Source: Chitinophagaceae bacterium (GTDB lineage Bacteria; Bacteroidota; Bacteroidia; Chitinophagales; Chitinophagaceae). Taken from it: a stretch of 54,901 nt of DNA. This document shows positions 1 through 54,901 of this stretch, piece after piece. Position 1 is the first letter of the stretch; every line of letters begins with the position of its first letter. The notes under the pieces were generated by a model. That model saw only the letters and a list, made by a program, of their open reading frames with translations. It made no database searches and was not told where the DNA came from. The position numbers and the translations under genes are program-made. The DNA lies in NCBI GenBank assembly GCA_004322015.1, contig SCQT01000260.1, positions 1 through 54,901 on the forward strand, read 5' to 3'.

Positions 1-378
<378 letters not shown>

Positions 379-499
379 TTTAGCAAGGTGATTTACAATT
401 TTCCAATATGTTATCTTATTGGCTGAAAGCATAAAGCCAAAAGCATAAAAGCAGAAACTTGCTTTTTGCGTTAAGCTTAGTGCCCTAAGCATACTTCCT

Positions 500-610
<111 letters not shown>

Positions 611-615
611 TTTTT

Positions 616-650
616 AAAGCCTTGCAGTGCATACTGCGAGGCTTTTTTTT
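616..650 (+). terminator. Intrinsic terminator of the rRNA operon
   Basis: A 12-bp hairpin (arms 616-627 and 634-645, one G:U pair, 6-nt loop) runs into a tract of eight T residues (643-650). It lies just 3' of the 5S gene. Confidence 0.9.
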
Positions 651-725
651 CACCTGAAAAAAGCGTGTGTTCAGCGGTTAATTGGGTGGGTAATACCCCG
701 TGAAAGAAGACTTTTGTAAATCCTA

Positions 726-1328
726 TTATAATTCCTTAACAATTGCCAGAGATTTTTCCACATGTTCGGCGGGTGTAATATGGTCAGTCTCCGATGAAAA
801 GACTGCCACAATCTTGCCGGTTTTATTGATGACAAATGTGGTTCTCGGGATAAAACCGTGTGTTACTTCCGCTCCCCTTACATCTTTAACGCCAGGCCGG
901 GCAGGAATTAATTTCAATCCATAGGTCGCGGCAATTTTCCCTTCCGGATCAGAGGCTACCGGGAACTTACCGGCGCAATAATGAGGGTCTGCGGAGAACG
1001 AGTTCAATCGTTGAAGGTCATCTGCCGATACCCCGATAATGGTAGCTCCCGCTTGGGTGAATTGATTCTTGAATTCTGAAAAAGTATGTGCTTCTAAATC
1101 ACATCCACCAGTGTAAGCAGCCGGATAAAAATAGAGCACTACCGGTCCTTTGGCAAGCGCTTTTTTTAATGAAAAATTGATTTCATGTCCGGCCAGACTT
1201 GCCTTTGCTGTAAATATGGGAGCAGTGGCCCCTTTAGACAATGCAGTCAATTGTGCAAGGCTGTTTTGAGCAATGAAAAACGTACACCCCAGAAAAAGAA
1301 GGGCCAAAAGATAAGATTTTTTATACAT
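726..1328 (-). CDS. Exported peroxiredoxin (AhpC/TSA family, Bcp/PrxQ-like)
   Basis: A 200-aa thiol peroxidase that would reduce hydrogen peroxide or organic peroxides. Residues 1-26 form a Sec signal peptide ending near SLAQ, so it should act in the periplasm or on the surface. The thioredoxin-fold peroxidatic motif is seen as FYPAAYTGGC, i.e. P-x3-T-x2-C. A second Cys about 47 residues later (DPHYC) lies where PrxQ beta-type enzymes carry the resolving Cys; calling it resolving is inference. The C-terminal half has the expected PRTTFVINKTGKI strand. The gene stands alone and reads towards the rRNA operon. No exact TAnnTTTG box was seen upstream (TAACTTAG near 1350 is close). Confidence 0.88.
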   Translation of the reverse strand: MYKKSYLLALLFLGCTFFIAQNSLAQLTALSKGATAPIFTAKASLAGHEINFSLKKALAKGPVVLYFYPAAYTGGCDLEAHTFSEFKNQFTQAGATIIGVSADDLQRLNSFSADPHYCAGKFPVASDPEGKIAATYGLKLIPARPGVKDVRGAEVTHGFIPRTTFVINKTGKIVAVFSSETDHITPAEHVEKSLAIVKEL

Positions 1329-1486
1329 GGCAGATTATTTATAGATAAGGCTAAGTTAGACATTTTCATTGAATAATTTTACCGCCCTGCTTACATCAAA
1401 CCCTTTTATATAACATATTCGTCTCCTGTTGGTTTTTTTTACACTACATAAATAGGATCTCTCACCTTTTAACCCCCTCATTTTCT

Positions 1487-1494
1487 TATCTTTG
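1487..1494 (+). promoter_or_regulatory. -7 promoter element of glnS
   Basis: TATCTTTG matches the Bacteroidota consensus TAnnTTTG. It ends 21 nt before the chosen ATG of glnS at 1516. No clear TTTG/TTG -33 element is visible at the usual 17-23 nt. Its position argues against the upstream TTG at 1492 as the start, because that codon overlaps the promoter. Confidence 0.6.
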
Positions 1495-1515
1495 CCGGCT
1501 AAAGCAATATTATCC

Positions 1516-3180
1516 ATGAGCGGGGAAAAATCGTTGAATTTTATTGAAGAGATTGTTGAAGAAGATATTAAGGAAGGTAAATATGCTAATATTGTCACCC
1601 GTTTTCCGCCAGAGCCGAACGGTTACCTGCACATCGGCCATGCCAAAGCCATTTGTCTGAATTTCGGATTGACGCGGGAATATCCGGGTTATACCAATCT
1701 CCGCTTTGATGATACTAATCCGGTGACTGAAGAAACCGAATATGTGGATTCGATCAAAGCGGATATTAAGTGGTTGGGATTTGAATGGAAAAATGAACAT
1801 TATACCTCTGATTATTTTGAACAACTATATGAGTTTGCGGTCAGGCTCATCAGGAAAGGATTAGCTTACGTGGATGATTCTACTCCTGAAGAAATTGCGG
1901 AAGGGAAGGGTACTCCCACTACTCCGGGAGCGGCAAGTCCTTACCGGGAAAGAAGCGTGGAAGAAAATTTAAGCTTATTTAAAGAAATGCGGGAAGGGAA
2001 ATATAAAGATGGTGAAAAAGTATTGCGTGCGAAAATTGACCTGACTGATGCTAATATGCAGATGCGTGATCCGCTGATGTATCGTATTAAGCATGCACAT
2101 CATCATCGCACGGGCGACGAATGGTGCATTTATCCGATGTATGATTTTGCCCATGGTCAGAGCGATAGTATTGAAAATATCACTCATTCCATCTGTACCC
2201 TGGAATTTGTACCGCACCGGCCCTTGTATGATTGGTTTATTGACAAGTTGGAAATATTTCCATCGCATCAATACGAATTTGCCCGGCTGAATCTAAGCTA
2301 TACCGTGATGAGCAAACGTAAATTATTGCAGCTTGTCAATGAAAAAATTGTATCAGGATGGGACGATCCGCGTATGCCTACCATCAGCGCCTTCAGAAGA
2401 CGCGGTTATACGCCTGAAAGTATCCGCAATTTTTGTGATCGCGTAGGGGTTCAGAAAAGAGAGAATCTGATTGATCTGAGCCTTTTGGAATTTTTTATCC
2501 GGGAGGACATGAACAAAAAAGCGTTACGGAGGATGGCGGTGCTTGATCCCGTGAAATTAGTGATTACCAATTATCCGGAAGGAAAGACCGAAGAAATGGA
2601 AACTGAGAATAATCCTGAGGATCCGGCGGCAGGTCGCAGGACAATCCCTTTCAGCCGTGAATTATGGATAGAACGGGAAGATTTTATGGAAGACCCGCCT
2701 AAAAAGTTTTTCCGCTTAGGTCCCGGACGTGCCGTGCGTTTGAAGAGCGCTTATATTATTCAGTGTATAGGTTTCAAAAAAGATGATAAGGGAAATATTG
2801 CTGAAATACATGCCGAATACTTACCCCAAAGCAGGAGCGGTCACGACAGCAGCGGCATGAAAGTGAAAGGCACTATTCACTGGCTGAGTATTCCGCATGC
2901 CAAAAAAGCTGAAGTGAGATTGTATGATCGTTTGTTCAAAGTGGAAGATCCGGCTAATGCCGAAGGAGATTTTAAGGAGCATATCAATCCTGATTCTCTG
3001 CAGATCATTCCGAATGCATTCATTGAACCTTCCCTGGCAAATTCAGAACCAGACGAGCATTTCCAGTTTATCAGGAAAGGGTATTTTTATTTAGACAAGG
3101 ATTCGACAACAAATAATTTAGTGTTTAACCGTACGGTTACCTTGAAAGATACCTGGGCTAAAGAGAAAAACAAAGAATAA
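1516..3180 (+). CDS. glnS: Glutaminyl-tRNA synthetase
   Basis: A 554-aa class Ic synthetase that attaches glutamine to tRNA-Gln in the cytoplasm. The HIGH motif is at residues 39-42, inside PPEPNGYLHIGHAK. The KMSKS-equivalent reads VMSKR near residue 265, as is usual for GlnRS. The C-terminal part is the beta-barrel anticodon-binding domain (RLKSAY through FNRTVTL). Length is normal for the family. The open frame extends back to a TTG at 1492, but that codon overlaps the promoter box, so ATG 1516 is preferred. A true glnS implies direct Gln-tRNA charging without an obligatory GatCAB route for Gln. The convergent YkuK-like gene ends 9 bp downstream. Confidence 0.97.
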   Translation: MSGEKSLNFIEEIVEEDIKEGKYANIVTRFPPEPNGYLHIGHAKAICLNFGLTREYPGYTNLRFDDTNPVTEETEYVDSIKADIKWLGFEWKNEHYTSDYFEQLYEFAVRLIRKGLAYVDDSTPEEIAEGKGTPTTPGAASPYRERSVEENLSLFKEMREGKYKDGEKVLRAKIDLTDANMQMRDPLMYRIKHAHHHRTGDEWCIYPMYDFAHGQSDSIENITHSICTLEFVPHRPLYDWFIDKLEIFPSHQYEFARLNLSYTVMSKRKLLQLVNEKIVSGWDDPRMPTISAFRRRGYTPESIRNFCDRVGVQKRENLIDLSLLEFFIREDMNKKALRRMAVLDPVKLVITNYPEGKTEEMETENNPEDPAAGRRTIPFSRELWIEREDFMEDPPKKFFRLGPGRAVRLKSAYIIQCIGFKKDDKGNIAEIHAEYLPQSRSGHDSSGMKVKGTIHWLSIPHAKKAEVRLYDRLFKVEDPANAEGDFKEHINPDSLQIIPNAFIEPSLANSEPDEHFQFIRKGYFYLDKDSTTNNLVFNRTVTLKDTWAKEKNKE

Positions 3181-3189
3181 CGTTTACTC

Positions 3190-3663
3190 TTAATTTACGA
3201 TCTTATCTGCACAGCAACTGCTGGCAAAGGCGTCCGGCTTAGCTTTGAAAGCAAAGCCCATTCCGAGAATATAACCCATGGCTTCGCGCAAAGCTTCATT
3301 GCTCTTGAAATGTGGATTGGTATTGATGTCGGCGTGCACTTCCATGTCCACATCATATTCCGTGAACAAATCGCAAAGTTCATAGGCGATCTCAATACTG
3401 CGCGCCACTTCGACGAGCATACGTTCTTTGATGGCAAATTGTTTCAGTGTTTTATCATTCTGGATGAACATAAATCCGCCCCGGTGTTCACGCAGAAAAA
3501 CAATGACGGTGGCAAATTCGGTTTCAACGCCTTTTACCTGGGAATCCGTACCGATACATACTTTCAGCCGGAATCCCTTTTCTTTCTCACGGATGATGGC
3601 GTGCCTCACCTCTTCTTTGATAGGGAGATTGATAGGCTCCCCGTTGAACTTTCTCCATTTCAT
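3190..3663 (-). CDS. RNase H-like YkuK family protein (DUF458)
   Basis: A 157-aa cytoplasmic protein of the YkuK/DUF458 family, which has a predicted RNase H-like fold but no well-established biochemical role. The family hallmark GTDSQVKG sits near residue 40, where the first catalytic Asp of an RNase H fold is expected. Further acidic positions are in DVDMEVHADIN (near 105-115). The C-terminal GYILGMGFAFKAKPDAFA segment is also typical. No signal peptide is present. It is convergent with glnS, stands alone and has normal family length. Confidence 0.82.
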   Translation of the reverse strand: MKWRKFNGEPINLPIKEEVRHAIIREKEKGFRLKVCIGTDSQVKGVETEFATVIVFLREHRGGFMFIQNDKTLKQFAIKERMLVEVARSIEIAYELCDLFTEYDVDMEVHADINTNPHFKSNEALREAMGYILGMGFAFKAKPDAFASSCCADKIVN

Positions 3664-3836
3664 AATGATAGATTTTATGATTTAATGAGTGGGTAAGCAT
3701 AGACAATTCCATTTGTTAATCTATTTATAACAGTCTGATGAATAAAATTCACACAAAGTACGAAGAAAAATAAAATTCAAATGTAAAATACCAATCAGAA
3801 ATTCCGGCAGTCAATAAGTTGTGAACAAACTAGTAC

Positions 3837-3844
3837 TATATTTG
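3837..3844 (+). promoter_or_regulatory. -7 promoter element for the 3866 lipoprotein gene
   Basis: TATATTTG fits TAnnTTTG and ends 21 nt before the ATG at 3866, the same spacing as at glnS and the AraC gene. A TTG at 3819-3821 is a weak -33 candidate, with a spacing of 15 (shorter than usual). Confidence 0.5.
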
Positions 3845-3865
3845 TAATAGAAGGAATTGACCAAC

Positions 3866-4213
3866 ATGAAAACGTTTCTGAAACTTGTGATATTTACGGC
3901 TATTTGTAGCTTCTTCATAATTAGTTGTAAAAAGAAGAATCCGCCTGCCCCTACCTGGAGAACTGCTGCTGTTATTGCAGGATGGAATTATGGAGCATGT
4001 CCCACCTGCGGAGGATTTTATTTAAATTTCGGAAATAATACCCAAATAAATGACAGCACTACCTATTATATTTTCCACTGGAATAATAATGTATCAGATT
4101 TTTTCAAGGAATATGGGTATAAAACTCCCCGTTTTGTACAAGTGGATTGGCAAAAGGATACTTTCCATTTTTCACCACAAAAAATTGATATTTTGAAAAT
4201 GGGGCTTCGGTAA
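3866..4213 (+). CDS. Small lipoprotein of unknown function
   Basis: A 115-aa protein with a clear lipoprotein signal: MKTFLKLV, a hydrophobic core, then the lipobox ending FIISC, with Cys followed by KKK. The mature part is rich in aromatic residues and Asn and contains a CPTC pair (GACPTCGG); whether that pair binds metal or forms a disulfide is unknown. The open frame begins at a TTG (3857), but ATG 3866 gives the standard lipoprotein start and fits the promoter. I recognise no domain. It lies between two minus-strand genes and is monocistronic. Confidence 0.7.
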   Translation: MKTFLKLVIFTAICSFFIISCKKKNPPAPTWRTAAVIAGWNYGACPTCGGFYLNFGNNTQINDSTTYYIFHWNNNVSDFFKEYGYKTPRFVQVDWQKDTFHFSPQKIDILKMGLR

Positions 4214-4320
4214 AATGAAGGGCGATTCGGTATTTTTTTACTGATTCCCCGTTAGCTATGCAAAAAGACTTTTTTCAGATTATTTAAGTTATTATGTCTA
4301 ACGCTGAGCTTATATGAAAA

Positions 4321-5307
4321 TCAATCTTTTTTAGAGGGAGTAAAGAGCACTACTGCATTTTTCACAGGACTTAAACTATGAAGATAAGTATAAATAGCTG
4401 CTAAATCCGTGGTGTCCATACCGCCATACATATTCCATGGCATCGGAGTTTGCATTTCACCTGGTTTTACTATAGGAGGTGTATAACTGCTGTCCGCATA
4501 TTTCCTGAACAGGCTTACAAAAGCTGCCTCACTCCAGTTCCCGATACCGGTTTCTTTATCAGGGGTGAGGTTAGCAGAGGTTACCACACTTCCATCCGGC
4601 ATGTTAAATGCCCATCCGCCTGCAAAGGGGACTCCGACCACTTTACCTTTAACCTGCCTGGTATGGCACTCCTGGCACCCGGCTATTTGCACTAAGTAAT
4701 GACCGTAGGCCAGGGTGTCCGACGGGAGAGGTCGTTCAGTCGGATGTGCTTTTTGAGGGATCGTATTAATGATAAAGTTCATCGGGAAATCAATATGTCT
4801 TGCGGGAGGGATATTATCAATGACAGGAAGCGTGCGGATGTAAGCAATGATAGCTTCCACGTCTCTCGGATCCATCAAGCTGTAATAATGATAAGGCATA
4901 ACGGGAAACATAGCTTCACCGTTCTTATTTACTCCCGTGGTTATCATCCTATAGACCTCCCCATCTGTCCAGTCTTTCAGATTGAAAGGAGTGATGTTTC
5001 GTGCATAAAATGTTCCCGGAAACCCCATGCTTTCGTCAAATTTATCTCCGCCTTTGCCTTCCGTACCCGGAATAATAGGCCCTGCAAACTTGGTCCAGTC
5101 GCGGGTAGAATGGCAATCAATGCAAACGGTGACATGGTTTGCTAAATAAGCACCGCGTTGGATAACAGCCGGCGAGGATTGAAGGGTTATTTGCGGAGCA
5201 GCGCCTACATCGGGCAATCCTTTTTTCAGGTAAATAAGCAAACCGGCAATAGCGAGGATAATAATGAGTAGAATAATCCCAATGACTTTCAGGATCTTGC
5301 GGAACAT
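4321..5307 (-). CDS. Membrane-anchored diheme cytochrome c
   Basis: A 328-aa electron-transfer protein with one N-terminal transmembrane anchor (residues 7-27) and two covalent heme sites: CIDCH at 62-66 and CQECH near 210. It resembles the cytochrome subunits that accept electrons from periplasmic dehydrogenases (alcohol, aldehyde or nicotinate dehydrogenase type). The heme domains would face the periplasm. Met residues in GEAMFPVMPYHYY and QTPMPWNMYG are candidate distal ligands. No dehydrogenase partner lies next to it, so its electron donor cannot be named from this window. Confidence 0.88.
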   Translation of the reverse strand: MFRKILKVIGIILLIIILAIAGLLIYLKKGLPDVGAAPQITLQSSPAVIQRGAYLANHVTVCIDCHSTRDWTKFAGPIIPGTEGKGGDKFDESMGFPGTFYARNITPFNLKDWTDGEVYRMITTGVNKNGEAMFPVMPYHYYSLMDPRDVEAIIAYIRTLPVIDNIPPARHIDFPMNFIINTIPQKAHPTERPLPSDTLAYGHYLVQIAGCQECHTRQVKGKVVGVPFAGGWAFNMPDGSVVTSANLTPDKETGIGNWSEAAFVSLFRKYADSSYTPPIVKPGEMQTPMPWNMYGGMDTTDLAAIYTYLHSLSPVKNAVVLFTPSKKD

Positions 5308-5395
5308 AACAATGGAAGTTTTGAGGTTAACAAATAAGTACAGTTAAATACAATGACCGCTCAAAAATAAAAAGAAGAATCGAAAAATAAAAATC

Positions 5396-7057
5396 CTATC
5401 CTGAATAAGACAGCGTGGTAAATTCGAATTTATCTCCGTCAAACAATCCTTTATCGCTTAATTTCAAGTGGGGGATTACCAGCAATGCCATAAAAGATAA
5501 GGTCATAAAGGGCGCCCTTAACCGGCTGCCTGTCTCTTTTACCATTTTATCCATGGCTGCATATTCTTTTGCCACTGTATAACCGTCTTTGCCGCTCATT
5601 AATCCAGCTACAGGCAAGGGTAATACCTTTTCTTTTTGATCGCCGATGACACAGATGCCACCTTTACTTTCGATTAACAGATTAACTGCCCGGCAAAGGT
5701 ATTCATCACTGGTGCCAATAGCAATGATGTTGTGACTGTCGTGCGCTACAGAAGAAGCTATAGCGCCATTTTTAATACCGAAGTTTTTAATAAAAGCAAG
5801 GGAAGGGGCAGTATCCAAATACCGGTTGACGACGGTTATTTTTAGAATATCATTTTCGATGTCCGGAAACAAAATGCCATTTTTAATCACCGATTTTTCA
5901 ATGAGTCTGTTTGTAATCAACTCCCCATCTAATGCTTCAATCACGTTAATCACAGGAGCGGCGGATTTAATTTGAAAATCTTTCGGAGTTTTTGGGGAAC
6001 AGTTAAAATGATTAATAAGATTCACCGGGATACTTTGGATGAATGTTTTTCCCTCCTCTGCGACCTGGCGGCCATTGATAAAAGTTTTTAATATGCTGAA
6101 ATTAGCGACATTATCAATAACCATAAAATCTGCAGGATCATTTTCTCTCAGCAATCCTACAGGCAAATGATAATGTAATACCGGATTGAGGCAGGCCGCT
6201 TTTAAAATATTAAATAGAGAAATCCCTTTACCTAATGCACGTTTTACCAATAGATTAATATGCCCTTCCACTAAGCTATCCGGATGTTTGTCATCGCTGC
6301 AAAACATGATGCGGTCAGGATAATTATTCAGTAAATCAATCAGGGCTTCGAAATTACGGGCTGCACTGCCTTCCCGGATGAGAATATGCATCCCCGCATT
6401 TAATTTATCCAGCGCTTCTTCTTTAGTGAAACATTCATGGTCGGTGCTGATGGTAACGGTATCTTTATAGCCTGCTTCGGTATATCTTTTGGCATCCTCA
6501 CCCCTTAATCCAGGCGCATGGCCATCCACGGGTTTGTTTATTTTTTTTGCAGCTTCTATTTTTTTCATTACTTCTTTGTCGCTATGCAATACACCCGGGA
6601 AATTCATCATTTCAGACAGGTAGAAAATATCCTCTCGTTGTAATAATTTTTCTACTGCTATTGCATCCAGTGTCGCGCCTGCGGTTTCAAATGCCGTAGC
6701 AGGCACACAGGATGGCGCACCGAAAAAGAATTTGAAAGGGACCTCTTTCCCGTTTTTGATCATAAAGTCCACACCGGCTTCTCCGCATACATTAGCAATC
6801 TCATGCGGATCGGAAACGGTGGCTACAGTCCCATGCACTACTGCTAATCTGGCAAACTCGGATGGAACCAGCATGGAGCTTTCAATATGCACATGCGCAT
6901 CAATGAAGCCCGGAAGGATATAGGGTAATGATTGATCCCGGTGTGTACTGATCTTATTGATCTTTTTAATAATTCCATCCTCAACGGAAATATACGCAGG
7001 ATATATTTCTTCTTCGAAAATATTGATGAGATTAGCTGTAAGCGTGAACTTTTTCAT
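5396..7057 (-). CDS. ade: Adenine deaminase
   Basis: A 553-aa amidohydrolase-superfamily enzyme converting adenine to hypoxanthine and ammonia (purine salvage). The metal-binding motif HVHIESS follows the PGFID strand near residue 60. Other family signatures are [21 protein letters not shown] and SDDKHP, followed by the C-terminal cyclic-adenine-deaminase domain (VAHDSHNI). Length is normal. The frame stays open to a methionine at 7177, but the true N-terminus is [14 protein letters not shown] at 7057; the longer form would translate the direct repeats described separately. A WYL-domain regulator gene ends 221 bp upstream on the same strand. Confidence 0.95.
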
Positions 7058-7061
7058 GAAG

Positions 7062-7069
7062 TAAAGATA
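7062..7069 (-). promoter_or_regulatory. Candidate -7 element of ade, very close to the start codon
   Basis: Read on the minus strand this is TATCTTTA, fitting TAnnTTTR. It ends only 4 nt before the ATG at 7057, so a start site 5-7 nt downstream would give an essentially leaderless mRNA. It could also be a chance match in AT-rich sequence. Confidence 0.35.
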
Positions 7070-7136
7070 AAAAGAAGAGAATAGAAAGTGGAAATATTGA
7101 AGGATCTTATTGTTTGATAGCTTGATGGTCCCATTG

Positions 7137-7197
7137 TTTTTTATCATGAACAATACAAAGTGCTCCCGGTGATTCATTTTTTATCATAAAGAATACA
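7137..7197. repeat. Two 21-bp direct repeats upstream of ade
   Basis: TTTTTTATCATGAACAATAC plus A (7137-7157) and a second copy at 7177-7197 agree at 19 of 21 positions and start exactly 40 bp apart. They lie 80-140 bp upstream of ade and downstream of the WYL-regulator gene. A pair on one face of the helix (about four turns) is what a regulator binding site often looks like; binding by the neighbouring regulator is inference. Confidence 0.6.
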
Positions 7198-7278
7198 TTA
7201 AGTCCTCTCTTGAGAATCTTAGCGTGTATTGTAGTTCAATCATTATGCAGAAGCGGCAGGATCCATTTCTTTAGCTCT

Positions 7279-8289
7279 TTATCCGGTGTATAATTTCATC
7301 ATATTTTCTGCTTCCTGTTTTATTTTTTCCGCCAGAATTCTTGGTTGAATGACTTTTACTTTTGAACCGTAGCTTAGTAAAATCATCATTAACTCATAAT
7401 TGGGTACCAGTTCTAATTCAATACGACATTCCCGGTTGTTATCTTTTAATATTTTTTGTGACTGATGAAGTGGCTGTGTTTTTAAATATTTTCCCTGCTG
7501 AGGTGTAAAAGACAGCACTATTTTCATAGGCTTTTCATCCGGTGTAAAAGAAATGCCGATAAGATTTTTGAAGTAGCCTGTTTCATCAAAATTCTTTTCT
7601 TCAAAATATTGGCCTGCCGGCCATATATCAATGATGCGGTCTAACCCGAAAGTGCGTAATCCCGGTTTTGTCTCTTTAGTACTTTTTGCAAAAACATAAA
7701 AGCGGTTATTATATTCGCGCAAATGATAAGGTTCAATCCGGTATTCCTTAGGCTCTTTTCTGTCAAAGGATTGGTAGCTGATGCGGAGTATTTCCCTTGA
7801 ACGGATCGCATCCGCTATGGCGGGTATCCATTCCAGCCCCTTGTAGCGCGGCGGTGCATCTAAGTGAATCAGTCCGTTTGCTTCTCTTTTTTTCCTGTTG
7901 ATGCTTACCGAGTCGGCTATCTTTAAAATAGCATCTTCAAATTCCTTGATGATCTGCAGATTGTTGAATTGCCGGAGGATGCCGATAGCGATTTCCAGTC
8001 CCTGGAGCTCATATTCCGTCACAGGCATATTATTGATTGAATATCCTTCTTCGGAATAGTAATATCCTTTTTGATAGTGATCAAATTCAATAGGCGCATG
8101 ATAATTCAAATCGCCGTTTTCCCGCATATTCTTAATGTCCAGCAGAATGGTTCTGCGTGAAACATCCTTTTCCATTTTCTCCGATACATATTCGATCAAC
8201 TGAGGCAGAGAAGGCTTAGGTAACATATTATTCCTAAGCCTTTCATCAATAAGCCGGTAACGGGTAAGCGCATCTTTATTGAGTGGCAT
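7279..8289 (-). CDS. WYL-domain transcriptional regulator
   Basis: A 336-aa cytoplasmic DNA-binding protein. The N-terminal third is a DeoR-type helix-turn-helix (SLPQLIEYVSEKM, then DVSRRTILLDIKNMR near residues 28-55). The middle and C-terminal parts form a WYL domain (core near ILRISYQSF, then EPYHLREYNNRFYVFA) with its C-terminal extension; WYL domains are thought to bind ligands. Members regulate diverse systems, some of them phage defence, but no defence genes are nearby. Same strand as ade, with the direct repeats between the two, so regulation of ade or of itself is plausible but not shown. Confidence 0.88.
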   Translation of the reverse strand: MPLNKDALTRYRLIDERLRNNMLPKPSLPQLIEYVSEKMEKDVSRRTILLDIKNMRENGDLNYHAPIEFDHYQKGYYYSEEGYSINNMPVTEYELQGLEIAIGILRQFNNLQIIKEFEDAILKIADSVSINRKKREANGLIHLDAPPRYKGLEWIPAIADAIRSREILRISYQSFDRKEPKEYRIEPYHLREYNNRFYVFAKSTKETKPGLRTFGLDRIIDIWPAGQYFEEKNFDETGYFKNLIGISFTPDEKPMKIVLSFTPQQGKYLKTQPLHQSQKILKDNNRECRIELELVPNYELMMILLSYGSKVKVIQPRILAEKIKQEAENMMKLYTG

Positions 8290-8374
8290 AAGATATCTGA
8301 ATCATTTTAAGCAATTCGATGATAAATGATTTAACAATAAAGCAAAGAGGCCATTCAACAATTAGTCGTCCATG

Positions 8375-8812
8375 TTACTGATTGGCATTTGCCAGGTTCT
8401 GCATTTTGGCGAGAATAGTATCATATTTAGCGGATACCGATTGAGTGAAGCTTGTCCAGTTTGTTTGTGTTTGACTTCCTGCTGTTCCGAGCAGAGCTTT
8501 CAGTGAATCTCTCTGTACTTTCAAGGCTGTTATCTGCTTATCCATTTTGATCTTGAGCGTACCTTTGTAAGTTTTGGAAGTGCTGTCCCATTGGTGTATC
8601 CGCTGATCCAGCACGGTCATCGTGCCGGTCCATGTGGAATCAAAGTTGGATACCTGGGAACTGAAGGACTGTACTGCATTTTTAGCAGCCGAAGCCAGGC
8701 TGTCTGCTGCACTTTGTGCAGATTTTTTAGAGGCATTGTTACAGGAAGCGACCATCATGGCAGCACCTGCGAAAAAGAATGCGATCAATCCGATTGCGAG
8801 TGATTTTTTCAT
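8375..8812 (-). CDS. Small Ala/Ser-rich lipoprotein
   Basis: A 145-aa lipoprotein, start set at the ATG at 8812 that opens MKKSLAIGLIAFFF; the longer frame from 8899 has no typical signal. The lipobox is MMVASC. The mature protein is Ser/Ala/Lys-rich and largely predicted alpha-helical, with repeated DSL/DST and Gln-rich segments, and could form a coiled coil. I recognise no conserved domain. It lies between the GH116 gene and the WYL gene on the same strand, 193 bp beyond the end of the PUL, and is probably not part of it. Confidence 0.65.
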   Translation of the reverse strand: MKKSLAIGLIAFFFAGAAMMVASCNNASKKSAQSAADSLASAAKNAVQSFSSQVSNFDSTWTGTMTVLDQRIHQWDSTSKTYKGTLKIKMDKQITALKVQRDSLKALLGTAGSQTQTNWTSFTQSVSAKYDTILAKMQNLANANQ

Positions 8813-9005
8813 CTGAAAAGTTTTTATGGTTATTGAAAATGATATACTAATTGAATAGGAGGGATTCATAAGAAGTGTAAATGTAAAAGAAAAAAACAAA
8901 AAAAGAAAGAAATTCTTGGAAAGAGGGTGAGGTAAATGGATGCTCCATCAATCCTCATTGATCCCGGTTTCGGGAATAATAAGGGCAGGATCTTTTGTGA
9001 TGTAA

Positions 9006-11645
9006 TTACACTTCTTTTCCATTAATGATCATCTTTTTAACTTCAATATGACCATAAGTCACTTTAAGAAAAGGTTTGCCGGATTTTAAAGATACATTCC
9101 CGAATCCTGTCTCTGTAGAAAGAAACGTGGTGAAGTCGCCGATATGGGAATCAATATATAATGTTTGATTTAAGCTATCGTATTTTACTCCTGTAAGACC
9201 CTGCAGCATCGCATAGCTTGACATGGCACGGGCATACCAGTTACCACATTCATATTCGTCGAACGGATTGCGGATACGCCCGTTGTATCTTTTGCGGCAG
9301 GCACGGACTATCTCCAGTCCTTCTTCCGCTTTCCCCATCCACATTAAATGAGAAGCCACTTCATATTCAATGCCAGTCCATACTTCATCGCTGTAAACGA
9401 AAGGCAGCTCCAATTTTCCGCCTTTAGGCCAGGTGCATAACAACAGCCCCCCCTCATCTCCCAGCGCATAGGCAGGCCGTTGGGGGTTGGCATGTTCGCT
9501 TAGGTTATTTTTGAAATTATATTTATACACAGACAATAAATGACTAAGTGTTTTCTCCCGATTCACGGGATCATCCAATAAGCACATAGCGGACATCCAT
9601 GCACCGATGATACCATCGGAAAGGCAACCTGTTCCATATTGATATTTGGGACCTTCTTTTTTTAGCAACTCCAAAGCTTCGGGAGAATATTTCCCGACAA
9701 AGGATTTTTCAGCTTCCTGTACCGGATTGGCAGCTTTTAAATCTTTATATTCTATCTTCTGAAAAAAATATTCCCCATTAAACAGTTCATTTTCAATAAA
9801 ATATTTTCCTTTGGAATACAGCTCACTATACAATGAAATATCCTGTTTCAGAAATTCACCCATCTTTATAAAAGCCGTTAAGGCGCCTAAATAAAAACCG
9901 GTACACATACCATCCGGTCCCCAGAATTCTATATCGTAAGTGTTATGATGCGGTTCTTTCAAGACACCCTGATGTTGCGGATCCCATGTCTCGATGCAAT
10001 AATCGAGGCTCTTTTTTACCATAGGAAATAATTTTTTCATCCATTCATTATTTCCAGAGATATGCCATTCACGATATACTTTCATGATGCCGCCTAACTG
10101 CCCGTCGGCGGCAGCATAAAAATCATTGTGCACAGGGCGGATGGGCAGGTCTGCGCGGAACATCTGGTGGCCGTCAGCGCTCTGATTTTCGCAAAATTCA
10201 GTTTCACGAAGACTGCGTTCCAAAGAAGGGAATAAATGTGGAATAGCTTGTGCATAATTCCAAACGTGCGTACAGGATCCATAGCAACAACCGTCATTAT
10301 CGCTGCATCCTTCAAAAGCCCATAAACGTCCGTCTGCCTGCCGCAGGACAGTAGGGGACTTAATGATGGACAGATTGGCGGCTACTGCTTCCATGACTTC
10401 AGCCGGCAGGGTACTTGCATAAAAAGTATCCCTGAAGATCATTGACTTCTCATAAAGATCGTGGTAATTATTTTTCCAATAATCTGCCACTTCTTGAATA
10501 TGCCGAAACTTACTGCTATACCAGGGTTTGTACTTGGGATATTTATATTGATCGTCCACAGGAATTCCTAAGCTATTAGGAGAAGAACAACAACCTGAAG
10601 CAGGGTCGCAGCCTACCTTGGCTTTTAATTCGGCTGCAGTGGCGTCATTCCCTATGCGAAGATCGGAATCGGGCACGTACCAGGCCATCATGATGCGGAT
10701 AGTCTTCTTCTCCCCGGGTTTTAACCGGAAAGGAACAAATAAAGAGGCTCCGGGCGCGTTTTCCTTTGCCGGTTCTCTTTCTTTAACTTCACCTTTTTTA
10801 ATAGCTTCCCAGGCTACGGTCAACGGATCCCACCACCCACCGCGGAACCAGCAGTAATCGCCTACCGTATTATCCTGATCAGTGAACAGTGCAAAGTCAC
10901 CTGCTATCCAGGGCTTATCTTCCGGGGCTGATTGTGAAAGCACTAATCCGTTCGTTATTTTTTGTATGCTGTTTCTCCCGCCATTTTGTTTCATGAAGTT
11001 CCGGGTATTGTAGGAAAAGACAGCTTCTAATGTGTCATGGCTTTTATTTTCAAAATAATATTCTATGGCGCCTGCAGGAAGGCTGGAGTTATCAGGATCT
11101 GTTGGAATAAAGGGACTCCATCCGGTTATTTTTACTGTCAGAGGAATATCTTTATCATGCAGGTTGATATCACAATACGGGAAACGTGCTTCAAATGCTG
11201 CATAACTGAAACGCGGTAACCCGTAATTCGTCCCGCCTTCTCCATTGCCTGCCCCGGGTAACCCATATTTTTTCCAATCAGGGACGGGACCTTCCAACAC
11301 TTTTGCTCCGTTTCTCAATCCTTTAATATATAAAGCTGCAAATTGTCCGGGTTCATTGAACATTTGCGGACGATGACGAACGGACACATGAGAAATAGCG
11401 CCGCTGCCTTCGATGCAAAACATGCCGGCACCAATGCCGCCAACCGGAAATGCAATCCGGTTCAGATAAGATCCCGAATAAGCACCGTTAAAAGTATGTT
11501 CATCATTAAAACTCTCTTTCTTTTCATGAGGCAGCTTTGATGAGTGTGTACGTTCATCCCGGAGCAATAAACCCGGAGCTGTGGTAATGCCTAATCCGCT
11601 GATAGCGGCTTGTTTGATAAAGGAACGGCGATTGCTTTGCTTCAT
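9006..11645 (-). CDS. GH116 family glycoside hydrolase with Tat signal (candidate exo-beta-D-arabinofuranosidase)
   Basis: An 879-aa enzyme. The N-terminus carries a twin-arginine export signal (RRSFIK near residue 6, then a hydrophobic stretch), so it is exported folded, probably to the periplasm. The N-terminal beta-sandwich (GAYSGSYLNRIAFPVGGIGAGM) and C-terminal (alpha/alpha)6 domain match the GH116 glucosylceramidase-like family. Aligning by eye with the Thermoanaerobacterium and human GBA2 enzymes, the nucleophile is Glu445 (WAFEG) and the acid/base is Asp571 (NTYDIEF); both are present. Known GH116 activities include beta-glucosidase, glucosylceramidase and exo-beta-D-arabinofuranosidase. 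With GH172 and GH183 in the locus I favour the last. It overlaps the upstream DUF6786-like gene by 4 bp (ATGA), indicating coupled translation. Confidence 0.9.
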   Translation of the reverse strand: MKQSNRRSFIKQAAISGLGITTAPGLLLRDERTHSSKLPHEKKESFNDEHTFNGAYSGSYLNRIAFPVGGIGAGMFCIEGSGAISHVSVRHRPQMFNEPGQFAALYIKGLRNGAKVLEGPVPDWKKYGLPGAGNGEGGTNYGLPRFSYAAFEARFPYCDINLHDKDIPLTVKITGWSPFIPTDPDNSSLPAGAIEYYFENKSHDTLEAVFSYNTRNFMKQNGGRNSIQKITNGLVLSQSAPEDKPWIAGDFALFTDQDNTVGDYCWFRGGWWDPLTVAWEAIKKGEVKEREPAKENAPGASLFVPFRLKPGEKKTIRIMMAWYVPDSDLRIGNDATAAELKAKVGCDPASGCCSSPNSLGIPVDDQYKYPKYKPWYSSKFRHIQEVADYWKNNYHDLYEKSMIFRDTFYASTLPAEVMEAVAANLSIIKSPTVLRQADGRLWAFEGCSDNDGCCYGSCTHVWNYAQAIPHLFPSLERSLRETEFCENQSADGHQMFRADLPIRPVHNDFYAAADGQLGGIMKVYREWHISGNNEWMKKLFPMVKKSLDYCIETWDPQHQGVLKEPHHNTYDIEFWGPDGMCTGFYLGALTAFIKMGEFLKQDISLYSELYSKGKYFIENELFNGEYFFQKIEYKDLKAANPVQEAEKSFVGKYSPEALELLKKEGPKYQYGTGCLSDGIIGAWMSAMCLLDDPVNREKTLSHLLSVYKYNFKNNLSEHANPQRPAYALGDEGGLLLCTWPKGGKLELPFVYSDEVWTGIEYEVASHLMWMGKAEEGLEIVRACRKRYNGRIRNPFDEYECGNWYARAMSSYAMLQGLTGVKYDSLNQTLYIDSHIGDFTTFLSTETGFGNVSLKSGKPFLKVTYGHIEVKKMIINGKEV

Positions 11646-12880
11646 TGAAATGCATCCTTAATATCATCTAATGATACTCCTAATAATTTCTCTGAAATTA
11701 TATTCAATGCCTTTTCACTTCCTGTAAAATGGTACACACTTTGCCTGTGCGATAAGGAAGCGCCCGATTGTAAAAATGCAGCAGGAGAGACACTTTCCAT
11801 TTCATAAAACGGTCCCATCTGAGAACCGTCTGCCAACGGGCCGTCATTATAAGCATTCAACGCATCTCCATCAAAGGTAGCCCCGGTGGTATCCCATTTC
11901 TGGTATAAATATTTTGCAGTGGGATCAATATCTGCAGTAAGTATGGTGAGCGCATGATTAGCGGCATCATAGCTCCCTTCAATGCCCTTTGCACGATAGG
12001 GAGGTAACCCTATTTTGCCTCTTGATTTCCCGTCCGCTTTGAAATATAAAATGCTGTCTTTGAAAATGAGCCTGTCGGGGGGTATTTGACCAAAATAATC
12101 GGCGGTGGCAATGCGTTTGGTTTTATCTTTTAGGGGATGGAATGGAATGGCGATCACTACATTGGGTGAGGGTGTGAACATATCCAATATCCAGATGCAA
12201 GGCATGCCTGTTTTTTCATCCCATGCAAAGTTTCCGGTATTCGTGATGGTCTGATCCGTTTCATAACCCACCATAGATACAGAGTCATTAGCCGGGATCT
12301 GCAGTTGTTGTTCAATGGAAGCTTTGGTTAATAGTGAGATCTTCCGGTCAATGGAAATTGATAATTCAGTTCCTCTGTAATTTTCCAATGCCATATTTTT
12401 ATGCAGGGTAACCGAAGAGGAATCATTTTGTGAAACAACGTTCCATGGTTGTGAATCAAAAGGAGGAGGGGTATGCCAGTGGCTGAATACCATGGAAGAA
12501 TCAGGTTTAAAAAATAAGGAATATACCCCACCTTCCGGTCCCAGCCAGAAACGGTTTTCACCACCATAAGCATTCATGTGCGGATCTAACGGGCCCGAAA
12601 AGGATTTATAATGTACCCAGCCGAAACTATGCCCGTCTAATCCATTGGCAGTGGAGGTAAATACTTTTGCCTGATATTTAGGTGAAACTATGACTTGTTC
12701 ACTTCCACTTCCATTTTTTAAAACCACTAATCCGCTGTCTTCTTTTTTCAGAAAAGAAAGGTCATAGCCAAAAGTCCCCTGTGAATAATTTGTTGATCCG
12801 GAGTTATTGGATTTATTGTTCTTACAGGATGCGATTATTAGCATTAATATTACACATGCAGATAGTGTTAATTTTTTCAT
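11642..12880 (-). CDS. DUF6786-like lipoprotein of the PUL
   Basis: A 412-aa lipoprotein (lipobox LIIASC, Cys19). The sequence (LDGHSFGWVHYKSF, GGENRFWLGPEGG, DQTITNTGNFAW) resembles Bacteroidota proteins annotated as DUF6786, which I believe have a galactose-mutarotase-like beta-sandwich; both family and fold are assigned from memory. Function is unknown; a carbohydrate-binding, epimerase or lyase-like role would fit. Its stop codon overlaps the GH116 start by 4 bp, so the two are translationally coupled and probably work together. A repeat-rich spacer separates it from the GH172 gene upstream. Confidence 0.7.
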   Translation of the reverse strand: MKKLTLSACVILMLIIASCKNNKSNNSGSTNYSQGTFGYDLSFLKKEDSGLVVLKNGSGSEQVIVSPKYQAKVFTSTANGLDGHSFGWVHYKSFSGPLDPHMNAYGGENRFWLGPEGGVYSLFFKPDSSMVFSHWHTPPPFDSQPWNVVSQNDSSSVTLHKNMALENYRGTELSISIDRKISLLTKASIEQQLQIPANDSVSMVGYETDQTITNTGNFAWDEKTGMPCIWILDMFTPSPNVVIAIPFHPLKDKTKRIATADYFGQIPPDRLIFKDSILYFKADGKSRGKIGLPPYRAKGIEGSYDAANHALTILTADIDPTAKYLYQKWDTTGATFDGDALNAYNDGPLADGSQMGPFYEMESVSPAAFLQSGASLSHRQSVYHFTGSEKALNIISEKLLGVSLDDIKDAFQ

Positions 12881-12918
12881 CCGATGAAGATTTGATTTTA
12901 TATATGTAACTTTTTTTT

Positions 12919-12984
12919 AACCACTAAGCTCATTAAGAATCATCACGGTTTTTTCACTGTGTACTTTCGTGTGCTTGGTAGTTT
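12919..12984. repeat. Imperfect inverted-repeat element, copy 1
   Basis: A 66-bp unit beginning AACCACTAAG and ending CTTGGTAGTT, i.e. imperfect terminal inverted repeats, with further CA..AAG / CTTTCGTG pairing inside. A second copy follows 10 bp later. Similar AACCAC-AAG...CTTNGTGGTT elements recur in Bacteroidota intergenic regions (established only from memory). Confidence 0.6.
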
Positions 12985-12994
12985 ATCTTTTTTT

Positions 12995-13061
12995 AACCAC
13001 TAAGTTCACGAAGAATCACTAAAGTTTTTTCTTTGTGTATCTTGGTGTGCCTGGTGGTTTA
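12995..13061. repeat. Imperfect inverted-repeat element, copy 2
   Basis: Second copy of the 66-67-bp unit, from AACCACTAAG to CCTGGTGGTT, in the same orientation as copy 1 and ending 2 bp from the stop codon of the GH172 gene. Each copy could fold as a long imperfect hairpin in the mRNA between the GH172 and DUF6786-like genes. Confidence 0.6.
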
Positions 13062-13063
13062 TC

Positions 13064-14236
13064 TTAATTTATTTCCAACTCATCTTTCGTCGGCAATTTC
13101 GGAAAAGGAGCATGCGGTTCGGTCTGATACCAATACACCACACTGCTGATATCGGAATGTTGAATTAAATAACGTCCAGATCCATCGCTGTGCCAACCGA
13201 GATCCTGAATAGTAACGGTTAAACTGTGATCAAAACGGATAGGATCCTGGATATGCCAGCGGTATAATCCAAACCGCTGCATGACATTGTAATGACCATC
13301 GCCACGGATGACCTGGGGCAGTCCGGTATAGGGGGTAGTAAACTCTGTATATTCTCTGCTCACCGTTCCATTCGCATTTTTATGGTCAGAATCAAAATCG
13401 TAAGCGCCGCAAAAATAATCCTCTGTGCCGGTACCATTAATAGTGGGAAATTTGGTGTCGCCGTCCATATAAAATTTCATTTCTCCTTCGCCCCACCAGC
13501 CGTTGTTGTGGACACCCCAGGCCAAGTATGTTCCTACATATTGCCCTTTACCTTTTATCCCTGATACTAATGTATCTATTCCTTCCCGGGTAGGATTGGC
13601 GCGATGGAACTGCGCATGAAAATAACCGGCATCTTTAGGCACCTCTGTCAACGCATAATCTATAGAATAATATAAAGTCATGGGTCTGGTATCTATATTG
13701 GTCATGGTAATTTTACAATGTTTCCGGAACGGCATGGTCCAATAGCAATTCAGTCCGCTTCCGGGATTCACACAAACAGCCAGCGAGCTGATCTGGGCGT
13801 ATTGCCCCCACCCCATACAAAAAAAATCTCCCACCGGCGTTTCTACAGAAGGAGAAGTCTCATTATCCCAATACATGCGAAGAATAGAAAAACGCCAGTT
13901 GCCGGTAGGCGTCATCCAGATATGCTCAATGGCGCCGGAGCCTGCTATATCAGCTAATGTATAAGTTTCTCCCGGTTTAATGATAATATAAGGATTTAAT
14001 TTCCATCCCTGCCCGAGATCCCGTGCGGCATGACGCGCATTCCCGTTTTCGAGTGTTGCCATACCACCTTTACCCCGCTCACCGGTTGGATTTTCAGGAC
14101 TAATAGACCGCGTTCGTGCATCCGATAAACGAAAAAGGTTTCCCATATTCATGTTCAGTCCGTTGAAATTACCGGATTGAGCATAAGACAGTTGGAACGA
14201 GATCGCGAGTGCAAGAAAGAAGATAAGTTTTTTCAT
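13064..14236 (-). CDS. GH172 (DUF2961) glycoside hydrolase, candidate exo-alpha-D-arabinofuranosidase
   Basis: A 390-aa exported enzyme with a Sec signal peptide (residues 1-19, cleavage after SYA). The DUF2961 signatures are clear: GAIEHIWMT near 95, then NGTGTEDYF with Glu272 at the position of the catalytic nucleophile (Glu270 in the Bifidobacterium fructofuranosidase that founded GH172), and TPYTGLPQVIRGDGH. Known GH172 activities are alpha-D-fructofuranosidase/difructose dianhydride I conversion and exo-alpha-D-arabinofuranosidase acting on mycobacterial D-arabinan. Context with GH183 and GH116 favours the latter. The FAH-family gene ends 86 bp upstream on the same strand. Confidence 0.92.
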   Translation of the reverse strand: MKKLIFFLALAISFQLSYAQSGNFNGLNMNMGNLFRLSDARTRSISPENPTGERGKGGMATLENGNARHAARDLGQGWKLNPYIIIKPGETYTLADIAGSGAIEHIWMTPTGNWRFSILRMYWDNETSPSVETPVGDFFCMGWGQYAQISSLAVCVNPGSGLNCYWTMPFRKHCKITMTNIDTRPMTLYYSIDYALTEVPKDAGYFHAQFHRANPTREGIDTLVSGIKGKGQYVGTYLAWGVHNNGWWGEGEMKFYMDGDTKFPTINGTGTEDYFCGAYDFDSDHKNANGTVSREYTEFTTPYTGLPQVIRGDGHYNVMQRFGLYRWHIQDPIRFDHSLTVTIQDLGWHSDGSGRYLIQHSDISSVVYWYQTEPHAPFPKLPTKDELEIN

Positions 14237-14322
14237 AATGTATTATTTTAAAAATGCCTGATGTCTGATGTAGTTTGTGATCTCGGATCTCACCATATCA
14301 GAGATGTTCACGTCAGAGATCA

Positions 14323-15183
14323 TCAAATATGATTTCTCCTATAGATTTCTATGCTATTTATTAAAGTGCCGATATGTTCTATGCTGATTTCCACTATATC
14401 ATTTTCCATTAAAGTAAAATCATTTTCAGGTACCAGGCAAGTTCCAGTCATTAAAAAACTTCCGATGGGGAAAGCACAGCCACGATATAAATAATCAGCT
14501 AATTCAGTCAATGGCCTTTTCATGCGATTGATTTGTATGGAATCTTTGAAAAAAGCCTTTCCATTGCGGGAAATGATCATCGTGATAGCAGTGTCTGAGG
14601 GAATGGGCTCTTTAGGGATATAGAGACAGGGTCCCAAAGCAGCGCTTCTTTCATATACTTTAGCCTGCGGAAGATATAAAGGATTTTCCCCTTCAATGCT
14701 CCGGGAACTCATATCATTCCCAATCGTGTATCCGGTAATTTTTCCCGCAGCATTGATAAACAAGGTCAATTCCGGTTCCGGTACATTCCAGGTAGAATCT
14801 TCCCTGATATATACTGCCTGTCCATGACCCGCCACGCGGTGCGGCAGCGCTTTAAAAAACAATTCCGGCCTTGCGGCTTCATATACTTTGTCGTAGAAAT
14901 CGCCCCCCCCTCCTGCTTTGGCTTCTTCCATCCGTGCATCGCGACTGCGCAGATAAGTTACGCCGGCAGCCCATACCTCCTGATTACCAATGGGAGGCAA
15001 TAAATATTCGTCGCATAACGTATTCATTTGTTGATCGGACAGTTTATCCGCATGTAAGGCGTACTCATCCAGATCAGCATACAATACTTCAGCATTAATC
15101 AGTCGGTCCCAGTCTGCTTCAAAGATAAAATTTCCGTTTTCTGTTTGAAGAATTACTCCTTTGGAAGTTCTATATAATTTCAT
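14323..15183 (-). CDS. FAH-family protein, probable 2-keto-3-deoxy-D-arabinonate dehydratase
   Basis: A 286-aa cytoplasmic enzyme of the fumarylacetoacetate hydrolase fold. The segment [19 protein letters not shown] (near 153-171) and the acidic metal ligands in PEPEL are characteristic of the subgroup that dehydrates 2-keto-3-deoxy-D-arabinonate or -xylonate to 2-oxoglutarate semialdehyde, a step of oxidative pentose catabolism. The frame opens upstream at 15234, but that part encodes an AT-derived hydrophobic run; ATG 15183 (MKLYRTSKG) is the natural start. Its presence inside a locus predicted to release D-arabinose is a metabolic fit. The upstream enzymes (arabinose dehydrogenase, lactonase, arabinonate dehydratase) are not in the window. 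Confidence 0.82.
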
Positions 15184-15188
15184 CCGTG

Positions 15189-15196
15189 TAAATATA
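15189..15196 (-). promoter_or_regulatory. Candidate -7 element of the FAH-family gene
   Basis: On the minus strand this reads TATATTTA (TAnnTTTR) and ends 5 nt before the ATG at 15183, again implying a near-leaderless transcript. If real, the PUL has a second internal promoter downstream of the GH183 gene. No -33 element at proper spacing is evident. Confidence 0.3.
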
Positions 15197-15273
15197 CCGC
15201 AAATAAAGAAAAGGAATATAAAAAAAAGTAGCAAATAATTGGCATATTTTGATATTTTATTGGCAAGCAGTGA

Positions 15274-15633
15274 GATTCACGGATAGAATTAAACTTTGAT
15301 AACTCTTCTCTTACTGTATCTGATTTGAATGATTCGGCTTGCTACTATGATGAGCAACGAAAAGGCCTTGGGACGGAGTTTAGAATAGAAGTTTATGACG
15401 CTATTAAACGTATCCACGATAACCCTTTACTTTATCCTGAGGCCAACGGCATTCGCAGAGCATTAGTGAAAAGGTTCCCCTATTCAGTTGTTCATCGCAT
15501 TAAGGAGAACCAAGTTATCCGGATCTTGCTTATCCGGCATCATAAACAACATCCTAAATACGGGTCTTCACGTGTCGAATCAATTCTATTTTATTTCAAC
15601 TCCAGTTTTGCTTTCATCAAGACCACTGTATAA
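15274..15633 (+). pseudogene. Orphan ParE/RelE-type toxin gene, 5' end degraded
   Basis: The frame encodes a RelE/ParE-superfamily toxin core: CYYDEQRKGLGTEF, IHDNPLLYPE, IRRALVKRFPYSVVHRI and ILLIRHHKQHP. The usual N-terminal 20-25 residues are only faintly recognisable in the open frame from 15274, which contains no ATG or GTG. The first possible start is a TTG at 15325 (102 aa). No antitoxin ORF exists on either side, and the 3' end runs 43 bp into the opposite-strand GH183 gene, adding a non-homologous tail. The best reading is a decayed toxin remnant inserted between PUL genes, though translation from TTG cannot be excluded. Confidence 0.6.
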
Positions 15634-16847
15634 GGATCCCAGGTGGACATGTTGAAATAAATAGTGGTGCCGGGTTTTGAAGAAGTTGAATCGCCTTTGG
15701 CAAAATAAGCATATTGATAAGGGCCATACTCACCACCCCAGTCATTTTCCCGGCCCGGATCCATCACGCTGTCACAATGCTCCGATTGCCAACTTGTATG
15801 CATAAAGTGGCAATATCCGCTATCTGACCAGGGATTGAAAATTACCTGTGCCTGTGTCCAAGGCCCCCAGGGATATTGGGATGTTCTCATATTAATACCT
15901 CGCGGGTTACCGGCATTATATAGCAATATCCATCTGTCAATGTAATTATTATACGTGACTGACAATTCACCCACTTCGGGCTGATCAAAAAGGGGGGCAG
16001 ACATCTGTTCATTTTTGCACCAACGTGGGTTTCCATTCTGACCGATCCCGGCAAAATAGCGTATCGCACGGGGATTCTCAATATCCTTTGCCGGCTGACA
16101 GGCAAGATATACGTCACTCCGGCGATAAGCCCCCGTTCCGAAGAAAACCAAGACTTTCCCTCTCATGTTTCCGGGGAATAATTGCCAGCGGACAGCCTCT
16201 GTTTTTATCACCGAAACATTAATAAAATGCAAGGATGAAAAAGTATAGAGCAAATGAAATGTATGCCCACTATCATCCGAACGGGCAATGACAGACCTGC
16301 CCATCCCTATGGTTGTCGTATGCCCTGTAGTGGCATAAACATACATTTTACCGTTCACATCCACACCCGCCATAGGCACATCGTAAGCTCCCTGTTCAAT
16401 ACCCGGAATGGTAACAGGTTTATAATTACCCCGGCTGTCATGAATAAAGTTCAGCGATAGTCCATGGTCAGGTATAGTATCGGTAGTATAAGCAATAGCA
16501 TCGCGGTCTCCGCCTACCGCTCCCTGGGTGTCGCCAAATAAAATATAGGTGCGGTTGCCAAACCTGAAAGGCGAGCCTAAGTCAGTGTTGCGCAGGCGAT
16601 ACCGGCTATAGGTCCTGTTTTGGGTGTATTGTTTTCTTTCCCTGTCATATTCGCCTACCAACTGGCAGATCTTAGTGCCCGGAATGATGATGGCCACATC
16701 CGGTTCTGTTACCGGCCTCCTGTTGCCCGCTGGACCTCTATTGCCTGACTGCACTGTATCAGTGGAACGGGAAATGAAGCATCCGGTGATTGTCAGGCAT
16801 GCCAGAAGAATAGATATCCACCTATAAGAAATGTGATTCTTATGCAT
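15591..16847 (-). CDS. DUF4185 / GH183 lipoprotein, candidate endo-D-arabinanase
   Basis: A 418-aa lipoprotein (signal peptide with lipobox TITGC, Cys23) expected on the outer-membrane surface in a PUL. The mature domain shows the DUF4185 beta-propeller pattern: NTDLGSPF near 88-94, YILFGDTQG near 101-109, a repeat-like GAYRRSDVYLA blade and YNNYIDRWILLYNAGNP. DUF4185 became GH183 when members were shown to be endo-D-arabinanases acting on mycobacterial arabinogalactan and lipoarabinomannan. The Asp of NTDLG is a likely catalytic residue (inference). It follows SusD by 159 bp on the same strand; that spacer contains an 11-bp tandem array. Confidence 0.87.
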   Translation of the reverse strand: MHKNHISYRWISILLACLTITGCFISRSTDTVQSGNRGPAGNRRPVTEPDVAIIIPGTKICQLVGEYDRERKQYTQNRTYSRYRLRNTDLGSPFRFGNRTYILFGDTQGAVGGDRDAIAYTTDTIPDHGLSLNFIHDSRGNYKPVTIPGIEQGAYDVPMAGVDVNGKMYVYATTGHTTTIGMGRSVIARSDDSGHTFHLLYTFSSLHFINVSVIKTEAVRWQLFPGNMRGKVLVFFGTGAYRRSDVYLACQPAKDIENPRAIRYFAGIGQNGNPRWCKNEQMSAPLFDQPEVGELSVTYNNYIDRWILLYNAGNPRGINMRTSQYPWGPWTQAQVIFNPWSDSGYCHFMHTSWQSEHCDSVMDPGRENDWGGEYGPYQYAYFAKGDSTSSKPGTTIYFNMSTWDPYTVVLMKAKLELK

Positions 16848-16940
16848 AAGCTAATAGTATTTTAAAAAACACAGGCTTCCTATAATAGAATTCCCCTCGT
16901 TTATGGCTCGAGTGCGCTTTTAATACGCTTGATATAGGGC

Positions 16941-16984
16941 TTATCTATGCTTTATCCATGCACTATCTATGCTTTATCTATGAA
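16941..16984. repeat. Four 11-bp tandem repeats between susD and the GH183 gene
   Basis: Four consecutive 11-bp units of the form YTATCYATGCW: TTATCTATGCT, TTATCCATGCA, CTATCTATGCT, TTATCTATGAA. They lie 22 bp beyond the SusD stop on the PUL transcript, in the SusD-GH183 spacer. Confidence 0.75.
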
Positions 16985-17006
16985 GAATCCACCTATCCGG
17001 CATCTC

Positions 17007-18758
17007 TCAATACCCCGGATTCTGCTTATATACCCCTGCTGCCCAATGTATCTGATTTTGCGGGATAGGCAGATATTCGTCTCTGCCTGCCGTAAAATGC
17101 GCTACGCCCGGCATCCAGTTATTGGGTCCTTGTCGTGTTTGTTCTATGGTGAAATAGGAATTCATCACACTATCGGCTATACCCCAGCGCACGATATCAA
17201 ACCACCGGTCTCCTTCTTCAGCAAATTCAAGCCGGTCTTCCCATTTCAGTGCATCCCAGGCAAACTGAGGCGTCCAGGTACAATTCACACCGTCCTGGTA
17301 TGGCGTTATATGGTAATTTAATGTGGGATCGCCATTCGCAAATACTAATAGCTTAGTGCTGTTGGCCGCCCTTTGCCGTACTTCATTGATCAGGGGCAAT
17401 GCCTGCTGATACTGACCTAATTGTATCAGGCACTCTGCTTTCCATAACAAAACCCTGTCGTACCGGATGGGGACCATATCCATGGCATTCCACATCCAGA
17501 AAAGATTGACTAAATAAGGGCTGCCTGCAGGTACATTTTCTTTGAGCGAATTAAAATAGGCATAATCGGCAGGTACCCTGGAGCCGCTGCTATCAAAGAG
17601 AATGTTTGTTTGGTATTTCCATGGAAGGCCCGGGATGGCCACTGTATGCCCAATACGGGGATCCCATGTATTACCGGCGAAATAAGCATCTTTATTCGTG
17701 ATATTCTCATCATTATAAGTATTAAAAAGAGGCAATCCATCTGCGCCGGTCCTGAAAGCATTGACCATCGTGTAGGAAGGCTTGTGAAAATCGCAACAAC
17801 TGAAATACGGAGGCCACCAGGGTGCATTCAATGGGGTACCACCATTCAGGTTGCCGTTGGGTGTCCCATCGTTGTAGGAATATTGCCAGGCCCAAATAGT
17901 TCCCGGATTATGATCAATATATTCAGGTAAAAAGTTGTGGCCAAATTCCGGAGTGAGGCTGTACTGTCCGCTGTTAATGACGTCATTCAGATAAGTCAGC
18001 GCTTCCTGCAGGGTGGCTTTGTTAATATTAACCACCTGGTTTTGCTCATTTTCTCCGTAAGACATCCACATCAGACATTCTGCAGCAAAAGCATCTGCGG
18101 CATATTTGCTGGGTCTTCCCAACTGTTCCTGTGTGCCGGGGAGCACATTGGCGGCAGCAACAAAATCCTGCAAAATATCATTCCAGATAAACAAATCATT
18201 TTTTGCAGTATCCGGGTGATTGGGAATTAATTTAATAGAATCAGCAGTTACATTTTCGGTAAAATACGGGATCCATTTATACCACTTTTTTAACTGAAGG
18301 AATTCCACACCGCGCAAGAACCGCATTTCCGCGATCTCTTCGTCTCTTTGAGGGTATTGTGCATCCGTAAGTTTTTCCAGTGCCCTGAGGGCTGCATTGC
18401 AACGTGATATACCTTCGTAAGATCCATACCACATTCCGTCGTTATTGCCTACGTTAGGGGTGACCAATGTAAACACTTCCCACTGATACCAGGGAGCCTG
18501 ATCAGATAAGCCTCCCCCTCCTTTATAAGCATCATCAGAACGGATGTCTGCCAGCCAGGGCATTAATTTTACTCCTAATGTCCATTCGTGCGGTACCCAG
18601 GCATAAGCGGCAATGACCAGCCCCTCTACCGTTTGGGGGGTGCTCACATCTGCAAGTGTTATCACGCCCTGCGGGGTTACATTCAGGAATTTCTTGCTGC
18701 AGGAGCCGAGCCATAGTAATGCTGCTCCCGCAATGATATATTTAGTTATCTTTTTCAT
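17007..18758 (-). CDS. susD: SusD/RagB-family glycan-binding lipoprotein
   Basis: A 583-aa outer-membrane lipoprotein (lipobox LGSC, Cys20) that caps the SusC transporter and binds glycan on the cell surface. TPR-like helices and typical SusD motifs are seen: FLNVTPQG at the N-terminus, YEGISRCNAALRAL, AEMRFLRGVEFLQLKKWY, YDRVLLWKAECLIQLGQYQQALPLINEVRQRA, LKWEDRLEFAEEGDRWFDIVRWG and the terminal YLPIPQNQI. The frame could start at a TTG two codons earlier, but ATG 18758 is the normal lipoprotein start. It lies 23 bp after SusC, forming the standard SusCD pair. Confidence 0.96.
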   Translation of the reverse strand: MKKITKYIIAGAALLWLGSCSKKFLNVTPQGVITLADVSTPQTVEGLVIAAYAWVPHEWTLGVKLMPWLADIRSDDAYKGGGGLSDQAPWYQWEVFTLVTPNVGNNDGMWYGSYEGISRCNAALRALEKLTDAQYPQRDEEIAEMRFLRGVEFLQLKKWYKWIPYFTENVTADSIKLIPNHPDTAKNDLFIWNDILQDFVAAANVLPGTQEQLGRPSKYAADAFAAECLMWMSYGENEQNQVVNINKATLQEALTYLNDVINSGQYSLTPEFGHNFLPEYIDHNPGTIWAWQYSYNDGTPNGNLNGGTPLNAPWWPPYFSCCDFHKPSYTMVNAFRTGADGLPLFNTYNDENITNKDAYFAGNTWDPRIGHTVAIPGLPWKYQTNILFDSSGSRVPADYAYFNSLKENVPAGSPYLVNLFWMWNAMDMVPIRYDRVLLWKAECLIQLGQYQQALPLINEVRQRAANSTKLLVFANGDPTLNYHITPYQDGVNCTWTPQFAWDALKWEDRLEFAEEGDRWFDIVRWGIADSVMNSYFTIEQTRQGPNNWMPGVAHFTAGRDEYLPIPQNQIHWAAGVYKQNPGY

Positions 18759-18781
18759 CTTCAAAAAATTTATAGGATTAT

Positions 18782-21700
18782 TTAGAAAGTTACGTCCACA
18801 CCGGTTTTACATATCAGCGGTACTACATAAGCATTATTATAAGAAGCATCCCCCGGGCCGATCTGGGTTTCAGGATCAGGTCCTACATAGGCATTGCTCC
18901 CCCACCATTTCTTCACAGTGATCAGGTTTTGTGCCATTATATAAATCCTGAATTTCTGTATATCCAGTTTGGAAATTAATTTGTGAGGCAATGAATAACC
19001 TATCTGGATATTCCTGAGCTTTAGATAATCTCCTGAGGCTAACAGATAAGTGGACATTCTCAATTCATTATTCGCATCTACCCAGGCCATAGCCGGAATA
19101 TTGGAATTTGGGTTGGAAAGCGACCAGGCATTCAATATCCTTACCGGGTGATTAAATCCATTCTGCACCCACACATTATATAAATCACTGTATGTTTTCC
19201 ATTCGTCATACACCGTATTGCCGGCTACACCCTGCCAGAACATATAAAAATCAAAGTTTTTCCAACTGGCGTTCAAGCTTATCCCGAAGGTTACCTTCGG
19301 ATCCCAACTGCCTATCCACGTTTGATCATAATTATAATCAATCGTATCGTCCGGCTTTCCCTCAGGTCCGGATAAATCCTTATATCTTATACGTCCAAGC
19401 CCTTTGCCAGGCTGGTAAGGCGAGTTATCCACTTCTTTCTGGGTTTTAAAAAGCCCATCAGCTATAAAGCCATACCAGGAATGAAGAGGATGTCCGTCAA
19501 TGTTATCACCTTTAAATGCGCTTCCTCCATACGCATATTTCACGTTAACCGGTAAATTGGTTACCCGGTTCTGATTGTGACTGATATTGCCGATGATGCC
19601 CCATTGAAATTCCTTATTAGGATTACTTTGATAACCGATTTCCAATTCTATTCCTTTGTCACTCATATCGGCCGCATTGACCCATTGATAACCACCTTCT
19701 CCGATAGTGCCTAAGTAAGGCGGACGAAATAACATACCGTTGGTGGCTTTACGATAATAATCAATAGTGCCTGTCAGCCTTTGGTTAAAAAAGCCGAAAT
19801 CAATTCCCACATCAGTTTGCTTAGATGTTTCCCATTTTAGATCAGGGTTTCCGGTGGAAAGCCTGTAAAATCCGGAAGGATTATTGCCTGTGGGATTCCC
19901 GGCGATGGCATAAGAAGTGGAATTATAATCTGCCGCATAGAGACTCTCTGTGGCTCCGGTCGGAATATTAGAATTTCCATTGACACCCCAGCTTGCTCTC
20001 AGTTTCAGACTTGAAACAGAGGGAACCGCCTGCATGAATTTTTCCTGACTGATGATCCAGCCGGCTGATAGAGAAGGGAAAAGTCCGAACTGGTTGTTGA
20101 TTCCAAACTTGGATGACCCATCATAACGGAGTGAGCCGGATAACAAATATTTGGAATCATACACGTAATTCACTTTACCAAAGTAGGAAAGGAAGGTATA
20201 TTTATCCCCGCTTCCGCCTACACTTGTATTCCCTGTAGCTGTGCTCAGGTAGGCATAATTATAATTCTGGAACTGAATTTCCTGGCGGTTACCATCCATA
20301 TTTTCTGTTAAATATTGACTGGCTTCTGTACCTATCAAGGCATCTATTTCGCTTTTTCCTTTACTTAGCTTATAATCCAAGGTGTTGGTCCAGTCTTCGT
20401 TGGCTTCCCACCAGTACCATTGATCAACGCTGCTGATGGTACCTACTTTACCCCCTCCTTCCCTAAAGGTGAATCCTATATTACGGTGGTAACCTTCCGT
20501 ATATATAAGGCCCAACTGGGTATGGAAAGTAAAATGCTTCAGGAAGTAAACATTGGCATGTACGTCGCCAATAATTTTATTATATTTATTGCGGTTATCT
20601 TTATTCAGTGTAAGATCCCTTACCGGGTTCCAGTAATCATCCATGCCTAATCCTACGGCAGTTCCACCCCATCCGCCGTTCTTCGTATAAACCGGTATAA
20701 TGGAAGGTTCTACCATCGCCTGGTGTATATCCCCATTATAGGGTTCGGTGCCGATGTTCATACGGGATACTTCTAAATCTTCCCCGATATTAAAATGATC
20801 ATTGATCAATTTATAATTGGTATTAAGCCTGGCTGTATATCTTTTATATCCTGTGTAGATAATAAAACCGTTATTCTCGAAATAATCCAGTGAAAAAAGC
20901 GTGGAGGATTTATCAGTTCCACCCGAAACAGTGATCTGATGGTCCATTTGAAGTCCGGGTTTGCTGATGGCTTTCAGCCAATCGGTATTGGCAGAAAACA
21001 TGGTATCGTTAAATTGCTTAATGGGAGTAACCTGATCCAGCACCGGAATGCCCTGTCCATTTTTGTGCCATAGAAAAGTGTATATTCTTGTTGCCTGGTT
21101 GGGATCCAGCCCGCTATTGACGGCTGCCTGCCACAATGCCTGGCCATATTGCTGCGTATTCAGCAGCTTAGGCTTGTTCATCCAGTCAGAAAATCCTACC
21201 GTACCGTTGTAAGTAACAGTCAATTTTCCCGGGACACCATGCTTGGTTTGGATAAGGATAACCCCGCCAGCGCCCTGTGCGCCGTATATGCTGGCGGAAT
21301 AGGCATCTTTCAATACCTGTATGGAGGCGATATTGTTGGCGTTAATATCCCTCAAATTTAACCCGGGCGCAGGAGTACCATCAATCACAATCAAAGGGGG
21401 AGCTCCGTTTACTGAAGTTAAACCCCGTATTTGCACACCGGTGGCATTTCCGGCCGGATCGCCGTCCGCTGTAATATACATTCCTGGTACTTTTCCCTGC
21501 ATGGCGGTCAGCACATTGGTTGCACCATGAGTTTTTGCAATTTCGGCGGAGCTGACTACGGACACAGCGCCAGTCAGGTCGGCTTTTTTCTGAGTCATGT
21601 AACCGGTTACTACCAGTTCATTCAGGCTTTTTGACGATAGCGCCAGTTGAACATTCACAGTGGTGCGCCCATTTATGGGCACCGTTCTCTCCTCGTACCC

Positions 21701-21988
21701 GATATAGGAAAATACTAGGGTATCATTTCCATCCGGGACAGACAACCGGAACTGTCCTCTGCTATCGGTGGTCGTCCCGATGGTAGGAGCCCCTTTTACT
21801 ACTACGTTTACTCCGGGCAATAGCGAACCATCGTCGGCAGAACTTACTTTCCCGCTTACCTCTGTCTGGCAGGGAAAGGATAAAGATGCTGAAGCCCTTA
21901 AGCGGGGGGAGGTGCCAATGATCAGCAATAATCCGGCTAAACTGTAAAATGATAGCATCTGAACGATGAGCACAGTTTTCTTTTTCAT
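18782..21988 (-). CDS. susC: SusC/RagA-family TonB-dependent outer-membrane transporter
   Basis: A 1068-aa TonB-dependent receptor that imports glycan fragments with SusD. In order: signal peptide (1-33), a carboxypeptidase-D-regulatory-like domain (about 43-128, VSGKVSSADDGSLLPGVNVVVKG), the LNELVVTGY segment, a plug domain (about 135-250, VLTAMQGKVPGMYI, IQVLKDAYSASIYGAQGAGGVILI) and a long beta-barrel ending in VTF with the usual aromatic C-terminus. Length is normal. It is first in the minus-strand PUL transcript, preceded by a TAACTTTG promoter box and divergent from the AraC-family regulator. Confidence 0.97.
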   Translation of the reverse strand: MKKKTVLIVQMLSFYSLAGLLLIIGTSPRLRASASLSFPCQTEVSGKVSSADDGSLLPGVNVVVKGAPTIGTTTDSRGQFRLSVPDGNDTLVFSYIGYEERTVPINGRTTVNVQLALSSKSLNELVVTGYMTQKKADLTGAVSVVSSAEIAKTHGATNVLTAMQGKVPGMYITADGDPAGNATGVQIRGLTSVNGAPPLIVIDGTPAPGLNLRDINANNIASIQVLKDAYSASIYGAQGAGGVILIQTKHGVPGKLTVTYNGTVGFSDWMNKPKLLNTQQYGQALWQAAVNSGLDPNQATRIYTFLWHKNGQGIPVLDQVTPIKQFNDTMFSANTDWLKAISKPGLQMDHQITVSGGTDKSSTLFSLDYFENNGFIIYTGYKRYTARLNTNYKLINDHFNIGEDLEVSRMNIGTEPYNGDIHQAMVEPSIIPVYTKNGGWGGTAVGLGMDDYWNPVRDLTLNKDNRNKYNKIIGDVHANVYFLKHFTFHTQLGLIYTEGYHRNIGFTFREGGGKVGTISSVDQWYWWEANEDWTNTLDYKLSKGKSEIDALIGTEASQYLTENMDGNRQEIQFQNYNYAYLSTATGNTSVGGSGDKYTFLSYFGKVNYVYDSKYLLSGSLRYDGSSKFGINNQFGLFPSLSAGWIISQEKFMQAVPSVSSLKLRASWGVNGNSNIPTGATESLYAADYNSTSYAIAGNPTGNNPSGFYRLSTGNPDLKWETSKQTDVGIDFGFFNQRLTGTIDYYRKATNGMLFRPPYLGTIGEGGYQWVNAADMSDKGIELEIGYQSNPNKEFQWGIIGNISHNQNRVTNLPVNVKYAYGGSAFKGDNIDGHPLHSWYGFIADGLFKTQKEVDNSPYQPGKGLGRIRYKDLSGPEGKPDDTIDYNYDQTWIGSWDPKVTFGISLNASWKNFDFYMFWQGVAGNTVYDEWKTYSDLYNVWVQNGFNHPVRILNAWSLSNPNSNIPAMAWVDANNELRMSTYLLASGDYLKLRNIQIGYSLPHKLISKLDIQKFRIYIMAQNLITVKKWWGSNAYVGPDPETQIGPGDASYNNAYVVPLICKTGVDVTF

Positions 21989-22081
21989 ATAGATTTGTTT
22001 TTAAGGATGCCGTGAATTTCTAAGGAGGATAACTTTGGAAAGGGGAAATTATGAGATGTAACTCTTAAGGGAATTCATATA

Positions 22082-22089
22082 CAAAGTTA
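22082..22089 (-). promoter_or_regulatory. -7 promoter element of susC (PUL promoter)
   Basis: On the minus strand, TAACTTTG matches TAnnTTTG and ends 93 nt upstream of the susC ATG. No good -33 TTG is seen at 17-23 nt; weak promoters lacking a -33 match are common at activator-dependent genes. The inverted repeat 22089-22108 abuts this box. Confidence 0.5.
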
Positions 22090-22108
22090 AAGGCGCTAAA
22101 AAGCCTTT
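22089..22108. promoter_or_regulatory. Inverted repeat in the susC promoter, candidate operator
   Basis: AAAGGC (22089-22094), an 8-nt spacer, then GCCTTT (22103-22108): a perfect 6-bp palindrome lying between the -7 box of susC and its expected -33 position. A regulator bound here would affect susC transcription. Which protein binds, if any, is unknown. Confidence 0.4.
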
Positions 22109-22153
22109 GCTTCCATTTTGTAGGCAACTTCTGATACAATATTGGCAATAACA

Positions 22154-22185
22154 TTTGGTTGCTTAGGAGCAAATCTTTATCTTTA
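22154..22185 (+). promoter_or_regulatory. Promoter of the AraC-family regulator gene
   Basis: TTTG at 22154-22157, exactly 20 nt, then TATCTTTA at 22178-22185: a near-perfect Bacteroidota promoter. The -7 box ends 21 nt before the ATG at 22207. Confidence 0.7.
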
Positions 22186-22206
22186 TAAATTCAAAATATC
22201 TGTCCT

Positions 22207-23088
22207 ATGAAACCAATCTTACGAAAAATTGATACCGGGTATAATTATTCTTTCAGCGTTCGGGAAGACGTGGGTCCATACTTATATAATCATTGGCATT
22301 TTCATCCCGAGGTAGAACTTACTCTCATCAGGAGAGGTGCCGGTATGCGTTTGGTCGGGGACAGCATGGAGCCTTTTTCTGATGGCGACCTGATATTATT
22401 GGGAAGCAACCTGCCTCATTTATGGAGAAGCGATCCTGAATATTTTAAAGATAAAGGAGATCTGCATGTGGAAGCCGTTGCCATCCATTTTATGGAGAAT
22501 TTTTGGGGAGATACCTTTCTGGATATGCCGGAAATTCAGCCTATAAAAGAATTGTTGCAGCGGGCTAAAAGAGGGATCCAAATGACAGGAAAAATCAAAA
22601 GCAAAATGACCGCCATGATGGAGCGCATGCTGGATGCCGAAAGCGCTGAGCGGATCACTTTACTTTTAAGCATGCTGCAGCTACTCTCCGGATCCAATGA
22701 ATACCAGTTACTTTCCAGCGCAGGATTTTCCAAAACCTATAACCGGGGATATACAGACAATATTAACCACATCTATAATTATACCTTAGAGCATTTTCAT
22801 GAAAAAATCTGCATCCGTGAGCTGGCCGCGATCGCTAATGTAAGTCCGCACTCATTTTGCCGGTATTTCAAATCCCATACCATGAAGAGATATTGGCAAT
22901 TCCTTTTGGAAGTCCGGATCGGATATGCGTGCAAGTTATTACTTGAAAATAAAATGAGTATATCACAAATATGTTATTCCTGCGGATTCAATAATCTTTC
23001 CAATTTTAACCGGCAGTTTAAAGAGATAACCGGTATGACGCCCTCAGGATATTTGAGGGAACATTCTAAAATGACCGTTATTGCGTGA
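22207..23088 (+). CDS. AraC-family transcriptional regulator of the PUL
   Basis: A 293-aa cytoplasmic regulator. The N-terminal part is a cupin-type sensing domain (NHWHFHPEVELTLIRRGAG near 28-46, then DGDLILLGSNLPH). The C-terminal ~100 residues carry two AraC helix-turn-helix motifs (IRELAAIANVSPHSFCRYFKS and ISQICYSCGFNNLSNFNRQFKE, ending GMTPSGYLRE). It is divergent from susC with 218 bp between start codons, so it most likely controls the PUL in response to an imported sugar. Many PULs use hybrid two-component or ECF regulators; a cupin-AraC protein suggests sensing a cytoplasmic mono- or disaccharide. Confidence 0.92.
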   Translation: MKPILRKIDTGYNYSFSVREDVGPYLYNHWHFHPEVELTLIRRGAGMRLVGDSMEPFSDGDLILLGSNLPHLWRSDPEYFKDKGDLHVEAVAIHFMENFWGDTFLDMPEIQPIKELLQRAKRGIQMTGKIKSKMTAMMERMLDAESAERITLLLSMLQLLSGSNEYQLLSSAGFSKTYNRGYTDNINHIYNYTLEHFHEKICIRELAAIANVSPHSFCRYFKSHTMKRYWQFLLEVRIGYACKLLLENKMSISQICYSCGFNNLSNFNRQFKEITGMTPSGYLREHSKMTVIA

Positions 23089-23174
23089 TCATGATATCCC
23101 ATCAGGATGATCTTGATGTCGGGAAGATAAATTCAGGCAAACTTTGACTTTGCAAATAAAATGGAAATAAAGCA

Positions 23175-24353
23175 TTAACTATGTTTCTTCTTCTCCCAAT
23201 CCTCCAATTGTTTCACCCGTGCTTTCACATATTCCCAGATTGGCTTTTGCATCGGCTTCGGCTTATTGCCTGTGTCTTTTAAATATTGCAGGTAAGATCG
23301 CAAGGCTTCCATGGGCTTTTTGAGTTTAATGTCATACATCAGCGCCTTACTGTATAAAAGTATGGGATCATGAAAAATATAATACGCGGTATCATATTGG
23401 CCGAAGGCTTGGCGGTATTGCTTTAAAATGCCGTAAATATCTGCCTTGGCAGAAAAATAATCAATGGCTTCCTTATTCAGCGCCTTGCCGATACATTCAT
23501 CCAGGGTAGCCAGACTTTCTGAATATTTTTTCTGTTCTTTGAATGCCATGGCTTCCAAAAAAAGGACCGGCAGGGTCTGGTATTGATGCACGATCAGGAA
23601 ATCACATGTCGCCACGCAGGAATCATACTGTTTTAAATAATAATACCCGATCCCGCCGTATAAATATGAATTCAGGTCAATGACGTTCATCCGTTTCATT
23701 CTTTCCATTAAAGGGAAAATGGCCGGATATTTTTCCTGCAGATAGGCCGATTTTATTTTTTCTTCTATTAATCCGGCATTCAGAGAATCCCTTTGCAATG
23801 CTATATCGAGGATACTGTCTGAACGGATAAACATTTTCTGCCCCAGCCAGTAGTCTGCCAGCGAAGCTACCACCTGCGGGTCATCGGGATTGGCAAAATA
23901 AGCCAGCCGGTAGTAATAAGCTGCTGCGGGATTATTAGATACCTGTGCCCAGGTATAGGCCGTTTCTTTATAATAAGCTGCCACGCGGGGTTTCATGTCC
24001 ACTAAACGGCAGAAATAATGCAAGGCAAGCGGATAATTGCTTTCTTTCAGATTGATATTTCCCAGATAATTACAGGCTGTGCTATTAGTTGAATCTTTGG
24101 TCCATAATCTTAAATAGCATTGTTCGGCTTTGGCAAGCTGATTACTCATGAAATAGGTATATCCCAGCAAGGAGAGGTTTTGTACATTATCAGAATCTGC
24201 CTGTACGATCGGTTGCAGATAAGCTGCGGCCTTGGCAAATTCCTGGTTCTCAAAATATTGCATCAGCACATTCTTATCCGGGCTGAGAGCAGCCTGAGCG
24301 AAAGAGAAACTGCAGGGAAACAAAAGTACGGCTAATACGATGAATTGTTTCAT
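23175..24353 (-). CDS. Exported tetratricopeptide-repeat protein
   Basis: A 392-aa protein with a Sec signal peptide (MKQFIVLAVLLF to SFAQ, residues 1-20). Multiple TPR-like helix pairs run along the whole mature chain, for example SLLGYTYFMSNQLAKAEQCYLRL, NYLGNINLKESNYPLALHYFCRL and ALMYDIKLKKPMEALRSYLQYL. TPR arrays mediate protein-protein contacts, here in the periplasm. No catalytic domain is visible. It is convergent with the AraC gene (86 bp apart), so it is not part of the PUL transcript. The specific partner is unknown. Confidence 0.8.
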   Translation of the reverse strand: MKQFIVLAVLLFPCSFSFAQAALSPDKNVLMQYFENQEFAKAAAYLQPIVQADSDNVQNLSLLGYTYFMSNQLAKAEQCYLRLWTKDSTNSTACNYLGNINLKESNYPLALHYFCRLVDMKPRVAAYYKETAYTWAQVSNNPAAAYYYRLAYFANPDDPQVVASLADYWLGQKMFIRSDSILDIALQRDSLNAGLIEEKIKSAYLQEKYPAIFPLMERMKRMNVIDLNSYLYGGIGYYYLKQYDSCVATCDFLIVHQYQTLPVLFLEAMAFKEQKKYSESLATLDECIGKALNKEAIDYFSAKADIYGILKQYRQAFGQYDTAYYIFHDPILLYSKALMYDIKLKKPMEALRSYLQYLKDTGNKPKPMQKPIWEYVKARVKQLEDWEKKKHS

Positions 24354-24463
24354 TCTGCAAATAAACTAAATAAGTAGTAAAATTAGAAATTTAGTTTTTC
24401 GGGGTATTCCCACAGGGATGATACTATGCGAGGCAATGGAAATGCTAAAAAGATGATTTAATC

Positions 24464-25042
24464 TCAAAATCGAAAGTCGCTCAATAAGTTATTGCGTAAT
24501 TGTGAGAAGCTTGTAGCCACCCGTGCATTAAATTTCCCGTTTATAGTGACCGTTTTGTTATTTTCAGCAGTCACCGTGGTATTAAAAGTACCGGTGATGA
24601 CATGATTGACGGTATCCAGTTGCGAAATAGTGATAGAACCTGCAGCTCCCTGCGTGAACGGCGTTCCATAAAAAGTGGAAGTATCCCTTATATTCCCTTT
24701 GTAAAGTATGACGGCGGTGACGGTCGAATCTGCGAAAGAAGATGCGTTGTTAATAGGGATCGGGTTCTTCCAGGCAATCTGATCATTAACAGCTATCAAT
24801 AGCTCACTGGTGTCTTGTCCGAGTATCCTGATCCCCGCTATTCCTATTTCTGCTTGAGCAGAATCTACAGCTTCCACATCGGTTGTCTGCCAGGAAGCTC
24901 CGTTCATATCGGCATTCAGATAATATTTTCCCTGCGTAGATGGTTTTGGATTATTGTTCTTTGAACAACTTTGTGATGCGAAAACTACTGCAGCAAGCAT
25001 AAAAATGATCAAGGCTGACTGAAAAATCTTAATTGATTGCAT
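24464..25042 (-). CDS. Lipoprotein, DUF6252-like
   Basis: A 192-aa lipoprotein (ASQSCSK lipobox near residue 26). The mature protein shows a pattern common in small Bacteroidota lipoproteins annotated DUF6252: an early strand with MNGASWQTTD, a central GSITISQLDTVNHVITGTFNTTV and a closing NGKFNARV, suggesting a small beta-sandwich. The family name is assigned by eye and function is unknown. It stands alone, divergent from the small ORF and carB to its right. Confidence 0.65.
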   Translation of the reverse strand: MQSIKIFQSALIIFMLAAVVFASQSCSKNNNPKPSTQGKYYLNADMNGASWQTTDVEAVDSAQAEIGIAGIRILGQDTSELLIAVNDQIAWKNPIPINNASSFADSTVTAVILYKGNIRDTSTFYGTPFTQGAAGSITISQLDTVNHVITGTFNTTVTAENNKTVTINGKFNARVATSFSQLRNNLLSDFRF

Positions 25043-25146
25043 ATTAATTAGGATTAAAGTATGATTAAAGGGATAATTTTATTACACAAATAAACTAATA
25101 TTCTGGTAATAAAACAAGCTTTTGAAAAATATTTGAATTATTAACG

Positions 25147-25338
25147 ATGGCAACGGAATGCCATAAAGAATGTCCTCAACCCAAAGTCGTATATCAATTT
25201 TCTGAAATGCTCAGACTAACGCCGTACAAAAAGATTTATTCTATCGAGCCGCGTGGTGTTCTTTTCGGCTGCCCCAATAAAATTTATTTTCCCTATTCCA
25301 TTGAACACAAGGAAATTTTTGTTTTCAGGGTGGAATAA
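25147..25338 (+). CDS. Possible small protein (63 aa)
   Basis: An ATG-initiated 63-codon frame between the 24464 lipoprotein gene and carB. It encodes a Cys-containing peptide (ECHKECPQP near the start, FGCPNKIYF later) without a signal peptide or membrane helix. Composition looks protein-like and it ends before the carB promoter. I know no homologue, and there is no convincing promoter box directly upstream. It may be chance. Confidence 0.3.
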   Translation: MATECHKECPQPKVVYQFSEMLRLTPYKKIYSIEPRGVLFGCPNKIYFPYSIEHKEIFVFRVE

Positions 25339-25363
25339 TGTTTCAAAAAAGCATTTTTCGTCT

Positions 25364-25371
25364 TACCTTTG
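25364..25371 (+). promoter_or_regulatory. -7 promoter element of carB
   Basis: TACCTTTG matches TAnnTTTG and ends 60 nt upstream of the carB ATG at 25432, leaving a 5' leader of about 55 nt. Confidence 0.55.
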
Positions 25372-25431
25372 CCCGATTTTATTTTCCGCAGTCAGGTGGA
25401 AATCATTCTCTAACTTTCTTTGATATAAAAA

Positions 25432-28293
25432 ATGCCCAAAGACAACAGCATTAAGTCAGTACTTATCATCGGCTCCGGCCCAATCATTATCGGACAAGCA
25501 TGCGAATTTGATTACAGCGGCTCTCAGGCCGCCCGTTCGTTACGCGAAGAAGGGATCCGCGTTTCTCTTATTAATTCCAACCCGGCTACTATCATGACGG
25601 ACCCCATTATGGCAGATAAAGTATATCTGCTGCCGCTGACGGTGGAGAGCCTGGAGCAGATATTGGAAGAATGTCAAAAGAAGCCCGAGACCCATATTGA
25701 TGCCGTATTGCCCACCATGGGAGGGCAAACTGCGCTGAACTTAGCCAAAGAAGTCGATGAACTGGGTATCTGGGAAAGATACAATGTACGGCTGATCGGT
25801 GTGGACATCAAAGCCATTGATAAGGCGGAAGACCGCGAGCTGTTCCGCGAATATATGATCGAGCTGGGTATTCCTATTGCACCTGCCAGAACAGCTAACT
25901 CCTTTTTAGAAGGGAAAGATTTTGCCCAGGAAATAGGTTTTCCGTTAGTGATCCGTCCTTCTTACACTTTAGGCGGAACCGGCGGCGGCTTTGTGCATAG
26001 TAAAGAGGATCTGGACGAAGCCCTGCACCGCGGATTGGAAGCTTCTCCCATTCATGAAGTATTAATTGAGAAAGCAGTCCTGGGATGGAAAGAATTTGAA
26101 TTGGAATTATTGCGTGATAAGGCAGATAATGTGGCTATTATCTGTACGGTAGAGAACTTAGATCCCATGGGTATCCACACTGGTGATTCCATCACTGTGG
26201 CTCCTGCTATGACGCTGAGCGATTCAGCTTTCCAGAAAATGCGCAACACGGCTATCCGCATGATGCGTAATATGGGAAATTTTGCGGGAGGATGTAATGT
26301 GCAGTTCGCTATTAAACCGGAAACAGAGGATATCATCGCCATTGAAATTAACCCGCGCGTCAGCCGTTCCTCCGCACTGGCATCCAAAGCTACCGGATAT
26401 CCTATTGCTAAAATTGCCGCTAAATTAGCCATCGGGTATAATTTAGATGAATTAAAGAATCAGATTACAGGTAATACTTCAGCTTATTTTGAACCTGCCC
26501 TGGATTATGTGATTGTGAAAATGCCGCGCTGGAATTTTGAAAAATTCAAAGGGGCTGATGCCACGCTGGGCCTGCAGATGAAATCGGTAGGCGAAGTGAT
26601 GTCCATCGGCAGAACATTTCCCGAAGCCATTCAGAAAGCCTGTCAGAGCCTGGAAAATGAAGCGATCGGCCTGGGATATTACGGCAAGTCAGGTTTAAAA
26701 GCGGACCAACTGATGGAAAAGCTGAAAACACCCACCTGGGATCGTATTTTCAGAATAAAAGACGCCCTGATGGCAGGTATTTCCATCAAAACCATTCACC
26801 AACTGACTTATATTGATCCCTGGTTCCTGCGCCAGATCCAGTTGATAGTGGATATGGAAAAGAAATTATCCGAATATCATATAGATACCTTGCCGGATGA
26901 CCTGTTGCGTGAAGCCAAGCATCTTGGATTTTCAGACAAGCAAATTGCCATACTGACAAAATGCGATGAAGAAGAAATCGTTTATCACAAACGGAAGGCT
27001 AAAGGCCTCGTTCGCTCCTATAAGATGGTGGACACCTGTGCGGCAGAATTTGAAGCGACCACGCCCTACTTTTATTCCACGTTCGAAGATGCGGCAGTGA
27101 GCGGCGATAACGGATTATCCAATGAAAGCAAAGTATCGGATAAAAAGAAAATTTTGGTGCTGGGTTCCGGGCCTAACCGTATCGGGCAGGGAATAGAATT
27201 CGATTATTGCTGTGTACACGGGCTAAATGCGATCAAAGAATCCGGTTATGAAGCCATCATGGTGAATTGCAATCCTGAAACAGTTTCCACCGATTTTGAC
27301 ATTGCCGATAAATTATATTTTGAACCTGTGTTCTGGGAACACCTCCGGGAGATCCTTGAACTGGAAAAACCGTATGGTGTCATCGTGCAATTGGGCGGAC
27401 AAACGGCGCTGAAGCTTGCCCGTAAATTAGAAGAAAAAGGCATCCGCATCATGGGTACCTCTTTTGATAACATGGATATTGCCGAAGACCGGGGTCGCTT
27501 TTCCGATATGCTGAAAAAGCTGGAAATACCTTATCCCAAATACGGCACGGCGCTTACGGCTGATGATGCTATGGCGGTTGCCAAAGAAGTGGGGTATCCG
27601 GTATTGGTGCGACCTTCTTATGTCTTGGGCGGACAGCGCATGCGCATTGTCATCAATGAAGAGGAATTGGAGAAAGCAGTGGTCAGCTTATTAAAGCATC
27701 TGCCCGGAAATCATATCCTTATTGATCATTTCTTAGACCGTTGCCAGGAGGCGGAAATAGATGCCATTTTTGACGGAGATGATTTTCATGTGATGGGTGT
27801 GATGGAACACATTGAGCCGGCGGGCATCCACAGCGGCGACAGCAATGCCGTACTGCCTGCTTTCAACTTATCACCATTGGAAGTGACTACGATGGAGTTT
27901 TATGCGGAAAAAATTGCCCGCGCGTTGGATATAAAAGGACTGATCAATGTGCAGTTTGCCATCAAAGACGGAACGGTCTATGTCATAGAAGCCAATCCGC
28001 GCGCCTCCCGCACCACCCCGTTCATTGCAAAGGCCTATCAGATCCCTTATCTGAATATTGCCACCAAGGTCATGCTCGGCGAGAAAAAGCTGAAAGATTT
28101 CAGGCTGGAGAAAAAGCTGAAAGGCTATGCCATTAAAGAGCCGGTATTCTCTTTTAATAAATTCCCCAATGTCAACAAGGAATTGGGCCCCGAAATGAAA
28201 TCCACCGGAGAAGCCATCCGTTTCATCAAAGACTTAAGAGATCCTTACTTCCGGAAGCTGTTTAAAGAAAGAAGCATGCTGCTGAGCAGGTAA
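25432..28293 (+). CDS. carB: Carbamoyl-phosphate synthase large subunit, short form without the C-terminal allosteric domain
   Basis: A 953-aa ATP-grasp enzyme making carbamoyl phosphate for arginine and pyrimidine synthesis with the glutaminase CarA. The two homologous halves are visible: [21 protein letters not shown] with ATP-grasp 1 (about 130-330), an oligomerisation region, then [22 protein letters not shown] and ATP-grasp 2 (about 670-870). The chain ends soon after [10 protein letters not shown], whereas the E. coli enzyme (1073 aa) continues for about 130 residues of MGS-like domain that binds UMP, IMP and ornithine. Short forms of about 950 aa are known in Flavobacteria and relatives, so this is probably lineage-typical rather than damage. 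carA is not in the window. Confidence 0.96.
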
Positions 28294-28344
28294 TTTCTTA
28301 ATGAAAGGAATTCTCCTCTTTTAAGAATAGAGTAAGGCTCCAAG

Positions 28345-29211
28345 GGTAAGATACCGGAGGGAAAAGAAAAAGCTGAATATGGAAGTTCGTTGCTTACAAA
28401 CCTTTCAAAAGATTTAAAAACTAAGTATGGCAGAGGTTTTAGCAAGAGCAATATCTATTTGTGCAGGTTGTTCTATTCCAAATATCCAAAATTCCAGACA
28501 GTGTCTGGAAAATTGAGTTGGAGCCATTATGCAGAATTATTAACCATTTCAGATGACCTTGCAAGAAGTTTTTATGAGAAGCAAAGTATCAAAGAAAATT
28601 GGAGCTTTAGGGAAATGAAAAGGCAAATTGATTCTGCGTTATTTCAACGTTTAGCATTGAGCAAGGACAAAAAAGGAGTATTGGCTCTAGCAGAAAAAGG
28701 ACACGAACTAATTGTAGTAAAAGACGCTATTAAAGACCCTTATGTTTTTGAATTCCTTGAATTGCCAAAAGATAAAGTCCTTAAAGAAAGAGGGCTTGAA
28801 AAGAAACTGGTTGACAACCTGCAAAAATTTTTATTGGAACTTGGAAAAGGATTTTCATTTGTAGCGAGGCAATTTAAAATTACGGTTGACAATGAACACA
28901 ACTTCGTTGACCTTGTTTTTTATCATCGCATTCTTAAATGCTTTGTTATTATTGACCTTAAAACAAGGAAAGTAAAGCATCAAGACATTGGGCAAATGAA
29001 TCCTTACCTGAACTACTTTAAAGAGGAAGAAAATACAGAGGGCGACAATGAGCCAATAGGAATTATCATTGCAGCAGACAAACATGAATTTACAGTAAAA
29101 TATGCTACAGGTGGACTTGCTAATAAAATTTTTGTTTCAAAATATCAACTTTATTTGCCAGACCAAAAAGCTTTAGAAAACAAAGTAAAAGAAATCATTG
29201 ATAGCAGATAG
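28345..29211 (+). pseudogene. DUF1016 (YhcG-like) PDDEXK nuclease gene, truncated at the 5' end
   Basis: The open frame (stop at 28333; first start codon a TTG at 28390, 273 aa) encodes the DUF1016 protein from EGKEKAEYGSSLL onwards: the end of the N-terminal domain (LSKDLKTKYGRGFSKSN, LSWSHYAELL) and the whole C-terminal PDDEXK nuclease domain (NFVDLVFYHRILKCFVIIDLK, DIGQMNPYLNYF, PIGIIIAA). Intact members have roughly 60-70 more N-terminal residues beginning with a methionine. Here homology starts abruptly 50-70 bp after the carB stop, with no ATG. The C-terminus is complete. Codon use is A-rich compared with carB, suggesting an acquired gene. It could still be translated from the TTG. Confidence 0.7.
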
Positions 29212-29647
29212 GCTATCGCACCCAATCAGGCACATTTGCAAGGTACAAAAAGCCGACACACAAAAGCCAACCTCGCAAAAGAAAATGCCTTGTTCCTACA
29301 CTTTGGGGACACACTCTGCCACGGTTTACGCATACTTTCAATTCAAAGCACCAAGACGGAGAGTGAACATACAACAGGGAGTTTGGCTAAATACGGACAG
29401 ACGTAAGCCGTGTTTCATCATTCGGTTCATTGTGTGCATCTGTATATCCAACTCGACGTTATAAATTTAGCTGTAGAATATATCATCAACTTTTTATCTT
29501 TACTCAGCTCATGCTCTGACGAGAGGAACCTTAGATTCGCTGCTTTCGCAAGTACCGAACCGTTAGCGGTCATTACTAAGCAACAATTCTAACCATCAAA
29601 TCCGCGAACAAGAATTAACTTTGGCAAACAATAAATGAATAAAAGAC
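29212..29647. other. 436-bp spacer without a recognisable gene
   Basis: No credible ORF is present; two short frames (29198-29464, 29410-29592) have implausible composition. The sequence includes stretches such as GCCGACACACAAAAGCCAAC and ACCGTTAGCGGTCATT that look like the non-coding ends seen near acquired genes in Bacteroidota (recollection, not verified). The promoter of the DHFR-family gene is at its right end. Confidence 0.5.
29616..29623 (+). promoter_or_regulatory. -7 promoter element of the DHFR-family gene
   Basis: TAACTTTG matches TAnnTTTG and ends 24 nt before the ATG at 29648. No TTG -33 element is apparent. Confidence 0.55.
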
Positions 29648-30268
29648 ATGAGCAAAATCATCTTTGACAGCGGAATATCACTGGATGGCTTTTTCGCTGG
29701 CGATAACAGAAGTCCGGGTAACCCGATGGGAGGCGTTTCACCGAAAATTCACCAGTGGATGTTTAAACAAAAAGCATTTTGGAAACACATCAATATGGAA
29801 GGCGGTGAAGAATACGGTGCAGACAGTAAATTGATTGACGATGTGTTTGCAAGAACAGGTTCTTATATTATGGGAAAACGAATGTTTGAAGAAGGCGAAG
29901 TTGCCTGGAAAGAAGATCTATACAAGGCAGATGTGTACGTGCTGACACACGAAAAACGGGAACCCTGGGTTCAAAAGGGTACAACCACTTTTTATTTCAT
30001 CAATGACGGAATACAAAGTGCATTAGAAAAAGCAAGGGGGTCAGCCAAAGGAAAGGACATCAGAATACAAGGCGGGGCGAATACCATTCAGCAATTTCTC
30101 AATGCAGGGCTTGTGGACGAATTCTTTATTCACATGGCCCCTGTTTTTTTAGGAAGCGGTATCCGGCTGTTTGACGGCGTTGACAAAGACAAATATGATA
30201 TTCAAATTGCGGAAGTAATACCATCCAACCTGACCACCCACCTGAGATACAAATTGACGAAGAAATAA
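29648..30268 (+). CDS. Dihydrofolate reductase family protein (RibD C-terminal-like)
   Basis: A 206-aa cytoplasmic protein of the DHFR/RibD-C superfamily, NADPH-dependent reductases of mostly unknown substrate. Typical motifs are ISLDGFFAG at the N-terminus, SYIMGKRMFEEG (near 78-89), KDIRIQGGANTIQQFLNAGLVDEF and HMAPVFLGSGIRLFDG. It is not the housekeeping folA: the spacing and the GGANTIQQ segment belong to the RibD-C-like group. It has its own promoter and follows the gene-free spacer, and may have been acquired together with the truncated DUF1016 gene. Confidence 0.87.
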   Translation: MSKIIFDSGISLDGFFAGDNRSPGNPMGGVSPKIHQWMFKQKAFWKHINMEGGEEYGADSKLIDDVFARTGSYIMGKRMFEEGEVAWKEDLYKADVYVLTHEKREPWVQKGTTTFYFINDGIQSALEKARGSAKGKDIRIQGGANTIQQFLNAGLVDEFFIHMAPVFLGSGIRLFDGVDKDKYDIQIAEVIPSNLTTHLRYKLTKK

Positions 30269-30388
30269 GAACAAGGGCCGCTATTTTTAAGTTGTTGAAA
30301 GACTAAGAAAAAATCATTATGAAATTCTAAGCGCGTTTTTTACCTTAGCTGTTTTATTTTATTCTTCATATCCTTATTATAACTTAAG

Positions 30389-31528
30389 ATGAGAAACCGC
30401 ATTCTGCCAGTTCTTGCAGCATTGATCTGCATAATCTTTTACAGTTCCTGTCAAAGCAATCACTCTCAGGAACGGGTGTCAAAAAGTTTTTTCGGCATCA
30501 TGCCTAATGGCGATACCGTATTTCGTTATACCCTGACCAATGCGCACGGAGAACAAATTAAAGTACTGAACTACGGGGGTATCATTCAGTCCTGGCTGGT
30601 TCCCGACAAAAACGGAAAGCGGGGGGATGTGGTTTTAGGTTTTGATTCTTTGGATCAATACATCAAACAATCACCTTATTTCGGAGCCCTGATAGGACGC
30701 TTTGCCAACAGGATAGCCCATGGGACCTTCACTCTCAATGATTCCACTTATCACCTCTACCTGAATGACGGGCCCAATTCTCTGCACGGAGGGGCAGTGG
30801 GGTTTGATAAGAAAATATGGACAGTCATTCCTTTTACTACAGACAGTACGGAAGGGCTGAAACTGCACTATGTAAGCAAAAACGGAGAAGAAGGGTATCC
30901 GGGCGATCTGGATGTCCATGTAACCTATACTTTAAACAATGAAAATGCTTTCAGAATAGATTACGAAGCCACGACGGATAAGCCCACTATCCTGAATCTG
31001 ACCAATCACTCTTATTTTAATTTGAATGATGGTAAAGGCACTATCCTGAATGAAAAACTGATGCTGAATGCAGATACCTTTTTACCGGTTGACTCCACTT
31101 CGATACCCACGGGGGAAATACGTTCGGTAGCGGGCACACCGATGGACTTTCGTACCCCTACCGAGGTTGGTGCGCATATAGATGATAATTACAGACAGCT
31201 ACAATTGGTTCACGGAGGATATGATCACAACTGGATTTTAAATACGAAGGGGAATCTTAGCGAAGTAGCTGCTTCCGTGTATGATCCGGATAACGGTCGC
31301 TTTCTGCAAATCTATACAACCCAACCGGGCATTCAGTTCTATTCGGGAAATTTCCTGGACAGCACCCTGCATGGAAAAGATGGTAACGTATATCCCAAGC
31401 ACAGCACTATTGTACTGGAAACACAACATTACCCCGATTCACCCAATGAGCCTTCTTTCCCCAGTGTAGTGCTGAACCCGGGAGATACATTTCATTCAAG
31501 TACTATTTACAAGTTTTCGGTGAAGTGA
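30389..31528 (+). CDS. galM: Aldose 1-epimerase (galactose mutarotase), lipoprotein form
   Basis: A 379-aa beta-sandwich enzyme that interconverts alpha and beta anomers of aldoses. Family motifs: GGIIQSWLVPDKNG, GRFANRIAHGTF (sugar-binding Arg), SLHGGAVGFDKKIW (catalytic His region), NLTNHSYFNL and QFYSGNF, ending in the ETQHYPDSPNEPSFP stretch with the catalytic Glu region. The N-terminus has a lipobox (IIFYSSC), so it is tethered in the periplasm or outer membrane rather than cytoplasmic. It is monocistronic, about 7 kb from the PUL, so involvement in that pathway is only a possibility. Confidence 0.93.
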   Translation: MRNRILPVLAALICIIFYSSCQSNHSQERVSKSFFGIMPNGDTVFRYTLTNAHGEQIKVLNYGGIIQSWLVPDKNGKRGDVVLGFDSLDQYIKQSPYFGALIGRFANRIAHGTFTLNDSTYHLYLNDGPNSLHGGAVGFDKKIWTVIPFTTDSTEGLKLHYVSKNGEEGYPGDLDVHVTYTLNNENAFRIDYEATTDKPTILNLTNHSYFNLNDGKGTILNEKLMLNADTFLPVDSTSIPTGEIRSVAGTPMDFRTPTEVGAHIDDNYRQLQLVHGGYDHNWILNTKGNLSEVAASVYDPDNGRFLQIYTTQPGIQFYSGNFLDSTLHGKDGNVYPKHSTIVLETQHYPDSPNEPSFPSVVLNPGDTFHSSTIYKFSVK

Positions 31529-31639
31529 CAGAAGGAAGGATTTATGGTAATACTTAAACCTTAAGAAATTAAAGGCCTTAGGCGTACTATAACAAAAATC
31601 CAGGGGCTATTCCATAAACGTTACGGGTCTCTCAGGCAC

Positions 31640-31880
31640 ATTTACATTAATCATTTCTACTTATCCACATTTGTTTATTTACATATAAACTAAGCATATA
31701 TATAAATTACTTCGTAATAGCATAGTATTTTTTAATAAACATTTATAAGTGAATTATTACTTATATATAACCTGCTAATTCACCCGTTATCCACATTATT
31801 TTAACTTCTATTCAATGCAAAGCCGGTAATTTTGCCCTGAATGCCCTCCTGTCATGCATCTTACCCTGTGGAAAAAATAA
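31640..31880. other. AT-rich region with DnaA boxes, candidate replication origin
   Basis: The gap between galM and mraZ holds two perfect DnaA boxes TTATCCACA in the same orientation (31661-31669 and 31787-31795), a degenerate reverse one (TGTGGAAAA, 31867-31875) and, between the first two, about 110 bp of nearly pure A/T. Short palindromes TATAAGT/ACTTATA and ATTAC/GTAAT lie in the AT stretch. This is the expected composition of a small bacterial oriC (unwinding element plus DnaA boxes), but dnaA and other origin markers are not present, so it could instead be a DnaA-controlled regulatory region. Confidence 0.35.
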
Positions 31881-31890
31881 GAAATAAATT

Positions 31891-31927
31891 TTTGGGTTAG
31901 AAGTGGGAAAAAGTGTTATTTTGTGTC
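31891..31927 (+). promoter_or_regulatory. mraZ promoter with overlapping MraZ-type operator
   Basis: TTTG at 31891-31894, 20 nt, then TTATTTTG (31915-31922, one mismatch to TAnnTTTG) form the promoter. Overlapping it are three GTG-led boxes with an exact 10-bp period (GTGGG 31903, GTGTT 31913, GTGTC 31923). This is the arrangement of MraZ operators (TGGGN boxes every 10 bp), where MraZ represses its own operon; only the first box carries the full GGG. Confidence 0.5.
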
Positions 31928-31959
31928 AAAATAATTATTTTTACAAGAAAATAGCACGG

Positions 31960-32463
31960 ATGACAGGTTTTCTGGGAGAATATGAGTCTACATTAGATGC
32001 CAAAGGGCGCTTTTTGTTCCCTGCGGCATTTCGTAAGCAACTACCTGAGGCAGAATCAGTTGCAGAGAATGCCTCTTTTGCCCAGGCATTCGTCATCAAC
32101 CGGGGTTTTGAGAAATGCCTGACCCTTTACCCCATCCAATCCTGGCAACCCATCTTTGAAAAAATCAGCAGCCTGAATGATTTCGATCCCCAAGTGCGCG
32201 CCTTCCGGCGTTACTTTTTGAACGGGGCCGTTACAGTTGAACCCGATAGTGCGGGCAGGTTACTGATACCTAAAAATTTATCGGAGTACGCCGGATTGAC
32301 CAAAGACTTGGTGCTGGCATCCGCCGTCAATAAGATTGAAATTTGGGATAAAGCTCAATATCAGCAGTTCTTTGAATCGTATTCGCCGGAATCATTCAGT
32401 GATCTGGCAAACCAGGTCATGGGAAACAATCCGGGGACGGGAACCGGGAATAAAAACGGATAA
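31960..32463 (+). CDS. mraZ: Transcriptional regulator MraZ
   Basis: A 167-aa DNA-binding protein with two SpoVT-AbrB-type domains, first gene of the dcw cluster and known as its autorepressor. Domain 1 begins GEYESTLDAKGRFLFPAAFR; domain 2 carries AVTVEPDSAGRLLIPKNLSEYAGL, both with the conserved D-x-KGR / D-x-AGR turn. The frame is open from a GTG at 31903, but that codon lies in the operator; ATG 31960 (MTGFLGEYES) is the family start. It ends 1 bp before rsmH. Confidence 0.94.
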   Translation: MTGFLGEYESTLDAKGRFLFPAAFRKQLPEAESVAENASFAQAFVINRGFEKCLTLYPIQSWQPIFEKISSLNDFDPQVRAFRRYFLNGAVTVEPDSAGRLLIPKNLSEYAGLTKDLVLASAVNKIEIWDKAQYQQFFESYSPESFSDLANQVMGNNPGTGTGNKNG

Positions 32464-32464
32464 G

Positions 32465-33346
32465 ATGCCGGACAAAACGCCCCGCAAGAGCTACCATGAA
32501 CCGGTGATGCTTCAGGAAGTGATCGAAGCGTTGCAGATTATTCCGGGCGGCATTTATGCAGATATGACTTTTGGCGGGGGCGGGCATTCGAAAGCTATCC
32601 TGTTGCAATTGAATAAGGAAGGGAAATTAATAGCTTTTGATCAGGATGAAGATGCATGGAAAAATGCGATAGACGATCCGAGATTTCTTCTTGTAAAAGA
32701 AAATTTCCGTCATCTGCAGAGGTTTTTGAAGTTATATCACATGATACCGGCAGAGGGAATCCTGGCAGACCTGGGAGTTTCATCACATCAGTTTGATACA
32801 GCCGGACGCGGATTTTCCATGCAACAGAATGCTTTGCTGGATATGAGGATGGACAGGAGACAAACGCTGACAGCTAAGGATATCTTAAGAAGCTATGATC
32901 CGGCGGCTTTGCAGGAGATCTTTGAACAATACGGCGAAGTTCCCAATGCACGCACATTGGCCTATCGAATCGTGGAAGCGCGTAAGACCTTTCCGATAGA
33001 AACGGTGGCTGAATTAACCGCTATTGCAGGGGGTGTCAGCAGAGGGAATCCGGCACGGTACCTGGCGCAGGTATTCCAGGCGTTACGCATCACGGTAAAT
33101 GATGAATTGAATGCATTGCGTGAAATGCTGGAACAATCAGTAAGTGTTTTAAAACCTGATGGCAGGCTGGTGATCATTACTTTTCATTCTTTAGAAGATC
33201 GCATTGTAAAAGAATTTATGAAAAATGAAAAACGGTTGAATATAGTATATAAAAAACCTTTAGTTCCGTCCTTTGAAGAAATAAAAAGGAATCCGAGAGC
33301 AAGAAGCGCTAAGTTGAGAGTGGCGAAGAAGGGGGCGGTGGAGTGA
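32465..33346 (+). CDS. rsmH: 16S rRNA (cytosine1402-N4)-methyltransferase
   Basis: A 293-aa SAM-dependent methyltransferase modifying C1402 in the ribosomal P site. Motifs: YHEPVMLQEV, YADMTFGGGGHSKAIL (SAM site, near 33-48), LADLGVSSHQFD and RGFSMQ, and the C-terminal RLVIITFHSLEDRIVKEF. The longer upstream frame (from 32336) overlaps mraZ and is rejected in favour of ATG 32465. Its stop codon lies inside an 8-bp tandem array. Confidence 0.96.
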   Translation: MPDKTPRKSYHEPVMLQEVIEALQIIPGGIYADMTFGGGGHSKAILLQLNKEGKLIAFDQDEDAWKNAIDDPRFLLVKENFRHLQRFLKLYHMIPAEGILADLGVSSHQFDTAGRGFSMQQNALLDMRMDRRQTLTAKDILRSYDPAALQEIFEQYGEVPNARTLAYRIVEARKTFPIETVAELTAIAGGVSRGNPARYLAQVFQALRITVNDELNALREMLEQSVSVLKPDGRLVIITFHSLEDRIVKEFMKNEKRLNIVYKKPLVPSFEEIKRNPRARSAKLRVAKKGAVE

Positions 33347-33411
33347 CGAGGTGATGGAGTGATGGGGTGATGGGGTGATGGGGTGATGGAGCGATGGAGT
33401 GATGCAGTGAG
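33340..33411. repeat. 8-bp tandem array (GGGGTGAT type), nine units, overlapping the rsmH stop
   Basis: Nine 8-bp units in a row: GGAGTGAC, GAGGTGAT, GGAGTGAT, three GGGGTGAT, GGAGCGAT, GGAGTGAT, GCAGTGAG. The first unit supplies the rsmH stop codon (TGA, 33344-33346). Three central units are identical, so recent slippage is likely and copy number may vary between strains. Confidence 0.85.
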
Positions 33412-33521
33412 AGAAAGGGTTAGGGTTCCCGGCAAATGAAAGATAGACACGTTGATATATACAAACCTTTAGACCTGCTGACTTTTTAGGTTTACAGCCA
33501 TTTAACTTTAAAAAAGCAACC

Positions 33522-33869
33522 ATGTCCGAAAATACCATAGAGCAAGAGTTCATCGAAGAGCCCAGAGAGAAAAGAGATTGGCGTCCACATATCAATTATG
33601 AATGGGTGGTTAAGAATCTGCCATTTATATTATTCCTGTCATTGATTGCGCTGTTGTATATCGCTAATGGTCATTACGCCGTCAAAAATATCAGAGAGAT
33701 AAACACATTGGACAAGGAAGTGCAGGAGCTGAACTGGCGCTATTTAAATGCCAAATCAGATCTGATGCTTCGCAGTAAAATGAGTGAGGTTTCACAAGGG
33801 GTTTCAAACGATGGATTAATAGTCCCCGTTACTCCTCCGTTAAATATTCAGTCAAATAAAGATCAATAA
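33522..33869 (+). CDS. ftsL: FtsL-like cell-division protein
   Basis: A 115-aa bitopic membrane protein: a charged cytoplasmic N-terminus, one transmembrane helix (about 32-50, LPFILFLSLIALLYIAN) and a periplasmic helical segment (VKNIREINTLDKEVQELNWRYLNAKSDLM) likely to form a coiled coil. This size, topology and place between rsmH and ftsI are those of the Bacteroidota FtsL-like protein, which with FtsQ/FtsB helps activate septal peptidoglycan synthesis. Sequence identity to E. coli FtsL is expected to be low, so the call rests on topology and synteny. Confidence 0.82.
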   Translation: MSENTIEQEFIEEPREKRDWRPHINYEWVVKNLPFILFLSLIALLYIANGHYAVKNIREINTLDKEVQELNWRYLNAKSDLMLRSKMSEVSQGVSNDGLIVPVTPPLNIQSNKDQ

Positions 33870-33883
33870 GGCGTCTGCGATTG

Positions 33884-35995
33884 ATGGAAACGAAGAAGGA
33901 CATATTATGGAGAGTATATCTGTGTTACCTGGCAATGCTGGTCGTAGCTGTTGTCATCTTAGTGAAAATATTTTTCATTCAGCAGGTGGACGGGAATTAT
34001 TGGCGCAGCATGGCAGACAGCCTTCATGACCGCTATATGACCATAGATGCCGAACGTGGCACTATCTTTTCCGCAGACGGCAGGATGTTGTCCACTTCCA
34101 TTCCTTACTTTGATATTCGCATGGATTTCATGGCGGATGGATTGAGGGAAAATAACGGGATAAAGTTCAGAGAAAATGTGGATTCATTAGCCTACTGTCT
34201 TTCCAGGCTTTTTAGGGATAAATCAACAGCTCAATATAAGCTGTTCTTAGAAAAGGGATACAGAAGCAAAGAACGTTACTTTCTGTTGAAAAGGTCTGTC
34301 ACTTTTGAACAATATAATGCGTTAAGGAACTTTCCGCTCTTTCGTCTGGGAAGAAATAACAGCGGAATGATAGCAGAGCAAAATGACAAACGCATTAATC
34401 CTTTCGGATTGCTGGCAAACAGAACTATAGGTTTATGGAGGGATAATGCACCGAACATAGGTCTGGAAGCCACCTATAATAAATATCTGAAAGGCACTAA
34501 CGGTAAAAGACTGATGCAGCGTATTGCGGGGGGGGTATATATGCCTTTGGAAGGTTACCAGATTGATCCTGAAAATGGAAAGGATATCATGACCAATATT
34601 GATGTGAACATACAGGATATTGCGGAGAATGCTTTATACAGTGAATTAGTAAGTAATGAAGCCACCCACGGCGCTTGCATAGTTATGGAAGTAAAGACGG
34701 GAAAAATAAGAGCGATTGCCAATTTGGGCCGCCAGCCGAATGGGAGTTATATGGAAGACTATAACTATGCCATTGCGGATGCGGCGGAGCCCGGTTCGGT
34801 ATTTAAACTGGCTACGCTCCTTTCTTTATTGAATGATCATTACGTTACCATCAACTCGCCCATTGAGATAAGTACGGATTATAGCTTTGGAAAACGCATT
34901 ATGCATGATGCAGAGCATCATCCTACTGAGGTGGTGAGCGTAAAGGAGGCGCTTGAAATGAGCTCGAATGTAGGTTTTTCAAAATTAGCTTATACCTATT
35001 ATAAAAATGATCCTCAAAAATATGTAAATGATCTTAAAAAATTAGGTCTGGATCAAAAAACGGGTATTGATTTAGAGGGTGAAGTGAAACCTGTCATCGT
35101 CACTCCGCAGAGCAGGACCTGGAGCAGCACTGCTTTACCCTGGATGAGCATAGGTTATGAAGTATTGCAAACACCTGTCCGCTTACTGACTTTATACAAT
35201 GCAGTGGCTAATAACGGCGTCATGATGAAGCCTTATATAGTAAACTCCATAGAACAGTATGGTAAAGTCATCAGACAATTTGAACCGGTTGTTTTAAATC
35301 CTAAAATTTGTTCAGATACGGTTTTGCAGCAAGTGCAATCGTGCCTTGAAGGTGTGGTGGAATCAAAAGAAGGAACGGCGCATGCGGTATTAGATAATCC
35401 TTATTACAAGATAGCCGGCAAAACAGGTACTGCGCAGGTGGCTAATGGCCCCCATGGTTATGCTGATCACATTTATCAGGCTACATTTTGCGGATATTTT
35501 CCGGCTGATCATCCCATGTATTCCATTATCGTAACTATTCTGAATAAACCTCATGCGGCGCATATTTACGGCGCTTCGGTGGCGGCGCCGGTATTCAAAG
35601 CCATAGCTGATAAGCTCTATGCGCTTAATTTCGAAAAACAAATTCCATCACAGTCACGCCCTGTTTTTGATTCCACTTTACAGATTAAAACGGGACAGAC
35701 GGATGAATTAAAGACAATTTTAACAAAGCTTGATCTACCCGTTTCAGCCGGTAATATGGCGCAACCTTATGCCAATGCCACTGTCAGTGATCAGCAGGTG
35801 TATCTGAAGCCGGTAAATATTCAGAAGGGATCAGTTCCCGATGTAAGAGGAATGGGATTAAAAGATGCGTTATATCTTTTGGAAAATGCCGGGCTGAAGG
35901 TGATGGTGCAAGGCAAAGGAAAAGTTACAAGCCAGTCGTTGCAGCCGGGGCAGGCTATTGGGAAAGATAACAGTATAGCAATTCAATTAAGCTGA
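33884..35995 (+). CDS. ftsI: Septal peptidoglycan transpeptidase (PBP3/FtsI) with a PASTA domain
   Basis: A 703-aa class B penicillin-binding protein crosslinking septal peptidoglycan. Order: N-terminal membrane anchor (about 10-30), pedestal domain (RGTIFSADGRMLS), transpeptidase with the active-site Ser in PGSVFK (near 305), SSN (near 360) and KTGT (near 512), then one C-terminal PASTA domain (VPDVRGMGLKDALYLLENAGLKV). A TTG codon precedes the ATG at 33884; the ATG is preferred. The stop overlaps the murE start by 1 nt. Confidence 0.95.
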   Translation: METKKDILWRVYLCYLAMLVVAVVILVKIFFIQQVDGNYWRSMADSLHDRYMTIDAERGTIFSADGRMLSTSIPYFDIRMDFMADGLRENNGIKFRENVDSLAYCLSRLFRDKSTAQYKLFLEKGYRSKERYFLLKRSVTFEQYNALRNFPLFRLGRNNSGMIAEQNDKRINPFGLLANRTIGLWRDNAPNIGLEATYNKYLKGTNGKRLMQRIAGGVYMPLEGYQIDPENGKDIMTNIDVNIQDIAENALYSELVSNEATHGACIVMEVKTGKIRAIANLGRQPNGSYMEDYNYAIADAAEPGSVFKLATLLSLLNDHYVTINSPIEISTDYSFGKRIMHDAEHHPTEVVSVKEALEMSSNVGFSKLAYTYYKNDPQKYVNDLKKLGLDQKTGIDLEGEVKPVIVTPQSRTWSSTALPWMSIGYEVLQTPVRLLTLYNAVANNGVMMKPYIVNSIEQYGKVIRQFEPVVLNPKICSDTVLQQVQSCLEGVVESKEGTAHAVLDNPYYKIAGKTGTAQVANGPHGYADHIYQATFCGYFPADHPMYSIIVTILNKPHAAHIYGASVAAPVFKAIADKLYALNFEKQIPSQSRPVFDSTLQIKTGQTDELKTILTKLDLPVSAGNMAQPYANATVSDQQVYLKPVNIQKGSVPDVRGMGLKDALYLLENAGLKVMVQGKGKVTSQSLQPGQAIGKDNSIAIQLS

Positions 35996-37461
35996 TGGCC
36001 ACATTGCAAAACATATTATACAAGGTTAGAAGTGTCGCCCTTATCGGTAACACGGATGTGGAGGTAAACGGGCTTTGCATTGATTCCCGCCGTGTGGTTC
36101 CGGGAAATGTTTTTATTGCCTCCAGAGGGGTGCATACCGATGGCCATCAGTTTATTGAAAGCGCTATTGAAAAAGGAGCGGTGGCCATTATCTGTGAAGA
36201 AATACCCGAATGGAATTACAAGCACGTCACTTACGTAAAAGTTACCAACGCTGCTGAAGCCTGCGGCATGATGGCATCCAATTTTTATGATAATCCTTCA
36301 GAAAAATTAATATTAACAGGTGTTACAGGTACCAACGGCAAAACGACGGTGGCTACTTTACAGTTTAAACTATTTCGTTCGTTAGGTTATTCCTGTGGTT
36401 TGCTGTCCACGGTGTCGAACCGCATTAATGATGAAGTTATTCCGGCGGCTTATACGACACCGGATGCCATTACCATCAATATATTGCTCGCGGATATGGC
36501 GAAAAAAGGCTGTCAGTACGCATTCATGGAAGTGAGCTCCCATGCCATTCATCAGCAACGTATTGCAGGCTTGCATTTTGCAGGAGGCATCTTTACGAAT
36601 ATTACACATGACCATTTGGATTATCATAAAACATTTGAAGAATATCTGCGGGTAAAAAAATCTTTTTTTGACGGATTGTCCTCTACGGCTTTTGCATTAG
36701 CCAATCTTGACGATAAAAACGGAAGTGTAATGCTGCAAAATACGCAGGCGAAAAAAGCTGCGTATTCGCTGAAAAACATGGGTGATTTTAAAGGAACTAT
36801 CCTTGAAAATAATCTGAGTGGGTTGATCATGAACGTGGACGGTGAAGAAGTGCATTTCAGATTAATAGGAGAATTTAATGCCTACAATTTGCTGGCAGTA
36901 TATGGTTCATCGGTTTTGTTGGGTAAAGAGAAGAAAGAAGTGTTGCAACATCTGAGTGCTTTAACAGGTGCAGAAGGCCGTTTTGATTATTTGATCTCAC
37001 CCCGCGAACATATTATCGGCATTGTTGATTACGCACATACGCCTGATGCGTTGCTGAATGTTTTAGCAACCATTAAAAACCTGAGGCAGGGTCATGAAAG
37101 GATTATTACGGTGGCAGGCTGCGGCGGTGACAGAGATAAAACCAAGAGACCTGTTATGGGGGAAGTGGCGGCGCAATATAGCGACAAGGTCATCTTCACC
37201 TCCGATAATCCCCGCAGTGAAGATCCTGATACCATCATCCGTGAAATGGAAGCGGGAGTTCCTTTAACCATGAAAAGGAAATGCATATCCGTTAGTGACA
37301 GAAAGGAAGCGATCAGAATTGCCTGCAATCTGGCAGAGAAGGAAGACATCATTCTTATTGCAGGGAAAGGTCATGAAAAATACCAGGAGATCAAAGGAGT
37401 AAGACATCATTTTGATGATAAAGAAACATTGCAAAGAATTTTTGAAGAATTGGAAAAATAA
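35995..37461 (+). CDS. murE: UDP-N-acetylmuramoyl-tripeptide synthetase MurE (meso-diaminopimelate type)
   Basis: A 488-aa ATP-dependent ligase adding the third residue to UDP-MurNAc-L-Ala-D-Glu. ATP-binding motif GVTGTNGKTT near 107; the amino-acid specificity loop reads DNPRSEDP (near 404), the DNPR signature of meso-diaminopimelate-adding enzymes. The wall is therefore predicted to be of the usual Gram-negative DAP type. It is translationally coupled to ftsI and followed by a 71-bp spacer before mraY. Confidence 0.96.
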   Translation: MATLQNILYKVRSVALIGNTDVEVNGLCIDSRRVVPGNVFIASRGVHTDGHQFIESAIEKGAVAIICEEIPEWNYKHVTYVKVTNAAEACGMMASNFYDNPSEKLILTGVTGTNGKTTVATLQFKLFRSLGYSCGLLSTVSNRINDEVIPAAYTTPDAITINILLADMAKKGCQYAFMEVSSHAIHQQRIAGLHFAGGIFTNITHDHLDYHKTFEEYLRVKKSFFDGLSSTAFALANLDDKNGSVMLQNTQAKKAAYSLKNMGDFKGTILENNLSGLIMNVDGEEVHFRLIGEFNAYNLLAVYGSSVLLGKEKKEVLQHLSALTGAEGRFDYLISPREHIIGIVDYAHTPDALLNVLATIKNLRQGHERIITVAGCGGDRDKTKRPVMGEVAAQYSDKVIFTSDNPRSEDPDTIIREMEAGVPLTMKRKCISVSDRKEAIRIACNLAEKEDIILIAGKGHEKYQEIKGVRHHFDDKETLQRIFEELEK

Positions 37462-37482
37462 CATTTTAGTCAAATACGGTGT

Positions 37483-37525
37483 ATCGGTAAACCGATTAAT
37501 AGCTGACAACCGACAACCGACAACT
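37483..37525. repeat. Palindrome plus 7-bp tandem repeats in the murE-mraY spacer
   Basis: A perfect palindrome ATCGGT-AA-ACCGAT (37483-37496) is followed by three 7-bp units GACAACC, GACAACC, GACAACT (37505-37525), ending 7 bp before the mraY ATG. Confidence 0.65.
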
Positions 37526-37532
37526 GAACATC

Positions 37533-38801
37533 ATGCTGTACTATCTGTTCAATTATCTGAAAGCGCATTTTAACCTGGCCGGAGCGGGCGTGTTTCAATT
37601 CATCACTTTCCGCGTCACGATGGCTATTATTTTGTCATTAGTTATCTCCATGATTTTCGGGAAACGGTTAGTCAGCTTTTTAAGGAGAAAACAAATCGGT
37701 GAGACCATTCGTGAATTGGGATTGCAGGGTGAAGAAAGTAAAAAGGGCACACCTACTATGGGAGGGCTGATCATTCTCGGGGCTATTTTAATCCCGACCA
37801 TATTATTTGCCCGTATTGAAAATATATATATTATCCTGATTGTCATCTGCACACTGTGGCTGGGAACTATGGGGTTTATTGACGATTATATTAAAGTGTT
37901 TAAGAAGAATAAAAAAGGGCTTGCTGCGAAATCCAAACTGCTTGGACAGATCGGGTTAGGCTTAATCATCGGATTCACTTTATATTTTAATAAAAATGTG
38001 GTTATCCAACGTGAGATAATCGGGAATACCCCCCCCTCTGCTTATCAGTCTTCTCTTCCCGCCCCTGAAAGCGAACAGCAAAATAATATAGATGTCCTTA
38101 AGAGGAAATTCGTGAACGTAAAGACACCCATTACCACCATTCCTTTTATAAAAAGCCATGAATTCAATTATGCAAAATTGATCTCCTGGATCAGTCCCGG
38201 CGCCGGAAAATACACCTGGATTGTGTATATCATTATTGTCACCTTTATTATTACCGCCGTTTCTAATGGTGCGAATATCACTGACGGATTGGATGGTTTG
38301 GCAACAGGTGTGTCTGCTGTGATCGGTGTGTGCCTTGGAATATTTGCTTACGTCTCCGGCAATATCAGGTTTGCAGAATATCTGAACATCATGTATATCC
38401 CTAATTTGGGAGAGCTGGCCATCTTTATTGCTTCATTCGTCGGCGCTTGTATAGGCTTCTTATGGTACAATGCTTATCCTGCACAGGTATTTATGGGCGA
38501 TACAGGGAGCCTGGCTCTGGGAGGCATCATCGCCTCGCTGGCTATCATTATCAGAAAAGAGTTATTGATCCCCATTTTCTGCGGGGTATTCCTGGTAGAG
38601 CTTGTTTCAGTCATGGTTCAGGTGAGTTATTTTAAATATACCAAAAGAAAATATGGTGAAGGAAGGCGCATTCTCAGAATGTCGCCCCTGCACCATCATT
38701 ATCAAAAGTTAGGATATCATGAAAGCAAAATTGCCGTCAGGTTTTGGATCGTAACTATTATTTGTGCGGTATTTTCTATTGCCACGTTAAAAATGAGATA
38801 A
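37533..38801 (+). CDS. mraY: Phospho-N-acetylmuramoyl-pentapeptide transferase (lipid I synthase)
   Basis: A 422-aa integral membrane enzyme transferring phospho-MurNAc-pentapeptide to undecaprenyl phosphate. About ten hydrophobic helices. Catalytic motifs: [16 protein letters not shown] (Asp-Asp), [12 protein letters not shown], and [12 protein letters not shown] near the C-terminus. An insertion of about 50 residues after the FTLYF helix ([16 protein letters not shown] onward) is common in Bacteroidota MraY and faces the periplasm. It is 3 bp upstream of murD. Confidence 0.96.
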
Positions 38802-38804
38802 AGA

Positions 38805-40154
38805 TTGGAAGAGCATAAAAACCATATTGTCATATTAGGCGCCGGAGAAAGCGGTGTGGGTGCGGCTATTCTGGCTAAACAGAAGGGACATGGTGTTTTT
38901 GTGTCCGACAACGGGACCATTAGTGAAGCATATAAAAAGGAATTAACAGACCGTAAAATTCCCTTTGAAGAAAAACATCACACAACTGAATACATCCTGA
39001 AGGCAGATGAGATAGTAAAAAGCCCCGGGATCAGTGAAAAGGCGGAGATCATGAAGAATATCCGCCGGGCTGGGATCCCGGTTATTTCGGAGATAGAGCT
39101 GGCTTATCGTTACGCGCATCACAGCAAAATCATAGCTATTACAGGAAGCAATGGAAAATCCACTACGACGGCATTAACCTATCATATTTTTCACCAGGCC
39201 GGGCTTAATGCCGCCTGTGTGGGCAATATCGGAAAAAGTTTTGCGAGACGGGTGGCTGAGTCTCCTGCAGACTACTATATTGTGGAAGTCAGCAGTTTTC
39301 AGTTGGATGATATCAATGAATTCAGACCCGATGTGGCGGTGTTGTTAAACATCACGGCAGATCATCTGGATCGTTATGAATATAAAATGGAAAATTATGC
39401 AAAAGCGAAGTTTAGAATTATAGAAAACCAGACGGAAGAGGATTACTTCGTTTATTGCAAAGATGATCCCGAGACACAAAAATACTTTAACCGGCAACCC
39501 ATTAACTCACAAACTTTACCGTTTACCATCATGGAAACATTACACGAAGGCGCTTTTATGGAAGGAGAGAACATGCATATCAGAATTGATGAGGATGATA
39601 TGAGCTTATCCATTTACGAACTGGCATTAAAAGGGAAACATAATTGGTACAATTCAATGGCAGCAGGCATTTCAGCAAGGGTGATGCAAATAAGAAAGGG
39701 ATCTATCCGCGAAAGCATGAAAACATTTACCGGATTGGCGCACCGTCTCGAATTTGTGGCCACGGTTCGCGGGGTGGATTTCATTAATGACAGTAAAGCC
39801 ACCAATGTCAATTCGGTATGGTTTGCTTTAGAAACCATGGTCAGGCCTGCGATCCTCATCTTGGGCGGTGTGGATAAAGGGAATGATTACAGCCTCATTC
39901 GTGAGTTGGTCAAAGAAAAAGTGAAAGCCATTGTTTGTCTTGGAACAGATAATCATTTTATCCATGAGGCATTCAAAAAAGACGTGCCGACGATGGTAAA
40001 TACTTCCAATATGAAAGATGCGGTGCAGACCGCTTATATGTTCTCTGAACCGGGAGACGTCGTGTTGCTTTCGCCTGCATGTGCCAGCTTTGATTTATTC
40101 AAAAATTATGAGGACAGGGGAAATCAATTTAAAGAACAGGTTAGAGATTTATGA
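38805..40154 (+). CDS. murD: UDP-N-acetylmuramoylalanine-D-glutamate ligase
   Basis: A 449-aa Mur ligase adding D-Glu to UDP-MurNAc-L-Ala. N-terminal Rossmann domain (IVILGAGESGVGAAILA), ATP site ITGSNGKSTTTAL (near 110), NITADHLDRY, and C-terminal LILGGVDKGNDY and LLSPACASFDLF. The only start giving an intact N-terminus is TTG at 38805, 3 bp after the mraY stop; no ATG or GTG lies before the Rossmann strand. A 129-bp spacer with an 8-bp array separates it from ftsW. Confidence 0.96.
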   Translation: MEEHKNHIVILGAGESGVGAAILAKQKGHGVFVSDNGTISEAYKKELTDRKIPFEEKHHTTEYILKADEIVKSPGISEKAEIMKNIRRAGIPVISEIELAYRYAHHSKIIAITGSNGKSTTTALTYHIFHQAGLNAACVGNIGKSFARRVAESPADYYIVEVSSFQLDDINEFRPDVAVLLNITADHLDRYEYKMENYAKAKFRIIENQTEEDYFVYCKDDPETQKYFNRQPINSQTLPFTIMETLHEGAFMEGENMHIRIDEDDMSLSIYELALKGKHNWYNSMAAGISARVMQIRKGSIRESMKTFTGLAHRLEFVATVRGVDFINDSKATNVNSVWFALETMVRPAILILGGVDKGNDYSLIRELVKEKVKAIVCLGTDNHFIHEAFKKDVPTMVNTSNMKDAVQTAYMFSEPGDVVLLSPACASFDLFKNYEDRGNQFKEQVRDL

Positions 40155-40221
40155 TGGTCTGATGACTGAATGGTTTTTTACCTATTTAATAAAACGAGAG
40201 GATAATAAAACAAACAACAGA

Positions 40222-40277
40222 ACAATAAAACAATGAAGCAATAAAACAATAAAGCAATATAACAATAAAGCAATATA
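40222..40277. repeat. 8-bp tandem array (ACAATAAA type), seven units, in the murD-ftsW spacer
   Basis: Units: ACAATAAA, ACAATGAA, GCAATAAA, ACAATAAA, GCAATATA, ACAATAAA, GCAATATA. The array ends 6 bp before the GTG start of ftsW, so it forms the immediate translation-initiation region. Confidence 0.85.
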
Positions 40278-40283
40278 ACATCC

Positions 40284-41507
40284 GTGCAAAAGTGGCTTAA
40301 CAATATAAAAGGTGATAAAGTGATCTGGACGATAGTGGTTATCCTGTCGTTAGTGAGTGTATTGGCTGTGTACAGTTCCACAGGATCATTAGCTTATCGA
40401 ATGCAAAAAGGCAACACGGAATATTATTTATTTAAGCAACTATCTGTTTTGGTACTTGGTATCCTCATTATTTACGTGGCGCACCGGGTGAATTATATGG
40501 TTTATTCGCACCTGGCAAAAATTTTATTGATCATTTCCATCCCTTTATTGATCTATACATTAAAATTCGGCTCCACGATCAATGAAGCCAGTCGTTGGAT
40601 AAGGCTCCCGGTCATCAATCTGACCTTCCAGACTTCTGATATGGCCAAATTAGCCTTATTCATGTATGTGTCCCTGCAATTATCCAGAAGGCAAAAGATA
40701 ATCAAGGATTTCAAGAAGGGATTCTTACCTATCATGGTTCCTGTTTGTCTTGTCTGTTTTCTGATCATGCCTGCCAACATGTCCACTGCCTTATTACTCG
40801 GCGCCAGTTGCATGTTATTGTGCTTTATTGGACGGGTAAATATTAAACATTTAATGGCTTTGGTATTAGCAGGCGTCATTGGTGTATCCCTTGTGGTAGG
40901 GTTAGTTTTTGCCACAGGCATCGGGGGGGGGCGCGTCGCTACCTGGAAACACAGGATAGAACATTTCAGGACTCATGATGATAAGCAAGAAGAACCTTAT
41001 CAGGTGCAACAGGCAAAAATTGCCATTGCCAATGGAGGTATCTTCGGTCGCGGCCCCGGCAATAGTGAGGAACGTAATTTCCTTCCTCATCCGTATTCCG
41101 ATTTCATATTTGCCATTATTGTGGAAGAATACGGTATGATCGGAGGATTTTTACTGATAGCCTGCTATCTCGTTTTTCTTTTCCGGAGTATCAGGGTATT
41201 TAAACGATGTCCTTATGCTTTTGGCGCTTTCCTGGCTATCGGACTGAGTTTCACTTTGGTGATCCAGGCATTTGCCAATATGGCTGTCACCGTAAATCTG
41301 TTACCTGTAACCGGAGTCACGTTGCCTTTGGTGAGTATGGGAGGAACATCTATCTGGTTTACAAGCCTGGCTATCGGAATTATTCTAAGTGTCAGCAGAA
41401 ATGTAGAGATATATGAAAAGAAGAGACAAAAAGAAGATATAGAAAATAAAAATGAAGTTGAGCACGAAAAGAAGGGTACAGAGGAATTAGCATTAGGAAA
41501 TGCATGA
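40284..41507 (+). CDS. ftsW: FtsW/RodA/SpoVE-family septal glycan polymerase
   Basis: A 407-aa polytopic membrane protein (about ten helices), the SEDS-family glycosyltransferase that polymerises septal peptidoglycan with FtsI. Motifs: LAVYSSTGSLAYR after helix 1, ASRWIRLP, YQVQQAKIAIANGGIFGRGPGNS, FIFAIIVEEYG, and PLVSMGGTSIW near the C-terminus, all SEDS hallmarks. Starts with GTG (VQKWLNNIKGDK); there is no earlier in-frame ATG of sensible position. The hydrophilic C-terminal tail is Glu/Lys-rich. Confidence 0.94.
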   Translation: MQKWLNNIKGDKVIWTIVVILSLVSVLAVYSSTGSLAYRMQKGNTEYYLFKQLSVLVLGILIIYVAHRVNYMVYSHLAKILLIISIPLLIYTLKFGSTINEASRWIRLPVINLTFQTSDMAKLALFMYVSLQLSRRQKIIKDFKKGFLPIMVPVCLVCFLIMPANMSTALLLGASCMLLCFIGRVNIKHLMALVLAGVIGVSLVVGLVFATGIGGGRVATWKHRIEHFRTHDDKQEEPYQVQQAKIAIANGGIFGRGPGNSEERNFLPHPYSDFIFAIIVEEYGMIGGFLLIACYLVFLFRSIRVFKRCPYAFGAFLAIGLSFTLVIQAFANMAVTVNLLPVTGVTLPLVSMGGTSIWFTSLAIGIILSVSRNVEIYEKKRQKEDIENKNEVEHEKKGTEELALGNA

Positions 41508-41575
41508 CTATGGTTAAAGATTAAGGATTAAAAATTAAAAATTGAACGAATTTATACTGAAAATCATTAATTCAT

Positions 41576-41603
41576 GATTGACGATTGACGATTTGCGATT
41601 GAT
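41576..41603. repeat. 7-bp tandem repeats in the ftsW-murG spacer
   Basis: Four 7-bp units GATTGAC, GATTGAC, GATTTGC, GATTGAT, ending 21 bp before the murG ATG. Confidence 0.65.
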
Positions 41604-41624
41604 GATTTACAACTGAAGCATGCC

Positions 41625-42719
41625 ATGCAGAGCCATAAGATAATCATAGCAGGAGGAGGGACAGGAGGACATATCTTCCCCGCCATTGCCATTGCCCGTG
41701 CATTGCAGAGGCTGGAGCCGGATATACAATTATTATTTGCAGGCGCCAAGGGTAAAATGGAGATGGAGAAGGTGCCTCAGGCAGGTTATCGGATCAGAGG
41801 AATGGATATTGCAGGAATGGAACGCGGACAATGGTGGAAGAACATCACTTTGCCATTTAAAATAATCAAAAGCCTGAAGCAGGCCAAAAGTATTATTAAA
41901 GAATTTCAACCCGACCTGGCGGTGGGTGTCGGTGGCTATTCAAGCTTCCCTGCTTTAAGAGGCGCCCAGAAAATGGGGATTCCCACCGTGATCCAGGAAC
42001 AAAATTCTTATGCAGGGAAGTCCAATAAGATATTGGGAAAAAAGGCGAAAAAAGTTTTTGTGGCATTTGACGGAATGGAAAGATTTTTCCCCAAAGACAA
42101 GATCATGAACCTCGGAAACCCGGTGAGAGAAAATATAGTGAACTATCACGGGGATCCGCAGGAAGCCAGACAGAAATTCGGATTAGATACACAAAAGAAA
42201 ACATTATTCGTTACGGGAGGAAGCTTAGGCGCCAGGGCTATCAGCGAAGCGATCATAGCCGGACTAGATCAATTGCTGCAGCATGATATCCAGTTGATCT
42301 GGCAAACGGGGAAAGTATTTTATGAAACTGTTTTGCAGGCAGTGAAAGGAAAGGAACACAATATAAAGGTTTTTGATTTTATCAGTGATATGGAATCAGC
42401 TTATGATGCTGCAGATGTGGTCATATCGAGGTCAGGGGCATCTACTATTGCTGAATTAGGTGTGGCAGGCAAGGCAGTTATTTTTGTTCCTTACCCTTTT
42501 TCAGCAGAAGATCACCAGACTAAAAATGCCATGGCTCTGGTGAACAAACAGGCAGCCCTGATGGTGCCTAATGCCGAAGCTGCAGATAAACTGGTCCCTG
42601 AAGTTATTAAATTGTTTGAGCACAAGGCATTGCAAAGCACCTTAAGCGATCACATTAAAAAATTAGCTATTAAAAATGCAGATGAAAGAATTGCCTCTGA
42701 AATTCTAAAATTATTATGA
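41625..42719 (+). CDS. murG: UDP-GlcNAc:lipid I N-acetylglucosaminyltransferase
   Basis: A 364-aa GT28 glycosyltransferase converting lipid I to lipid II at the inner face of the membrane. Motifs: IIAGGGTGGHIFPAIAIA at the N-terminus, VGVGGYSSFPAL, QEQNSYAGKSNKIL, FVTGGSLGARAIS, SRSGASTIAELGVAGKAVIFVPYPF (UDP-sugar binding). Length is standard. The stop overlaps the murC ATG by 4 bp (ATGA). Confidence 0.97.
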   Translation: MQSHKIIIAGGGTGGHIFPAIAIARALQRLEPDIQLLFAGAKGKMEMEKVPQAGYRIRGMDIAGMERGQWWKNITLPFKIIKSLKQAKSIIKEFQPDLAVGVGGYSSFPALRGAQKMGIPTVIQEQNSYAGKSNKILGKKAKKVFVAFDGMERFFPKDKIMNLGNPVRENIVNYHGDPQEARQKFGLDTQKKTLFVTGGSLGARAISEAIIAGLDQLLQHDIQLIWQTGKVFYETVLQAVKGKEHNIKVFDFISDMESAYDAADVVISRSGASTIAELGVAGKAVIFVPYPFSAEDHQTKNAMALVNKQAALMVPNAEAADKLVPEVIKLFEHKALQSTLSDHIKKLAIKNADERIASEILKLL

Positions 42720-44074
42720 TTAACCTGGAAGACATACGGAGTGTTTATCTCATTGGGATCGGCGGCATAGGCATGAGCGCCCTGGCACGTTATTTCAATG
42801 AGAAAGGCACTGCGGTAAGCGGGTATGACCGGACACCCTCTGCATTGACTCAACAATTATCTGAGGAAGGGATCAGGGTGCATTATACTGAAGATATTCA
42901 CGAAGCCAATCTTCATCCTGACCTTGTTATTTATACTCCCGCCATTCCGGTTGACCATAAAGAGTTGATGTATTTCCGGCAAAAAGAAATTCCTGTTTAT
43001 AAAAGAAGCGAAGTGCTGGGCGCCATTGTAAAAAATATGTTCTGCATAGCCGTAGCAGGCACACATGGGAAAACCACCACTTCCACATTAATAGCACACA
43101 TTCTCCGGGCCAGCGGCTATGGATGCCATGCATTCTTAGGCGGAGTTTCAGTGAATTATCACACTAATTTCTGGAGCAGCAGCAACCAGGTGGCAGTGAT
43201 CGAAGCAGATGAATATGATCGTTCTTTCCTTCAGTTGGAACCTGATATAGCAGTACTTACCGCCATGGATGCGGACCATTTGGATATATACGGGACAGAA
43301 GGATCCATGGTGGATGCTTATATTCTTTTTACCAGACAGATAAAACCGGAAGGTAAGTTGATCCTTAAATATGGATTGCAAAGGAAGGATGACATGGGCG
43401 GGGCGTATCATTTTACCTACAGTTTTCAAAATAAAGAAGCAAACAGTTATGCACAAAATATCCGTGCATATAATGGGGGATATGATTTTGATATTATTCA
43501 AAAAACAGAAATAATAGAAAATGCTCGGCTCCCTATCGGCGGAATGCATAATATTGAAAATACGGTAGCCGCTGCTGCTGTGGCTCATGTATTAGGCATA
43601 CCAGCCATCAAAATAAAACAAAGCATTTCTACATTTAAAGGAGTAAAAAGGCGCTTCGAATACATTATTAAAAACGAAGATCAAATTTATATAGACGATT
43701 ATGCCCATCACCCTGAAGAGTTGAGGGCGCTTATGAGCAGCGCGATAAATTTATTCCCCGGGAAAAAATGCACTATTATTTTTCAACCGCATTTATTCAG
43801 CAGAACGAGAGATCTCGCTGATCAATTTGCGGAGGTCTTAGGCATGGCAGAGGAGATCATCCTTTTGCCTGTTTATCCGGCAAGGGAAAAACCGATTCCC
43901 GGTGTAAGCAGCGGGTTGATTGGCGGTAAAATAAAAAGCAGTCACGTGTCACTTTTAAATAAAGAGGAAACATTAGAACGAATCAAAGACAGCAGGCCCG
44001 TATTGCTTCTTACAGCAGGAGCGGGCGATATTGACAGAATGGTGGATGATATTAAAAATATATTGCTTCATTAA
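42716..44074 (+). CDS. murC: UDP-N-acetylmuramate-L-alanine ligase
   Basis: A 452-aa Mur ligase adding L-Ala to UDP-MurNAc. Motifs: YLIGIGGIGMSALARYF at the N-terminus, VAGTHGKTTTSTLIAHIL (ATP), EADEYDRSFL, DADHLDIYG, YIDDYAHHPEELRA and FQPHLFSRTRD. It is translationally coupled to murG and 2 bp upstream of ftsQ. Confidence 0.97.
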   Translation: MINLEDIRSVYLIGIGGIGMSALARYFNEKGTAVSGYDRTPSALTQQLSEEGIRVHYTEDIHEANLHPDLVIYTPAIPVDHKELMYFRQKEIPVYKRSEVLGAIVKNMFCIAVAGTHGKTTTSTLIAHILRASGYGCHAFLGGVSVNYHTNFWSSSNQVAVIEADEYDRSFLQLEPDIAVLTAMDADHLDIYGTEGSMVDAYILFTRQIKPEGKLILKYGLQRKDDMGGAYHFTYSFQNKEANSYAQNIRAYNGGYDFDIIQKTEIIENARLPIGGMHNIENTVAAAAVAHVLGIPAIKIKQSISTFKGVKRRFEYIIKNEDQIYIDDYAHHPEELRALMSSAINLFPGKKCTIIFQPHLFSRTRDLADQFAEVLGMAEEIILLPVYPAREKPIPGVSSGLIGGKIKSSHVSLLNKEETLERIKDSRPVLLLTAGAGDIDRMVDDIKNILLH

Positions 44075-44076
44075 TT

Positions 44077-44955
44077 ATGCCGGGAAGAAGGGGTAAAAAT
44101 ATTATAAAGAAAGTCCTGATAGCTTTAGTAAGCTTAGCCATGATCGGCGGCTTTGTAGTGCTTTTTATTGCCGCTTCGAAAGACAGAAACAGAACAGTTT
44201 GTAAAAGGATCAATATTCATGTGGAAAATAAAAATGAAGTTTCATTCGTGAATAAAGAAGAAATAAAAGATTACATCATTCATAATAAAGCATTAAATCC
44301 TTATGGTAAATCATTAAGTGATCTGAATATCCGCGAGATCACAGAAGCGGTGGGGAAGTTTCCCTGGGTAAAAAGTGCACAAGTGTATGTGGACAATGAA
44401 AATACTCTGCAGGTCAGTATTGCCGAGTGTGAACCGGTCGCGCGTGTCTTTATGAATGATGGTAACAGTTTTTACCTGGGAGAAGATGGGAAAGAACTTC
44501 CGATGAACGGGAATTTTGCCATCCGCATGCCGGTGTTTACGGGATTCCCGTCGGGTAAGTTATCCGATACGGAAGACAGCGCTTTAATGGCACAAATAAT
44601 AAATATCAGCCGGTATATCAGCGATGATGCTTTCTGGGGTGCGCAGATAGCTCAAATAAATATCAACGCCAATAATCAATTTGAATTGATCCCCACTGTA
44701 GGAAATGCCCTGATAGAATTCGGAGATGGGAACAGGGTGGAAGAAAAATTGAATAAACTGCTGATCTTTTACCAGAAAGGTCTGAACAATGTCGGGTGGG
44801 GGTATTATGATACTTTGGATGTGAGATACAAGGGACAGGTAGTGGCTACACGTAAATCGCCTTCAGGGAGTCCGGTGGTGGATTCTGTCCTGACGGAAGA
44901 TGGCTATAAAAATAAGGATACATCCACTCTTAAAAATATTACTCCCAATGATTAG
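44077..44955 (+). CDS. ftsQ: Cell-division protein FtsQ
   Basis: A 292-aa bitopic protein: basic cytoplasmic tail, one membrane helix (about 14-31, LIALVSLAMIGGFVVLFIAA), then a POTRA-like domain (NEVSFVNKEEIKDYI, ITEAVGKFPWVKSAQVYVDNENTLQVSIAECEPVARVF) and the FtsQ beta domain. It connects FtsL/FtsB to the divisome in the periplasm. Annotation rests on the POTRA/FtsQ pattern and the murC-ftsQ-ftsA order. Confidence 0.92.
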   Translation: MPGRRGKNIIKKVLIALVSLAMIGGFVVLFIAASKDRNRTVCKRINIHVENKNEVSFVNKEEIKDYIIHNKALNPYGKSLSDLNIREITEAVGKFPWVKSAQVYVDNENTLQVSIAECEPVARVFMNDGNSFYLGEDGKELPMNGNFAIRMPVFTGFPSGKLSDTEDSALMAQIINISRYISDDAFWGAQIAQININANNQFELIPTVGNALIEFGDGNRVEEKLNKLLIFYQKGLNNVGWGYYDTLDVRYKGQVVATRKSPSGSPVVDSVLTEDGYKNKDTSTLKNITPND

Positions 44956-45004
44956 CAAAATGAAATACAATAATGAACACATCACAACTAAAAACAATAG
45001 TAAC

Positions 45005-46393
45005 ATGAGTAATCAATCTCCTATTATCGTTGGTTTGGACATTGGTACCACCAAGATAGCAGCTATCGCCGGCAGGAAAAATGAATTCGGCAAATTAGAA
45101 ATCCTGGGTTTCGGCCGTGCAGATTCTTTTGGAGTACAGCATGGAATGGTTTTAAATATTGACCAAACCATCAAAGCTATTCATCAGGCACTGGAAAATT
45201 GCTATGCCACTAATCCGCATTTGGTGATCAATGAAGTATATGTAGGTATTGCAGGGCATCATATCAAGAGTCTCCAAACGCGGGGAGATATTGTGCGCAG
45301 TGATACAGAGAGTGAAATTTCCCAGAAAGAGATTGATCAGCTTATCGGAGACCAGTATAAAACCTATATTCCGGCCGGAGACCAGATCATTGATGTGATA
45401 CCGCAGGAATATACTGTGGACAGCATTCCTAACATTGTCAATCCGATAGGCATGGCGGGGATCAAAGTAGGCGCTAATTTTCACATTATTACCGGCGATA
45501 AAAATGCCATTCGCAATATCAATCGCAGTGTGGAGAAATCCGGACTGACCATTAAAGATTTAGTATTGCAGCCTCTGGCTTCTGCTGCAGCCGTTATGTG
45601 TGATCAGGATCTGGAGGCAGGTGTGGCCATTGTGGATATCGGCGGCGGAACTACAGATTTGGCAGTATTCTATGAAGGTATTTTAAAACATACCGCCGTT
45701 ATTTCTTATGGCGGAGAAAATATTACCAACGATATTAAAAACGGTTTAGGTGTGTTGAAAACACAGGCGGAACAAATGAAAATACAGTTTGGATCTGCCT
45801 TGTCGGAAGAGACGTTGTCGAATGCCTATATCACCATCCCCGGTTTGCGGGGGCAACAAGCGAAGGAAATTTCCGTTAAAAACTTAGCGCATATTATTCA
45901 GGCCAGGATGCAGGAAATACTGGAGTTTGTCGTATATCATTTGAAGCAGGTGGGCCTGGATAATAAATTACTCAATGGCGGCATCATACTTACCGGCGGG
46001 GGGTCTCAACTAAAGCATCTGATCCAGCTTACGGAATATGTGACAGGCATTACGGCGAGAATAGGTTATCCGAATGAACATTTAGCGGGGGGACATATTG
46101 AAGAGCTCGCAAAACCTATGTATTCTACCTGTATCGGGCTTATCTTAAAAGGGTATAATGATTATGAAAACAGTATAAAAAACCAGGCGGAAAAGAGAGA
46201 CTTTTCAACCCGGCAACATATTGCAGTGGAACCGGAGCCCCTTACGGAAAATAAGCCTGATAAATCCCGGAAGGAAAAATCACGTATCAGGAAGGTAGAT
46301 GTGGAGAACCGTAAATCATTAAAAGATTTTATGGATTCCATGAAGAAAGGATTAATAGACCTTTTCAAGGAAGAAGAAGATGCTAATTTATAA
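45005..46393 (+). CDS. ftsA: Cell-division protein FtsA
   Basis: A 462-aa actin-family ATPase tethering FtsZ to the membrane. Motifs: IIVGLDIGTTKIAAIAG (phosphate 1), the 1C domain with NEVYVGIAGHHIKSL, VAIVDIGGGTTDLAVF (phosphate 2) and NGGIILTGGGSQLKHL (adenosine). The C-terminus has a Lys/Glu-rich linker and a final amphipathic segment (FMDSMKKGLIDLFKEEE) for membrane binding. The frame is open from 44900; ATG 45005 gives the canonical N-terminus, while ATG 44960, also free of ftsQ, would add 15 residues. Confidence 0.95.
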   Translation: MSNQSPIIVGLDIGTTKIAAIAGRKNEFGKLEILGFGRADSFGVQHGMVLNIDQTIKAIHQALENCYATNPHLVINEVYVGIAGHHIKSLQTRGDIVRSDTESEISQKEIDQLIGDQYKTYIPAGDQIIDVIPQEYTVDSIPNIVNPIGMAGIKVGANFHIITGDKNAIRNINRSVEKSGLTIKDLVLQPLASAAAVMCDQDLEAGVAIVDIGGGTTDLAVFYEGILKHTAVISYGGENITNDIKNGLGVLKTQAEQMKIQFGSALSEETLSNAYITIPGLRGQQAKEISVKNLAHIIQARMQEILEFVVYHLKQVGLDNKLLNGGIILTGGGSQLKHLIQLTEYVTGITARIGYPNEHLAGGHIEELAKPMYSTCIGLILKGYNDYENSIKNQAEKRDFSTRQHIAVEPEPLTENKPDKSRKEKSRIRKVDVENRKSLKDFMDSMKKGLIDLFKEEEDANL

Positions 46394-46434
46394 TTTGAAA
46401 ATCCTAACCCATTTAAAATACAAAATAAACAATC

Positions 46435-48267
46435 ATGATTCATTTTGATCTTCCCAAGGAGCAGTCCTCCATTATAAAGGTCATCGGTATCGGTGGCGGA
46501 GGAAACAATGCCGTCAACTTCATGTATGGACAGGGCATTGAAGGTGTTGATTTCATTATTTGCAACACGGATGCGCAGGCGCTGACAGACAGCCCGATTC
46601 CCAACAAAATTCAATTGGGACCTCTGCTTACACAAGGACTTGGCGCCGGTGCCAATCCTACCATTGGTAAGCAGGCAACCGAAGAGTCTTTTGATGAAAT
46701 CAAAAAAATACTGGAAGTCAATACCAAGATGGCATTCATCACTGCCGGTATGGGGGGGGGTACGGGTACAGGCGGCGCTCCCATCATTTCGCGCATCTGC
46801 CGGGAGCTTGGTATCCTCACGGTCGGCATAGTAACTACTCCTTTTTCTTATGAAGGAAAGAGAAGAATGCAGCAGGCAGACGAAGGTATTAAATCGTTAA
46901 AAGAATATGTGGACACGCTGCTGGTTATTTCCAATGACAAGCTGCGTATGCAATTTGGGAATCTTCCTTTTAAGGCGGCTTTCGCCAAGGCAGATAATAT
47001 CCTTGCCACTGCAGCAAAATGTATTACAGATGTCATCAACATTCATGGTATTGTGAATGTGGATTTTGCGGATGTATGCACGGCTATGCGTAATGGGGGC
47101 GTGGCCATACTCGGATCTGCCACTGCAGAAGGGGAAGACCGTTCGCAGAAAGCCATTGATAATGCATTGGCATCACCGCTGTTGAATGACAACAATATCA
47201 AAGGCGCCAAATGGATACTACTGAATATCACTTCTGCGGAAGGTGACCATGAACATACGATTGATGAAATGGATACCATCCAGGCTTATGTGCAAAGCCA
47301 GGCCGGAGAGGACTGTGATGTGATCCTGGGTATGGGTCACGATAATACTTTGGATAATAAATTAGGAGTGACGATCATTGCCACGGGTTTCCAGCAGAAG
47401 CCTATTGAGCTTCAGACCCCGCAGGCATTACGGCAAAAAGAAGATCCGAAGATCGTCATGCAATTGGGTAAGTTGGGAGAAGAGAAAAAAATGTATGAAA
47501 CGCCTGCTTTGGATTTTAAGGAAGAAGAAAAACCTGAAGATAAAATGGCGCCCAGGTTGGTGGAGCCCGACCAGGAAAATTTTATAATAAAAGAGATACA
47601 AAAACAAGAGCTGCCGTCACAACCTGATAAAGTAAAGAAAGAAGCAGCCCCCAGGTTACTATTTGAATTAAGAGAAATAACTGAGGATAAAGTTCCCGAG
47701 GTAAATAAAGCAGATCCGGAAAAAAAGGATATCAGCGCCGGGGAGCATGAAAAAGCAATCGCAAAGGCAGAGGATATTTCTTCGCAGTCAGGCGGGTATT
47801 TGACCCGCCCCGCTCATATTTACGCGGAACCTTCGGAAGGGGCAGCGAACAGGACCTCTGAAGAAAATATTTATAAAGGATCTTCAAAAAAGGAATCACA
47901 GCCTGAATTAAAGATTGTTTATAAACAGAATCCTCCTGAAGAAAAAGTGCCGGAACCTGTGGAGGAAACGAATGAACACGTCATTCAAACTGCTGAAGTC
48001 ACTCTTGAAGAAACAGCGGAACAAAAACGAATTGCCGCGGAAAGGATTGCACGTTTAAGAAATATCAGCTTCAATGTAAAAAATATGGAAAACCACGAGG
48101 AGTTGGAAACGGTGCCTGCGTATATCAGAAGAGATGTTTCTCTGGATGATCAGCAGGGATCCAAAGAAACTCCTTACTCAGGTTATACCGTGAAACAATC
48201 TGCAGACGGCAAGCATGCAGAGATCAGTACCATCAATACTTTTTTAGACGGTAAAAAACCGGACTAA
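46435..48267 (+). CDS. ftsZ: Cell-division protein FtsZ with a long C-terminal linker
   Basis: A 610-aa tubulin-family GTPase forming the division ring. GTPase core about 1-325: IGVGGGGNNAVN-like start (IGIGGGGNNAVNFM), NTDAQAL, tubulin signature GGGTGTGGAP (near 107-116), NVDFADV. Residues about 335-555 form a low-complexity Glu/Lys/Pro-rich linker, much longer than the roughly 50-residue E. coli linker. A conserved C-terminal peptide VPAYIRR (near 560-566) that would bind FtsA follows, then another ~45 residues. Bacteroidota FtsZ proteins are typically extended. Last gene of the dcw cluster. Confidence 0.97.
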   Translation: MIHFDLPKEQSSIIKVIGIGGGGNNAVNFMYGQGIEGVDFIICNTDAQALTDSPIPNKIQLGPLLTQGLGAGANPTIGKQATEESFDEIKKILEVNTKMAFITAGMGGGTGTGGAPIISRICRELGILTVGIVTTPFSYEGKRRMQQADEGIKSLKEYVDTLLVISNDKLRMQFGNLPFKAAFAKADNILATAAKCITDVINIHGIVNVDFADVCTAMRNGGVAILGSATAEGEDRSQKAIDNALASPLLNDNNIKGAKWILLNITSAEGDHEHTIDEMDTIQAYVQSQAGEDCDVILGMGHDNTLDNKLGVTIIATGFQQKPIELQTPQALRQKEDPKIVMQLGKLGEEKKMYETPALDFKEEEKPEDKMAPRLVEPDQENFIIKEIQKQELPSQPDKVKKEAAPRLLFELREITEDKVPEVNKADPEKKDISAGEHEKAIAKAEDISSQSGGYLTRPAHIYAEPSEGAANRTSEENIYKGSSKKESQPELKIVYKQNPPEEKVPEPVEETNEHVIQTAEVTLEETAEQKRIAAERIARLRNISFNVKNMENHEELETVPAYIRRDVSLDDQQGSKETPYSGYTVKQSADGKHAEISTINTFLDGKKPD

Positions 48268-48296
48268 AAAAGTGCCTATTGTTTGGTTGTGTTAAA

Positions 48297-48330
48297 AAAG
48301 GAGGTCGCTCAAAAAGCGACTTCTTTTTTT
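48297..48330 (+). terminator. Intrinsic terminator of the dcw cluster
   Basis: Arms AGGAGGTCGCT (48299-48309) and AGCGACTTCT (48315-48324), with two G:U pairs and a 5-nt loop, followed by seven T residues; A residues precede the stem. It lies 30 bp after the ftsZ stop. Confidence 0.85.
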
Positions 48331-48478
48331 AGGAAATATTTTTCTGATTAATTTCTGAAGGGACCCGTAATCTGACACCCGGTAAGTCATGACAGGTTTC
48401 TTCCTGTGCTTCAGGGAAACTTCTCCGATGTCTTCACAGTTAAAAGATTCTTTTATCTTTTCATCACGAACTCAATTA

Positions 48479-49378
48479 TCATAAAGTCTGGGATTGCAAA
48501 AAATGATCCAATCCTTTAACGGCTTTGTAAGGATGATTGAAAAAAGAACCTGTTGTTTTATTAAATTCATTCCTGTAAAACACCGGAGTGAAATGACCGG
48601 AATCCGGTAATATCCATAAATAGGCTTTAGTGATGTTTTCGAAAATAAGTAACGTGTGCTGAGGCCAGATTACATCCTCATCTCCACCGATAATTAATGT
48701 GGGGCAATGAATGGTGTGCAACTCTGAAAGTGTGATGTGAGGTTCATAGAGTAATAAATGGGTAAGTTTAACATCGTTTTTTATTTGAGGAGTTTGTTGT
48801 AATTCCAGCAGGCTGTCATAACGTTGCCTGGCGAAATTAACCACCCACGGAATCGCTGCTGTAGTATCAGGCCATAAATTGGCGCCCGTCACAGCCAATT
48901 TCTTCACCTTATCAGGATGCCGGATCGCAAGCAATAATCCTTCAATTCCGCCATCACTCCATCCAATTACATAACAGGAGTCCACGTGAAGCCTATCCAA
49001 CAAAGCACTCAGGTCATCTGCCATCATTTCATAGCTCAATGAATCACCTAAATCAACAGATTTTCCCTGTGCCCTGCTGTCAGCCACGATGACTTTATAT
49101 CTTTTTGAAAAATAAGGGATCTGGTATAGGAAATCACTTATGGATCCGCCATTCCCGTGTATCATCAATAAAGGCGCTCCTTTGCCATAAGTCTCGTAAT
49201 ACATGCGAAAGCCACGTATAGTCACATATTTTCCAGCCTTGGCATTCTTGCCATAGATAGTAAAATGGAGCGCCGAAGACCAACTATTTGTTGCTTGTCC
49301 ATGGCAAGGGATAACCAAAAATGAAATAACCAAGAATAACAAAATTGATTTCTGCGGTATGAGGGATGTCTTTTTCAT
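48479..49378 (-). CDS. Exported alpha/beta-hydrolase
   Basis: A 299-aa alpha/beta-hydrolase-fold protein with a signal peptide (MKKTSLIPQKSILLFLVISFLVIPCHGQ, residues 1-28). Oxyanion-hole HGNGG motif (near 90), nucleophile elbow GWSDGG (near 160), acidic residue in GGDEDVIWP and catalytic His in PDSGHFTP. The catalytic triad looks complete. Substrate unknown; relatives include esterases and peptidase-like hydrolases. The start was moved from 49483 to ATG 49378 to give a proper signal peptide. Divergent from the YhcH-family gene. Confidence 0.85.
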   Translation of the reverse strand: MKKTSLIPQKSILLFLVISFLVIPCHGQATNSWSSALHFTIYGKNAKAGKYVTIRGFRMYYETYGKGAPLLMIHGNGGSISDFLYQIPYFSKRYKVIVADSRAQGKSVDLGDSLSYEMMADDLSALLDRLHVDSCYVIGWSDGGIEGLLLAIRHPDKVKKLAVTGANLWPDTTAAIPWVVNFARQRYDSLLELQQTPQIKNDVKLTHLLLYEPHITLSELHTIHCPTLIIGGDEDVIWPQHTLLIFENITKAYLWILPDSGHFTPVFYRNEFNKTTGSFFNHPYKAVKGLDHFLQSQTL

Positions 49379-49419
49379 GTGGGTAAGTTTAGGAAAGGAG
49401 TAGATTAAATTTGAAAAGA

Positions 49420-49427
49420 CAAATTTA
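49420..49427 (-). promoter_or_regulatory. Candidate -7 element of the alpha/beta-hydrolase gene
   Basis: Reads TAAATTTG on the minus strand (TAnnTTTG) and ends 41 nt before the ATG at 49378. No -33 match at proper spacing. Confidence 0.4.
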
Positions 49428-49576
49428 CGCTGCTGTCCAAGTAATCTGTCAGGAAAAATCAGACAAAAAATGGGAATTTTCATTCATTCCGAGTCAAAGT
49501 CTTATCCCGAAGCAGGATAAAATGAAGCTAAGGGTTATTTACATTAGCCTTGAATGCAAAATAATTGTCATAGGTA

Positions 49577-49603
49577 CCGATCTATAGCTACTGCAGAGAT
49601 CGG
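49577..49603. promoter_or_regulatory. Inverted repeat CCGATCT/AGATCGG in a 371-bp divergent gap
   Basis: Perfect 7-bp arms (49577-49583 and 49597-49603) with a 13-nt spacer, located about 75 bp upstream of the YhcH-gene promoter. A smaller TTATCC/GGATAA palindrome is at 49502-49520. Candidate operator or hairpin. The rest of the 49379-49749 gap holds only promoter elements. Confidence 0.4.
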
Positions 49604-49677
49604 GGTGATGTACGACCATACCAACAGGAATTTTTATAAGTCCTTTCCCTGGTGAATCTTAAATATTAACGCAAAGG

Positions 49678-49709
49678 TTTGCAAATCTGCAGATATTGTG
49701 TTAGTTTTG
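49678..49709 (+). promoter_or_regulatory. Promoter of the YhcH-family gene
   Basis: TTTG (49678-49681), 20 nt, TAGTTTTG (49702-49709): a full match to the Bacteroidota promoter consensus, 40 nt upstream of the ATG at 49750. Confidence 0.7.
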
Positions 49710-49749
49710 AAGAGACAAAATATTCAGATAAATTTAAAACTCATTCAAC

Positions 49750-50361
49750 ATGATTCGCGGCGCCTGTTTATTAGTATGGGTTGTCTTTTGCTGTTATACA
49801 GCTTCAGCTCAAACCTCAACGTTCAATAATGTAAGCAAAAAAACGGCCAAGCAATGGATGGAGCGTGGTACATGGAGAAAAGATCTGTCCGAAAAGCCAA
49901 GTCCTTCCGTCAATGCCCGCACATTTTATCTTCAATATCACAGGCATCCCGACTGGTGGGAAAAAGCGTTTGTTTTTCTGAACAGGAAGGATTTAACTTC
50001 TCTTGCTCCCGGAAATTATCCTATTGCCGGAGAGGATGTATATGCTTCTGTCAGCACCTATGTTCCTAAGGATTTTGATAAAACACAATGGGAATCCCAC
50101 AGGAAATACGCCGACATTCAGTGTATGATCGAAGGAGAAGAAAAGATTGGGGAAGCTCCGGTTTCAAAGCTTACACTCACGGTGCCTTATAATGAAGCTA
50201 AAGACGCAGCTAATTATAAAGGGCCAGGCAAATATTATATAGCAAAGCCCGGCACATTTTTTATATTTTTTCCCGGTGAAGGACATCGCCCTAATATAAA
50301 AGCCCATGCTGCGGATACCACCATGGTGAAGAAGATCGTGATTAAAATGAGAGTGGAATAG
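49750..50361 (+). CDS. Secreted YhcH/YjgK/YiaL family protein
   Basis: A 203-aa protein with a Sec signal peptide (1-20, ending TASAQ) followed by the DUF386/YhcH cupin-like domain: WESHRKYADIQCMIEGEE, PYNEAKDAANYKG, and a metal-site-like GTFFIFFPGEGHRPNIK. Family members are linked to sugar-acid and sialic-acid catabolism, but most are cytoplasmic; an exported version is less usual. The substrate cannot be deduced from its neighbours. Confidence 0.85.
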   Translation: MIRGACLLVWVVFCCYTASAQTSTFNNVSKKTAKQWMERGTWRKDLSEKPSPSVNARTFYLQYHRHPDWWEKAFVFLNRKDLTSLAPGNYPIAGEDVYASVSTYVPKDFDKTQWESHRKYADIQCMIEGEEKIGEAPVSKLTLTVPYNEAKDAANYKGPGKYYIAKPGTFFIFFPGEGHRPNIKAHAADTTMVKKIVIKMRVE

Positions 50362-50371
50362 GACGAAATGA

Positions 50372-50410
50372 GTCCGTTACACGATGCTGATTTCAGCATT
50401 TATAACGGAC
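50372..50410. other. Long two-tier hairpin between convergent genes
   Basis: Outer arms GTCCGTTA (50372-50379) and TAACGGAC (50403-50410), inner arms ATGCTGA (50384-50390) and TCAGCAT (50393-50399), all perfect, with a 2-nt apical loop. No T-run follows on the plus strand; on the minus strand an upstream run of T lies before it. It may act as a bidirectional RNA end or stability element for the convergent YhcH and lipoprotein genes. Confidence 0.55.
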
Positions 50411-50431
50411 CCCAAAAAACCCGCAATGTAC

Positions 50432-50899
50432 CTATTTAATACCAAAAGTACTTTTTACCGTATTGTAATCTCTCAGGTTCACTCCCGGATGCAGGCTTAA
50501 TTGTTGCGCATTAATGAGTACGATTTTGGCATATATTACTCCACCCGGAGCTGACACCGCACTTCCGTCAACTGCATGATAATCTACGGTTACGGAGCCG
50601 GGCGAGTGAATGGCGCCATAAGATATACCGCTAAACACTTCGGGCAGCGCTTCGTAAATGTTATTATCGAAAGAAAGATACACAATGACAGCGCCATGAT
50701 CAAAAATGGCGTTGCTGAGCTCCGGCACGCTAAAGGTAGTGGAATAACTGATCCCGTTATCATTCGTGCTCCAATCGGAAGGAGCCACATTATAAACTGC
50801 GGCGTATGCCTGGGGAGGAGTGGCCGGCTGAACGACTTCTCTTTGACAGGCGCTTAATCCGCCTAATGCAAGGATTAATAAAAGAGATAATTTTTTCAT
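50432..50899 (-). CDS. Lipoprotein of unknown function
   Basis: A 155-aa lipoprotein with lipobox LSAC (Cys18). The mature domain is beta-rich (YAAVYNVAPSDWS, GAVIVYLSFDNNIYEALPEVF, GVIYAKIVLINAQQLSLHPGVNLRDYNTVK). The pattern matches many small Bacteroidota surface lipoproteins, but I assign no family. Monocistronic, convergent with the YhcH-family gene. Confidence 0.7.
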   Translation of the reverse strand: MKKLSLLLILALGGLSACQREVVQPATPPQAYAAVYNVAPSDWSTNDNGISYSTTFSVPELSNAIFDHGAVIVYLSFDNNIYEALPEVFSGISYGAIHSPGSVTVDYHAVDGSAVSAPGGVIYAKIVLINAQQLSLHPGVNLRDYNTVKSTFGIK

Positions 50900-51118
50900 G
50901 GCTTAGATATTTAAAGGTTTTTAAAAGATAATCTGATTTATCTAAGGCAAAATCTCTGCCATGAAAAATCCCCTTTTAGTTTAGACTGGCCTTTTCTGGA
51001 TAAACGGGAAAGTTGAGTGGTCGAAAGGCCGGAAAGCTATTTGGAAATCTCTGATTTGAATATCTCCCATTTTTTAGAAAAAACTCACCATATAATTGGT
51101 TGACCCGATTCAGACGTC

Positions 51119-51151
51119 AAAAAATCAGCCCTGCCTGTCGGCGGTCAGGCA
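51119..51151 (-). terminator. Possible terminator of the ComB-family gene
   Basis: On the minus strand a perfect 6-bp hairpin TGCCTG-N8-CAGGCA starts directly after the stop codon (51151-51132) and, after 7 nt, is followed by six T residues. The short stem and the gap to the T-tract make it a weak candidate. The core also resembles a CTGCC...GGCAG repeat common in such genomes. Confidence 0.4.
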
Positions 51152-51886
51152 TCAACAAATTTCGTTGCCGTTTACCAGCGCTTTTCCTTTTAATATAGGT
51201 AATGAAGGGGCAATGTCTATCGTCAGACAATATTTTATATCATCCTCCAGTCCGTGCTTTGCCAGCCGGTGAAAATGAGAGGCCTGTTGTATAGCTGCAT
51301 ACAGGTCGTTTTTTGCCCCCAAATAAAGAGTTTCAGCCATTAAAGCTGAATCGCAGTTGATATAAAAGCTTTCTTTGACCTGATTTACCACCGCACCGGC
51401 GAAAAGCATGTCTTCCAGGTTGATTCGGTCTTTCCAGGCTGCACAGCCGAGAATGACCGGCAGATGTTGATTCAGGAGATATTCACAGACAGCAGTGTAA
51501 TTCGGAAACGAACCGGTGATAATTTCTTTCGCTTCTGAAGCCATGTCCAGCAGGCGTGTTCCGTTGGTAGTTGTCAGTACCAATGTCCTGCCTCGAATAA
51601 ATGATTCGGGATATTCAAACGGAGAATTTCCATGCTGCAGGCCGGGAGCAATGATACCGTCTCTTTCTCCTGCGGTAATAGCCTGTAATTGCTTGCCTGT
51701 CTGGATACATTCTCCCACACTTGCTACGGGTATTACCTGCTCAGCCCCGTGATATAAGGCAGTGCAGATAGTGGAAGTGGCACGCAACACATCAATGATC
51801 ACCATGATGCTGCTCTTCACATCATACAGATGTAATAAGGCAGGCGAGGGACACACATATAGATGAGGTTTGTTTTCCTGAGTCAT
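51152..51886 (-). CDS. ComB-family protein (2-phosphosulfolactate phosphatase-like)
   Basis: A 244-aa cytoplasmic protein of the ComB family, named for the magnesium-dependent phosphatase making sulfolactate in coenzyme M synthesis. Motifs: MVIIDVLRATSTI (near 28-40), GERDGI, GLQHGNSPFEY, TLVLTTTNGTRL and AGAVVNQV. Bacteria without coenzyme M also carry ComB homologues, so the physiological substrate here is uncertain; a role in sulfonate metabolism is a guess. The histidine-kinase gene ends 58 bp upstream on the same strand. Confidence 0.85.
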   Translation of the reverse strand: MTQENKPHLYVCPSPALLHLYDVKSSIMVIIDVLRATSTICTALYHGAEQVIPVASVGECIQTGKQLQAITAGERDGIIAPGLQHGNSPFEYPESFIRGRTLVLTTTNGTRLLDMASEAKEIITGSFPNYTAVCEYLLNQHLPVILGCAAWKDRINLEDMLFAGAVVNQVKESFYINCDSALMAETLYLGAKNDLYAAIQQASHFHRLAKHGLEDDIKYCLTIDIAPSLPILKGKALVNGNEIC

Positions 51887-51944
51887 TATTTATTGAAAAG
51901 AGGATCTTTCAAATACAATCAGGGAGTAAAGGTAAGGATAGAAT

Positions 51945-53297
51945 TTATTTTGCAAATACCAATCTGAAAGCAGTCCCTTCTCCGGGCTGCGTAATCACCT
52001 GTATATTTCCATGGTGCAACATCATGATTTGCTTGCAAAGGCTCAATCCGATGCCATTCCCGTTTTTCCTGGTACTGAAAAAAGGAATGAATATTTTATC
52101 CATTAATTCGTCCGGAATACCTTTCCCGTTATCCGTGACGGACAAAACCGGTTTACGGTTATCATATCCGGCGGATAAGGTAATACATGGGTTATTTCTT
52201 TCCTTCAATGCTTCTGTGGCGTTTAACACGAGATTGATCAATACCTGCTCTATCAGATTGCGGTCTGATTCAATGATCATGGAAGTGTCATGAAGCACGA
52301 TTTCCATTTCAATATCCCTTTGCTGCAGGGTGGGTTGCATTAACTGATAAATATTTTCAAACAGATCTCTAACCAATACTTTAGTTAGTTCCAGGTTGTT
52401 GATCTTGCTGAGATTGCGGTAGGTTTCTGCAAACTTGGTCAGCCCTTCGCTGCGTCTCTGGATGGTTTCTATACCCAATTCCAGATCATCTAATACTTCG
52501 TGTTTGTATTCGCCCGGAATATTTTCTGCGGATTGTTGCAACCGTTTTTTTAAAGTATCGGCTAAAGAAGCAATAGGCGCCACCGAATTCATAATTTCAT
52601 GCGTCATCACCCCCAATAATCTTTGCCATGCCTGGGATTCCGTTTCGTCCAATGCATCATTTACATTTTGAAAGCCGATTAATTCATATTTGTTTGTATC
52701 GGTCTGGAAAGCGGAAACATTCACTATAACCTTTATATGCCGTGCACCCTTGTTAAGAGTAATGATCTTATTGTCGCCCATTTTTAATTCCATTACCTGC
52801 CCGTACAAAGATTCATTCCTTGTTTTCAATAAATGAATATTTTTAAGGTAAGGCAGATCCAATAAATGTTTCAACGCTTCGTTCATCCATAAAATATCCC
52901 CTGATGAGGTTTCAAAGGAAAGAATGGCGGTGTCCACCAGTTCTAATATTTTTTGCAAATATTGGTACTGGGCTTCCTTTTCGCGGGTAATATTCCTGAA
53001 GGCATCATTGATCTCATTGAATCCCTTCCTGAGCGGAAGTATTTCCAATGGAGAGTTATTTAAGGCAAAATTCCTGGTGAAATCACGATAGTGAACTGCT
53101 TCCACATATTGCTCCATCTCCGTTCGTATTTTTTTATGGTACCTGAAAAAATACCATAAGGCCAATATAACGAAAGGAGTAGCATATAAAAGAAAAAGCC
53201 AGTCTTTTTTTACGGCAAAAAAGGCAGTGACAAGGAGTGCGATAAATAAAAACACTACCCTTAAAATGATAATGAACCCAATTTTTTTATATATCAT
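51945..53297 (-). CDS. Sensor histidine kinase (NtrB-like)
   Basis: A 450-aa membrane kinase. Two N-terminal helices (about 8-27 and 33-50), a linker with a PAS-like domain (about 110-210, ILELVDTAILSFETSSGDILWMNEALKHLL), the dimerisation helix with the phospho-acceptor His in MTHEIMNSVAPI (near 232) and the ATPase domain (N box LINLVLNATEAL, G1 VTDNGKGIP, G2 NGNGIGLSLCKQI). Partner of the overlapping sigma-54 response regulator (11-bp overlap), to which it should pass phosphate. Signal unknown. Confidence 0.93.
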   Translation of the reverse strand: MIYKKIGFIIILRVVFLFIALLVTAFFAVKKDWLFLLYATPFVILALWYFFRYHKKIRTEMEQYVEAVHYRDFTRNFALNNSPLEILPLRKGFNEINDAFRNITREKEAQYQYLQKILELVDTAILSFETSSGDILWMNEALKHLLDLPYLKNIHLLKTRNESLYGQVMELKMGDNKIITLNKGARHIKVIVNVSAFQTDTNKYELIGFQNVNDALDETESQAWQRLLGVMTHEIMNSVAPIASLADTLKKRLQQSAENIPGEYKHEVLDDLELGIETIQRRSEGLTKFAETYRNLSKINNLELTKVLVRDLFENIYQLMQPTLQQRDIEMEIVLHDTSMIIESDRNLIEQVLINLVLNATEALKERNNPCITLSAGYDNRKPVLSVTDNGKGIPDELMDKIFIPFFSTRKNGNGIGLSLCKQIMMLHHGNIQVITQPGEGTAFRLVFAK

Positions 53298-54645
53298 ATT
53301 TATTGAGTCGCCGGTATAAGGCAGTTCTGGTCAATCCCAATTCTTTGGCAGCTCTGCTGATATTGCCGTTATTTTTTTCAATGACTTTCAGAATGGTATT
53401 CCGCTCAAGCACGTTCAAATTGGTTTCCTTCAATTCCTGTTCTTTCTGTGGGGCTGATTCTACCGGAGAAAAAATAATATCACCTGCCGATATTTCATTT
53501 TCTTCAGACATGATGATCGCCCGTTCGATGATATATTGCAATTCGCGCACATTTCCCGGAAAATGATATTGATTTAATTTTTTTAAAGCTGCGTCGCTGA
53601 TGGCCACGACGGGCTTCAGATATTTTTCTGCATATTTTTGAGTAAAATGCCTGGCGAGTAATGTAATATCTCCGCCCCGGTCTCGAAGAGGAGGTGCGGT
53701 AATCTCAATCGTATTGATCCGGTATATCAGATCTTTGCGGAAACGTTGTTCGTTTGAAAGCTCTGCAAGCGGAATATTGGTCGCACAAAGTAAGCGGATA
53801 TTGATCGGTATGTTTTCGTGTGATCCTATCCGGTTTATCTGGCGGTTTTGCAATGCGGTCAGCAGCTTAGATTGTTGGTAAAGAGAAATATTCGCGATCT
53901 CGTCTAAAAAAAGCGTACCTCCGTTAGCGGCTTCAAAACGGCCAATCCGATCTTCTGTTGCATCCGTAAAAGCACCCTTTTTATATCCGAATAATTCGCT
54001 TTCAAAAAGAGTTTCCGTTAAGGCGCCCACATCCGCTTTTATAAAAGGATGGCCGGCTCTTAGTGAGTATTCATGAATGGCTTTTGCGATAAGGTCTTTG
54101 CCTGTCCCGTTTTCACCCAGAATTAAAATATTGGCATCTGTAGGACCTATTTTTTTTATTTTGTAAAAGATGTCCTGCATGACCTGCGATTCGCCGATCA
54201 ATTCATTAGCTGTAATATTTTTTTCCACAACCTGATTGGCAGGATTGTGGGGTGAAGATCTTTTCTTTAATACTTCTCTAAATGTAGCGATCAGCTTTTC
54301 ATTATTCCAGGGCTTGACAATAAAATCATCGGCGCCTTCTTTTAAAGAACGTACAGCCAGATCAATATCGCCATACGCGGTGATCATGATAACCGAGATG
54401 TCCGGCTTTAATTCCTTTACTTTTTTCAACCAGAACAAGCCTTCATTACCCGTGTTGACAGCGCTGATAAAATTCATATCCAGCAAAAGAATATGAAAAT
54501 TATTCCCCGACAATAACGAACGAATATTTTCGGGATTGGATTCCGTGATCACTTCGGCTACTTCCGTTTTTAACAAAAGCCGCACCGCCGTGAGTAAATC
54601 ACGATCATCATCCACAATAAGTATTTTGGCATTTCTTAAATTCAT
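53287..54645 (-). CDS. Sigma-54-dependent response regulator (NtrC/AtoC-like)
   Basis: A 452-aa activator. Receiver domain 1-125 (ILIVDDDRDLL, phospho-acceptor Asp in LLLDMNF, Lys in IVKPW), AAA+ domain about 150-385 (Walker A GENGTGKDL, loop ELFGYKKGAFTDA that contacts sigma-54, Walker B GGTLFLDEI, arginine-rich LLCATNIPL) and a Fis-type helix-turn-helix (NNGNISRAAKELGLTRTALYRRL). The GAFTGA loop reads GAFTDA, a frequent natural variant. The frame is open from 54702; ATG 54645 gives the canonical receiver start. Targets are unknown. Together with the kinase it forms an operon. Confidence 0.94.
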   Translation of the reverse strand: MNLRNAKILIVDDDRDLLTAVRLLLKTEVAEVITESNPENIRSLLSGNNFHILLLDMNFISAVNTGNEGLFWLKKVKELKPDISVIMITAYGDIDLAVRSLKEGADDFIVKPWNNEKLIATFREVLKKRSSPHNPANQVVEKNITANELIGESQVMQDIFYKIKKIGPTDANILILGENGTGKDLIAKAIHEYSLRAGHPFIKADVGALTETLFESELFGYKKGAFTDATEDRIGRFEAANGGTLFLDEIANISLYQQSKLLTALQNRQINRIGSHENIPINIRLLCATNIPLAELSNEQRFRKDLIYRINTIEITAPPLRDRGGDITLLARHFTQKYAEKYLKPVVAISDAALKKLNQYHFPGNVRELQYIIERAIIMSEENEISAGDIIFSPVESAPQKEQELKETNLNVLERNTILKVIEKNNGNISRAAKELGLTRTALYRRLNKYDI

Positions 54646-54692
54646 TTCTGCAGAAGTCTTAAATCCCCGGTACAAAGAAACATTGAAAATTC

Positions 54693-54748
54693 CAAAAAAC
54701 AAGCATCAAAAAACAAGCATCAAAAGACAAGCACCAAAAAACAAATAA
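54693..54748. repeat. 14-bp tandem repeats upstream of the response-regulator gene
   Basis: Units of 14 bp: CAAAAAACAAGCAT twice, CAAAAGACAAGCAC, then a diverged CAAAAAACAAATAA. A related GAAAGACAAGCAC sequence recurs at the right edge (54889-54901). The region 54749-54901 holds no credible gene. Confidence 0.65.
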
Positions 54749-54901
54749 ATCCCAAATTTTAATTTTCAATGATCCAAACCTATTTGAAGCAGTACCCGTT
54801 TTGATTTTTGAATTTTGTTCCGAATATTCGGAATTGGTATTTATTTGAAATTTGTCTTTTGTCATTTGGTGCTTATTTTAAAAATTCCGAAAGACAAGCA
54901 C

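Follow-up and report, generated by a model that had tools for sequence, protein, structure and literature searches.

The window, the whole stretch of 54,901 nucleotides analyzed here, is one contig of a Chitinophagaceae genome (G000) that spans 4.51 Mb in 300 contigs, where it is listed as C262. Its forward strand carries mraZ (31960-32463, ATG at 31960, NCBIfam TIGR00242), the first gene of the division and cell wall (dcw) cluster, followed by an open reading frame (32336-33346, also forward) with rsmH (mraW), the second. More dcw genes lie downstream, comprising an ftsL-like gene, PBP/ftsI, murE, mraY, murD, ftsW and murG; these were named by eye, and rsmH alone goes beyond such naming. The gap upstream of mraZ, 31529-31959, holds several sites that resemble the DnaA box, whose consensus is given as TTWTNCACA (PMC12371093). 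Two perfect copies of TTATCCACA occupy the forward strand at 31661-31669 and 31787-31795, 299 and 173 bp upstream of the mraZ start, and their start-to-start distance is 126 bp, exactly as an earlier note on this DNA had described. A degenerate DnaA-like unit, TAATTCACC, begins 11 bp before the second of them (31776-31784, forward). On the reverse strand, a one-mismatch inverted box, TTTTCCACA (TGTGGAAAA as read on the forward strand), is found at 31867-31875, at -93. It lies 36 bp upstream of a MraZ operator, GTGGGAAAAAGTGTTATTTTGTG, consisting of three GTG repeats with a 10-bp period (31903-31925, forward). The third, degenerate and inverted box of the earlier note therefore exists, albeit next to this operator and not between the perfect boxes.

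The earlier note had also placed an A/T-only stretch between the boxes. The interval in question (31670-31786) is in fact 79.5% A+T, and A+T content reaches its maximum for any 100 bp of the window at 31671-31770, with 85% (windows stepped by 10 bp); the sole pure A/T run of at least 15 bp around 31.4-32.0 kb is 16 bp long and lies outside the pair, at 31928-31943. AT-richness at this place is not a family feature among 114 Chitinophagaceae mraZ upstreams: the two genomes of the window's genus rank highest in A+T content at -290 to -180 (0.83 and 0.76), followed by 0.74, and the mean is 0.61. Likewise, the box at -299 recurs, among the loci examined, in one same-genus genome only (L004, and L033, which is probably the same genome), while the boxes at -173 and -93 sit at positions conserved in the family. 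The genome contains 111 exact TTATCCACA boxes, whereas the reversed control gives 37. At that density, some 0.17 same-orientation pairs no more than 126 bp apart would be expected in the whole genome, and the probability of at least two exact boxes in one given 431-bp gap is about 6e-5, a single-gap figure uncorrected for the number of gaps. Taken alone, the box pair is only mildly unusual, and its significance comes from conservation.

That conservation was read from a sample of mraZ loci. The first 110 combined the best 80 of 513 contig matches with the best 30 of 189 matching family genomes and are biased toward MraZ proteins similar to the query; to these were added another 20 members of the family, picked because their identity was lower or their genome a single contig. 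A locus that had 48 bp of upstream sequence was dropped, leaving 129 with at least 300 bp, and removal of 15 near-duplicates gave the 114. The family label of the sampled genomes was drawn from named loci among the mraZ matches. Judged by the mraZ locus, the nearest named relative among the best 80 of the 513 matches is a Chitinophagaceae MAG whose MraZ is 89% identical. A second mraZ homologue in the source genome, on a 3.5-kb contig (C280:2223-2642), has its own GTG operator, and TTWTCCACA was not found in the last 300 bp upstream of it; this copy is possibly contamination, the genome being rated 1.83% contaminated.

The autoregulatory operator of MraZ, three GTG repeats with a 10-bp period, is present upstream of mraZ in all 114 loci as well as in the window. 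Among the DnaA boxes of the family, the inverted one is conserved best: TGTGGAWAA occurs at -115 to -80 in 101 of the 114 upstreams (shuffle mean 0.2 loci), 37 of the 114 have it in the exact TGTGGATAA form, and its distance to the operator is 37 bp in 85 of the 101, so that a DnaA box holds a conserved position relative to elements of the promoter region. The strict form is absent from 13 loci, six of which belong to the 20 added genomes. Further upstream, an exact TTATCCACA is found at -260 to -120 in 40 of 114 loci, compared with none in 20 shuffles of -250 to -120.

The direct boxes belong to a larger pattern. On the forward strand upstream of the inverted box, WWTNCAC occurs 2.88 times per locus versus 0.38 in shuffled sequence (114 upstreams), and the spacings between occurrences pile up at 10/11, 21, 32 and 42 bp, which amounts to roughly one turn of the helix for each unit. 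Chains of at least three CAC triplets at 10/11-bp steps, defined with no base required beyond the triplets themselves, appear in 67 of 114 upstreams; in the same 114, neither the opposite strand nor the region from -500 to -318 has any. When the 223 chained units are aligned on CAC alone, the resulting logo is that of a DnaA box, TTAT[CT]CACA, or more fully T/C-T/A-A-T-N-C-A-C-A, with T in 92% at position 4 and A in 80% at position 9. The last array unit stands 27-103 bp from the inverted box, with peaks near 48, 59, 69-72, 79-81 and 90-92 bp, as expected if array and inverted box keep one helical lattice. Fewer than three phased units are present in 47 of the 114 upstreams, the window's included. 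The window copy consists of the operator, the inverted box and two phased units 11 bp apart, of which the one at 31787 is the last of the array and the one at 31776 appears to be a remnant of the family's phased array. It is thus best described as a reduced array with an apparently genus-specific addition, namely the 31661 box and an AT-rich stretch that is strongest in the two genomes of this genus.

An array of CAC triplets reads as GTG repeats on the other strand, and it might be asked whether the region is simply a second MraZ operator, with the inverted box as a further MraZ repeat. MraZ operators are themselves GTG repeats with a 10-bp period, the reverse complement of the array gives GTG at 10/11 bp, and in E. 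coli MraZ binds a site that overlaps a DnaA box at mioC (PMC4446571). The details of the units make this very unlikely. Under the same CAC alignment, T at position 4 is found in 3% of operator units as opposed to 92% of array units; position 5 accepts any base in the array and only A or C in the operator; and spacing alternates between 10 and 11 bp in the array, whereas it is exactly 10 bp in the operator. The two logos being distinct, the array was rejected as a set of MraZ units. The inverted box deserves more caution: since TGTGGAAAA partly resembles, and nearly matches, a MraZ repeat, it is weakened as sole evidence for DnaA, and it is the TGTGGATAA form together with the array that carries the argument.

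A different transcription factor with a DnaA-box-like site could also read the array. The identification rests on sequence, and many units deviate from TTATCCACA at positions 1-3. Two of the array variants, ATTCACA and ATCCACA, are nevertheless shared with the upstream regions of nadA in the family, which favors DnaA as the reader, and the conserved inverted box corresponds to the high-affinity consensus TTWTCCACA. Another factor is accordingly considered quite unlikely. The DnaA of the source genome itself is canonical and full-length (TIGR00362). Elsewhere in the genome, a second match to the DnaA C-terminal domain (57 bits) falls in a short frame of 162 aa at C132:4985-5191.

Within the family, the array is also largely specific to mraZ. 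When 195 family genomes were scanned for a strict pattern of three units spaced 10 and then 11 bp apart, 38 of them gave a total of 41 matches, against five for the reversed control. Out of 30 pattern loci fetched, 27 adjoin mraZ directly, and of the 11 other matches seven are upstream of mraZ by coordinates (that of G103 via its overlapping fetched match). This places 34 of the 41 matches upstream of mraZ, two of which overlap in one genome, and the seven located away from mraZ are about as many as in the reversed control. The remaining 157 of the 195 genomes have no match to this strict pattern, and among them are G000 and the same-genus G030. The alternative order, 11 then 10 bp, gave 38 matches in 37 of 298 genomes of the order (control 3), with G000 again unmatched; 24 of the 30 loci fetched lie beside mraZ, 23 of them in Chitinophagaceae and one, mirrored, in family f79. 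Outside Chitinophagaceae this order had 13 matches, one at mraZ, five not and seven unfetched, versus one control match, and genomes of other families may carry such arrays elsewhere than at mraZ. A pair pattern, two boxes with 95-125 bp between them, matched in seven of the 195 genomes, and the matches in G111 led to the nadA region.

Some individual loci from other families may be mentioned here. The f79 locus (L425, genome G507) combines a mirrored DnaA-like array with a diverged mraZ (37% identity) downstream of it, which suggests that the arrangement is older or has arisen repeatedly. Two loci of family f75 (L422 and L423, in G504 and G515) have phased DnaA-like arrays that are not at mraZ and that by eye apparently come just after a terminator-like hairpin.

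Within Chitinophagaceae, the gene on the far side of the array is variable, with 23 clusters in 75 loci and both strands represented. Because this neighbor differs between loci, the array goes with mraZ. Such an association bears on the question of whether the boxes serve DnaA itself, as a titration or DnaA-ATP switch site for which the proximity of mraZ is incidental. In E. coli, the datA and DARS loci alter the level of DnaA-ATP and have IHF/Fis sites. The mraZ upstream is likewise a multi-box DnaA cluster outside oriC, for which E. coli offers a precedent (PMC12371093). Against such a role stand the helical phasing of the array and the usual 37-bp register to the MraZ operator. The array furthermore stays at mraZ even though the distance between mraZ and nadA varies between roughly 8% and 41% of the chromosome length in 12 single-contig genomes, and the boxes are few. 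Titration or switching as the main role is therefore unlikely.

The earlier note had offered the region as a possible oriC. The mraZ upstream does hold a DnaA-box cluster, accompanied in the window by an AT-rich stretch, and its layout of an anchor plus weak sites is reminiscent of E. coli oriC. GC skew points elsewhere. It was read from separate 10-20-kb stretches, not entire chromosomes, of three single-contig relatives. In G022 (3.34 Mb), skew remains negative as far as 0.62-0.64 Mb, is positive between 0.64 and about 2.15 Mb and is negative thereafter, with mraZ at 0.041 Mb and nadA at 0.639 Mb. In G106 (6.31 Mb), where the amplitude is low (about 0.02), the sign changes from negative to positive between 5.566 and 5.567 Mb, with small exceptions of -0.004 at 6.28 Mb, next to mraZ, and +0.002 at 2.7 Mb; mraZ lies at 6.308 Mb and nadA at 5.566 Mb. 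In the noisier G116 (4.10 Mb), negative values predominate between 1.45 and 4.06 Mb and positive values beyond, the exceptions being +0.039 at 3.05 Mb, +0.030 at the mraZ stretch, -0.078 at 0 and -0.012 at 50 kb; here mraZ is at 3.631 Mb and nadA at 4.045 Mb. In each of the three, the skew switches near nadA, 0.4-0.74 Mb from mraZ, and the mraZ upstream does not coincide with the skew minimum.

The sequences upstream of nadA look like origins in other respects as well. DnaA-box clusters are present there in G022, G116 and G111, and mnmG is nearby in G116 and G111 (by eye). A second box cluster in G022, at about 671.8-672.2 kb, lies inside a gene and was set aside. A module in which three DnaA-trios come no more than 24 bp after a DnaA-like box, resembling the box-plus-trio unwinding system (PMC8287927), is found in 25 of 30 nadA upstreams versus one of 114 mraZ upstreams; if the three trios may lie at any place within 300 bp, the counts are 29 of 30 and two of 114. 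The strict module is absent from the nadA upstreams of G111, G125, G140, G019 and G000, and G000 alone also lacks the three trios. In G000, nadA is on contig C43, preceded by a 548-bp gap (upstream of 6186, L211) between a ppiD-like gene, named by eye, and nadA. This gap is 26% G+C, ends in TTCCACAAATTCACAGCC and TTAATAATATTAG, and has degenerate boxes and an imperfect trio-like end without strict trios; by eye it resembles the others and is a candidate oriC of the source genome. dnaA, whose position the earlier note had proposed to check, is on contig C242, and TTWTNCACA does not occur within its 3.2-kb locus.

Ribosomal RNA genes add a little to this picture. The 3' end of a 23S gene and a 5S gene are on the forward strand at 1-610 of the window, at the contig start and about 31 kb left of mraZ, and would be transcribed head-on to a fork leaving mraZ. 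The 16S genes, found in eight of 12 genomes, point away from nadA in 18 of 18 cases and away from mraZ in 15 of 18, a weak discriminator that fits nadA and mostly fits mraZ too. GC skew at the scale of the window is weak evidence and seems to follow the gene strand. Overall, there is sequence evidence, from skew, boxes and trios, that the oriC of the family is the region upstream of nadA, and by the same signs the mraZ upstream does not appear to be the origin in G022, G116 and G106. For the source genome the verdict rests on these relatives, since its assembly is fragmented and its own nadA upstream is without the strict trio module, a point that speaks for mraZ. Given also that the AT-rich stretch is not family-wide, an origin upstream of mraZ is extremely improbable.

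Outside Chitinophagaceae, the arrangement becomes looser. Of 90 genomes sampled across the class, 85 had mraZ, and 82 upstreams from other Bacteroidia families were examined. An operator with at least two repeats is present in 73 of the 82. TTWTCCACA is found at -130 to -60 in 11 of 82, from seven families (100 shuffles gave a mean of 0.48 and a maximum of 3), and in the control region at -700 to -300 in one of 82 (shuffle 0.91); exact TTATCCACA occurs at -130 to -60 in four of 82 (shuffle mean 0.05). When TGTGGAWAA and operator were searched as one combined pattern, 37 of 296 class genomes yielded 42 matches, against 18 for the reversed control; 17 of 30 fetched loci proved to be at mraZ, Chitinophagaceae accounting for five. 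The inverted box is hence near-universal in the sampled Chitinophagaceae and scattered across other families. A box near the operator in only 11 of these 82 upstreams counts against a DnaA role of the mraZ upstream, as do the reduced array of the window, the family genomes unmatched by the strict pattern, the upstreams with fewer than three phased units or lacking the strict inverted box, and the 12 of 13 matches to the 11-then-10 order outside the family that lie away from mraZ or were left unfetched.

On balance, the region upstream of mraZ is likely a DnaA-binding regulatory region of the mraZ/dcw promoter and not an origin. This agrees with the other suggestion of the earlier note, a DnaA-responsive site coupling division to replication, insofar as the sequence feature is concerned: boxes, phasing, usual operator spacing, conservation and concentration at mraZ are all directly observed, and the conserved pattern is phased and anchored to the operator. 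DnaA binding and regulation, with the role of ATP and the sign and timing of control, are what we infer from it. In the proposed mechanism, the strong inverted box that closely precedes the MraZ operator would be bound by DnaA, and the anchored protein would draw more DnaA onto the direct boxes, which are weaker, helically phased and usually about 48-92 bp further upstream. The short oligomer so formed on inverted box and array could then act beside or against MraZ and raise or lower dcw transcription as the level of active DnaA changes, with the result that the synthesis of division proteins would follow the replication cycle. Rather than the place where copying of the chromosome begins, the mraZ upstream would probably be a switch linking the expression of division genes to replication.

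A broader formulation is slightly more probable than not: in Chitinophagaceae, and more loosely in other Bacteroidia, an orisome-like platform for a DnaA oligomer may be positioned outside oriC and in helical register beside the MraZ operator, allowing the whole dcw operon to read active DnaA directly. If true, this would represent a built-in coupling of replication to division in a phylum for which none was found in the literature searched. That search likewise found no report of this arrangement of DnaA array and MraZ operator at mraZ. To our knowledge, replication-division coupling outside the model phyla is largely open. A phased array that occurs mainly at the head of dcw, and is kept there despite changing neighbors and chromosomal place, provides a precise and testable candidate for such a link.

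DnaA control of division genes is already known. For instance, DnaA activates the Caulobacter division and cell-cycle genes ftsZ, mipZ and gcrA and binds the Bacillus ftsL promoter (PMC8203912, PMC10532879); Bacillus sda is also listed as a DnaA-linked promoter, in a passage that names neither ftsL nor mraZ (PMC4447404). Those systems share with the present one DnaA boxes or binding at division or cell-cycle promoters, the boxes here being predicted. The differences are the location at the head of dcw (mraZ), the phylum, and the combination of a phased array with an inverted anchor usually 37 bp from the operator. DnaA boxes within dcw have a precedent in E. coli ftsQA, where they were found without control over ftsZ transcription (PMC8203912); they are intragenic, whereas the mraZ boxes are intergenic, phased and conserved. 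The timing of the E. coli mraZ-ftsZ operon has been described as well (PMC10081379).

In the origin of E. coli, DnaA is anchored at strong boxes and cooperatively occupies weak sites separated by 2 bp, some of which prefer DnaA-ATP (PMC6727663). The mraZ site has a similar combination of a strong box and an array of weak sites, but it is in a promoter region, lies off the GC-skew switch in three relatives, is without a box-plus-trio module in 113 of 114 cases and has a spacing that alternates between 10 and 11 bp. On the side of the operator, MraZ represses its own cluster, and its site in Mollicutes consists of AAAGTG[T/G] repeats (PMC8475190). The direct GTG repeats upstream of mraZ are the same, and what is added in Chitinophagaceae are DnaA boxes upstream of the operator. 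A further parallel is the E. coli mioC promoter, which also joins DnaA and MraZ sites at one promoter (PMC4446571). There, the gene is beside oriC and the two sites overlap; here, the gene is mraZ itself, located off the origin as judged from relatives, and the sites are separate.
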